44,970 nucleotides of DNA. It comes from Thermodesulfobacteriota bacterium. Its GTDB lineage: Bacteria > Desulfobacterota > WTBG01 > CAIYCZ01 > CAIRTM01. The position numbers and the translations under genes are program-made. Position 1 is the stretch's first letter. The number at the start of each line of letters is the position of its first letter. The notes beneath the pieces are model-generated. The model saw only the letters and a program-made list of their open reading frames with translations. It made no database searches and had not been told where the DNA came from. Location of the stretch: assembly GCA_028282925.1 (NCBI GenBank), contig JANQGV010000212.1, positions 1 through 44,970 on the forward strand, given 5' to 3'. Below are positions 1 to 44,970 of this stretch, piece after piece.

Positions 1-2
1 AC

Positions 3-2822
3 GTGACCGCATCGGCCAGCGCAGTGTTTGGTGCGGCCACAATCGGAGTGCGGGGCAGCCCCACCGGTACCATTAAAATCCAGATTTCCTACACAACCGC
101 CGACGGCATCACCCAGGACCTTTTCGGCGGCGAACTTGAGGTGGAACTGACGGTTTTCGGTTCCCTGTTCTGGGGTTCCGTGAGCGGCGACCTGGGCAGT
201 ACCACCCTGGGACCCTACACCTTTGGCGACGATATCAGCTCGAGCCGCATTCCGGCGGACTACAGAAGAGCCCGGCAGTCGTCATCCGGCAAACAGTTCT
301 ACGCACGTACCAGTGTGGCCACCGATGCCGGCGGACGGCAGATTGCCGTCTATACAACCGATACCTCCAGCTCGGCAACCGCGGTCAACCCGGAAATAGC
401 CTGTACAATCAATACCGGCAGCGGCTGGAGCGCTGAAACCATGATTACCTCCAACAGTCTCTGGGAGCTTGATCCGGTAGTCACCTTCCTTTCAGGGGGT
501 ACGGCCCTGGCACTCTGGACCAGCAACGACGGCGCTCAATCGCTGTCGCAGTTGCATGAGATACTGGCCCACCAGGATATTGCCTATTCCTATTACAACG
601 GCAGCACATGGTCGGCTGAAGCCCCGGTCATTGATGATGCCGCGTCCGACGGTTCCGTAGACGTTGCCTACGACAGCTCCGCTAATACGGCCATGGCGGT
701 CTGGTTCCACAATGCCGATACGGGCAGCGATATCATGGACCGCAGCGGGTGGTCGGTGTATGCCGCAAAATTCGACGCTAGCGGACAGACCTGGTCAACC
801 CCGGAAGCGGTTGCCGGTACCGATGACACCCGGGCCGACTTTATGCCGGCGGTTGCAGCCGACGGCAGCGGCAACTATGTCTGTTTCTGGATTTCGGATG
901 CCGATGGTGAGCTCTTTACCGCCCTTGATGCGGTAACCGATGGTTCCAATGCAGATACCACCAACAAGGACTGTGATATCTATTATAGTGTGTATGACGG
1001 GTCCGACTGGTCGTCCTCACGCGCTTTTACCTCTTCGAACGACTATACCGAGCTGATGGTGGATGCCGCGGCAACCGGCACCGGACAGATTGCCGTTGTC
1101 TGGGTAGAGCGGGTAGGCACCCAGGATGATCTGTATCTGGCAACCTATACCCCCGGCTCCGATACTGTCGGCACGCCGGTCATGCTGGACACCGGTGCCT
1201 ACTTAATCGAAGATCCCCGGATATCTGTTGTGGGTACTACTGCAAAAGTCGTGTATCGCAAGCACAATGGCGCCGATGATGAACTGTACATGATTTCAGC
1301 CGACCTGTCACAGCTTGGTTCCTCGAAAAGGCTTGAGAGTACCCTGACAGCCGCACCGCAGCAGCTTACCCACAACGGTGGCAACAGTATGTGGCTTTCG
1401 GCTTCGGTATCATCTTCAGGAGATGTGCTGACCGGCTGGAGTTCTGCTCAGACCGCATCATCCGGAGATGCGGCGCTGGCCGTGGTGGGCGCAACACCGG
1501 GCGCAGCCCTTGCCGAACAGTATACGGAACAGGCGGCGGTGTTTGATAATGCCACCTATGCCGGCCTGGATATAGGGGTGGGGGTGCAGGTTTCCCGGGC
1601 AGGATCGTATGCGGTTGCCGCCGTGCTCACTGATAACGGTACGTCCGTTATCGCCCGTGCCCGGTCCGACAGTCAGACCCTTGCAATCGGCAGCCAGACA
1701 GTTACGGTTTCGTTTTCCGGGCGTGAGATCAGTGCTTCCGGCACTAACGGGCCGTACCGGGTTGCCGATATCGTGCTGCTGGATACCGGCCTGAGCCCGG
1801 TGGAAATCGACCGGGACGAAACCGGGTTTGAAACCGCAGCATACACCGCTGATCAGTTTATCCCGTCGCGGCTGACCACCGATAAAAAGGTCTACAGCAC
1901 TACCTCTTCCACCATGAAGATCAGCGTGGCCGATGAAAACGCCTCGGGCAGTGTCAGTGTTTTCGTGGAGAGTTCCTCCGCCGACAGCCCACTGTCCGTA
2001 ACCCTTACTGAAACAGATAGTGGTACCTTTGAAGGTTCCCTTGGCTTTGCAACCGGCCTGGGCGGCTCCAATACAATCAAAGTTGCCGACGGCGCAACCC
2101 TGATGCTGACCTATCTTGACGGCAGTGGAAAACAGTGGAACGCTGTTGCCGGCTGGAAAGAAAATGCCGACGATTATTATACCCTGACCATAGCAATAGA
2201 CCCGCCCGGCAGCGGTTCGGTTACGGCCGAGGGTATAGCATGCCCTGAAAACTGCTCCGAAACCTATGCCGCCGGTGAGTTGGTGACCATGCAGGCTGTA
2301 GCGGCGGATGGATATGTGTTCAGTGGTTGGGACAACGCAAGCTGTACCGGCGCGTTGAACTGTACCTTTACCATGGAAGGCGATGTTGTGGTAACCGCAC
2401 AATTTGCCTTGTCGGATAACGGGACCGGCCTGTGCCCGGCTGCGGCTGTTGCATCCGATAACAGCATGCTTATGCAAAACCTGTATTTTATCCGGGACTT
2501 CATGCTTGCCGGTGACGAACAGGGCACACAATGGGTGGCTGAGTATTATCAGCATGCGGCAGGCATGGCGAAACTGTTACGGAAAAATCCTCTGCTGCAA
2601 CAAAAAGCACGAAGCCTGCTCCTGCACCTGTTGCCGGTCTTTAAAAATATACGGGCCGGTAAACCGGTAATGCTTGCAAAACCGGCTTACCATGAGGGAT
2701 TGTCACTACTCAACGACATGATTCCGCTGGCAGACAAGAGTACCCGCAGGTATTTAGAATCGCTGCGCCGGGATATCCGTAACGGAGCACTGTTTGATAT
2801 GCTGGGTATTTCACAGCCGTAG
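3..2822 (+). CDS. Large exported beta-rich protein, probably 5'-truncated by the window edge; InlB/'bacterial repeat' domain and CFI-box-like C-terminal module
   Basis: Open from the window edge to TAG at about 2820; 'GSGSVTAEGIACPENCSETYAAGELVTMQAVAADGYVFSGWDNASC..FTMEGDVVVTAQF' is a classic bacterial-repeat motif; C-terminus 'LCPAAAVASDN...YFIRDFMLAGDEQGTQWVAEYYQ'. Confidence 0.75.
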   Translation: MTASASAVFGAATIGVRGSPTGTIKIQISYTTADGITQDLFGGELEVELTVFGSLFWGSVSGDLGSTTLGPYTFGDDISSSRIPADYRRARQSSSGKQFYARTSVATDAGGRQIAVYTTDTSSSATAVNPEIACTINTGSGWSAETMITSNSLWELDPVVTFLSGGTALALWTSNDGAQSLSQLHEILAHQDIAYSYYNGSTWSAEAPVIDDAASDGSVDVAYDSSANTAMAVWFHNADTGSDIMDRSGWSVYAAKFDASGQTWSTPEAVAGTDDTRADFMPAVAADGSGNYVCFWISDADGELFTALDAVTDGSNADTTNKDCDIYYSVYDGSDWSSSRAFTSSNDYTELMVDAAATGTGQIAVVWVERVGTQDDLYLATYTPGSDTVGTPVMLDTGAYLIEDPRISVVGTTAKVVYRKHNGADDELYMISADLSQLGSSKRLESTLTAAPQQLTHNGGNSMWLSASVSSSGDVLTGWSSAQTASSGDAALAVVGATPGAALAEQYTEQAAVFDNATYAGLDIGVGVQVSRAGSYAVAAVLTDNGTSVIARARSDSQTLAIGSQTVTVSFSGREISASGTNGPYRVADIVLLDTGLSPVEIDRDETGFETAAYTADQFIPSRLTTDKKVYSTTSSTMKISVADENASGSVSVFVESSSADSPLSVTLTETDSGTFEGSLGFATGLGGSNTIKVADGATLMLTYLDGSGKQWNAVAGWKENADDYYTLTIAIDPPGSGSVTAEGIACPENCSETYAAGELVTMQAVAADGYVFSGWDNASCTGALNCTFTMEGDVVVTAQFALSDNGTGLCPAAAVASDNSMLMQNLYFIRDFMLAGDEQGTQWVAEYYQHAAGMAKLLRKNPLLQQKARSLLLHLLPVFKNIRAGKPVMLAKPAYHEGLSLLNDMIPLADKSTRRYLESLRRDIRNGALFDMLGISQP

Positions 2823-2900
2823 GTGCATGCCGGTATCTAAGGGCGTATAACAACGGTAGTATAGCAGATACCTCAGGGGTCAATAGATCGGAGGTAGTGG

Positions 2901-3455
2901 ATGAAACGTATTGCATCACTGCTCGACAAACTGGCAAGTCCGTGGGTGCTTCTCACAACCTGCGTGGTCTTTTTCAGTTTTCCGTTTTATTTCCTGCCCC
3001 AGCACAAGGCCAATACCGCCGGCTACAGCGGAGATGCCGGCTTTATCGATCTCTGCTTCTTCCCTAAGCCCGACAGGATTTATGAAATCGCCGCGGCCTA
3101 TGGCAAGGAAGGACGCAAGGTGGCCATCCGCTCATGGTTCACCCTGGACATTATCTGGCCCCTTGTCTATTCGCTCTTCTTCCTGGTCTGTATCAACCTG
3201 TCTCTTGGTTATTCCCACGGCAGAAAGGCGGCGCTGCTGTCGCTTTTTGCGCTGCTTCCCATGGTGTTTGATTTCTGCGAAAACATGCTGGGCGTACTTA
3301 TCATGTCGGCCTACCCCGACCGCATGAACTTCACGGCACTGTACATGTCGCTTGCAAACGGGCTCAAGTGGCTGAGCTTCGGCCTTGTCGGCTGCCTGTT
3401 TGTATACGGGCTTGTCGCCGCACCGGTCAGGGCGTTGAAAGGGAAGCATAAATAA
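2901..3455 (+). CDS. Multi-pass membrane protein of unknown function
   Basis: SD-like ggaggtag before ATG; several hydrophobic segments; no overlapping competitor. Confidence 0.75.
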   Translation: MKRIASLLDKLASPWVLLTTCVVFFSFPFYFLPQHKANTAGYSGDAGFIDLCFFPKPDRIYEIAAAYGKEGRKVAIRSWFTLDIIWPLVYSLFFLVCINLSLGYSHGRKAALLSLFALLPMVFDFCENMLGVLIMSAYPDRMNFTALYMSLANGLKWLSFGLVGCLFVYGLVAAPVRALKGKHK

Positions 3456-3612
3456 TTATTCAAATCTCCCCATTGCTTTCCAACTCTTTAAATTCCCTAT
3501 AAAAATAGCCATTTGAAATGTATGACGATACTATATATTGTGGCCATACTTTGCTTGACATACAATCTGTATATATTTTATACTTCTTTAAATTATACAA
3601 CCCGGAATATCA

Positions 3613-4824
3613 ATGTCTGTATATAAAATACCTAAAAATTTTACAAAAGCCTTGATGGCCCGTGAGGAAGAAGCGGTTTACCATGCCCGTTCATCCGGGG
3701 TTTTATTGAAAAAGCGTACGCACCCTAAATTAATTGATTTGTTTTGTGGTGCGGGTGGGCTGACATTGGGGTTTACTGAGTTGTGCGGCCATAGTTTCAT
3801 TCCTGTCTGGGCAAACGACATGAACGAATATGCGGTTGAGACCTATAATGAAAATTTCGGCAAACATTGCGTGTATGGTGATATTAATGAGATACTCAAC
3901 AACCGTTCGATAAAAATCCCAAAAGCGGATATCGTAATCGGCGGCCCTCCATGCCAAGGATTCAGCCTTTTAAATAAAAATCGTGACGGGGACCCTCGTA
4001 AACAATTATGGCGTCCGTTTATGGATATTATTAAGCGCAGTGGTGCATCTATTTTCGTAATGGAAAATGTGCCTCAATTGTTGAATTCATTTGAGCATGG
4101 CGAAATCATAGAATCTGCTCGTGATATGGGGTTTGAAACCGTTGACGATGTATTATGTGCTGCAGATTACGGTGTTCCACAGAAAAGATATCGGGCATTC
4201 ATTATCGGTTGTAATTATAAAAACCCTGGTTCGGTTTTTCCTCCTAAGAAGACACATTACAATCCCAACAACGGTTATTCTCCAGGATTGATTGAGGAAC
4301 TGGATGATTTTGTTTTAAACCCACTACCATGGGCAACAGTTAGGGACTATATTGAAGACCTTGACCCCCCGGTCGGTACGGAGATTAGAAATGATGTGCC
4401 TCCCTATGATCTGCATTTTGGAAGAACCCCGACCGAATTGTCGAAAAAAAGATACAGGGCTATTCCTAAAGAAGGCATGAATCGTTTTGATCTCCAAAAA
4501 AGAGCACCGGACCTGACTCCCGACTGTTGGATAAGAAAAAAATCAGGCGGTACGGATTTGTTCGGGAGGCTTTGGTGGGATCGTCCCTCCCTAACAATTC
4601 GTACCGAGTTCTTCAAGCCCGAAAAGGGACGCTATCTCCACCCGAAACAACATCGCCCTATTACCCATAGAGAAGCGGCACGTTTTCAAAGTTTTCCCGA
4701 CAATTTTGTTTTTACAGGCTCTAAAATAGAGATTGCGAAGCAGATCGGTAATGCGGTGCCTCCGTTGCTTGCTGCCAGGGTTGCGGATACCGTTTATTCC
4801 TTATGGTTGTCGAAACCGGACTAA
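3613..4824 (+). CDS. DNA (cytosine-5-)-methyltransferase
   Basis: Motifs LIDLFCGAGGLTLGF (I), GGPPCQGFS (IV), ENVPQLL (VI), GVPQKRYRAFIIG (VIII), QIGNAVPP (X). Confidence 0.97.
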   Translation: MSVYKIPKNFTKALMAREEEAVYHARSSGVLLKKRTHPKLIDLFCGAGGLTLGFTELCGHSFIPVWANDMNEYAVETYNENFGKHCVYGDINEILNNRSIKIPKADIVIGGPPCQGFSLLNKNRDGDPRKQLWRPFMDIIKRSGASIFVMENVPQLLNSFEHGEIIESARDMGFETVDDVLCAADYGVPQKRYRAFIIGCNYKNPGSVFPPKKTHYNPNNGYSPGLIEELDDFVLNPLPWATVRDYIEDLDPPVGTEIRNDVPPYDLHFGRTPTELSKKRYRAIPKEGMNRFDLQKRAPDLTPDCWIRKKSGGTDLFGRLWWDRPSLTIRTEFFKPEKGRYLHPKQHRPITHREAARFQSFPDNFVFTGSKIEIAKQIGNAVPPLLAARVADTVYSLWLSKPD

Positions 4825-4825
4825 A

Positions 4826-5236
4826 ATGGCCGACGTTTTTTCAAAAGAAAAACGAAGCGAGATTATGTCTCGCATCAAAGGGGGCAATACAAAGCCGGAA
4901 CTGATCGTTCGTTCACTTCTACATCGATTAGGATATCGATTTCGACTCCACAGAAAAGACTTACCCGGAAAACCCGATATTGTTTTGCCTCGCCATAAAA
5001 AAGTCGTTTTTGTCAATGGGTGTTTCTGGCACGGACATGAAGGGTGCAAGCGTTCATCAATCCCTTCGAGTAATACGGAGTTTTGGGAAACTAAAATAAA
5101 GAAAAACATTGAACGCGACAAAACAAAAATACGTGAACTTAAACGGCTGGGATGGAAAGTGTTGATAATTTGGCAATGTCGTATCAAAGATACGGACAAA
5201 GTGATTGCAACACTTGAGAAATTCATGAATTCATAA
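4826..5236 (+). CDS. vsr: Very short patch repair (Vsr) endonuclease
   Basis: 'MSRIKGGNTKPELIVRSLLHRLGYRFRLHRKDLPGKPDIVLPRHKKVVFVNGCFWHGHEGC'; start placed at the ATG 2 nt after the methyltransferase stop rather than the ORF-track start 4733. Confidence 0.95.
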   Translation: MADVFSKEKRSEIMSRIKGGNTKPELIVRSLLHRLGYRFRLHRKDLPGKPDIVLPRHKKVVFVNGCFWHGHEGCKRSSIPSSNTEFWETKIKKNIERDKTKIRELKRLGWKVLIIWQCRIKDTDKVIATLEKFMNS

Positions 5237-5253
5237 AGGAGCTTGAGTATCTA

Positions 5254-6195
5254 ATGCCAAGGCGCTTTAAACAAAAGTCTTCGGATGACATACGTATCGA
5301 GTTGATTGCTCTTTTAACGGATTTTGAGAAAGAACTCCAAAAAGATGATTTGCGCAGCAAAGTGCTTTCGTTGATCCCGGCGTTTCATCTTATTCGTGAT
5401 TTGGGTTGTTCTTTGATCCCTAAAGAAGGTAATTCGGCTGCACGTAACCGCATATTATATTATTTTCAAAAATATCCACGAACAATTATCAGCTGTGACG
5501 AACTGATGGTTGTGGCAGGTATCAGCGAATGGGCCAGGCGATTGAGAGAATTACGAGTGCAGTTCGGTTGGTCGATTATTAATGGTATTACCGCAAAAGA
5601 GATGCTTGAGCAGGATGAATTCCCTCTGGATAATGTCGACGTTGCTTCAATGGGGCCGGACGATTATTTGCTTTTAAAAGAAGAGCAGGACCGAGACGCA
5701 GCATTGCGATGGAATGTTGCCAATGAGATAAGAAGGAGCAACACCGGAGTAAGAAACAAACTATTGGACTTTTTTCGAAAAAATATCGGTCAAAGTATCA
5801 CCGGGGAAGAACTGCGCTATGTTGCCAACAACAGAACCGAATGGGCACGCAGGGTCCGAGAGCTTAGAACCGAATACGGCTGGCCGATTGTTACAAAAAA
5901 TACCGGCAGACCCGGTTTGCCTGTCGGTGTATATGTGCTTGAACAAGACCGGCAAAGCCCCGCTCACGACCGCAAAATTCCCGACCCCATTCGGAGGGCT
6001 GTTTTGGTTAGAGATCAATACAGATGCCAAAACGAAAATTGCGCTTGGACGCATGATATGTGGAACCCTTCAGACCCGCGATTTTTGGAACTTCATCATA
6101 TTAAGCCCCATGCAAAGGGGGGCGATAACAGTGCGGAGAATTTGATCACATTATGCACGGTCTGCCATGATGTAATTCATAGCAATAAAAAGTGA
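5254..6195 (+). CDS. HNH endonuclease with two tandem helical DNA-binding-like repeats; candidate cognate restriction enzyme
   Basis: C-terminal HNH ('RDQYRCQNENCAW...LELHHIKPHAKGGDNSAENLITLCTVCHDVIH'); internal duplication 'EWARRLRELRVQFGWSI' / 'EWARRVRELRTEYGWPI'. Confidence 0.88.
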   Translation: MPRRFKQKSSDDIRIELIALLTDFEKELQKDDLRSKVLSLIPAFHLIRDLGCSLIPKEGNSAARNRILYYFQKYPRTIISCDELMVVAGISEWARRLRELRVQFGWSIINGITAKEMLEQDEFPLDNVDVASMGPDDYLLLKEEQDRDAALRWNVANEIRRSNTGVRNKLLDFFRKNIGQSITGEELRYVANNRTEWARRVRELRTEYGWPIVTKNTGRPGLPVGVYVLEQDRQSPAHDRKIPDPIRRAVLVRDQYRCQNENCAWTHDMWNPSDPRFLELHHIKPHAKGGDNSAENLITLCTVCHDVIHSNKK

Positions 6196-6360
6196 GTCTT
6201 TATATGTGGAGTTGTCATAAGCTATAACAAGAATGATGATTTCCCGGACCGCTTGTGTTCCGTTTTGCAGAGGATTTTTTTATTGCAGTGAAAAATCGGG
6301 GCACTATTAAAAGGTAAAATAAGCCTATGTTCCAGGCATTGAAAAGCTGGAGAAATAGCT

Positions 6361-6756
6361 ATGAAACGAAAAAACAAGAAGTCCTTGAATGCGGACTTTG
6401 ATGCAAAAATATTGAAAACTGCACGTCAGGTAGCTGATGCTTACGATATTGTTCTCCGGTTTGAGGACGGCGAGTGGATCGGCCATGCACTGGAATATCC
6501 TGAAGCCATCGGCACCGGCAAAACGCCGACAGCCTGTACCAAGGCAATACGCGAAGTTGCTGTTTCAGGCCTTGCCGTCATGCTTGAAATGGGTGAAACC
6601 CCTCCTGCTCCCGCCCGTCAGGGTATTCGTTCGGAACAGGTTAATATCCGCGTTACTGTCGAGGAAAAGGCCATTCTGGAAGCAACCGCCAAACAGCGTG
6701 GTTTTCGGGGCCTCTCCGACTTTATCCGGTCTGAAGCTCTAACGTCTTTGCGATAA
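6361..6756 (+). CDS. HicB-like protein with C-terminal ribbon-helix-helix segment (orphan antitoxin-like)
   Basis: 'YDIVLRFEDGEWIGHALEYPEAIGTGKTPTACTKAIREVAVSGLAVMLEMG' plus 'QVNIRVTVEEKAILEATAKQRGFRGLSDFIRSEAL'. Confidence 0.75.
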   Translation: MKRKNKKSLNADFDAKILKTARQVADAYDIVLRFEDGEWIGHALEYPEAIGTGKTPTACTKAIREVAVSGLAVMLEMGETPPAPARQGIRSEQVNIRVTVEEKAILEATAKQRGFRGLSDFIRSEALTSLR

Positions 6757-6814
6757 CCAAGGAAGAAAAAGATGAACACCTTTTAAAAAGGTACACTAAT
6801 ATTTTGGTTTGGTT

Positions 6815-6850
6815 AGGCCCCCTGTATGTATTGGGGGCTTTTTTTGTTTT
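6815..6850 (+). terminator. Intrinsic terminator downstream of the HicB-like gene
   Basis: aggccccctgtatgtattgggggcttttttttg: GC stem followed by a T tract. Confidence 0.75.
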
Positions 6851-6976
6851 TGAAGAAGGACTTTCAGCTTTACCCTTGAGGCTGAACTGAAAAAATATCT
6901 GGCAATGATGCGGGGCAGGGGTGTAGGATAAAGGGGTAGTGCTGGTCATAATATTTAAATAAAAGAAGGAGGAGGT

Positions 6977-7576
6977 ATGAGACCGCAAAAGAAGAAATCG
7001 CAAGCCGCTATCCGTAAAGACATAATCGCGTTTCTGGATGCAACCTCGGGGCAGGTGGACCCCAAACCCGGGAAGCACAGTTGCGGCATACGGCACCGTA
7101 ATGCGCTGGTGCTGGCAACCTACGGGGGTAAAAAACCACGGGCAACGGTATTGGAGTTTTTCAATGAGGGCATGACCATTTATATATTCGGCGAGCCGGG
7201 CGGAAAGATTGCCAACATCAAGCGCAACCCGGAGGTGTCGGCGGTGGTGTATGAGCAGCCCCTGGATCACGGGGCCTACCAGAAGAGCCTTCAGCTTTTT
7301 GGAACCGCCGAACTGATAACGGTGCGGAACAACCCGCGTCTGTTTCGGGCTAAGATCCGCAAGTGGGGGATGCAGAATGTGGGCCGGAAGATATTCTCAC
7401 CCATGCTGAAAGGCAAAAATCTGCCGGAAAAAGAGATTGAGGCAATGCTGAAAAAGGGGATTGAATCGCTCAACCTGATTAAGATAACGTCTGAGCATGT
7501 GATTTTGAGGGAATGGAACCCCGATTTTACCATGAATAGATACGACTGGAAAAAGGCCGCCCCAAAAAAAGGATAG
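6977..7576 (+). CDS. Pyridoxamine 5'-phosphate oxidase-like (FMN-binding split-barrel) protein
   Basis: 'RHRNALVLATYGGKKPRATVLEFFNEGMTIYIFGEPGGKIANIKRNPEVSAVVYE'; SD aaggaggaggt. Confidence 0.8.
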   Translation: MRPQKKKSQAAIRKDIIAFLDATSGQVDPKPGKHSCGIRHRNALVLATYGGKKPRATVLEFFNEGMTIYIFGEPGGKIANIKRNPEVSAVVYEQPLDHGAYQKSLQLFGTAELITVRNNPRLFRAKIRKWGMQNVGRKIFSPMLKGKNLPEKEIEAMLKKGIESLNLIKITSEHVILREWNPDFTMNRYDWKKAAPKKG

Positions 7577-7645
7577 GGCCTTGACAGGGGGCACAAGTGC
7601 TACTATGCTTTACAGTGAGTGTGGAGAGCATATGAGGGCACCATA

Positions 7646-7993
7646 ATGTCCCGATCATTTCGCAGCAAGCCACGATTGCGCTGGCCCAAAAAGACCGGTT
7701 CCGATAAGTCGGTTGAAGAAGCAGTGCGGGAGATGCGGCAGAACACCGCAGCGGCCGGCGAGGGCTACCGTGAGCGGTCGCTGAAGCTGCACGGCCTGAT
7801 ATGCGCCAAGTGTGGGCGTGAATTTGAGTATGCCAACAAGCACCTTCTGACGGTGCATCATAAAGACGGAAACCACCATAATAATCCCTCCGACGGCTCC
7901 AACTGGGAAAACCTGTGTGTGTACTGCCACGACGATGAACACAGCCGGGGCCTGCTTGGAGACTATCTGAGCAGCGAACCAGACAAAAAATAA
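7646..7993 (+). CDS. YajD-like HNH nuclease
   Basis: 'CAKCGREFEYANKHLLTVHHKDGNHHNNPSDGSNWENLCVYCHDDEHSRG'; start chosen at internal ATG 7646. Confidence 0.88.
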   Translation: MSRSFRSKPRLRWPKKTGSDKSVEEAVREMRQNTAAAGEGYRERSLKLHGLICAKCGREFEYANKHLLTVHHKDGNHHNNPSDGSNWENLCVYCHDDEHSRGLLGDYLSSEPDKK

Positions 7994-8077
7994 CACCTGC
8001 AGGAACACGGTGTCATGCTGCCGGAGTGACAACAGGACGGCAGCGGTGTATCAGGTGTAAAACATATGGGGAATGTT

Positions 8078-9574
8078 ATGAGACTACATTTTCTGATGGT
8101 AGTGGGTATCCTTGTTCTGCTGTGTGAAGCGGTGAGTGCCGCAGGGCCGGACTATACCATCGAGCTCGACTGTTCCCGGGTGAACGGCACCATCAAGTCT
8201 TTTGCCCATATCAACTGCGGCCCCCTGCCCAATCCCGACGTTGATAATGCTACGGATCTTACCCGGCAGTACCGGGAAGTCGGTATCAGCATGGTGCGCA
8301 ACCATGACTTTTCAGGGCCAACGGATGTGAGCTGGATTTTCCCCGACTGGGAGGCCGACCCCTCGCTTGAGTCGAGCTATGACTTCAGCGTCAGCGACAC
8401 CTATATTACCGCCATTGTTGAATCCGGGGCCGAAGTGTTTTTCCGACTGGGAGAGCGCGCCTCTACCGATGAAGCCCTGCGGCAGCCGCCGCCCGATTTT
8501 GATACCTGGGCCGAGGTGTGCAAACACATTGTAATGCACTATAACGAGGGGTGGGCCGACGGCTACCAGTACGGCATTACCTACTGGGAGGTGTGGAATG
8601 AGCCCGACCTTGAAGGGTTCTGGACCGGGACAGCCGAGCAGTATTACGAGATGTACCGTAAAACGGCCCAGACACTGAAAGCCCATGATCCATCTCTTAA
8701 GGTTGGCGGACCGTGTACCTCGTCCATAACCGACGAGCGGTTCACAAAAGGATTTCTGGACTATGTAACACAAAACAATGTGCCCCTTGATTTCTATTCG
8801 TGGCACCGCTATGCCGACACCCCCAACCAGCTCTACCTGGAGGCGCGGGCGGTGCGCGATATGCTGGATTCCTACGGAATGACCGAGTGTGAAAACATCA
8901 ATACCGAATGGAACATTAATCTCTTTCTTCCCCAGCGCGACAACGACAATGCCAAGAACGCGGCATTCACGGCCTGCAGCCTGACGGCGTTCCAGGATGC
9001 CGGCATTGATGCCGCCCTGCGTTACCGCGGAACCCAGGGCGACAGCGCTCTTGCCAGGATGATCGGGCTCGACCTCAGCCTTTTCACGGTGGACGGTACC
9101 TACAAGCGTCCGGCCCTTTCCTATCTGGCAATGCAGCACCTGGCGCAGGACAGCCCGGTGCGTATCGCAACCCCTGCCATGGATGCCGCACAGGGGATAA
9201 CCTGGCTGGCCGGGAAAAGTGCGGATAATTCTACGGTGACCGTTTTGATCAGCAACTATGATGCGGCGGACGCAACCTGTTCGCTGTCTGTCGGCAGCTT
9301 GCCATGGCAGGGGGAATACACTGCTGCACACTATCTCATTGACGAGCACCACCACTTTAAAAAGGTGGAACAAACCACGGAAAGCGGGTCGTTGTATTCC
9401 GCAACAGTTGCTGTGCACAGGAACTCGGTGCTGCTGGTGCGGCTTACTACCACGGAGGTGCTGCCGGCAGAAGGTCCCGAGGTGGCCGAGATACCGCCGG
9501 TGCTCCAAATGCCGATATTCGACGGGCTGTTCAGATTGCTGTCGTATTGGCTGCTGGTGTCGATATTCGGCTGA
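8078..9574 (+). CDS. Exported glycoside hydrolase, GH39/beta-xylosidase-like
   Basis: Signal peptide 'MRLHFLMVVGILVLLCEAVSAAG'; 'YWEVWNEPDLEGFWTGT' with catalytic-type NEP, 'INTEWNIN', 'FYSWHRY'. Confidence 0.85.
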   Translation: MRLHFLMVVGILVLLCEAVSAAGPDYTIELDCSRVNGTIKSFAHINCGPLPNPDVDNATDLTRQYREVGISMVRNHDFSGPTDVSWIFPDWEADPSLESSYDFSVSDTYITAIVESGAEVFFRLGERASTDEALRQPPPDFDTWAEVCKHIVMHYNEGWADGYQYGITYWEVWNEPDLEGFWTGTAEQYYEMYRKTAQTLKAHDPSLKVGGPCTSSITDERFTKGFLDYVTQNNVPLDFYSWHRYADTPNQLYLEARAVRDMLDSYGMTECENINTEWNINLFLPQRDNDNAKNAAFTACSLTAFQDAGIDAALRYRGTQGDSALARMIGLDLSLFTVDGTYKRPALSYLAMQHLAQDSPVRIATPAMDAAQGITWLAGKSADNSTVTVLISNYDAADATCSLSVGSLPWQGEYTAAHYLIDEHHHFKKVEQTTESGSLYSATVAVHRNSVLLVRLTTTEVLPAEGPEVAEIPPVLQMPIFDGLFRLLSYWLLVSIFG

Positions 9575-9769
9575 TTTTCGACCTGTTTTTTATCGGGACA
9601 ACTACTCTTGACAAACACGCCCCGGTAGATAATATAGTATATGAGGTAAATAACTCAGTATCGAATGATTATCAGGGCTGGTACCAAACAGTGTGTTTTG
9701 ATATAACCATCCTCTTGTAACGCACAGAAAAATCATCACAAATTAACTTCACGGCTTGGGGCGGTGAGT

Positions 9770-12076
9770 ATGACTGAAAAATCAACTCCTGAGGAGTTGG
9801 AATACAGGCTGTCGCATATTCAGCGACTGGCCAGAACAGGAATCTGGACGTGGGACATTGCAACAGGCAGCGTGGAATGGTCGCCGGAGGTGTATAGTAT
9901 CTTCGGTCTGGAGCCCGGGGGGTTTGCGCCTACCATAGAAAGCATAATCGGTCGCTTTCATCCAGATGCCCGTTGGATCGAGGACGAAATGCTGCAACGT
10001 GCCGCCAATCATGACGGCCCCTATGATTTTGAGGCCCGTATTATGCTGCCGGACGGAAGCGACGGGTACATAAAATCGACCTCCGAGGGGGTATACGATT
10101 CCACCGGCACGTTGATTGCAATACGGGGTGTTGTGCAGGACCTTACCGAGTTGAAGCAGGCTGAGATAGCTGTGCAGGCCCGGGAAGAGATGTTGAATGA
10201 AACCGGCAGAATGGCCCGGGTGGGCGGCTGGGAGCACAACCTGGAAACGGGTAAGGCCGTATGGACCCGGACCCTGTATGACATCATTGAAATTGAGTCC
10301 GGACGTCCACCCGGTGTCGATGAACATCTCGACTATTATCCCGAAAAAGACAGACGTATTCTTGAAAAGGCCTACCGGAAGGCGGTTGAGCAGGGTGCGC
10401 TGTTTGACCTTGAACTGCAGGTTCATACGGCTACGGGGACGTTGTTGTGGTGCCGGGTAACCGGTGAGCCGGTGTTTGAGCACGACCGCTGCATCAAGTT
10501 GCGGGGTGCGTTTCAAGACATAACCGGGCGTAAACAGGCCGAAGAAGCAGTACGGGCCAGTGATGCAAAATACCGTGAGTTGTTTGAAAAAAGCCGCGAT
10601 GCCATCGGCATCGTTGATTTGCAGGGCAATTTCATCACCTGTAATAACGCCTATGCCGATATGCTGGGCTATACCCCTGAAGAATTGCGGAACCTGAATT
10701 TTATCGAGGTGACACCCGAGAAGTGGCGCACGTGGGAGATGGAAGAGATTGTTGAAAAACAGATCAAGGCCAGGGGGTACTCCGATGTGTACGAAAAGGA
10801 GTATATCAGGAAAGACGGAACCGTTTTTCCTGTGGAACTGCGTTCGTATCTCATGCGCGATGAAGACGGCAACCCGACTGCGCTGTGGGGTTTTATCCGT
10901 GATATCAGCGAGCGCAAGCAGATGGAGAATCAACTGCAGCAGTCGCAGAAAATGGAGGCGGTCGGGACCCTTGCCGGAGGTATCGCCCACGATTTTAACA
11001 ACATTTTAGGGGGTATCATCGGTTATACGGAACTGGCACAGGATGAGGCAGCCGATGGAGGAACCTGTGCTGAATATCTGGGAGGTATTTTAAAATTGTC
11101 GATGCGTGCCCGCGACCTGGTCAGGCAGATATTGACCTTCAGCCGCAAAAGTCAGCCGACCAGGAAACCGATTCGACTTCACGGCATAGCCCGCGAAACC
11201 GTGCAGTTGCTGCGCTCGACGTTGCCATCGACTATTGAAATTCGTGAAAGTATCGATGAATCTTCGGGGCTGGTCATGGCCGACTCGACCCAGATGCACC
11301 AGATTATGGTGAACCTCGCCACAAATGCCGCCCATGCCATGGGCGATGAAGGTGGTGAACTGCATATAGTTATTGTCCCGAAATACATTTCTGAAAATGA
11401 AGCGGCGGCATACGAGGATATCCCGGCAGGAGACTATTTGCAACTGAAAGTGTCCGATACCGGATGCGGAATCGACGCAGTGATTATGCAGCGCATATTC
11501 GAACCCTTTTTCACCACCAAAACCGGCGATAAAGGTACCGGTATGGGGCTGGCCGTCGTGCATGGAATAGTGAAAAGCCACGGCGGCGCAATTAGTGTGG
11601 AAAGCCGTCCGGAAAAAGGTACGGCAATTACGATTCTGCTTCCATGTATTGCTGCCCAGGGTGATTCGGCGGCAGTGGAAGGTTCCCCAGGTGTACCGGT
11701 CGGCAGGGAACGTATCCTGTTTGTAGACGATGAGGAGGCCTTGATAGAACTGGGGCAAAAAATTTTGTCATCCCTGGGGTATGCTGTTGAAGCGACACAG
11801 AGCAGTACCCAGGCCCTGGAGCTGTTTCGGCGGGATCCCGGCCGGTTCGACGCGGTTGTTACGGACCATACCATGCCGCACATCACCGGTTATGAGCTTG
11901 CAAAGCAGATCCTTGCATTGCGCGCCGATATTCCTGTCGTTCTGTGCACGGGGTACAGCGAGACGGTTTCGGAGGAGAAAGCCAAAAGGATCGGGATTAA
12001 AGAATTTGTTTTAAAGCCTTTCGATAAAAAGGAACTTGCGGAGACTATACGTAAAGTATTAGACGCCGCAGGGTGA
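9770..12076 (+). CDS. Hybrid PAS-multidomain sensor histidine kinase with C-terminal receiver domain
   Basis: H-box 'AGGIAHDFNNILGGIIGYTELA', ATPase N/G boxes 'NLATNAAHAM', 'GTGMGLAVVHGIVKSHGG'; receiver 'ILFVDDEEALIELG...VVTDHTMPH...VLKPF'. Confidence 0.95.
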   Translation: MTEKSTPEELEYRLSHIQRLARTGIWTWDIATGSVEWSPEVYSIFGLEPGGFAPTIESIIGRFHPDARWIEDEMLQRAANHDGPYDFEARIMLPDGSDGYIKSTSEGVYDSTGTLIAIRGVVQDLTELKQAEIAVQAREEMLNETGRMARVGGWEHNLETGKAVWTRTLYDIIEIESGRPPGVDEHLDYYPEKDRRILEKAYRKAVEQGALFDLELQVHTATGTLLWCRVTGEPVFEHDRCIKLRGAFQDITGRKQAEEAVRASDAKYRELFEKSRDAIGIVDLQGNFITCNNAYADMLGYTPEELRNLNFIEVTPEKWRTWEMEEIVEKQIKARGYSDVYEKEYIRKDGTVFPVELRSYLMRDEDGNPTALWGFIRDISERKQMENQLQQSQKMEAVGTLAGGIAHDFNNILGGIIGYTELAQDEAADGGTCAEYLGGILKLSMRARDLVRQILTFSRKSQPTRKPIRLHGIARETVQLLRSTLPSTIEIRESIDESSGLVMADSTQMHQIMVNLATNAAHAMGDEGGELHIVIVPKYISENEAAAYEDIPAGDYLQLKVSDTGCGIDAVIMQRIFEPFFTTKTGDKGTGMGLAVVHGIVKSHGGAISVESRPEKGTAITILLPCIAAQGDSAAVEGSPGVPVGRERILFVDDEEALIELGQKILSSLGYAVEATQSSTQALELFRRDPGRFDAVVTDHTMPHITGYELAKQILALRADIPVVLCTGYSETVSEEKAKRIGIKEFVLKPFDKKELAETIRKVLDAAG

Positions 12077-12376
12077 GGGGGGCGGAAAACGCCCATCTTC
12101 TGTGTTACGCTTGGTCTGTGTCACTGCGATGTACTGGTTAGTTCCGGAACAAACGAAGCATTCTGCTGCGGATGCCGCAATACCACAATCTACCGTCTGT
12201 ACTCCTTCCAGCCTCATCAACGTACTAAAAAGTACGATTCTTCGGCTTCCAGTCCGAGCAGCCGTTATCTTCCGGCATTGCAGCCCCCTCGCGACGAATG
12301 TTCGCTTGCTCTGGAACTAAGGTGCCTCGTTCCCCAGACCATCGCGTGCCTTGAATCTGAACAATTCCCCCCCCCA
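12075..12376 (+). repeat. Nested-palindrome repeat family 1, copy A (with about 185-nt apical insertion)
   Basis: GGGGCGGAAAACGCCCATCTTCT...CGCGTGCCTTGAATCTGAACAATTCCCC; apical insert bounded by TTAGTTCC...GGAACTAA. Confidence 0.85.
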
Positions 12377-12377
12377 A

Positions 12378-12752
12378 TTAGATAGTTCCTTTGCGGGTGT
12401 GTTTTTCGATAAACTGGTCTAAGAGGCCGGCCTGCTTTTCGGAGAGCTTGGTAAACACCAGACCGCAACGCCTTGTGACGAACGAGACGGGATAGAGCAT
12501 GTGGGGGTCAAGAGGCCGGTCATATACTATCCTGCAGGGGATTTCAGACAGGTAGAATTTTTCACCGGAGAGAAATATGCGGACATAGGTGGCCTGCGGG
12601 ATTTCATCGAAGGTGTCTGTAATGTGCTCAAACGCCATGCCGCCGCGGCTGATGTCATTCAGACGGCCTACCCGTGAGTCGCCGTTGCCGCAGGCAACAA
12701 AAATGTTTCCCCTGGGTACGTAACGGTTTGTCTTGCGTTGCTCGATACCCAT
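12378..12752 (-). CDS. PilZ domain protein
   Basis: 'EQRKTNRYVPRGNIFVACGNGDSRVGRLNDISRGGMAFEHI' has the PilZ RxxxR...D-x-S-x-x-G-like pattern. Confidence 0.8.
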   Translation of the reverse strand: MGIEQRKTNRYVPRGNIFVACGNGDSRVGRLNDISRGGMAFEHITDTFDEIPQATYVRIFLSGEKFYLSEIPCRIVYDRPLDPHMLYPVSFVTRRCGLVFTKLSEKQAGLLDQFIEKHTRKGTI

Positions 12753-12954
12753 TAAGACCTCAAAGATTGGTTGCGGCTGCTATGCCTTTGCTGAGGCCCG
12801 GTCTTTTTCTGTCGCAGTTGTACTTTATAGTAATACCCTGATGCCGATTGTCAAGAAATAATATCTCTGCCTAAAGGAGGGCTGCCGTCCTCATAAAAAA
12901 CATCGCCTTCGACGATGGATCCTATGAAGAAGTCAATAACGGCACGGCTGTGCC

Positions 12955-13005
12955 CTTGAAAAAGACCCTTTCAGGGCCTTTTCAAGCCACCCGTTTCATG
13001 GGTGG
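12955..13005 (-). repeat. Tandem hairpins abutting the 3' end of the ATPase-GNAT gene
   Basis: CCACCC-GTTTCAT-GGGTGG (12987-13005) and CTTGAAAAAGACCCTTTCAGGGCCTTTTCAAG (12955-12986). Confidence 0.6.
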
Positions 13006-13012
13006 TTATTGA

Positions 13013-14503
13013 TTACAGGTTGGGATCTCTGTCTCTGATATAGTCAAGCAGTTCCCGGCCAAGGTTGGAGGCAATCTGCATATCATCATAGCTGAATACC
13101 TGCTGGTTCAAATACTGCAGTACCAGCCGGTCTTTGCCCTGTGAGCCGGGCACAATTCCGCAGAAGAAAAAACCCAGCTTTTCAAAAGCTTCGGTTTCCA
13201 TGGCGGTTGCGGGGTCCGACAGGTTGAGGTACAGGTAGATTGTTTCAAGCCGGTCGGTGCAAAGCTTTTTCAGGAGGCGGGAGAGTTCTTCGGCCGCGGT
13301 GTCGCCATAGGTGTGCAGTTCGATCTTGGCGGCCATGAAGTTGTCGACGCTCACGCTCAGGTCGGTGCCGGCCGGTTTTGTGCCGGCCAGGTTTGGGGCG
13401 GGATCGGTAAAGGTCGGGCCGACATCAATGTTGGCATATATTTTTTGGATCATGTCCTTATGCTGCGGGGGAGCATAGATGACCGATTCTTCCGGTTTTG
13501 CAAGATACTTGAAACAGTACATGGAGCTGCGGCGCTGCCCCTGAGCGGTCTCGATGCCCTTATATTCAGCCGGCGGCAGCTTGGACAGAAAAAGAGCACA
13601 GTCGCGCATGCCGTACTTATGGACGCCTTTTTGTGAAAAAGCATGGGTAGCAGTTGCGTTGCCGTATATACCAGTGAGTTTTCTCTTTTCGGCTTCATTC
13701 ATCATGGCATCAAGCAGCCGGCCCAGACACCCCTGTCCCCTGAACGACGGTTTTACAAAGGCAATGCCGCCTTCGGCTACGTTGTTGTCATGCTCGTCTA
13801 TTACCAGGGCGATATGACCGGTGATTTCATTGTCGGCGGTCACGGCAATGAGGGAGATCATGCTTTCGGCCCGGTTAAGGTCCCGGACGCGTTCCGGATA
13901 GTAGATATTTTCGTGGGTATAGCTGTATCCATAGGCCATGTAAGCGCACTTGCACACCTCTACCGCTTCGTCGGGCTGCATAAGCCTCACGGTGTAGTCA
14001 ACCTTCTCGGGGGTGTGCTGCGATTCAGGGGCTGCTTCAGGGGAGGCGCCCTGCATGTATTCCTGAACATTTTTTGTGCCGAGGTATTTTTCCAGATGGG
14101 TTTCCTTGCCTTCGCGGCCCATGTTGTGAAAGGTGACGTCGTCCATGAATTGCTTCATGATATAGGTGCCCAGTCCCTGGGCGGACAGCTCGGCTTTCAG
14201 CTTTTCCTTGTCGAATTCCGGGGTTCGGGACGGATCGAAGGGGATGCCCTTTTCCTTGAGAATGATTTTAAGGCCCAGGGGTGTTTTTTCGCAGAGGATT
14301 GACACAGTATCTTCCTGGCCGGACTCAAAGGCATGTTGCAGAATATTGGTAACTGCTTCTTCCGTGCCGAGCTGAATTTTTTTGATGTCTTCTTCAGTAA
14401 AGCCGATTACTTTTGCTACTTCAGCTACATAGGTTGTAACTATCGGTAACAGGGAAATGTCATTGGGTATGGTCAATGCCGTTTGTCGGGTTTCCTGCAG
14501 CAT
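13013..14503 (-). CDS. RsbW-like anti-sigma/serine kinase ATPase domain fused to GNAT acetyltransferase
   Basis: N-term 'IKKIQLGTEEAVTNILQHAF...GLKIILKEKGIPFDPS...GLGTYIMKQFMDDVTFHN' (HATPase_c_2); then 'GGIAFVKPSFRGQGCLGRLLDAMMNEAEKRKLTGIYGNA' (GNAT). Start chosen at MLQETRQ. Confidence 0.82.
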   Translation of the reverse strand: MLQETRQTALTIPNDISLLPIVTTYVAEVAKVIGFTEEDIKKIQLGTEEAVTNILQHAFESGQEDTVSILCEKTPLGLKIILKEKGIPFDPSRTPEFDKEKLKAELSAQGLGTYIMKQFMDDVTFHNMGREGKETHLEKYLGTKNVQEYMQGASPEAAPESQHTPEKVDYTVRLMQPDEAVEVCKCAYMAYGYSYTHENIYYPERVRDLNRAESMISLIAVTADNEITGHIALVIDEHDNNVAEGGIAFVKPSFRGQGCLGRLLDAMMNEAEKRKLTGIYGNATATHAFSQKGVHKYGMRDCALFLSKLPPAEYKGIETAQGQRRSSMYCFKYLAKPEESVIYAPPQHKDMIQKIYANIDVGPTFTDPAPNLAGTKPAGTDLSVSVDNFMAAKIELHTYGDTAAEELSRLLKKLCTDRLETIYLYLNLSDPATAMETEAFEKLGFFFCGIVPGSQGKDRLVLQYLNQQVFSYDDMQIASNLGRELLDYIRDRDPNL

Positions 14504-14811
14504 GCGATGCCCCCGCTGAATGATACATGAAGGTGATTTGGTTAAAAAATTATATAATATGTTGCCGTTAAAGCCAAGTTTTAGTTTCGGAGGCTTTCGT
14601 AAAACGTCCACTTTCGGCGGTGCGTTCTGCATCGGAACACGTGCCCATCCGGCCGGTGTTTCTCTAAACGACGGTATTAAAAAACAAAGCATACGCAACA
14701 GGTTAGAACGGATGCGGAAATCAGGTGTTGAGTCTTATATGCAGGAGTAGTATTATTATATCTTTAATCAGGTAGTGGTTTCTGAACTGAACAGCAGGGA
14801 GCTTGAGAAGT

Positions 14812-16398
14812 ATGAAAGACATGTATGATGTGGCTATTATCGGCGGCGGGCTGGGCGGCCTGTCCTGCGGGGCCTGGCTGGCCCATAAAGGTATGAGCGT
14901 AGCTGTGATTGAGCAGAACCGGCAGGTCGGTGGATTCTGTTCGAGCTACAAGCGCGAAGGATATAATTTTAACCTGGCCGCCTCTGAGGTAACCGGCACC
15001 ACGGATCAGGGGTTGATTATGAGGACCCTCCGGGCGCTGGGGATCGAGAATGAAATTGAATTTATTCCCCTTGAGCAGGGGTATCAAGTACACTTCCCCG
15101 ATTTTGACTATTATATCTATTCAGGCGGTGCCGATGCCCGTGAGCGTTTCATGGAACAGTTTATCAAGCTGTTTCCCGGTGAGAGGAGCGGCATAAAAGG
15201 TTTTTTTGACGCCCTGGTTAAGATCAACGAGCAGGCCGATTATGCTACGTTCCTGGGAACGGGGCCGATGGACATCGCCCGAATTCTTTTTAAATGTCCG
15301 GCCATACTCAAAAACATGGGTAAGTCGATCGACTCATTTATGAACAGTTTCGTCAGCGACCCAAAACTCAGGGCGGCCCTTTCTATAAATTCCACCTGTG
15401 CCAACCTGCCGCCATCCAAAATGTCGGCCATGGGGATAGCCGGACTGCTGATTGAGGGCGGCCTTTCCATTCCCCATGTTGTCGGCGGCGCCCAGGCCGT
15501 GCCCGAAGCATTCGCCAAAAGCGTGCGTGACCGGGGAGGTGATGTGATAACCGGCAAGCTGGTCGACAGGATACTGGTAGAAAACGGTAAAGCCTGCGGG
15601 GTGCGGGTGATGGACTCGGGGATAGGTGATGAGCCCGGAGGCGGGGCGCCCGTGGAGATCAAAGCCCGCTACGTTGTATCTAATGCCTCGGCCCGCCGCA
15701 CATTCGGCTCGCTTCTGGAAGAAGAGCATGTCGGAAAGCGATTTCTTAATAAGATCAACGCACTTGAGCCCACGCCGCCGTTCTGTGCGTTGTTCCTGGG
15801 ACTGGATATGGATCTGAAGGCCATGGGACTGGCGCCGGCCCTGCATATTCACACCTCCACCTACGATACCGAAGAGCACTTTAAAAACCTGAAGGCCAAA
15901 ATGCTCGATGAGGCCGCACCCGATCCGCTGTTCAGGTTTCAGCTTGCGAACCTCAGTGATCCCGCATCGGCCCCGCCGGGCAAAACAGCGCTGGTGATCC
16001 ATACTATTCCAGCCCCGGTGGATGGCTGGGACGAGCCGGATTTTGAGAAGAAGGTTGCCGATGTAATGATCAAACGGGCGGAAAAGAAGATTCCCGGACT
16101 TTCCAAACATATTGAGTACCAGGAGTTTTGGTCGCCGCGCACCATTGACCGATATGTCATGAGCGGGTCGGACGCCAGTATCGGCTGGGCTCTTACGCCT
16201 CAGCAGGTCGGCCCCAAGCGGCTGGCCCAGGACACCCCCGTAGGTAACCTGTATCTGAGCGGCCACTGGACCCGCCCCGCACTGGGGATTATCGGAGTGG
16301 TTGTGTCGGGGTTGCAGGCGGCACGGATGATTTTGGGAAAAGAGGGTGTTGCGGAGCCGTTGGAGGATATTGGGATACGCAAAGGTGTCCGTGTTTAA
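14812..16398 (+). CDS. FAD-dependent oxidoreductase, phytoene desaturase / retinol saturase-like
   Basis: 'MYDVAIIGGGLGGLSCGAWLAHKGMSVAVIEQNRQVGGFCSSY' Rossmann motif; C-terminal 'NLYLSGHWTRPALGIIGVVVSGLQAARMIL'. Confidence 0.9.
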   Translation: MKDMYDVAIIGGGLGGLSCGAWLAHKGMSVAVIEQNRQVGGFCSSYKREGYNFNLAASEVTGTTDQGLIMRTLRALGIENEIEFIPLEQGYQVHFPDFDYYIYSGGADARERFMEQFIKLFPGERSGIKGFFDALVKINEQADYATFLGTGPMDIARILFKCPAILKNMGKSIDSFMNSFVSDPKLRAALSINSTCANLPPSKMSAMGIAGLLIEGGLSIPHVVGGAQAVPEAFAKSVRDRGGDVITGKLVDRILVENGKACGVRVMDSGIGDEPGGGAPVEIKARYVVSNASARRTFGSLLEEEHVGKRFLNKINALEPTPPFCALFLGLDMDLKAMGLAPALHIHTSTYDTEEHFKNLKAKMLDEAAPDPLFRFQLANLSDPASAPPGKTALVIHTIPAPVDGWDEPDFEKKVADVMIKRAEKKIPGLSKHIEYQEFWSPRTIDRYVMSGSDASIGWALTPQQVGPKRLAQDTPVGNLYLSGHWTRPALGIIGVVVSGLQAARMILGKEGVAEPLEDIGIRKGVRV

Positions 16399-16400
16399 GG

Positions 16401-16530
16401 GAGAGGGGGCCGGAAAACATTCATCTTCTTTGTTGCACTCATCTTTCGTCACTGCGGCGTACACACCAAGTACGCCTCATTCCTCAAGATTTCGTGCGCC
16501 TTGAATCTGGACATTTTCCGACCCCTCTCT
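16401..16530 (+). repeat. Nested-palindrome repeat family 1, copy B
   Basis: gagagggggccggaaaacattcatcttctttgttgcac...cgtgcgccttgaatctggacattttccgacccctctc. Confidence 0.9.
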
Positions 16531-16536
16531 GAAAAA

Positions 16537-16591
16537 TGGAAAACAACCATCTTCTGCGTTGAAGTGAGTGTGTGCTAAAATGCGATGTGAT
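16537..16591 (+). repeat. Truncated left half of repeat family 1
   Basis: tggaaaacaaccatcttctgcgttgaagtgagtgtg...gcgatgtg matches only the left arm. Confidence 0.6.
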
Positions 16592-16609
16592 TTTTTTTAA
16601 ACCAGATAT

Positions 16610-16816
16610 GACGCAAGCGCCACCCCCTTTTCTTTGCGCGCCAAAGAAAAGGAGGCAAAAGAAAGGCGCCCTGCAACTTGTCCCGCCGTGGCGGGATACC
16701 CTCGCGGCACGGTTTCATCCGGCGGGTCAACAAACTCGCCCCGGCAAGCCGTGGCTCAAACATGTCGCCCCTTGTCTCCGTCTGAAACCGCTGCACTCGG
16801 CTGCGTTGCAATGGGA
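16610..16816 (+). repeat. Interspersed structured repeat family 2, copy 1
   Basis: cttttctttgcgcgccaaagaaaag hairpin, cccgccgtggcggga hairpin, GGTTTCA...TGAAACC long-range arms, ...ctcggctgcgttgcaatggga end. Confidence 0.88.
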
Positions 16817-16964
16817 CCAAGAAGTCCCGTAAGGAATCAAAAGAAAGAGTCTTTGTTAATCAATCTTGCCTACTCAGTTCCTTTTTTGATTTCAAGGATG
16901 GATGTGCAGGAGATTGAGGAAAGATGTGTGTGGCCGGTTCAGAGGATGATTCAGTGCGCGGGGC

Positions 16965-17240
16965 TTACCACGAGTCGGTGAAGACACCGGTAACCATTGC
17001 AACAAAACCCACGACCGTCAAGGCCCAGCCTATGCCGAGGGACACACCGATTGTAGAATCCGAATAACGTTTTAAACGGAGTGTCGGGGCCACTTTTGTC
17101 AGGATGGTCACACCAGCCAAAAAGAGGATGACACCGTCGCGAACCAGATGATCAAACATATCAATTGATCCAATTATTCCACGTGAGCTCAATACGAGTT
17201 CAGTTTGCTGTTCCCCACCTCTTCTTCTATTAAATAGCAT
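16965..17240 (-). CDS. Small membrane protein of unknown function
   Basis: Two hydrophobic segments (VILFLAGVTILTKVAP; GIGWALTVVGFVAMVTGVF); no homology recognised. Confidence 0.5.
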   Translation of the reverse strand: MLFNRRRGGEQQTELVLSSRGIIGSIDMFDHLVRDGVILFLAGVTILTKVAPTLRLKRYSDSTIGVSLGIGWALTVVGFVAMVTGVFTDSW

Positions 17241-17403
17241 GTACCGCTAAAAGTCAAAAAAATAAACATGGCTGCGATATGATTTGGCCCCGAAACAGGA
17301 GATGTGGTCCAACTTGCATATTGTATGCAAATGGAGTATAGTCAAGCTGTACACACAAATAGCAAAGAGAACGCTTTACAAATCTGTTTGGGAGGGGAAT
17401 CCT

Positions 17404-19461
17404 ATGGTGGCCAAACAATGTAAAAAGTGGTGTTTTCTGCTGCTCGCCTTTTCTCTACCGCTCATTCTTCCTGTTTCTGCTGTATCTGCCGGCGATACGG
17501 TCGGTGTGATTTTCGTGCTCCACGGGGGTATGGACGAATATTCGCCCCAGAATCTGTGGAACTCCGCTGTGCATATGTTTTCCTACGATCAAAATCACCC
17601 GGTGTACCAGATGGTCATCTGGAACCCGCTGTTCTGGTCGGCGGTGCTCAAAATTGAATCGGGAGTGAAGTTTGTCCGGAAATACGAGTTTGAATACGAG
17701 CGCATCGGGGGGCTGGATCCCTTTCATGCGCTGTCGGACAATCAGTTGGCCGACATGAAAGCCGTCCTGGACAACAATACCGACGGGCTGACCTATGAAG
17801 TGGACTATGCGAGCTGGATGTCGGGAGACCGGGTGGAGCATTATGCCTATCCGCGTTTTCTGAACAGCGTGCCGGGGCTCTTCTCCGGGTACCGGCCCCT
17901 CATCGGGCTGTCGCCGAGTGCGTACTGCGGTCAGCAGGAGGAAGACGGCCCCTGGGACGATTGCGACCCGCAGCGCTATGATGTAGACGGGCCGGTTGAA
18001 CGGCTGCTCAAGAAAGGGGCCACGCGGATCATTGTTGTTGACCTGACCGTAGGCGGTGTGCGGTTTTACAAGACCTTTGATGTGGTGCAGATGACCAGGC
18101 GCGCCCTGGCGGCCTGGGAGAAGAAAAACAACGTAACCGTCCCTCTCATCTGGGTCAACGACTACAGCAACCTGATGGAAGACTCATATCCCCTGGAACC
18201 CGGCAATTGGACTCCGTTCCTGGGGCCTCCGGACAAAGACAGTCATAAACTTGTCAGTGGGCGGCCAAACCCCGTTGCCGCAGATGCAGATCTGACCCTC
18301 CTGAATGTGGAGGGGATTGAGGCGGCGCTGTCTGAGGGGGTTGCCGACAACGACACCGGCTTTGTGCTCTTTAACCACGGGCTGTTCGACGCCGACCGGG
18401 CCTTTTTCGACCCGAAAATTGACGATACGATTGTGCTGAACAGCAACATTAAAGACCTGTTGCTGGAGCGTCATCCCGCTATCGACCCCGACAATGTTAT
18501 AGGAGCCTGGGGCGGTATCAGGGAGCTGAATCCTGAAAACGGCCTTGTGGAGCGCACGCGCACTATGCGCGGTGAGGCCCTGGCATACACGAACTATCAT
18601 GAAAGCGACCAGGACCTGCCGGGCGATGAATGGGGTTACCGCTATTGGGAAGCCCTTGAATATCTGAAAGACCGCGGAGTGCGTCATATTGTAATCGCTT
18701 TTCCTCAAGTAAGCACCGATTCGGTTTTGACGTTTGTTGAGCTGTATAACCAGATCGGAAAAGAAATCGGCACAAAAACCTGGCTGCGATACGGGGCCGG
18801 GGATTTTACAACCTATCCTGATGTCGGGCATCCCTTTACCGACTATTGGGGTAACTGGGTCGACACAACCTGCGATGGAGAGGACTGCTGCTTTGAAATG
18901 GGCGGCTGTGCCGACGGACGGGAGTACCCTCCGCCGCGTCAGGAAGATCTTGACAGGAAGCGGGACGATATGGACCCCTCCCTGGCCTATGACCTGAGTG
19001 ATTACGGGCACCTCGGTTACGATCCGGCCCTGGGGTCGCCTGACCCTGATAAGCCGGTGCAGGACCAGTACACCGGCACATGGGAGCTGTATACAACACC
19101 CAGTGACGATCCACGGGTAGGAAAACTTCTGGCAAAGCATGTGCGTAATGCTGCCGTGAAGCCTTTGGTGTATCTCACCAACGGTGAGGTGAAAAGCATT
19201 GCAGCGGGCGCCACCGTCACTTGGAAGGCGACCATCACCGGAGGCATGAAGACCGCTTCAAAAACCTACACCTATGCCTGGTCGCTGAAACGTGAAGGCG
19301 TTGGAGACTGGCAGTCAGTCGGCACCGATAGTGCGACCTGGGAGTGGACGCCCGAAGCGGCGGACACAGGCACCTATGATGTCAAGTGTGTGGTTGTCGA
19401 TTCGGATGGGTATAGTGCCGATATTGTTTGGGAGAGTTTTTCAGTAAGTTCTGGGTCTTAA
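17404..19461 (+). CDS. Exported chelatase-fold (ferrochelatase-like) protein with C-terminal PKD/Ig-like domain
   Basis: Signal peptide after ATG 17404 (SD gggagggg); 'GVIFVLHGGMDEYSP', 'YLKDRGVRHIVIAFPQVSTDSVLTFVELYNQIGKE' resembles the ferrochelatase C-terminal half; C-term 'KTYTYAWSLKREG...TGTYDVKCVVVDSDGYSA'. Confidence 0.6.
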   Translation: MVAKQCKKWCFLLLAFSLPLILPVSAVSAGDTVGVIFVLHGGMDEYSPQNLWNSAVHMFSYDQNHPVYQMVIWNPLFWSAVLKIESGVKFVRKYEFEYERIGGLDPFHALSDNQLADMKAVLDNNTDGLTYEVDYASWMSGDRVEHYAYPRFLNSVPGLFSGYRPLIGLSPSAYCGQQEEDGPWDDCDPQRYDVDGPVERLLKKGATRIIVVDLTVGGVRFYKTFDVVQMTRRALAAWEKKNNVTVPLIWVNDYSNLMEDSYPLEPGNWTPFLGPPDKDSHKLVSGRPNPVAADADLTLLNVEGIEAALSEGVADNDTGFVLFNHGLFDADRAFFDPKIDDTIVLNSNIKDLLLERHPAIDPDNVIGAWGGIRELNPENGLVERTRTMRGEALAYTNYHESDQDLPGDEWGYRYWEALEYLKDRGVRHIVIAFPQVSTDSVLTFVELYNQIGKEIGTKTWLRYGAGDFTTYPDVGHPFTDYWGNWVDTTCDGEDCCFEMGGCADGREYPPPRQEDLDRKRDDMDPSLAYDLSDYGHLGYDPALGSPDPDKPVQDQYTGTWELYTTPSDDPRVGKLLAKHVRNAAVKPLVYLTNGEVKSIAAGATVTWKATITGGMKTASKTYTYAWSLKREGVGDWQSVGTDSATWEWTPEAADTGTYDVKCVVVDSDGYSADIVWESFSVSSGS

Positions 19462-19562
19462 GGATATTTATAAAAGCCGTACCCTGGGTTGTGGCCTGCA
19501 AATCTTTCTCCTGTCCAGGGATAATAGATGTGGCACGCTTCCGGCTAAACGTTAGGAGATCT

Positions 19563-19764
19563 ATGTCACTTTTCTTTGCTTGCTCCAAAGAAAAGTAACC
19601 AAAAGAAAAGGCACCCTGCAACTTTGTCCCGCCATCGGCGGGATCCCCTCGCTTCACGATTTCATTCGGCGGGTCAACAAACTCGTCCCGGCACGCCGGG
19701 ACTCAGACATGTCGACCCTTTTCTCCGTATGAAATCGTTGCCCTCGGCTGCGTTGCAATGGGAC
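19563..19764 (+). repeat. Interspersed structured repeat family 2, copy 2
   Basis: cacttttctttgcttgctccaaagaaaagt hairpin, cccgccatcggcggga, CGATTTCA...TGAAATCG arms, ctcggctgcgttgcaatggga. Confidence 0.88.
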
Positions 19765-19839
19765 TGAAAACCAAACATTGCAGCTTTGTTGTTTTAGGAG
19801 AATTTCTGCATAGACAGCCTGTAGGGAGCTTAAGCTTCC

Positions 19840-21981
19840 TTATTCCTCCGGCTGTTGTTTCATCGACAGGGAGATGCGTTTGCGGGCGGAGTCGACCTCC
19901 AGTACGGTAACGTGCACCTGCTGCTGCAGTTTGACGACCTCGGCCGGGTTTTTCACAAACCTGTCCGCCAGTCGGCTTATGTGTACCAGGCCGTCCTGGT
20001 GGACCCCGATGTCCACAAAAGCCCCGAAATTGGTAATGTTGGTCACAATGCCCGGAAGCCGCATGCCCGGCTGCAGGTCTTCCATGGTGTTGATCCCCTC
20101 GGCAAAGCTGAATGGCTCGAATGCCTGACGGGGGTCACGCCCCGGCCGCGAAAGCTCGGCGGCAATGTCGTTCAGGGTGGGCATGCCGACGGTTTCGGTA
20201 ACATAGTTTTTCAGTTTGATTTTTGAACGCAACTCCGAATCTTTCATAAGGTCATGTACCGAGCACTTCAGGTCGTCTGCCATTTGTTCAACAATATGAT
20301 AGCTTTCCGGGTGTACCGCGCTTTCGTCAAGGGGGTGCCCGCCGTCGCGGATACGCAGAAACCCGGCCGCCTGTTCAAACGCCCGGGGACCCAGGCCCGA
20401 TACCTTTAAAATATCTTTCCGCCCCGTGAAAGGGCCGTTGTCATTACGGTGCTGCACGATACCGGCTGCCAGCTTAGGCCCCAGTCCCGAAACATAGGTG
20501 AGCAGTTCTTTGCTGGCGGTATTGATTTCAACCCCCACCATGTTAACGCAACTGGTAACAACATCGTCAAGGCGCTGCTTGAGCATCTTCTGGTCTACAT
20601 CGTGCTGGTACTGGCCCACTCCGATGGATTTGGGGTCGATTTTTACCAGTTCGGCCAGAGGGTCCATAAGTCGCCGGCCAATGGAGACCGCGCCGCGCAC
20701 GGTAACATCATGGTCGGGGAATTCATCCCGGGCGGCTGCCGAAGCCGAATAGATGGATGCGCCGCTTTCGTTGACCATCACAACAGCCGGCCTGCCGGGC
20801 AGATCGAGCCCCCGCAGGAAGCTCTCGGTTTCTCTACCGGCGGTCCCGTTGCCCACGGCGATGCATTGGAATCCGTGTTTTGTGCACAGCTCCGTAATGG
20901 CCCGGGCCGCTTCCTGAACCTTCTTCTGCGGCTCATGGGGAAAGATTGCAGTATGCTCCAGAAGCTTTCCCTGTCCGTCGAGGCAGACCACTTTGCAGCC
21001 GGTGCGAAAACCCGGGTCTACGGCAAGCACCCGCTTTTGTCCAAGCGGTGCCGCCAGCAGTAACTGGCGGGCGTTTTCGGCGAAAACCCGCACCGCCTCT
21101 TCATCCGCACTCTGCTTTGAGGTCAGGCGGGCTTCGGTCTCCATGGAGAGCGACAGCAGTCGTTTGTAGCAGTCCTCGGCAGCCAGGGCGACCTGGCCGG
21201 AGCATGCCGAATCGCCTTTGACAAACCGGCTTTTGATCAGGGTCAGGGCTTTGTCTTCGTCCGGCAGGATGCGCATCATCAGCAGGTTTTCGGTCTCACC
21301 GCGCCGGATTGCCAGAATGCGGTGCGAAGGGGCTTTGCCCACGGGCTCTTCCCAGTCGAAGTAATCGCGGTACTTGGCGGCCGCTTCTTCATTGCCGGAT
21401 GCCACCTTTGAGCGCAACATTCCCTCTTTGAGAAACAGGTCTCTGAGACCGGCCCTGGTTTGCTCGTCTTCGCTGATACGCTCAGCGATAATGTCCCGGG
21501 CGCCCTGCAGGGCTTCGGCCACGGATGCCACGCCTTGCTCTTCATCGACGTAGGTTGCCGCCTCTTTTTCAGGGTCGCCGGGCTTCTGTTCCAGCAGCAG
21601 GTCGGCAAGAGGTTCCAACCCTTTTTCACGGGCAATGGTGGCCCGGGTGCGGCGCTTGGGCCTGAACGGCAGATACATGTCTTCCAGAACGGCCATGGTT
21701 TCGACGCTTGTTATTCTTTCTTTGAGTTCATCGGTGAGCAACTCGCGCTCGTTGAGGGATTTCAGGATTGCCTCGCGGCGTTTGTCGAGTTCGGCAAGCT
21801 GTTGCAGGCGGTCGCGCACGGCGGTAATGGCTACTTCGTCCAGGCTGCCGGTGGCTTCTTTGCGATAGCGGGCTATAAAGGGTACGGTACATTCCTGGGA
21901 GAGAAGTTCAGCGGCGGCAAGAACCTGATGCTGCTTAAGGCTCAGTTCCCGGGTGATTGTTTCAATGTGGTGCTGGTTCAT
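19840..21981 (-). CDS. tex: Tex-family RNA-binding transcriptional accessory protein
   Basis: 'VLAVDPGFRTGCKVVCLDGQGKLL' YqgF-like domain, HhH 'LGPKLAAGIVQHRNDNGPF', S1 domain 'GIVTNITNFGAFVDIGVHQDGLVHISRLADRFV'. Start set at MNQHHIE (AAGGAGCC SD); the ORF-track extension to 22140 runs through repeat copy C. Confidence 0.97.
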   Translation of the reverse strand: MNQHHIETITRELSLKQHQVLAAAELLSQECTVPFIARYRKEATGSLDEVAITAVRDRLQQLAELDKRREAILKSLNERELLTDELKERITSVETMAVLEDMYLPFRPKRRTRATIAREKGLEPLADLLLEQKPGDPEKEAATYVDEEQGVASVAEALQGARDIIAERISEDEQTRAGLRDLFLKEGMLRSKVASGNEEAAAKYRDYFDWEEPVGKAPSHRILAIRRGETENLLMMRILPDEDKALTLIKSRFVKGDSACSGQVALAAEDCYKRLLSLSMETEARLTSKQSADEEAVRVFAENARQLLLAAPLGQKRVLAVDPGFRTGCKVVCLDGQGKLLEHTAIFPHEPQKKVQEAARAITELCTKHGFQCIAVGNGTAGRETESFLRGLDLPGRPAVVMVNESGASIYSASAAARDEFPDHDVTVRGAVSIGRRLMDPLAELVKIDPKSIGVGQYQHDVDQKMLKQRLDDVVTSCVNMVGVEINTASKELLTYVSGLGPKLAAGIVQHRNDNGPFTGRKDILKVSGLGPRAFEQAAGFLRIRDGGHPLDESAVHPESYHIVEQMADDLKCSVHDLMKDSELRSKIKLKNYVTETVGMPTLNDIAAELSRPGRDPRQAFEPFSFAEGINTMEDLQPGMRLPGIVTNITNFGAFVDIGVHQDGLVHISRLADRFVKNPAEVVKLQQQVHVTVLEVDSARKRISLSMKQQPEE

Positions 21982-22077
21982 GTTCGGCTCCTTGTATTCC
22001 GGATAATCAGTATGAGATTTCGTAAAAGGCAGTTTACATAACAAAAAATCAGCCTGTTTGTAAAGCACTTTTACACA

Positions 22078-22205
22078 GGAGGGGGCCGGAAAACGCCCAT
22101 CTTTTCCGTTACGTTCGGTCTGTGTCACTGCGATGTACACACCACTTACACCTCATTCCACAGACCGTCGCGTGCCTTGAATCTGAACATTTTCCGGTCC
22201 CCTCC
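22078..22205 (+). repeat. Nested-palindrome repeat family 1, copy C
   Basis: GGAGGGGGCCGGAAAACGCCCATC...CTTGAATCTGAACATTTTCCGGTCCCCTCC; inner stem CGGTCTGTG/CACAGACCG. Confidence 0.9.
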
Positions 22206-22576
22206 AATTAGGCAGGAGTTACTGCGGTTTCCCCCATAGGTATTTATCGGCAAGTCGATGCAGTAACGCGAAAAAGTACGGTCAAGGTTTGAAAATGCAT
22301 TAATATGCAAAAATAAGATAATTTAATGAACTATATGCATATAATATTTAATAAATACATATATTTGCCGAAATATGCAACCATCAAAAAGCCGCAATTG
22401 TTCATCCTGTTGAAATATCACACATATTCAATGCAGGGGTGGAGCAGGTTACGAATAAGAGGTCTTTATATTTATTAACTATATGAAATAGCTTCACTTT
22501 GTCAAAAAGTGCTCAAAAATGGTGCAATGTGTTCAAACCCCCTTGTTTATGGGGTGATTCAACGTTTTCCACCAGC

Positions 22577-22585
22577 TTATCCACA
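22577..22585 (+). promoter_or_regulatory. Perfect consensus DnaA box (TTATCCACA)
   Basis: cagcTTATCCACAgctttttcacaaaatcTGTGGATTTc; inverted DnaA-box-like site follows; AT-rich tract with repeated TATGCA at about 22295-22380. Confidence 0.5.
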
Positions 22586-22771
22586 GCTTTTTCACAAAAT
22601 CTGTGGATTTCTTAAAAGAGCTTTAACCATTGTTCTTTAATAGTAACTGGTATAAGCTGGTACTGCATTTTTTTGAGGTATGCGGTTGCGTATGTGCATG
22701 AGAATGGAAAATGGAACAGCCGGTGTTTTTGGCCACGAGCAGGAAACAGGAGATACAGAAAGGGACTTATT

Positions 22772-23026
22772 ATGTCTGAAACAATAACCGCCCGGGAAAT
22801 TCAGGCCAAGCTCGATGAAATGCTGCCTGCGTTGCCGTTAAAGGGGTGTCCTACCTGTGAATGCATGCAGGATTACCTGAAAGAGCTTGCGTCCCGGACC
22901 GATAAGGCCGGACGGGAGGTGCTGCAGACGCATATGGTACCGCAGCCTGAAGTACACGCCTGCCTGGGTTGTCATCCCTGTCCGCCGGCAGACGAGTTGA
23001 CCCGGCTGATGGACGAAGTGGAGTAA
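22772..23026 (+). CDS. Small Cys-rich protein of unknown function
   Basis: 'KGCPTCECMQDYL' and 'HACLGCHPCPPADELTRL'; ATG after agaaaggg. Confidence 0.7.
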   Translation: MSETITAREIQAKLDEMLPALPLKGCPTCECMQDYLKELASRTDKAGREVLQTHMVPQPEVHACLGCHPCPPADELTRLMDEVE

Positions 23027-23040
23027 AGGGGGACGGTGCC

Positions 23041-24147
23041 ATGTATCTAAAGTGGTGTTTACGGCTGTTCCTGGTTGTGATAGCCTTGCTGCCCGATGCC
23101 GGTTCCGCCTGCACGGCTTTTTGTCTGCGCGGAGATCAGGGGCTGGTTGTGGGTAAGAATTTCGATTTCATTGAAGGCAACGGGCTGATACTGGTAAATA
23201 AACGCGGGGTTGCTAAAAAGGCCCTGGTGGTCAGCGACCGGGATGCACCGCCGACTTCCTGGACGTCCCGATACGGCAGTGTGACTTTTACCTGGTGGGG
23301 CCGGGATTTTCCGTTCAGCGGTATGAATGAAAAAGGCCTGGTCGTCTGCTCCCTGGGCCTGCGGGAGACGGTTTTTCCGGCGGAAGATCGGCGGCCGGTC
23401 ATAACCGTGCTTCAGTGGGTGCAGTATCAGCTTGATACCTGTGCAACGGCCGGAGAGGTGCGCAACAGCCTGGACCGGATGCGGATCAGCCCGCCGCTGG
23501 GCGCCACCGGGAAGCTGCATTATTTTATCTGTGACAGCAGGGGCAATTGTGCAGTGCTGGAATTTATAGACGGAAAAGCCCGCTGGTATGCCGGGCCGGA
23601 CCTGCCGGTTCAGGCGCTGACGAATACGGCGTATGAACGCTGTTTGCAGTCGCTTAACAGCGGGCGGATACCGGTACCCGACCACATCTCTTCGATTACC
23701 CGCTTTGTCCGTGCGGCTGAACTGCTCAGAGCCCCCCGGACCTCCGGTCCGTTAACTGATCGGGCCTTTGCCATACTGCGGGAAACCGGGCTGGGCGAGG
23801 TGACCATGGTTGACGGTCACCCAATCCGCTCCATGGTTGCAACCGAGTGGAGCATTGTTTTCGATATACAGGAACGTGTTGTTTCTTTTACCACCTTTGC
23901 CGACAAGCGCGTGAGACGTTTTTCTCTATCCGGGTTTGATTTTTCCTGCCATAGTCCCGTTAAAGCATTCGATGTGCAAAAAGACCTTTCGGGGGATATT
24001 ACCGATGCATTTGTGGACTTAACACCGCAGATGAATCACCGATTTGTGGAGACCGTCCAGGCTGTTCTTCCTAAGCTGCATCCAGATCCGGCACAGGCGC
24101 TTCCCTTGATTCGCAACTATCCTGAAACAACAACCTGTGCACAGTAA
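23041..24147 (+). CDS. Exported linear-amide C-N hydrolase (choloylglycine hydrolase/penicillin V acylase, Ntn family)
   Basis: Signal peptide ending 'GSA|CTAFCLRGDQGLVVGKNFDF'; Cys nucleophile at the new N-terminus; 'SGMNEKGLVVCSLGL'. Confidence 0.85.
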   Translation: MYLKWCLRLFLVVIALLPDAGSACTAFCLRGDQGLVVGKNFDFIEGNGLILVNKRGVAKKALVVSDRDAPPTSWTSRYGSVTFTWWGRDFPFSGMNEKGLVVCSLGLRETVFPAEDRRPVITVLQWVQYQLDTCATAGEVRNSLDRMRISPPLGATGKLHYFICDSRGNCAVLEFIDGKARWYAGPDLPVQALTNTAYERCLQSLNSGRIPVPDHISSITRFVRAAELLRAPRTSGPLTDRAFAILRETGLGEVTMVDGHPIRSMVATEWSIVFDIQERVVSFTTFADKRVRRFSLSGFDFSCHSPVKAFDVQKDLSGDITDAFVDLTPQMNHRFVETVQAVLPKLHPDPAQALPLIRNYPETTTCAQ

Positions 24148-24292
24148 ACCGGGACACCCAGCCTGTTGCACGGCCTTTGCTGTGCAATTCTGAGCAACAG
24201 GTGGCAGAAAAGGATGATGTCGCGGTACGGGAGGCAGGCTGCGGCCGGCCCTGCCGATAAATAATGCCGTCAAAAAGAAAGGAGGGTGCTGT

Positions 24293-24634
24293 ATGGCCAA
24301 GCGTGGATATCAGTTAACCTATTTGGGGCTGGCACTGCTGGGCGCCGGGTCAACCTGGTATTATAATGTCAGGTTTATGCTTGCATCGGGCGGCGGTTTC
24401 GGCTTGGCGGATTTTATCAAAGGTGGCTTTGCAAACTATGCCGCGGCTTCACTTTCAGTGGACGTGTTTGTTGCGGCGGTCGTATTCCTGGTCTGGATGT
24501 TTGTTGAGACCCGGCGGCTGGGCATGCGTCGCTGGTGGATCTATGCTGTGTTGACCTGCGGCATAGCCCTGGCCTTTGCCTTTCCCTTCTTCCTGTATAT
24601 GCGTGAAAAACACCTGTCAAAAACAGGGTGCTGA
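24293..24634 (+). CDS. DUF2834-like membrane protein
   Basis: 'YQLTYLGLALLGAGSTWYYNVRFMLASGGGFGLADFIKGGFANYAAASLSVDVFVAAVVFLVWMFVE'; SD aaggaggg. Confidence 0.8.
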   Translation: MAKRGYQLTYLGLALLGAGSTWYYNVRFMLASGGGFGLADFIKGGFANYAAASLSVDVFVAAVVFLVWMFVETRRLGMRRWWIYAVLTCGIALAFAFPFFLYMREKHLSKTGC

Positions 24635-24785
24635 AAACCTTTTTTGACCGCACGGATTTTACCGGTAAAAAAGCGGCCCTTTTTTCTGAAGATGTTTTTC
24701 AAAAAGGGCGAAAAACCGGCCCGGGCCGACCAATGAGGTTGTGTGTCAGAACAGGGAGGAATGGTTGGGAGCCTAACGCAGTTGC

Positions 24786-25026
24786 TCAGCCGGTTTCCAG
24801 CGTTTGCCGGATTTCTTCGGCGACAGAGGGGAGATTTTCTGCGCGGTGGGCAATTTCAAGATGCCGTAGTGCGGCAGGTCTACAGAGCGTTCATATGTTG
24901 TGATGATACCACTAATACCCGCAAACTCTTCCGGAGTGAAATCGTGAAGACCGGGTATGCCGACAACGGGGACATCGAGATCATATTTCAGAAACGATAG
25001 AAACGTGGTTTTTAAGCCGTCCATGG
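24786..25026 (-). pseudogene. Possible frameshifted/degraded gene remnant
   Basis: MDGLKTTFLSFLKYDLDVPVVGIPGLHDFTPEEFAGISGIITTYERSVD in one frame, then protein-like LRHLEIAHRAENLPSVAEEIRQTLETG* in the adjacent frame. Confidence 0.35.
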
Positions 25027-25046
25027 GTGTTTTCTTCAAAACAGTA

Positions 25047-25086
25047 TGTTTTGGGGCTGTCTGCATTCAGCAAACAGCCCCAAAAT
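25047..25086. terminator. Bidirectional terminator-like hairpin
   Basis: TTTTGGGGCTGTctgcattcagcaaACAGCCCCAAAA, 12-bp perfect arms with A/T tracts. Confidence 0.7.
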
Positions 25087-25108
25087 ACCAATCCGGTCAA
25101 ATGAAAGC

Positions 25109-25855
25109 CTAAAGAGTGTCCAGGAAATTCACCGTTGCCGTGACGATTTCAGCCGTTTGTTCCTCGCGGCTTATTTCGGCGTCACCGTCTATGGGCTGGT
25201 GATCATCGAGATACCAGCCGAACTGAAAGTGGTTGCCGCCGATGATTTCCGTATAGACAGTGTCGGGAGGCAGGTGCGCCTTTGACTCGTCTATGACGTC
25301 TTTTGGGTAAATACCGTCATTGGCGGCATATATGGAAAGCGCGGTAATGTCGGCTGTGTCAAGCCGATTCTGTTCAGTCGGTTTCGAGGCCCATAATATA
25401 ACGGCGTCGACTGCGCCGGGATTGTCTTTCGCATATTTGCAGGCGGCAATGCCGCCCATTGAATGGCCGCCGATGGCCCATGTTTCAATTGTATCAAAGG
25501 CCTCGACTACGGTATCCGCCCGGCCCGGCGCCAGCAGCGCCATGTCCCGGGGCATGGCAACCGGTACAACCAGGTAGCCGGCGGCGGCTATGTCGTAGGC
25601 AGACGGGGCATAGCCGCGTGGGTCTACCTGCGACCCACCATAAAAGATGAAGCCGATTGTCGGTTCCTGTCCGCTGGGCTTAAAAACATAATAGGGTGCG
25701 TCGTCCCAGTCCGCCACAGAGACGGCCTCGTATAAGACTGCATTGTCGCTTTGCAGATACTCCAGAGCCTCGGGCATCGGCGGATGGGCGCTCTGGTTGC
25801 AGGCCGTCAGCATCAACGCTGAAAGGACAATGATGTATGTGTATGTATATTTCAT
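25109..25855 (-). CDS. Alpha/beta hydrolase lipoprotein
   Basis: Lipobox 'LMLTAC', nucleophile elbow 'GGHSMGG', 'GGNHFQFG'; start at MKYTYTY with SD aaggaga. Confidence 0.85.
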   Translation of the reverse strand: MKYTYTYIIVLSALMLTACNQSAHPPMPEALEYLQSDNAVLYEAVSVADWDDAPYYVFKPSGQEPTIGFIFYGGSQVDPRGYAPSAYDIAAAGYLVVPVAMPRDMALLAPGRADTVVEAFDTIETWAIGGHSMGGIAACKYAKDNPGAVDAVILWASKPTEQNRLDTADITALSIYAANDGIYPKDVIDESKAHLPPDTVYTEIIGGNHFQFGWYLDDHQPIDGDAEISREEQTAEIVTATVNFLDTL

Positions 25856-25873
25856 AGTTCTCCTTTTCGGCAA

Positions 25874-27814
25874 TTATCGGGCGTTACGCACCAGGGTATC
25901 GATCAGCGGCATAATCGACGTCAGCGTAGTTGTTGCTGCCGTTCTGCAGGCCGGATACGCCCTGCAGGCCTTTTCCACCAGCGGGGCCAGGTCGTAATAC
26001 GTCTCAATAAACACGTTGCCCAGGGCTGTTTTTGCCAGTACCCGGTCGCGGAACTGCCGCAATGTTGCAACTGCAGGAGCGTCTGTGCCCAGGGCCGCGG
26101 CAGTGGGGCACAGGGTTGTGCCGGGTGCGCCGGTTCGCGTAAGATTGTACCTGAACATGGGCCAGGATTCTTTTTCATCATCCGGGGCCTTGAGACAGTA
26201 AAAGGTATTGTCGTAGCTGCCGACGTACAGCCGCCCGTCTACCAGGGACGGTGACGATACAACGATGTCACCGGTTTTAAAATTCCAGAGTTTCCTGCCG
26301 GTGCGGGCCTCAAGGCAGTAGAGGTTTTTATCGCTACTGCCCACATACACGTAGTCGTCGGTAACAGTGGGTGAGCTTTGAATGATGCCGCTTGCGGTGA
26401 ATTGCCACGCCAGGCTTCCGTCTTCAACATTCACACAGTACAGGCTTTTGTCAAGACTGCCGAAATAGACAAAATCTTCGTAGACAGCAGGAGAGTTGAA
26501 ACAAATGTCCCCTGTTTCATAACTCCAGATTTTTTTTCCGGTTTCTGTATCCACGCAGTAGAAGGAGTGGTCTTTGCTGCCGAAGAATACTCGTCCGTCT
26601 GCCACAGCAGGGGAGGGTGGAATGTCGCCGCCGGTTTCATAGGACCACAGCAGGCTGCCGGTTTTGGCATCCAGGCAGTACAGAAAATAGTCAACCCCGC
26701 CGATATACACTTTGCCGTCCACAACCGCCGGCGTTGAAAAGACATCCTGGGTGGTTGTGTAGTCCCACACCTTGGTGCCGGTTGCGGCATCAAGGCAGTA
26801 TATTTTATCGTCATAACCACCGATATACAGGTACCCGCCCCACAGGGACGGTGACGACTGGACCGCCTCTTCGGTTTCATACTCCCACACCTTGGTACCG
26901 GTTGCGGCATCGAGACAGTAGACCTTGAAATCGTTACTGCCGATGTATACGTATCCGCCGGATACCGCCGGAGACGATAAGACAACATTGCCGGTTTCAA
27001 ACTCCCATATTGTAGTGCCGGTTTCGGCGTCCAGGCAATATACCTTTTTGTCGCCGCTGCCGAAGTATACATTGTTGCCGGAGATCGCCGGTGAGGATGA
27101 GACGAGGTTGCCGGTTTCGAATTCCCAGATAATGCGCTCGGGGTCACCTGCTCCCCGGACCTCAAAGCTGCACAGGATTTCTTCGGTTCCGGTTGTGACC
27201 GAGACGGCGCAACTGGCATCGTCGGCATCGTCGGCAATATCGATCATTGCAGCGATTTCATTAGCACTGACAACTGAATAGCTGATCAGTTCTACCTCGG
27301 TGCAATCGATGGTAACAGTCGTAGTGGCATTGTCGAAAGAGGTTTCGGTGCCGTTGATGGTAAGGGCTATGCCGGTTTCTCCGGCCGAGGCAAACGAAGG
27401 CTCAAGACCGCCGCAACGTGGACCGCTCAGGCGCTTTACGCCGCTTGCAAGATCATAGTCGGTAAAAACGGTGCCGCTTTCAAAGGCATCACCGGCGGCG
27501 TTTATGAGCAGTTCGTGGGAGTCCTGCTCTTCGCCGAGTTGTTTGGATTCGGTATAGACAAAGTTGGGATAAAAAGATACCTGGATAATTTGAAATGGTG
27601 TTGATGTGCCCCCTTCCGACGGGGTGCTGGTACCCACGGCCTGACAGGGGATGTTTGATGACGTGCCGGTAATGATTTCATCGACGACCCATACGCAGGT
27701 GGAGCCGTCTTCCTTGGTAACGTCCCAGGTGCCGAGCCAGACGTCGCAATCCGTTGCGGCAAAGGATGGACCGGACAGGCAGAGAAACAGTACAAAAAGA
27801 ACAAGTTTTTTCAT
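25874..27814 (-). CDS. Exported PQQ-like eight-bladed beta-propeller protein with CFI-box-like C-terminus
   Basis: Signal peptide 'MKKLVLFVLFLCLSGPSFA'; eight ~40-aa repeats 'SSPAVSGGYVYIGSNDFKVYCLDAATGTKVWEYET'; C-term 'LCPTAAALGTDAPAVATLRQFRDRVLAKTALGNVFIETYYDLAPLVEK'. Confidence 0.92.
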   Translation of the reverse strand: MKKLVLFVLFLCLSGPSFAATDCDVWLGTWDVTKEDGSTCVWVVDEIITGTSSNIPCQAVGTSTPSEGGTSTPFQIIQVSFYPNFVYTESKQLGEEQDSHELLINAAGDAFESGTVFTDYDLASGVKRLSGPRCGGLEPSFASAGETGIALTINGTETSFDNATTTVTIDCTEVELISYSVVSANEIAAMIDIADDADDASCAVSVTTGTEEILCSFEVRGAGDPERIIWEFETGNLVSSSPAISGNNVYFGSGDKKVYCLDAETGTTIWEFETGNVVLSSPAVSGGYVYIGSNDFKVYCLDAATGTKVWEYETEEAVQSSPSLWGGYLYIGGYDDKIYCLDAATGTKVWDYTTTQDVFSTPAVVDGKVYIGGVDYFLYCLDAKTGSLLWSYETGGDIPPSPAVADGRVFFGSKDHSFYCVDTETGKKIWSYETGDICFNSPAVYEDFVYFGSLDKSLYCVNVEDGSLAWQFTASGIIQSSPTVTDDYVYVGSSDKNLYCLEARTGRKLWNFKTGDIVVSSPSLVDGRLYVGSYDNTFYCLKAPDDEKESWPMFRYNLTRTGAPGTTLCPTAAALGTDAPAVATLRQFRDRVLAKTALGNVFIETYYDLAPLVEKACRAYPACRTAATTTLTSIMPLIDTLVRNAR

Positions 27815-28119
27815 GGCATAACCTCCCTTTTTTAAAACATGTTTTTTGATTGGTGAACGAAACGGAGTTGTTTCGTCCCGGCAGCATCACCCCTCCAAAA
27901 GTGTTTAGCTGCACCAACATGTCCTGCGGATTTCTCCGGTTTTCCTCCGGTTGCCGTCGACTCGTTGCTATTGCATGGTTTTGCCTCCTTTCATGCGGCC
28001 GGTTGTGTATGTAATGGAGCCCGAATCATCCGGGCTCCCGAGGGTTTATCATATGGTTTAGATGGTAGTGCATATGCAAGCACCGGAAATCCCGACGTCA
28101 GAGGCCGGAAGTCGCCGTA

Positions 28120-29016
28120 TTATTCTTCTTTTTCAGGTAGTTCAAAGTCGACATTCCAGAAGCCGTCACGCCAGTATTTCTTAAATGAATCCTTGAATAT
28201 TTTTTTACCCATGTTTACTGCAAAATCGTTCTGGTAAATGCCCAGGATAAGCTCTTTTGATTTTTCCTTGTGTCGTGCTGCATAGGTCGGATCGACTTCT
28301 GCGCTGTGGGCCTTTTTCATATACACGGGCAGTATCATCCTGATGGCCTCCGCCACGGTATGGTAGTATGCTTCGCGCTCGGCGTCGTTTTCGGCTTTTG
28401 GCTCAGTCAGCTCAAAGCGGTACGGGCTTTTGAACGGATCGAGATATTTGGTGATTTCGCCCCGGCCTTCGACACGCTGGTATTTTTCAACCATGGCAAG
28501 GGCCTTTTTGATGGTATCAATATCGCTGCCGAAAAAGGTCTCATACGGGATGTTTTCTTTGTCGACATTGAAAAAATCCATGATGCACAGGCCGGAGGTT
28601 CCCGGTGCGGGCTTCATGAAGTCGATATGCAGAATAGGGGCTTTCACACCGTACCGGGGTCTGATGTTCAGGGTGAAATCGCGATAATAGTCCGATCCGG
28701 CCGGAATTTCAAACTGGCTGATTGTTGCGGTGGCGAGGGTGTCGTTGCTGTAGGCCTTGAGGGGTATTCCGAGCAGATTGCAGCCGAAAAGTTTGTTGAA
28801 CGGAAACGCCAGATCCAGGCTGAATGTGGCGAACTCTTTGGTGATGGGACGCTCGGCTGCATTGTGTTCCTGCAAAAGGCCGAGCATCTGGCTGCGCAGC
28901 TTGTCGAACTCACCATAGTCGCTGAGTTTTTCCGGCTCAAAGGTCATGATAAAAACAACCGCTATTACTATGAGGGCGATAATGCCGATGCCGATGATCT
29001 TCAATACTGTTTTCAT
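28120..29016 (-). CDS. Membrane-anchored protein resembling ferredoxin-dependent bilin reductases (PcyA/HY2 superfamily)
   Basis: N-terminal TM 'IIGIGIIALIVIAVVFIM'; 'PILHIDFMKPAPGTSGLCIMDFFNV' and 'YQNDFAVNMGKKIFKDSFKKYWRDGFWNVDFELPE' match recalled PcyA patterns. Confidence 0.6.
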   Translation of the reverse strand: MKTVLKIIGIGIIALIVIAVVFIMTFEPEKLSDYGEFDKLRSQMLGLLQEHNAAERPITKEFATFSLDLAFPFNKLFGCNLLGIPLKAYSNDTLATATISQFEIPAGSDYYRDFTLNIRPRYGVKAPILHIDFMKPAPGTSGLCIMDFFNVDKENIPYETFFGSDIDTIKKALAMVEKYQRVEGRGEITKYLDPFKSPYRFELTEPKAENDAEREAYYHTVAEAIRMILPVYMKKAHSAEVDPTYAARHKEKSKELILGIYQNDFAVNMGKKIFKDSFKKYWRDGFWNVDFELPEKEE

Positions 29017-29049
29017 GATTTCTCTCCACTCTGTTAATTAATAATGCTT

Positions 29050-29790
29050 TCATATACTGTTTTCTGCTGTCGCTGCTTTATGCTCCAGGATGTCTTCAAT
29101 ATGGACTGCGATATCATCGATTGCCCCGGTAACCGGCTTGTAAAACCGGTGGTCGAAGACGTCTTCCTGCATAGTGTAGCAGGGCTCGAGGTTGCACAAA
29201 ATTTTAGTACATTGCCGGCCGGAAACCAGTTCTGCAACCGGTACAACCGTGCCGGACGTACCCAGGGCAACCAGGCAGTCGTCGGGTTGCAGACCGTCGA
29301 CCAATGCGTACATGTCACGGTACCGCGGAGCAACTTCGTTAAAGAGAACGACATTGGGTTTGATGTCGTCCGCTTCGCAACCGGGGCAGGTGCTGTAGAG
29401 CGCGCAGGGCTCATACCCGATATCCCACACATGGCCGCATGCCAGGCACTGCATTTCCGTGAGAAAACCGTGCACGTGCAACACATTGCTGCATCCGGCA
29501 CGCTCAAGCAGGTCGTCCACATTCTGGGTTACAAGCAGCACCCGCTCGGGTCCGTATTCTTCCTGCAGAAGTGCGAGCCGTTTGTGAGCATGGTTCGGCT
29601 CGATTGTTTTTATCAACCTCCTGAATTCGTTGAAAAACCGGAACACCGCCGGCTTGTTTTGATAGAACGTGCAGAAATTGGCCACCTCGTCGATATCGTA
29701 TTTCTCCCAGAGCCCGCCCTTGTCTCTAAAGGTAGGTATGCCGCTTTCGGCACTCAATCCAGCGCCGCTTACAATTACTGTTTTACCCAT
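29050..29790 (-). CDS. Sir2-family NAD-dependent protein deacylase
   Basis: 'VIVSGAGLSAESGIPTFRDKGGLWEKY', 'TQNVDDLLERAG', 'VLHVHGFLTEMQCLACG..CPGCE', 'GTSGTVVPVAEL'. N-terminus uncertain: no SD upstream of MGKTV. Confidence 0.93.
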   Translation of the reverse strand: MGKTVIVSGAGLSAESGIPTFRDKGGLWEKYDIDEVANFCTFYQNKPAVFRFFNEFRRLIKTIEPNHAHKRLALLQEEYGPERVLLVTQNVDDLLERAGCSNVLHVHGFLTEMQCLACGHVWDIGYEPCALYSTCPGCEADDIKPNVVLFNEVAPRYRDMYALVDGLQPDDCLVALGTSGTVVPVAELVSGRQCTKILCNLEPCYTMQEDVFDHRFYKPVTGAIDDIAVHIEDILEHKAATAENSI

Positions 29791-29954
29791 GATAACAAGG
29801 AGGTTTTTGTTGTGCGTAAGTGATAACAATAGATCAAAATGGGGGTTTTGGTCAATGAAATTTATGGTTTTGACAAATTCGCCTAAAAAAACTATACAGA
29901 TAGAAACGTTTTGAGGCATAGAAGATCCTATACATTCGATAAAAGGCGATTATC

Positions 29955-30347
29955 ATGAAAAAAATCAAGTGTTTTAACTGCGAAAAAGAGATGGATGTGG
30001 TCGGGGTGAGTCTGGAAGACCTGTTCAAGGCCGGTCTCACCATGTTTTGCAGCCAGGAATGTGCCGGGGCTTTTCCGCATTATGGCACCGATGCATTCAG
30101 TGAGCGCCTTGAGGTGTGTAAAAGAAAATTTCTCGCGTATATGTTTGCAGAGCCGCTATGTGGGAAATTGTGCCGGATGGAGGGCGCACCGGACGGCGCC
30201 GATGGGCCGCTGCTGTATTTCAAAGCGGTGGATGTGCGGGCGGCCGCGCAGTGGCTTAAAGAAAAGATCGCCCAGTCAGATCCTGTCGACGAGGGTCTCC
30301 TGTCGGCAATCGATGAAGCCTTCAAGGACGTCAACAACGAGGAATGA
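29955..30347 (+). CDS. Small zinc-ribbon-like hypothetical protein
   Basis: 'IKCFNCEKEMDVVGV...MFCSQECAGAF'. Confidence 0.7.
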   Translation: MKKIKCFNCEKEMDVVGVSLEDLFKAGLTMFCSQECAGAFPHYGTDAFSERLEVCKRKFLAYMFAEPLCGKLCRMEGAPDGADGPLLYFKAVDVRAAAQWLKEKIAQSDPVDEGLLSAIDEAFKDVNNEE

Positions 30348-30389
30348 ATACATTGTTTTTAACGGCCATGCCGTTCAATCAGGTTGCTT

Positions 30390-30590
30390 CTAGTCCTTTA
30401 CCCTGTCATCGCCGGGATGCCGCTCTTCGAACCAGTCCGGAATTGTGTTTTTATAATAGTAGAGCGGCACAATCAAAGAACCACAGTCTTCACAGCGCCA
30501 GCTAAGCTCTTCGCCCCTTTCCCTGGAATATGGTTTTAAGCAGTTTTGATTATTGCTGCACAGGAAGATGCTGCTTACCATGTTGTCCAT
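30390..30590 (-). CDS. Small hypothetical protein with zinc-ribbon-like Cys pairs
   Basis: 'WRCEDCGSLIVPLYYYKNTIPDWF'; intergenic, no competing ORF. Confidence 0.5.
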   Translation of the reverse strand: MDNMVSSIFLCSNNQNCLKPYSRERGEELSWRCEDCGSLIVPLYYYKNTIPDWFEERHPGDDRVKD

Positions 30591-30833
30591 AGAGACCCTT
30601 TCGACATGTTAACCCCTCTAATGTACTATAGTAGAGCATTTGTTTCGGAATGACTATCGCTCCGGTAGGTTATTTGTGAAAATATATTTGGGTAAGACGT
30701 TAGTATTAGAAGTGCGGGCCGGCGTGGTTTTTTCAATAAAAAACAAAGGGTTTCAGATGTGCGTAGAACTCGTGTGAAAAGAGTCGAGGATTTTTTTTGA
30801 GAGATGTATTTTTTGAAGTGCGGCCCGTAAGGC

Positions 30834-30872
30834 AAAAGGCCGGACTGTTGCCGATGCAACGGCCCGGCCCAC
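30834..30872 (-). terminator. Intrinsic terminator of the DRE-TIM lyase gene
   Basis: Minus strand GGCCGGGCCGTTGCATCGGCAACAGTCCGGCCTTTTGCC. Confidence 0.7.
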
Positions 30873-30894
30873 GATGTTTTAAGATGATACTTTT

Positions 30895-31866
30895 TTATGC
30901 AATATCGGTATCGTCAAGACGGGTGGATTCTACAAAAAAATCGTAGGCATTGTCTTGATTTTTCTTGTCGGCCCGGAACTTCATTGCTGCACGGGGGTGC
31001 TGGTTCATGCAACCGCTGATACCGTAGATGTCGTTGAAGCCCCACTCGATTTCCTGCCGCAGGGGTACAAAATCTTCCTGGATGGTTTTGTAGATCGGAC
31101 GCACATCGAACTTCGGGTTTTTCAGAAACATCAGCAGCAATTCAAGATTGCAGTTGCCGGCGCCCCGGCCGATGCCGTTGATGGTGGCGTCCAGCATGTT
31201 GACGCCTTCAATGATCGCCTGCTGTGTGTTGGCAAAACCCAGTTGCTGGTTGTTGTGCGCGTGAAACCCCAGCTCTTTGTCCGGGGCATATTTTTTATAC
31301 AGGTTGAGGTAGTGGCTTACCTGTTCCGAGTAGAAGGCACCATAGCTGTCGACGAGATACAGGTAGTCGACCTCTTTGCAGTCGTTTACCTGTGCCAGTG
31401 CTTCAAGCAGGTCGTTTTCAATGGCGGCTGAAGCGGCCATGATGTTGATGGTGGTAAGGTAGCCCAGGTCTTTACAGCGTATGGCTAGGTCGAGGCCTTT
31501 GTCGATGTCGGGCACGTAGCAGGCGGTGCGGATCATGTCAAAGGGGGTGTTGTCCCGGGGTTTCAGAGCTGAAATATCAACCCGGCCCACATCATACATT
31601 ACGGCAACCAGGGGTGGATTTTCACACTCATACGAATCGATAACCCGCTGAACATCGTCGTCGTCGCAGAAGTTCCACTTGCCGTAATCCTTGCGGTTAT
31701 AGTCGTCGCTTTCGGCCAGCTTTTTCCCGAGCTCAATAAAATCGACACCGGCCTCACAGCAGGCGCGATACACCGCTTTAACGAAATCATCGGTGAATTT
31801 ATAATTATTGATCAAACCTCCATCACGAATGGTGCAGTCAAATACTTTTATCTCCGGACGATACAT
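30895..31866 (-). CDS. DRE-TIM metallolyase, 4-hydroxy-2-oxovalerate aldolase/HMG-CoA lyase-like
   Basis: 'VFDCTIRDGGLINNYKF', 'VDSYGAF', 'GFHAHNNQQLGFANT', 'GIGRGAGNCNLE'. Confidence 0.9.
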   Translation of the reverse strand: MYRPEIKVFDCTIRDGGLINNYKFTDDFVKAVYRACCEAGVDFIELGKKLAESDDYNRKDYGKWNFCDDDDVQRVIDSYECENPPLVAVMYDVGRVDISALKPRDNTPFDMIRTACYVPDIDKGLDLAIRCKDLGYLTTINIMAASAAIENDLLEALAQVNDCKEVDYLYLVDSYGAFYSEQVSHYLNLYKKYAPDKELGFHAHNNQQLGFANTQQAIIEGVNMLDATINGIGRGAGNCNLELLLMFLKNPKFDVRPIYKTIQEDFVPLRQEIEWGFNDIYGISGCMNQHPRAAMKFRADKKNQDNAYDFFVESTRLDDTDIA

Positions 31867-32150
31867 GCGACTTTCTCCTTCTCTTACGGTTTAACACACA
31901 GATACACTGGTCATGTACATACTCAAGGTAAAAGACTTATTATTCTTTATTGTGCATTTTTGTCAATATAAAAATATTAGTTTTTGTATTAAATTGCATT
32001 GATGTTGCATGCCGCATGTGAAGTTGTTGCAGAAAAAGTATGTAACTACTGATTTTATGTTCATTTTACTTGAAATAGCAAACACTTTGTATTATATATG
32101 CACTACACAACCTACCTGTATTTTATTACTCAACAGACAGACATAAAAAA

Positions 32151-32510
32151 ATGGCAGAATCAAACCGCAGAAAAAACAGGCGTGTCCCTGCATCGATCAG
32201 GATAATTTATGTGCACGATGGAGATTTTCTTACATCGCACAGTAAGGACCTGTCGCCGGACGGGATGTTCGTGTATACCAGAAAACCGCTTGAGGTCGGT
32301 GATACAACCGAGTTGACGTTTTCCATCGGCACCCTCGATGAGATCACGGTTTCCGCAAAAGTTGTCTGGGTCAACAGCTCCGAATCCGAAACCGAAGCCG
32401 GTATGGGGGTGGAGTTCGTCAATCCCCCACCTTTTTTTCAACAGACCATACTTGAGACGGTGAATCGGGTGGCGTTTCTCGGGTATGGGTCTAAAAAAAT
32501 AGATAATTAA
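32151..32510 (+). CDS. PilZ domain protein (myxobacterial-type)
   Basis: 'RRKNRRVPASIRIIYVHDGDFLTSHSKDLSPDGMFVYTRKPLEVGDTTELTFSI...VVWVN...GMGVEFVN'. Confidence 0.88.
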   Translation: MAESNRRKNRRVPASIRIIYVHDGDFLTSHSKDLSPDGMFVYTRKPLEVGDTTELTFSIGTLDEITVSAKVVWVNSSESETEAGMGVEFVNPPPFFQQTILETVNRVAFLGYGSKKIDN

Positions 32511-32636
32511 GAGGCTGTTGAAAAACATCCATCTGCGGCGTTGTGTGTATTGCTCCTCACTGCGGCGTACACACAAAGTACGCCTCATTCGTCACAATAG
32601 CACACGCCTTGCATCTGAATATTTTTGAACAGCCTC
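32511..32636 (+). repeat. Nested-palindrome repeat family 1, copy D
   Basis: GAGGCTGTTGAAAAACATCCATCTGCGGCG...GCGTACACACAAAGTACGC...CCTTGCATCTGAATATTTTTGAACAGCCTC; starts directly after the TAA stop. Confidence 0.92.
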
Positions 32637-32723
32637 CAATTCTGAAGGTTGTGAAGAATCCTCGCTTTATCCAACTCTAAGAATCCTCGTTCCTTACATA
32701 TATTGTAAGCAAGAAACATCGGA

Positions 32724-35306
32724 TTATTGCTTTGAGAATTCCAGCTTGTCGCCCTTGCCGGTATCAACCTGTATCGTATCGCCTTCGCTGAAGTTGCCTT
32801 CCAGTATCTGCAGGGCCAGGGGGTCCTGGATGTGGCGCTGGATGGCCCGTTTCAGGGGCCGGGCGCCGTAGACCGGATCGTAACCGTGGTTGACGATGAA
32901 TTCCAGGGCGCTGCCGGTCAGGCTCAGGGCCAGCTTGCGCTCTTCAAGGCGTTTGCGCAGCAGGGCCAACTGAATATCCACAATGCGTTTGAGGTGGTCG
33001 CGCTCGAGATTGTTGAAGGTGATGATTTCATCGACACGGTTCAGGAATTCGGGTTTGAATGCCTGCCGCATGATTCCCATGATTTTTTGTTCGCGCCCGG
33101 GGCCTTCTTCCTCCTGGATAACCTGGCTGCCGAGGTTCGAGGTCATGATGATAATGGCGTTTTTAAAATCAACGGTGCGCCCCTGTCCGTCGGTCAGGCG
33201 GCCGTCATCCATGATCTGCAGCAGGATGTTGAACACATCCGGATGCGCTTTTTCAATTTCATCAAACAGGATCACGGCATAGGGTTTGCGACGGATGGCC
33301 TCGGTTAGATAGCCGCCTTCGTCGTAGCCCACATAGCCCGGAGGCGCTCCGATCAGCCGGGCAACCGAATGCTTTTCCATGAATTCCGACATGTCGATCC
33401 TGACCATTGAGTGCTCATCGTCGAAGAGAAATTCAGCCAGGGCCCGTGCAAGTTCGGTTTTTCCCACGCCGGTTGCGCCCAGGAAGATAAACGAGCCCAG
33501 GGGCCGGTTAGGGTCCTGGAGGCCTGAGCGCGCCCGGCGCACGGCGTTTGCAACAAGGGTAATGGCCTCGTCCTGTCCCACAACCCGTTCCCGGATGCGG
33601 TCTTCCATGTGAACCAGTTTGTCCAGCTCGCCTTCCATCATGCGTGATACGGGAATGCCGGTCCATTTGGAAACGATTTCAGCAACATCTTCGGTGTCGA
33701 CCTCTTCTTTCAGCATTTTGTTTTCAGCCTGCATCTGCTCAAGGGCGGTGTTTGCTTCTTCGAGTTGCTTTTCAAGGTCGGTTATGGTGCCGTAGCGGAT
33801 TGCCGCCACTTTTTCGTAATTACCGCTGCGCTCTTCGCGCTGCTCTTCGGTGCGGGCCTGTTCAAGGCCTTCCTTGAGACCCTGGATTTTCTGAATAGTG
33901 TCCTTCTCCTGGTGCCAGATTTTTTTCTGTTCTTCAACCCGTTGCTTCAATTCCTCGATATCTTTATTCAGGCTTTCAAGGCGCTCGCCTGATGCTTTGT
34001 CATTCTCTTTTTTCAGGGCTTCGCGTTCGATTTCCATCTGCATCAGCCTGCGCTGTTCTTCGTCGATTTCAGCCGGCAGGCTGTCTATTTCCATGCGCAG
34101 GGATGAGGCGGCTTCGTCGATCAGGTCGACGGCCTTGTCGGGCAGAAAGCGGTCGGAAATATAGCGGTGCGACAGGGTGGCCGCCGACACGATTGCGGCA
34201 TCCATGATGCGCACGCCGTGGTGCACTTCATACCGCTCTTTGAGGCCGCGCAGAATCGATATGGTATCCTCCACGGTAGGTTCCTTGACCAGCACCGGTT
34301 GGAAACGGCGCTCAAGGGCGGCGTCTTTTTCAATATGTTTTCGATACTCGTTGAGGGTTGTAGCTCCGATGCAGCGGAGCTCGCCCCGGGCAAGGGCCGG
34401 TTTCAGCATGTTGGAGGCATCCACGGCCCCTTCGGCGGCCCCGGCCCCGACAACGGTATGCAGCTCGTCGATAAACATGATAATTTCACCGTCGGAATCC
34501 TGCACCTCTTTCAGCACCGCCTTGAGCCGGTCTTCGAATTCTCCACGGTATTTTGCGCCGGCCAGCAGGCTGCCGATATCAAGGGAGACCAGCCGTTTGT
34601 CCTGAAGGCCCTCGGGCACGTCACCGTCGACGATCCGGCGGGCAAGGCCTTCTACAATGGCTGTTTTGCCGACGCCCGGCTCGCCGATCAGTACCGGGTT
34701 GTTTTTTGTCCGCCGCGAAAGAACCTGGATGACCCGACGGATTTCGCCGTCGCGGCCGATAACCGGGTCGAGTTTGCCGGAACGGGCCTGCTCGGTCAGG
34801 TCGCGGGCGTACTGTTGCAGGGCCTGGTATTTTTCTTCGGGGTTCTGGTCGGTCACCCTCTGGGAGCCGCGCACATCGGTGAGCGCTTTGAAAAGGGAAT
34901 CCTTCGTGATGCCGCATGAAGCCAGAATTTTTGCCGCCTGGCTGTCTTTTGTTTCAAGCAGTGCCAGCAGTATATGCTCGATGCTGACAAAATCATCGCT
35001 GAGCTGTTGGGCCTCCTTGAACGCCGCATCCAGGATCTTTTTGGAGCGGGGAGACAGGTAGACCTGTTCGATGCCCGATCCGCTGACCTGTGGAAGTTTT
35101 TGCAGGGTATCGGTGAGTTGCTGTATGATGCTCTGGGGGTCTGTGCCCAGCTTTTTTATAATGGTCGTGCCTATGCCTTCGGACTGTTCAAGTATGGCGA
35201 GCAAAAGGTGTTCCGGCTCGATTTGCTGATGTCCAAAACGATCGGCAATCTGCTGGCAGTCGTTGAGAGCTTCCTGGGACTTGATGGTGAATTTGTCGAA
35301 TCGCAT
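32724..35306 (-). CDS. clpB: ATP-dependent chaperone ClpB
   Basis: Clp N-domain repeats, Walker A '[13 protein letters not shown]' and '[14 protein letters not shown]', coiled-coil middle domain, '[22 protein letters not shown]'. Confidence 0.99.
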
Positions 35307-35683
35307 AGCACAGTCTCCTGGTTGTTAAAACCCGTGTCCGGTTTTGTTTATGGTCAGAAAATAAGCATGCTCATTAAAATGTCAACCTGTTGAAAATAAG
35401 ATTCACTACAGCCGGTGTGCATCTTTTCAGTGCCGACGGTGTTATATGTATGTAGTATAGGTACACAAAAATGGACAGACGCTTTAATGTATTAACGTAT
35501 CGGGTAAAAAAATAATATAATTTACCTTTATTTTTTCTGTGTGTGCGGCAAGAATAGGGATAAAATTTTTATGGAAATGTGCCGATAATGCATGGTACTA
35601 TGCATTCGATTTACCACGTATGGGCTTAAAATCCGTTACCGGCCATTTTACCGGAATGTATCGTTAACCCACTGAACAGTACT

Positions 35684-37255
35684 ATGAAAAACCGTAATGC
35701 CCTTTTTCTCATTATTGCTCTTTTGGTGCTGCCGGGAGTTATTGCCGTCTGTTGTTCCATTGCGGAAACCATGCCCTACGAAAATTTACTCGACCGGGCC
35801 GAGTCATACCAGAAAAAGGGGCGGTACCTTGAGGCCCTGAGTTTTTATGAAGACATCTATGCCAACAAGTGGTCCCGGCAGGTTACGATGCAATTGTATA
35901 AGGGCCTCGCGGACATTTATTACGGCTACCTGGGCGACAGTGAAAAGGCGTTGTTCTGGTATGGGAAAATCATAGAAGCCTTTCCCGATTCCACGATCAT
36001 TCCGTCGATGTACCATATGCTTGCCCGCATCAATTATCGAAAAGGAGCCAGGCAGGAGTCGGTGAAGTACTTCAAGGACATTCTTTCCCTTTATCCCGTC
36101 TATTATGAAAAGCATGCCGTAGCAAAAGAGTTGAAAACCCTGGAGCAGGGTGGGGCATTGCTTGACGATGTGACGCTGTCGGTCGACCGGCCGCTGCCGT
36201 TGTATGTCCGTGTATTGATAGAGCAGTCAACTGAGGCCGTCCAAATTGTTTCGGAAGACGGTCTACTGCTCTATGCACCAGAGGCGGCCTTTTTTCAGAA
36301 AAAAAGCGGCAAACAGGAGATCAGTCTGTCCGTTTGCAACGCACGTATTCAATATAACGGGCACGATTTGCAGAAAGCCGTGCGCATTACATCTCCGCAG
36401 GAAAAGCCGCTGAGTATCAATGGCCGAAAATACCGGGGGTTTGTGTGGGTGCGGGTTGCAGATAATCAACTGATGGTAATCAACCACGTGGGTTTGGAGG
36501 AATACCTGTATGGCGTTGTGCCGCGTGAGATTTCTCCCTCCTGGCCGGAGCACGCCCTGAAGACCCAGGCGATTGCAGCCCGGACCTATGCCCTGTATCA
36601 TATGATTAAGCGGGAAAAAGAGTTGTATGATGTTTTTTCAACCACGTCGTCGCAAGTATACGGCGGTAAGGACGTAGAGCACCGGGCCACCAAAGAGGCC
36701 ATTGACGCAACAAAGGGGCTGATCGTCTCCTACGGCGGCAGGATTGCCCTGACACTGTATCATGCCAACAGCGGCGGCATTACCGAGCGGGTTGCCGAAG
36801 TATGGGGCAGCGATATTCCGTACCTGGCAAGTGTTCCGGATGAGTTCAGCGTGGGCAAGCCGGGCAGCAGCTGGAAGAAGAAATTATCCGTCGAGGACAT
36901 TCAGCAGCGGTTGCAGGAATACGGCCTGCCTGTTACCCGGGTAATGATGATTGAGCCGGTTGAACGGGCCGAGTCGGGCCGTATCAAAAAGCTCGAAATA
37001 CAGCAGCCGGAGGGTTCGTTCTATCTTTCGGGAAACAGCTTCCGGCTTATTGTCGGGCCGGGTAAAGTCAAAAGCGCCAATTTTGTCGTGCAGAAAGAGC
37101 AGGATACCTACCTGTTCCAGGGTAAAGGCTATGGACATGGTGTGGGCATGAGCCAGTGGGGCGCCCGTGAAATGGCAAAAAAAGGGTATGAGTTCAGATC
37201 GATTCTCGGTTTTTATTATAAGGGAACGGCGATTACGGAAATTAAGAGCCTGTAA
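35684..37255 (+). CDS. SpoIID/LytB-domain protein with N-terminal TPR-like region
   Basis: 'GLEEYLYGVVPREISPSWPEHALKTQAIAARTYALYH', 'FSTTSSQVYGG', 'GYGHGVGMSQWGAREMAKKGY'. Confidence 0.93.
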   Translation: MKNRNALFLIIALLVLPGVIAVCCSIAETMPYENLLDRAESYQKKGRYLEALSFYEDIYANKWSRQVTMQLYKGLADIYYGYLGDSEKALFWYGKIIEAFPDSTIIPSMYHMLARINYRKGARQESVKYFKDILSLYPVYYEKHAVAKELKTLEQGGALLDDVTLSVDRPLPLYVRVLIEQSTEAVQIVSEDGLLLYAPEAAFFQKKSGKQEISLSVCNARIQYNGHDLQKAVRITSPQEKPLSINGRKYRGFVWVRVADNQLMVINHVGLEEYLYGVVPREISPSWPEHALKTQAIAARTYALYHMIKREKELYDVFSTTSSQVYGGKDVEHRATKEAIDATKGLIVSYGGRIALTLYHANSGGITERVAEVWGSDIPYLASVPDEFSVGKPGSSWKKKLSVEDIQQRLQEYGLPVTRVMMIEPVERAESGRIKKLEIQQPEGSFYLSGNSFRLIVGPGKVKSANFVVQKEQDTYLFQGKGYGHGVGMSQWGAREMAKKGYEFRSILGFYYKGTAITEIKSL

Positions 37256-37356
37256 GGGAGTTTCAGAAAAAACATATTTTATAATGTATGGCTGTTGTTT
37301 ATTATTTGAAGGGTTTTATTAGATACGTGTGTTTTAAGCTATAGGAGGTTGGTAGT

Positions 37357-37890
37357 ATGCGTACGGTTTTATGTATTATACTGGTTTTGTTTGCGGCATC
37401 ATGTTCCATGAAGAACACCAGGGACGATGCCGGGAGTAACGGCAAAGAGGTTGTGCCAAAAAGCCGATCCGAGCAGATAAAGGAATGGCGGGCGAAACGC
37501 AAAGCATATCGCAAGGAGAAGAAAAGAAAGGATCTGGATCAGGTTGTTCAAGATGCAAAACCCATGGTTGAAACTGTTTTGCGCTCTATTACCGAAGATG
37601 ATTATGAGGCCTTTATACAACTCTGTAATGAATCAATGCGTTCAATGTATGAAAATAAAGAAAAGTTCTTCAAGGTCAACAAGAATCGTCGTGAAAAGTA
37701 CGGGGTGCCGGGAGCGCACCCTATACTCAGGGCGAAACTGCAAAAGCCGTTTTATGTTATTACCCATCTGGTCAAGTTCTCCAAAGTGGAAAAACCGGTG
37801 CCGGTTATTTTCTACCTGAAAAAGAATGAAGATGAGGAGCCGAAACTGGCCTTGATTCAATACCGATTTTCTACGGTGTTAAAAAAGTAA
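37357..37890 (+). CDS. Putative lipoprotein of unknown function
   Basis: 'MRTVLCIILVLFAASC' lipobox; SD aggagg. Confidence 0.8.
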   Translation: MRTVLCIILVLFAASCSMKNTRDDAGSNGKEVVPKSRSEQIKEWRAKRKAYRKEKKRKDLDQVVQDAKPMVETVLRSITEDDYEAFIQLCNESMRSMYENKEKFFKVNKNRREKYGVPGAHPILRAKLQKPFYVITHLVKFSKVEKPVPVIFYLKKNEDEEPKLALIQYRFSTVLKK

Positions 37891-37920
37891 CCCCTGTTTT
37901 GTATTGTTCGGCACTTTTTC

Positions 37921-37957
37921 AGGCCTGTCTGGTGGGGATCCCGGCAGGCCTTTCTTT
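37921..37957 (+). terminator. Intrinsic terminator
   Basis: aggcctgtctggtggggatcccggcaggcctttcttt. Confidence 0.75.
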
Positions 37958-37985
37958 ATGCATTATATAAAAAGACGATAGATTG

Positions 37986-38780
37986 ATGAAAAAACACTCT
38001 TTTCTGAACTGTTATATGTCGGTTGCCGGTCGACGGGGCGTTGAACATGCGTTTCAGAATAAGGAGTCTGCAATACTTGTAGTGTCTCCGCACCCTGACG
38101 ATGACGTGCTTGGGGCAGGCGGTATGATGACCTTGGCGTCGCGTAAGGGGGATCCTGTATATTCAGTGTATGTTACGGACGGCCGACCTCAGAAAAAAGA
38201 ATCTAAACGTATTATTGCAACAAGAAAAAAAGAAGCCCTGGATGCCTTGCATGTTGTTGGAGCCCGGGGCGGTTTTTTTATGGGGTTGGACAGTCGCACG
38301 TTCGTTGCGGGCAGGGAAGAGTCGGCGGTTCAGGTGCTTGCCGATATTATAGATGCTGTGGCGCCCCGGGCTGTTTATGCTCCGGCACCCTTAGAGCGGC
38401 ACATAACCCATGTTCGGGTACTTGAGCTCGCACTTTCCGCTCTGCGGAATACACGCGGCAAGAGGCCGGAACTGTGGGGGTATGCCGTGTGGGGGAGTGT
38501 CTATGGTTTGCCGGGAACACGAACGATTGATATACACTCAGTACTACCCAGCAAAAGACGCGCTGTCGGCAAGCACAAAAGTCAGGTGCGTGATAAACCC
38601 TATGAAAAAGGAATGCTGGGGAAAAATGCATATGAGGGGATTTTTCTCGACACACACCGGAAGAAACAGTATGCGTATGGTGAAACGTTTTTGAATATGC
38701 AGGAACTGCTGGAAAACAGGCGGCTCAGTCTGAAAGGGTTTTGTCGGAAGCTTTTTGAGAAATATCTGGAGCACCTCTAA
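37986..38780 (+). CDS. PIG-L family deacetylase
   Basis: 'ILVVSPHPDDDVLGAGGMMTLASRKGDPVYSVYVTDG' and 'YAPAPLERHITHVRVLEL'. Confidence 0.93.
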   Translation: MKKHSFLNCYMSVAGRRGVEHAFQNKESAILVVSPHPDDDVLGAGGMMTLASRKGDPVYSVYVTDGRPQKKESKRIIATRKKEALDALHVVGARGGFFMGLDSRTFVAGREESAVQVLADIIDAVAPRAVYAPAPLERHITHVRVLELALSALRNTRGKRPELWGYAVWGSVYGLPGTRTIDIHSVLPSKRRAVGKHKSQVRDKPYEKGMLGKNAYEGIFLDTHRKKQYAYGETFLNMQELLENRRLSLKGFCRKLFEKYLEHL

Positions 38781-38851
38781 TATAATACAACATTAGTGCT
38801 GCTTTTGAATAATTTGCGAACCCATATAGTGATTCAGTAAAGAAAAATTGA

Positions 38852-39125
38852 TAAGACGCAAGCGCCTCCCCCTTTATTTTATCACCGAAGGTGATAAAAG
38901 CTGCGCACATTGCGCGCCCAAAGAGCTAAAAGCGGTCAATCCGGAGGATTGACTCAAAGGGGGCAAAAGAAAGGCACCCTGCAACTTGTCCCGCCGTAGG
39001 CGGGATACCCTCGCGGCACGATTTCAGTCGGCGGGTCAACAAACTCGCCCCTGGAGAACGGGGCTCAAACATGTCGACCCTTATCTCCTCCTGAAATCGC
39101 TGCACTCGGCTGCGTTGCAAAGGGA
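38852..39125 (+). repeat. Interspersed structured repeat family 2, copy 3 (with apical hairpin insertion)
   Basis: CCCCCTTT...AAAGGGGG arms enclosing TTTTATCACC-GAA-GGTGATAAAA and GTCAATCC-GGA-GGATTGAC hairpins; remainder matches copies 1 and 2. Confidence 0.88.
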
Positions 39126-39214
39126 ATAATAGCCCAGCAAGAAATAATTGAGATACTTTTAAAATTTGCCCCGTGCAGTTTTATGGAAAACCAATCGTGC
39201 AGGGTACGGGATGT

Positions 39215-39643
39215 TCATCCGGTTGTTACACCGCTGAGAGTTTCCAGGGGTATACGCAGTGAATTGCTGTGGGGGTCGTCGGCCGTCTTTTTAGCAATGC
39301 CGTCGAATACTCTTTCATCATATCCACGCTGCCGTGCAATGTGTCTGACCGCCTGCAGGATATCGTCGTAGCCGGTTTGACGCTCGGCCTTCCCTTCAAC
39401 GATCACCGCCCGCCACGAGCTGTAGCTCCGATCGGAATCGCAGATTTTGAATGCCACAAAGGGGTTTTCCTCAATGCAGCGGGCCATTCGCCCGCCCGGG
39501 CGTGAGCCGCAGTAAATATAGCTGCCGTCGGTTCCGTATGAGAGTTCCACGGCGTAGGGCCTGCCTCCTTCCACCCCTATCAGGGTCCCCCATGTCCAGC
39601 TTTTTATGAATGCCATCATTTCATCCTTGGTCATGTCACGCAT
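39215..39643 (-). CDS. Pyridoxamine 5'-phosphate oxidase-like family protein
   Basis: 'GTLIGVEGGRPYAVELSYGTDGSYIYCGSRPGGRMARCIEENPFVAFKICD...WRAVIVEGKAE'. Confidence 0.88.
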   Translation of the reverse strand: MRDMTKDEMMAFIKSWTWGTLIGVEGGRPYAVELSYGTDGSYIYCGSRPGGRMARCIEENPFVAFKICDSDRSYSSWRAVIVEGKAERQTGYDDILQAVRHIARQRGYDERVFDGIAKKTADDPHSNSLRIPLETLSGVTTG

Positions 39644-39745
39644 ATCGGTAAACTCCTTCTTCCATTACACAGCATAATATAGTATACATACAGATGATTA
39701 AACGGCGGTGTGATTCACCGGTAACTATTCCAAAAAGGTATTGTA

Positions 39746-40696
39746 TTGAAGGCACTTATACTTGCCGCAGGCTACGGAACACGTCTTCGCCCCCTGACCC
39801 ATCATCTGCCCAAACCGCTCATGCCCATAGTGGGCCAGCCTCTTCTGGGGCATATTATCACGAAGCTCCAGGGCTGTAAAGTCTCCGGCCTCGGTATCAA
39901 CCTGCACCATCGCTTCGAATCAATTCAGCAGTTCCTGGACCGGGAGCAGCCGGGCATAGCGATACATCTGTCGCACGAAAAAGAAATTCTGGGCAGCGGG
40001 GGAGGTATCGGAGGATTTCGGCGTTTTTTGGCAGGGGAGGAATGGTTTATGGTGCACAACGGAGATATTCTGAGCACGCTTCCCCTGGTGACACTTATAG
40101 CCGAGTATGAGAAACGAAAGCCCTTATGTGCACTGGTGCTGCACGATCATTCCGGCTGTAATAATGTTGCCGTTGATTCGGAAAACACAATTATCGATAT
40201 GCGCAACGTGCTGCGGCCCCGGCAGGAATGCCGCATGCTGGCCTATACCGGGGTGGCCTTTATCCGGTCCGATATGTTGCAGTTTATACCGGAAGGCCCG
40301 TCCTCCGACCTGATAGAGGTTCTGCTGGAAGTAATAAGGGCCGGGGAGCATTCCGTGGAGGGGCTCATTTGCGAAGGCCGGGCCTGGTGTGATATCGGTA
40401 CACCTGCGCAGTATCTGCATGCGCATCATGAGATCCTGTGTAACCGAACAGGGTTCATCGACAAGGCCTGTATTCCCGACGGTCCTTTTTTTGCCGGAGA
40501 AGAAACGTCCGTGGCGGAGGATGTACAATTAAACGGTTTTGTTTCAGCCGGAAAGGGGTGCGAGATAAAGTCCGGGGCGGTTTTGAGAAACTGCATTCTA
40601 TGGGACGGTGCCGTGATAGAAGAGGGGCAGGTGCTGGAAAATGCAGTGGTCGGGCCGGGCTGGATAGTTCCCGGCAAACAGGGCGATACAGGTTAG
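39746..40696 (+). CDS. Nucleotidyltransferase, MurU / mannose-1-P guanylyltransferase-like, with C-terminal left-handed beta-helix
   Basis: TTG start; 'MKALILAAGYGTRLRPLTHHLPKPLMPIVGQPLLGHII'; 'VHNGDIL'; hexapeptide-like C-term 'NGFVSAGKGCEIKSGAVLRNCILWDGAVIEEGQVLENAVVG'. Confidence 0.92.
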   Translation: MKALILAAGYGTRLRPLTHHLPKPLMPIVGQPLLGHIITKLQGCKVSGLGINLHHRFESIQQFLDREQPGIAIHLSHEKEILGSGGGIGGFRRFLAGEEWFMVHNGDILSTLPLVTLIAEYEKRKPLCALVLHDHSGCNNVAVDSENTIIDMRNVLRPRQECRMLAYTGVAFIRSDMLQFIPEGPSSDLIEVLLEVIRAGEHSVEGLICEGRAWCDIGTPAQYLHAHHEILCNRTGFIDKACIPDGPFFAGEETSVAEDVQLNGFVSAGKGCEIKSGAVLRNCILWDGAVIEEGQVLENAVVGPGWIVPGKQGDTG

Positions 40697-40932
40697 AAGG
40701 CTGCGGGAGAACATCCATCTACTGCGTTATGCTCACCCTTTGTCACTGCGACGTACGGACAAGTACGCCAAATGATCAACAGGAAAATAAGATTTTCCTG
40801 TTGAAGGGAACAAAGCACATACGTGCTTCTTGTTTTCCACTCTCAGGGAAAACAAGCCAACCGCTACGCGGTTGTTTGTTGCCGCCAAAGGGTTTCGCAA
40901 GCCTTGTATCTGAATATTCTCCCACAACCTTT
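40697..40932 (+). repeat. Nested-palindrome repeat family 1, copy E (with four-hairpin apical insertion)
   Basis: aaggctgcgggagaacatccatct...ccttgtatctgaatattctcccacaacctt; starts directly after the TAG stop. Confidence 0.9.
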
Positions 40933-40979
40933 TGGTGTGAGGATATCCATAGAGGCACATGGACAGGAGTCAAAGTGGT

Positions 40980-43070
40980 ATGGAAACAGTATGGTTCTAC
41001 TCAGCGTCGGTACTTCTGGTGCTTGCGGCATGTGCCGCTTGCTGGATTGTGGCGCTGCGCAGGCAGGTTGCACAGAAAAACGACGCGCTCGGGCGGGAGC
41101 GCGCTGAGCACAAACAAACCGAAGCCTCCCTGCGGGAGGCCATGGATTCCCTCGACAAGATATTTGATAACTCGCTGGACAGCATCGTTGTTTCCGACAG
41201 CATGGGGCGTATTACTCGTGTGAATACATCATTTCTTGATCTGCTCGGATGTGAGCGCGAAGAACTGATGGGGAAAACCCCGGCGGCCTTTGCCTATTAT
41301 GACGTGGGCATGTACGACACAACAGCCGGTGAGCGGGTGACCATCGACCATTCCTTTTTTGACACCGCCAACAGGACTATGGAACGTTTGTTTGAAGAAG
41401 GAAAGGTGTTTAACTGGGAGTACTATTTTCTCCGCAAGGACGGGAAGCTGGTCCCTATTGAGGAGAACGTAACATATCAGCATAATGAGGCGGGTGAGAG
41501 GATCGGGTCGGTTGCCGTTATCAGGGACATTACCGGACGCAAGCGCTCGGAAAAAGAAAGTGTGCGGTTGAGCTCGGCAATAGAGCAGGTGGCCGAAGCG
41601 GTTGTGCTGATCGACACGGAAGGGGTGATCAGGTATATCAATCCGGCAACCGAAAAAATGCTGGGCTTTACCCGGGGCGAGGTGGTGGGACGCAATCCGT
41701 TTCGTGCCGGCAGCGAAATGTATGACAGTATTTTTTCCCAGTCGATATGGCGTGTTATCAGCGGCGGGCAATCCTGGACCGGCAACATGACCCAACGGAC
41801 CAAAGACGGTAATACCCGGACAATTGATGCCGCCATCTCGCCGGTACGGGACGATTCCGGAAATATTATCAGCTATGTATCCATAGGCCGCGATGTTACC
41901 GGCGAACTGCAGATGGAGCGGCAGGTCCGCCAGGGCCAGAAAATGGAGGCCCTGGGAACCCTGGCCGGTGGTATCGCCCACGACTTTAACAATATTCTGG
42001 CAGCCATTCTTGGTTTTTCGGAAATGGCCCTGCGGGACGCGGAGGAATCAACCAAGCTGTATCAAAATGTTGAGCAGGTAGTGAAGGCCGCCCACCGGGC
42101 CCGGACACTGGTGGACCAGATTCTTGATTTCAGCCACCAGAGAGAGCAGAAAATGAAGCCCCGGAAAATCAGTCCCCTGGTCAAGGAGACCATCGCCTTT
42201 CTCAGGGCCACGCTGCCGTCCACCCTGGAGATCCGGCATGCCATCGATGAAGAGGGTGATACAGTTCTGTGCGAGCCGACCCAGATTCATCAGGTGCTGA
42301 TGAATCTGTGTACCAATGCCGCACAGTCCATGGGCGACAAAGGCGGTTTGCTGGAGATTATTCTGGACAGGCATTCTGTTTCACCGGTAAACAGATCCAC
42401 GTACCGGGACCTGCCCGAGGGCCGGTACGTACGCCTGCTCATCCGGGATACCGGCCCGGGCATAAGCCCTGAAAACCTTGAGAGGATTTTTGATCCGTAT
42501 TTTACCACCAAGGAGCTTAATGAAGGAACCGGGCTGGGGCTGGCCGTCGTTCACGGTATTGTGAAGCGCCACAAAGGAGGTATCAGCGTATCCAGCACGG
42601 CACATCAGTCAACCGTATTTGAAGTGCTGTTTCCCTCGGCCGAAAAAAACGACGATGCCCCGGAAACAGAAGCCGGTCCCACACCGTCGGGCAGCGGTCG
42701 CATCCTGTTTGTGGATGACGAGCAAGTGCTGGTTGCCATGAACAGCGATCTGCTCGAAAGCCTTGGATACGACGTTACGGGGTGTACCACGGCTGAAGAA
42801 GCGTTGCGGCTGTTTAAAGCGCAGCCGGATGCGTATGATCTGATAATAACCGATAAAACCATGCCGCACCGGAGCGGTTATGATCTTGCAAAAGAACTGT
42901 TGCAGATACGTTCTCAAATGCCCATTCTTCTTTCCACCGGATTTTCCGATGCCGATGATGCCCGGCGAGTGAAAGAACTGGGGTTGAAAGGTATTGTGAA
43001 AAAACCGATAAGCATGTGCGAACTGTCCGATGCAATCAAACAGGTGCTGGGAGATTCGCCACGCGAATAA
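40980..43070 (+). CDS. Hybrid PAS-PAS sensor histidine kinase with C-terminal receiver domain
   Basis: N-terminal TM; 'AGGIAHDFNNILAAILGFSEMAL'; 'NLCTNAAQSM'; 'GTGLGLAVVHGIVKRHKGG'; receiver 'ILFVDDEQVL...IITDKTMPH...VKKPI'. Confidence 0.95.
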   Translation: METVWFYSASVLLVLAACAACWIVALRRQVAQKNDALGRERAEHKQTEASLREAMDSLDKIFDNSLDSIVVSDSMGRITRVNTSFLDLLGCEREELMGKTPAAFAYYDVGMYDTTAGERVTIDHSFFDTANRTMERLFEEGKVFNWEYYFLRKDGKLVPIEENVTYQHNEAGERIGSVAVIRDITGRKRSEKESVRLSSAIEQVAEAVVLIDTEGVIRYINPATEKMLGFTRGEVVGRNPFRAGSEMYDSIFSQSIWRVISGGQSWTGNMTQRTKDGNTRTIDAAISPVRDDSGNIISYVSIGRDVTGELQMERQVRQGQKMEALGTLAGGIAHDFNNILAAILGFSEMALRDAEESTKLYQNVEQVVKAAHRARTLVDQILDFSHQREQKMKPRKISPLVKETIAFLRATLPSTLEIRHAIDEEGDTVLCEPTQIHQVLMNLCTNAAQSMGDKGGLLEIILDRHSVSPVNRSTYRDLPEGRYVRLLIRDTGPGISPENLERIFDPYFTTKELNEGTGLGLAVVHGIVKRHKGGISVSSTAHQSTVFEVLFPSAEKNDDAPETEAGPTPSGSGRILFVDDEQVLVAMNSDLLESLGYDVTGCTTAEEALRLFKAQPDAYDLIITDKTMPHRSGYDLAKELLQIRSQMPILLSTGFSDADDARRVKELGLKGIVKKPISMCELSDAIKQVLGDSPRE

Positions 43071-43093
43071 GAGGAGTATACCGGGAAGATCAC

Positions 43094-44128
43094 ATGTCAC
43101 CGACCAGGCGAAGTATAAACCATTTTTTAAAAAAAGAGGGCATTGACCCGGCAACGGGCAAAAACATGGAACTTATTGCCGGAGGCGGATCGGACCGCTG
43201 TTTTTACCGGGTTGCTTCCGGGAGGAACTCCTATGTGGTTATGACGGCCCCCAGTTTCAGGTACGATATCCGCTCCTACGTGGATGTGGGCAGGTTTTTA
43301 TACGAACGAGGTGTGGGCGTGCCGGAAATCCTGGCCTACGACGATGAAAGGCAACTGGTTCTGCTCGAAGACCTGGGCGATCTGAGTCTGTACCAAGCGT
43401 TGAACGAGGCCGAAACAAGGGGCGAGGTGGTCCGGTATTACAAGCAGGTACTCGACCGCCTGGCCGAAATGGTGGTGCGTACCAGCACCGATATGGAGAC
43501 CTGCGATTACCTGAAACACCGCAGTTTCGGCTATGAAGCCCTGCGATGGGAAACCGATTATTTTATTGAATGTTTTTTAAAACGTTTTTGCGGGGTGGCC
43601 CTGGAAAATGAAGGGCGACTTGAAGATGAATGCCATATGCTGGCCCTGCGCCTGGCAGAAGAGCGCCGGTTTTTCATGCACCGTGATTTCCAATCAAAGA
43701 ATGTGTATTTACATCAAGGACAAGTGCGTTTTATCGATTTTCAAACCGCAACCAGGGGACTACTGCAGTACGACCTGGCTTCGCTGCTTAAAGATTCTTA
43801 TTTTGTGCTGTCCGACGACGAGCGGGAAGAACTGGTTGAGTATTACAGGAAACTGCTGGCCGATGAGGGGAAAATGGACTGTACGACGGAAGACTTCCTT
43901 GCTTTGTTTCACCGTACCGGCCTGCAGCGCACCATGCAGGCCCTTGGTGCTTTTGCTTTTTTAGGCATGGACAAAGGCAAAACGGATTTTTTGGAGTATA
44001 TAGCTCCTGGTATCGGAATACTTTCAGAAGCTTTGAAGCTTTTTCCCGAATATGATGAGCTGGGCAGGGTGGTGGATGCTGCCGGTGGGATTCTCGAGCA
44101 GAAGCCTGATTTGTTAAAAATGAAGTAA
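43094..44128 (+). CDS. Aminoglycoside-phosphotransferase-fold sugar kinase, AmgK-like
   Basis: 'LIAGGGSDRCFYRVASGRNSYVVM', 'LVLLEDLGDLSLYQAL', 'FFMHRDFQSKNVYLHQGQVRFIDFQTATRGLLQYDLASLLKDSY'. Confidence 0.9.
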   Translation: MSPTRRSINHFLKKEGIDPATGKNMELIAGGGSDRCFYRVASGRNSYVVMTAPSFRYDIRSYVDVGRFLYERGVGVPEILAYDDERQLVLLEDLGDLSLYQALNEAETRGEVVRYYKQVLDRLAEMVVRTSTDMETCDYLKHRSFGYEALRWETDYFIECFLKRFCGVALENEGRLEDECHMLALRLAEERRFFMHRDFQSKNVYLHQGQVRFIDFQTATRGLLQYDLASLLKDSYFVLSDDEREELVEYYRKLLADEGKMDCTTEDFLALFHRTGLQRTMQALGAFAFLGMDKGKTDFLEYIAPGIGILSEALKLFPEYDELGRVVDAAGGILEQKPDLLKMK

Positions 44129-44252
44129 TATTGATGAGATACATTCTCTTCTTGAAAAAGCCATCTGGTGGTGGTATGTTTGTGACACTTGAGCACAAGA
44201 TATGGTGTTGTTTTTGAAACGGAAAATTGATTTGTAAAGGAAATCTCCGCTT

Positions 44253-44970
44253 ATGACACCGGCACAGAAGATTTTTGTTCTGGACACGAATGTAATTCTT
44301 CATGACAGCAGTTGTATTTATCAGTTCCAGGAACACGATATTGTTATACCGATTACGGTTTTGGAAGAGCTTGACCGTTTTAAAAAAGGCGGATCAATGC
44401 TCAATTACCATGCCCGTGAATTTGTGCGCGCCATCGATGAGCTCAGCGCCGACAGGCTGTTTGACGGCGGGGTTCCCATCGGCCCCCAAAACGGCCGGCT
44501 CAGCATAAAACTCGAGCAGGATTTTCATCCGGAGGTTGCCAGTAACTACTCGTCTCAGAAACCGGACAATCATATTCTGAACACCGCGTTCTGGCTGTCC
44601 CAGGAAGACCCCGGCCGGCAGGTGGTGCTGGTTTCAAAAGACGTGAATTTGCGTATGAAAGCCAAGTCGGTGGGGTTGTTGTCTCAGGATTATACCACCG
44701 ACCATGTCAAGGATATTGCTTCGCTGTACACCGGGCACCGGGTCGAAGAACACATTCCGGAATCTGTGATCCAAAGTCTTTACTCTGAGCCCTTTGAGAT
44801 GGCTGTTGACGACCTTCCTCTGGAAAAGGACCTTAATCCCCACGAGTATATTATCTTGCGCAACGGCAGCAAATCGGCCCTGGCCACCTTGGCTCCCTTT
44901 GAGCACAAGATAAAGCGCATCGAGAAAATGGCGGCCTACGGCATCAGTCCGCGGAATGCTGAGCAGATTT
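44253..44970 (+). CDS. PIN-domain PhoH-like protein, truncated by the window end
   Basis: ATG 44253 after aaagga; reading it gives MTPAQKIFVLDTNVILHDSSCIYQFQEHDIVIPITVLEELDRFKKG...KPDNHILNTAFWLS...VLVSKDVNLRMKAKSVGLLSQDY. No stop in window, so absent from the ORF track. Confidence 0.88.
   Translation, partial: MTPAQKIFVLDTNVILHDSSCIYQFQEHDIVIPITVLEELDRFKKGGSMLNYHAREFVRAIDELSADRLFDGGVPIGPQNGRLSIKLEQDFHPEVASNYSSQKPDNHILNTAFWLSQEDPGRQVVLVSKDVNLRMKAKSVGLLSQDYTTDHVKDIASLYTGHRVEEHIPESVIQSLYSEPFEMAVDDLPLEKDLNPHEYIILRNGSKSALATLAPFEHKIKRIEKMAAYGISPRNAEQI

Follow-up and report, generated by a model that had tools for sequence, protein, structure and literature searches.

Bilin reductases of the FDBR superfamily are known mainly as low-copy soluble enzymes that act downstream of heme oxygenase, in the service of light harvesting or of light perception, and the known members are cytosolic or plastidic. 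A gene within a stretch of 44,970 nucleotides from a Thermodesulfobacteriota bacterium (hereafter the window) raises the question of what a membrane-anchored relative of these enzymes might do in a little-known group of sediment bacteria; its build is that of the enzymes behind the light-sensing pigments of plants and cyanobacteria. A preliminary description of the window had suggested either a novel tetrapyrrole reductase or a repurposed FDBR fold.

The gene and the distribution of its relatives

The gene lies on the reverse strand and was annotated as follows.

28120..29016 (-), gene for a membrane-anchored FDBR-superfamily protein of 298 aa (ORF, homologues, AlphaFold2 model, Foldseek)
28939..28998 (-), hydrophobic helix near the N-terminus (residues 7-26), signal-anchor-like, with the N-terminus predicted inside (hydropathy, flanking charge, model)
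28147..28911 (-), domain with the alpha/beta/alpha fold of FDBRs, approximately residues 36-290 (order of DSSP elements in the model, Foldseek, hhalign)

Its start codon is ATG, with a ribosome-binding-like GGAGAG immediately 5' of it. Because 12 of the 17 genomes in its class have homologues with 47-60% identity, and 24 columns are invariant across an alignment of 16 sequences, the ORF is a real gene. A second, more distant paralogue group shares 32-37% identity with the window protein and has one member in the window genome. When a 16-row profile of the window clade was run against the remaining genomes of a 396-genome sample of the phylum, no member was found. Only four close relatives, from MAGs titled Thermodesulfobacteriota, delta proteobacterium or Proteobacteria, were recovered by scanning one genome per GTDB species, a scan that depends on short exact peptide matches and that distant relatives elsewhere could escape. 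No relatives were found in viral contigs or plasmids, and a PHROGs search with the window protein returned nothing useful.

Conserved synteny around the gene was not found in its relatives, and an operon with the Sir2 gene was rejected as a functional clue because the window gene has no conserved neighbours. Two genes on the same strand were recorded in passing.

25877..27814 (-), exported PQQ-type beta-propeller protein with strongly repeated blades; adjoins the window gene, an arrangement not conserved in the relatives
25112..25873 (-), alpha/beta hydrolase (Abhydrolase_5), probable lipoprotein; the family also adjoins FDBRs in loci L113 and L114

Assignment to the FDBR superfamily

When the window protein alone was searched against Pfam, NCBIfam and PDB sequences, no FDBR was retrieved; PF05996 (cut-off 31 bits) did not match it, and the window-clade profile retrieved nothing from the PDB sequences. 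The best single-sequence matches, NDUFA11 (0.012) and TatA/TatB-like N-termini, were rejected as helix similarity or chance. The predicted structure was clearer. An AlphaFold2 model, calculated from the window and locus sequences only, reached a pLDDT of 92 and a pTM of 0.88, and its best PDB match in Foldseek was PcyA with biliverdin (2d1e, E 2.7e-8, TM 0.69 by target); next in rank were GtPebB, HY2, PebA and RCCR. All matches at E <= 0.001 were FDBRs, RCCR or a chloroplast motor subunit resembling PcyA, and the model thus has the PcyA/RCCR-type alpha/beta/alpha sandwich.

Profile comparisons pointed in the same direction. An HMM of 13 PF05996-positive paralogues from the window genome, containing no row of the anchored clade, recovered the window protein at 1.2e-5, and an 89-row version did so at 8.9e-11; neither matched anything outside the family among 1030 proteins. 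With hhalign, the window-clade profile matched a profile of class FDBRs plus PcyA, PebA and PebB with a probability of 95.2% (E 2.6e-8), as compared with 0.9% for a flavodoxin control; the match to a profile of PcyA, PebA and PebB alone was weak (18.5%, E 0.0013). Among the relatives, one paralogue matched PF05996 (Fe_bilin_red) at E 0.0028, under the cut-off, and the NCBIfam PebB model at 2.5e-5; the PF05996 score of the paralogue in locus L082 was 17.8 bits. PF06405 (RCCR) had no matches among 16 clade members.

A different family of similar fold, for example of the coproporphyrinogen III oxidase (HemF) type, would agree with the failure of Pfam to place the protein, and HemF structures do appear lower in the Foldseek list, just under the E 0.001 line. 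Their E value of 1e-3 is, however, about five orders of magnitude poorer than the 2.7e-8 of PcyA, and the profiles tie the window protein to PF05996 proteins; we therefore rejected kinship with HemF, which we consider highly improbable. From the predicted model and the profiles together, the window protein is assigned to the FDBR superfamily. The preliminary description, whose quoted sequence segments are present in the protein, had made its proposal depend on this fold, and the confident model, the structural matches to FDBRs and RCCR and the profile links to PF05996 proteins bear it out.

An expansion of FDBR relatives in one class

Besides the window gene, 14 loci of the window genome pass the PF05996 cut-off, a number that rises to 16 at E <= 0.01. 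Copies of the expansion lie on contigs C211, C33, C271, C289, C76, C161, C104, C261, C290, C220 and C90, with equivalents in the 12 other genomes. Between 7 and 19 PF05996 copies per genome were counted in 13 of the 17 class genomes, and outside the class no genome of the phylum sample had any. On these comparisons the window protein is part of a lineage-specific FDBR expansion. The four FDBR-negative genomes of the class comprise three from one family and one from the window's own family. The latter (G006) and G011-G013 are without FDBRs, the anchored clade and exported flavodoxin, and form a natural contrast set for tracing the remainder of the pathway.

A tree of the class FDBRs resolved about ten or more deep groups, in which the window clade, on a very long branch, fell on the same side as a flavodoxin-linked anchored group and a third, soluble group (support 0.93). 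The group of L095 matched GtPebB (1.5e-17) and PebA (7e-14) in the PDB. In another group, found in eight of the loci compared, a 2[4Fe-4S] ferredoxin is fused N-terminally to the FDBR domain, a natural union with an electron donor, and the member scanned, that of L074, passes the cut-off for RCC reductase (PF06405). Given these fusions, ferredoxin-driven FDBRs probably exist in the class. The same locus also encodes a further FDBR over the Pfam cut-off.

L074:2697-3674 (-), ferredoxin-FDBR fusion; also in L115, L125, L133, L135, L142, L148 and L151
L074:452-1240 (-), FDBR with an apparently cleavable signal peptide, probably secreted and non-anchored

Heme oxygenase and phytochromes

The preliminary description had seen neither a heme oxygenase nor a phytochrome near the gene, and this absence holds throughout the genome and the class: heme oxygenase (PF01126) and the phytochrome PHY domain were found in 0 of 17 class genomes, with control genomes positive for both. 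HutW/ChuW gave no match over the cut-off in the class genomes, and matches of HutW as a sign of anaerobic heme opening were rejected, all of them being under the cut-off and widespread in control genomes. Since no heme oxygenase was recognised, the cell probably makes no biliverdin of its own, and the substrate would more plausibly be taken from outside.

Membrane anchor and topology

The N-terminal transmembrane helix proposed earlier was recovered both by hydropathy (residues 7-26) and in the AlphaFold2 model (a helix at residues 2-25). All 12 orthologues begin with a short basic stretch (2-3 K/R) followed by a hydrophobic helix some 20 residues long, with no obvious cleavage site, and four related paralogues, in L082, L092, L093 and L094, have lipobox-like motifs at the position of the anchor (LTGC, LPSC, LPSC and LMSC). 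Because a signal-anchor-like helix precedes the domain and these four paralogues look like lipoproteins, the FDBR domain probably lies outside the cytoplasm, as judged from hydropathy, charge and motifs. The charge asymmetry around the helix is weak in some orthologues, and in the flavodoxin-linked anchored clade it is apparently opposite, with K/R after the helix.

The last feature would suit a ferredoxin-dependent reductase that faces the cytoplasm and uses the helix as a tether on the inner face of the membrane, near a hydrophobic substrate. Such an arrangement would also accord with the location of known FDBRs in cytosol or plastid and with those paralogues of the class that carry a 2[4Fe-4S] ferredoxin as a fused domain. 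We nevertheless regard it as improbable for the window protein, as the basic N-terminus precedes the helix in 12 of 12 orthologues and the lipobox-like motifs occur in the sister branch of the window clade. If the extracytoplasmic placement is right, a cytosolic ferredoxin cannot be the electron donor.

An exported flavodoxin as candidate donor

The membrane-anchored FDBR group usually adjoins a signal-peptide flavodoxin-domain protein (Flavodoxin_5, 4e-12 to 4e-14).

L072:6815-7900, L073:2734-3810, L139:5625-6713 and others, flavodoxin-domain proteins with a signal peptide, about 360 aa long, adjoining membrane-anchored FDBRs and an FAD oxidoreductase

By inspection, six of seven long members have signal peptides. 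The C-terminal half has no assignment; the model of the exported flavodoxin was moderate (pLDDT 68), and Foldseek supported the flavodoxin domain and returned nothing for this half. Eight of ten signal-peptide flavodoxins lie within 1.5 kb of an FDBR on the same strand, where the base rate for all genes of the same loci is 0.23 (p 2e-4). Of the class genomes, 12 of the 13 with FDBRs encode such a flavodoxin, and 0 of the 4 without. No exported flavodoxin stands beside the window gene, so that the link to the window protein is by genome co-occurrence only, a pattern common to the other FDBRs. The signal-peptide flavodoxin that adjoins anchored paralogues in the same genomes is the best candidate donor.

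A transport set resembling AmeABCD (DUF1302, DUF1329, YCF48-like and MMPL), which in Castellaniella exports monoterpenes (PMC6394551), was rejected as a partner: it is found near FDBRs in L078, L080, L117 and other loci, and its enrichment was not significant. DUF1329 is present in all 17 class genomes, with 18 copies in the window genome.

Active-site positions and readings of function

Positions corresponding to the catalytic residues of PcyA were located in a MAFFT alignment anchored on PDB chain sequences.

28672..28674 (-), Thr115 codon, aligned with PcyA His88 (MAFFT alignment with PDB chain sequences)
28621..28629 (-), His130-Ile131-Asp132 codons, D132 corresponding to PcyA Asp105 (alignment, clade invariance)
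28225..28227 (-), Asp264 codon, aligned with PcyA Asp220, which is Asp also in PebA and GtPebB (alignments)

Both D132 and D264 are invariant in 16 of 16 homologues, and the hhalign alignment concurs on their equivalence to Asp105 and Asp220. The preliminary description was therefore right about the Asp at position 105; of the Asn-Asp pair that it reported as kept near the C-terminus, the Asp (D264) is indeed conserved and the Asn is not, this position varying between N, K and E. Its impression that His88 is not kept also agrees with the alignment, where Thr115 takes this place. The position of Glu76 is S100 according to the multiple alignment and the invariant E103 according to gap-free spacing. 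Two residues before D132, H130 is invariant in the clade, where PcyA, PebA and PebB have Gly, and from the alternation of the strand it would face the cleft. Loss of His88 alone need not mean loss of activity, because the pre-3 group, which combines Asp105 with Thr at position 88, still reduces biliverdin (Rockwell et al. 2023, PMC10151467).

Since both Asp positions are kept, reduction is the most likely activity, and our leading interpretation, to which we give a probability of roughly 45%, is that the window protein is a putative extracytoplasmic enzyme that reduces a conjugated, bilin-like substrate. The domain would face the periplasm and hold an extended conjugated substrate, with the sheet on one side of it and the C-terminal helices on the other. 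As no heme oxygenase was recognised in the genome, this substrate would come from outside, as a linear tetrapyrrole or a breakdown product of chlorophyll or heme. Protons would come from D132 and D264, and perhaps also from the clade-specific H130, during reduction of the substrate by single electrons. These would be delivered by an exported carrier, because a cytosolic ferredoxin could not reach the domain. Counted against a reductase are the lack of conserved neighbours of the window gene, the loss of His88, the two differing placements of the Glu76 position (S100 or E103), the fact that no source of bilins was identified, the weak charge signals of the topology, the very long branch of the clade and the weak profile score against the three characterised enzymes.

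The main rival is a repurposed, non-catalytic FDBR fold whose role outside the cytoplasm would be the binding of a tetrapyrrole or of some other hydrophobic conjugated ligand, for scavenging, trafficking or sensing. A probable extracytoplasmic site without ferredoxin, the missing His88 and the lack of a fixed redox partner adjoining the window gene would all be in keeping with such a role, and so would the lipoprotein paralogues of L092 and L093, after which come genes for a secreted protein and for a DUF1302 protein of outer-membrane type; the long branch is likewise compatible with lost or changed activity. Mere binding is, on the other hand, difficult to reconcile with two Asp residues that stay invariant in 16 of 16 sequences despite wide variation in the clade, when only 30 of 84 soluble class paralogues have Asp at the position of Asp105 and many have changed it, and with an exported flavodoxin that tracks the presence of FDBRs. 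We accordingly hold this alternative possible, with the odds against it.

An extension of the reductase interpretation to the whole class, which is uncultured, is rather doubtful: anchored and lipoprotein FDBRs, fed by exported flavodoxins, might form an extracytoplasmic redox system that reduces sediment-derived conjugated compounds, such as breakdown products of chlorophyll, heme and phycobilins, without heme oxygenase.

Significance

The fold and the superfamily are already known. The presence of 7-19 FDBR relatives per genome, membrane-anchored, lipoprotein-like and ferredoxin-fused ones among them, without recognised heme oxygenase or phytochrome would point to a new source of linear tetrapyrroles or to a new substrate class for the fold. 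In open-licence papers we found no report of FDBRs that are membrane-anchored or lipoproteins, of an FDBR fused to a ferredoxin, or of an expansion as large as this one. These genes, small and ready for expression, bear on the origins of bilin reductases and on a possible anaerobic degradation of buried pigments.

Comparison with known systems

The PcyA-like subunit of the Chlamydomonas Ycf2/Orf2971-FtsHi motor (PDB 8xqw and 8xks; E 8.8e-8 and 4.5e-6) is an FDBR-like fold in a protein with another job and thereby a precedent for repurposing; it is a eukaryotic chloroplast protein of 555 residues with no sign of specific kinship to the window protein. RCCR (PF06405) shares the fold (PDB match E 2.9e-6), and the ferredoxin-fused class paralogue passes the PF06405 cut-off, whereas the window protein has no PF06405 match and RCCR structures are poorer matches to it than PcyA or PebB.

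FDBRs of heterotrophs were already known, including Schekmanbacteria sequences that group with RCCR (PMC10151467). The pre-PcyA proteins of heterotrophic bacteria resemble the window protein in being FDBRs outside oxygenic phototrophs and, in pre-3, in the combination of Asp105 with Thr88 (PMC10151467). They are tied to globins and heme oxygenases, in the gene cluster or the genome, and the main text of that paper makes no mention of a signal peptide, a transmembrane segment or a flavodoxin; the class studied here differs in its many copies and in the absence of heme oxygenase.

From PcyA, PebA, PebB and HY2 (PF05996) the window protein is set apart by its N-terminal membrane helix and probable export, by Thr in place of His88 and an invariant His130 in place of Gly, by a genome without heme oxygenase and by a position under PF05996 detection. 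It shares with them the fold, the Pro-x4-Asp strand (P127 and D132, equivalent to P100 and D105 of PcyA) and the Asp residues D264 and D147, which correspond to Asp220 and Asp119.
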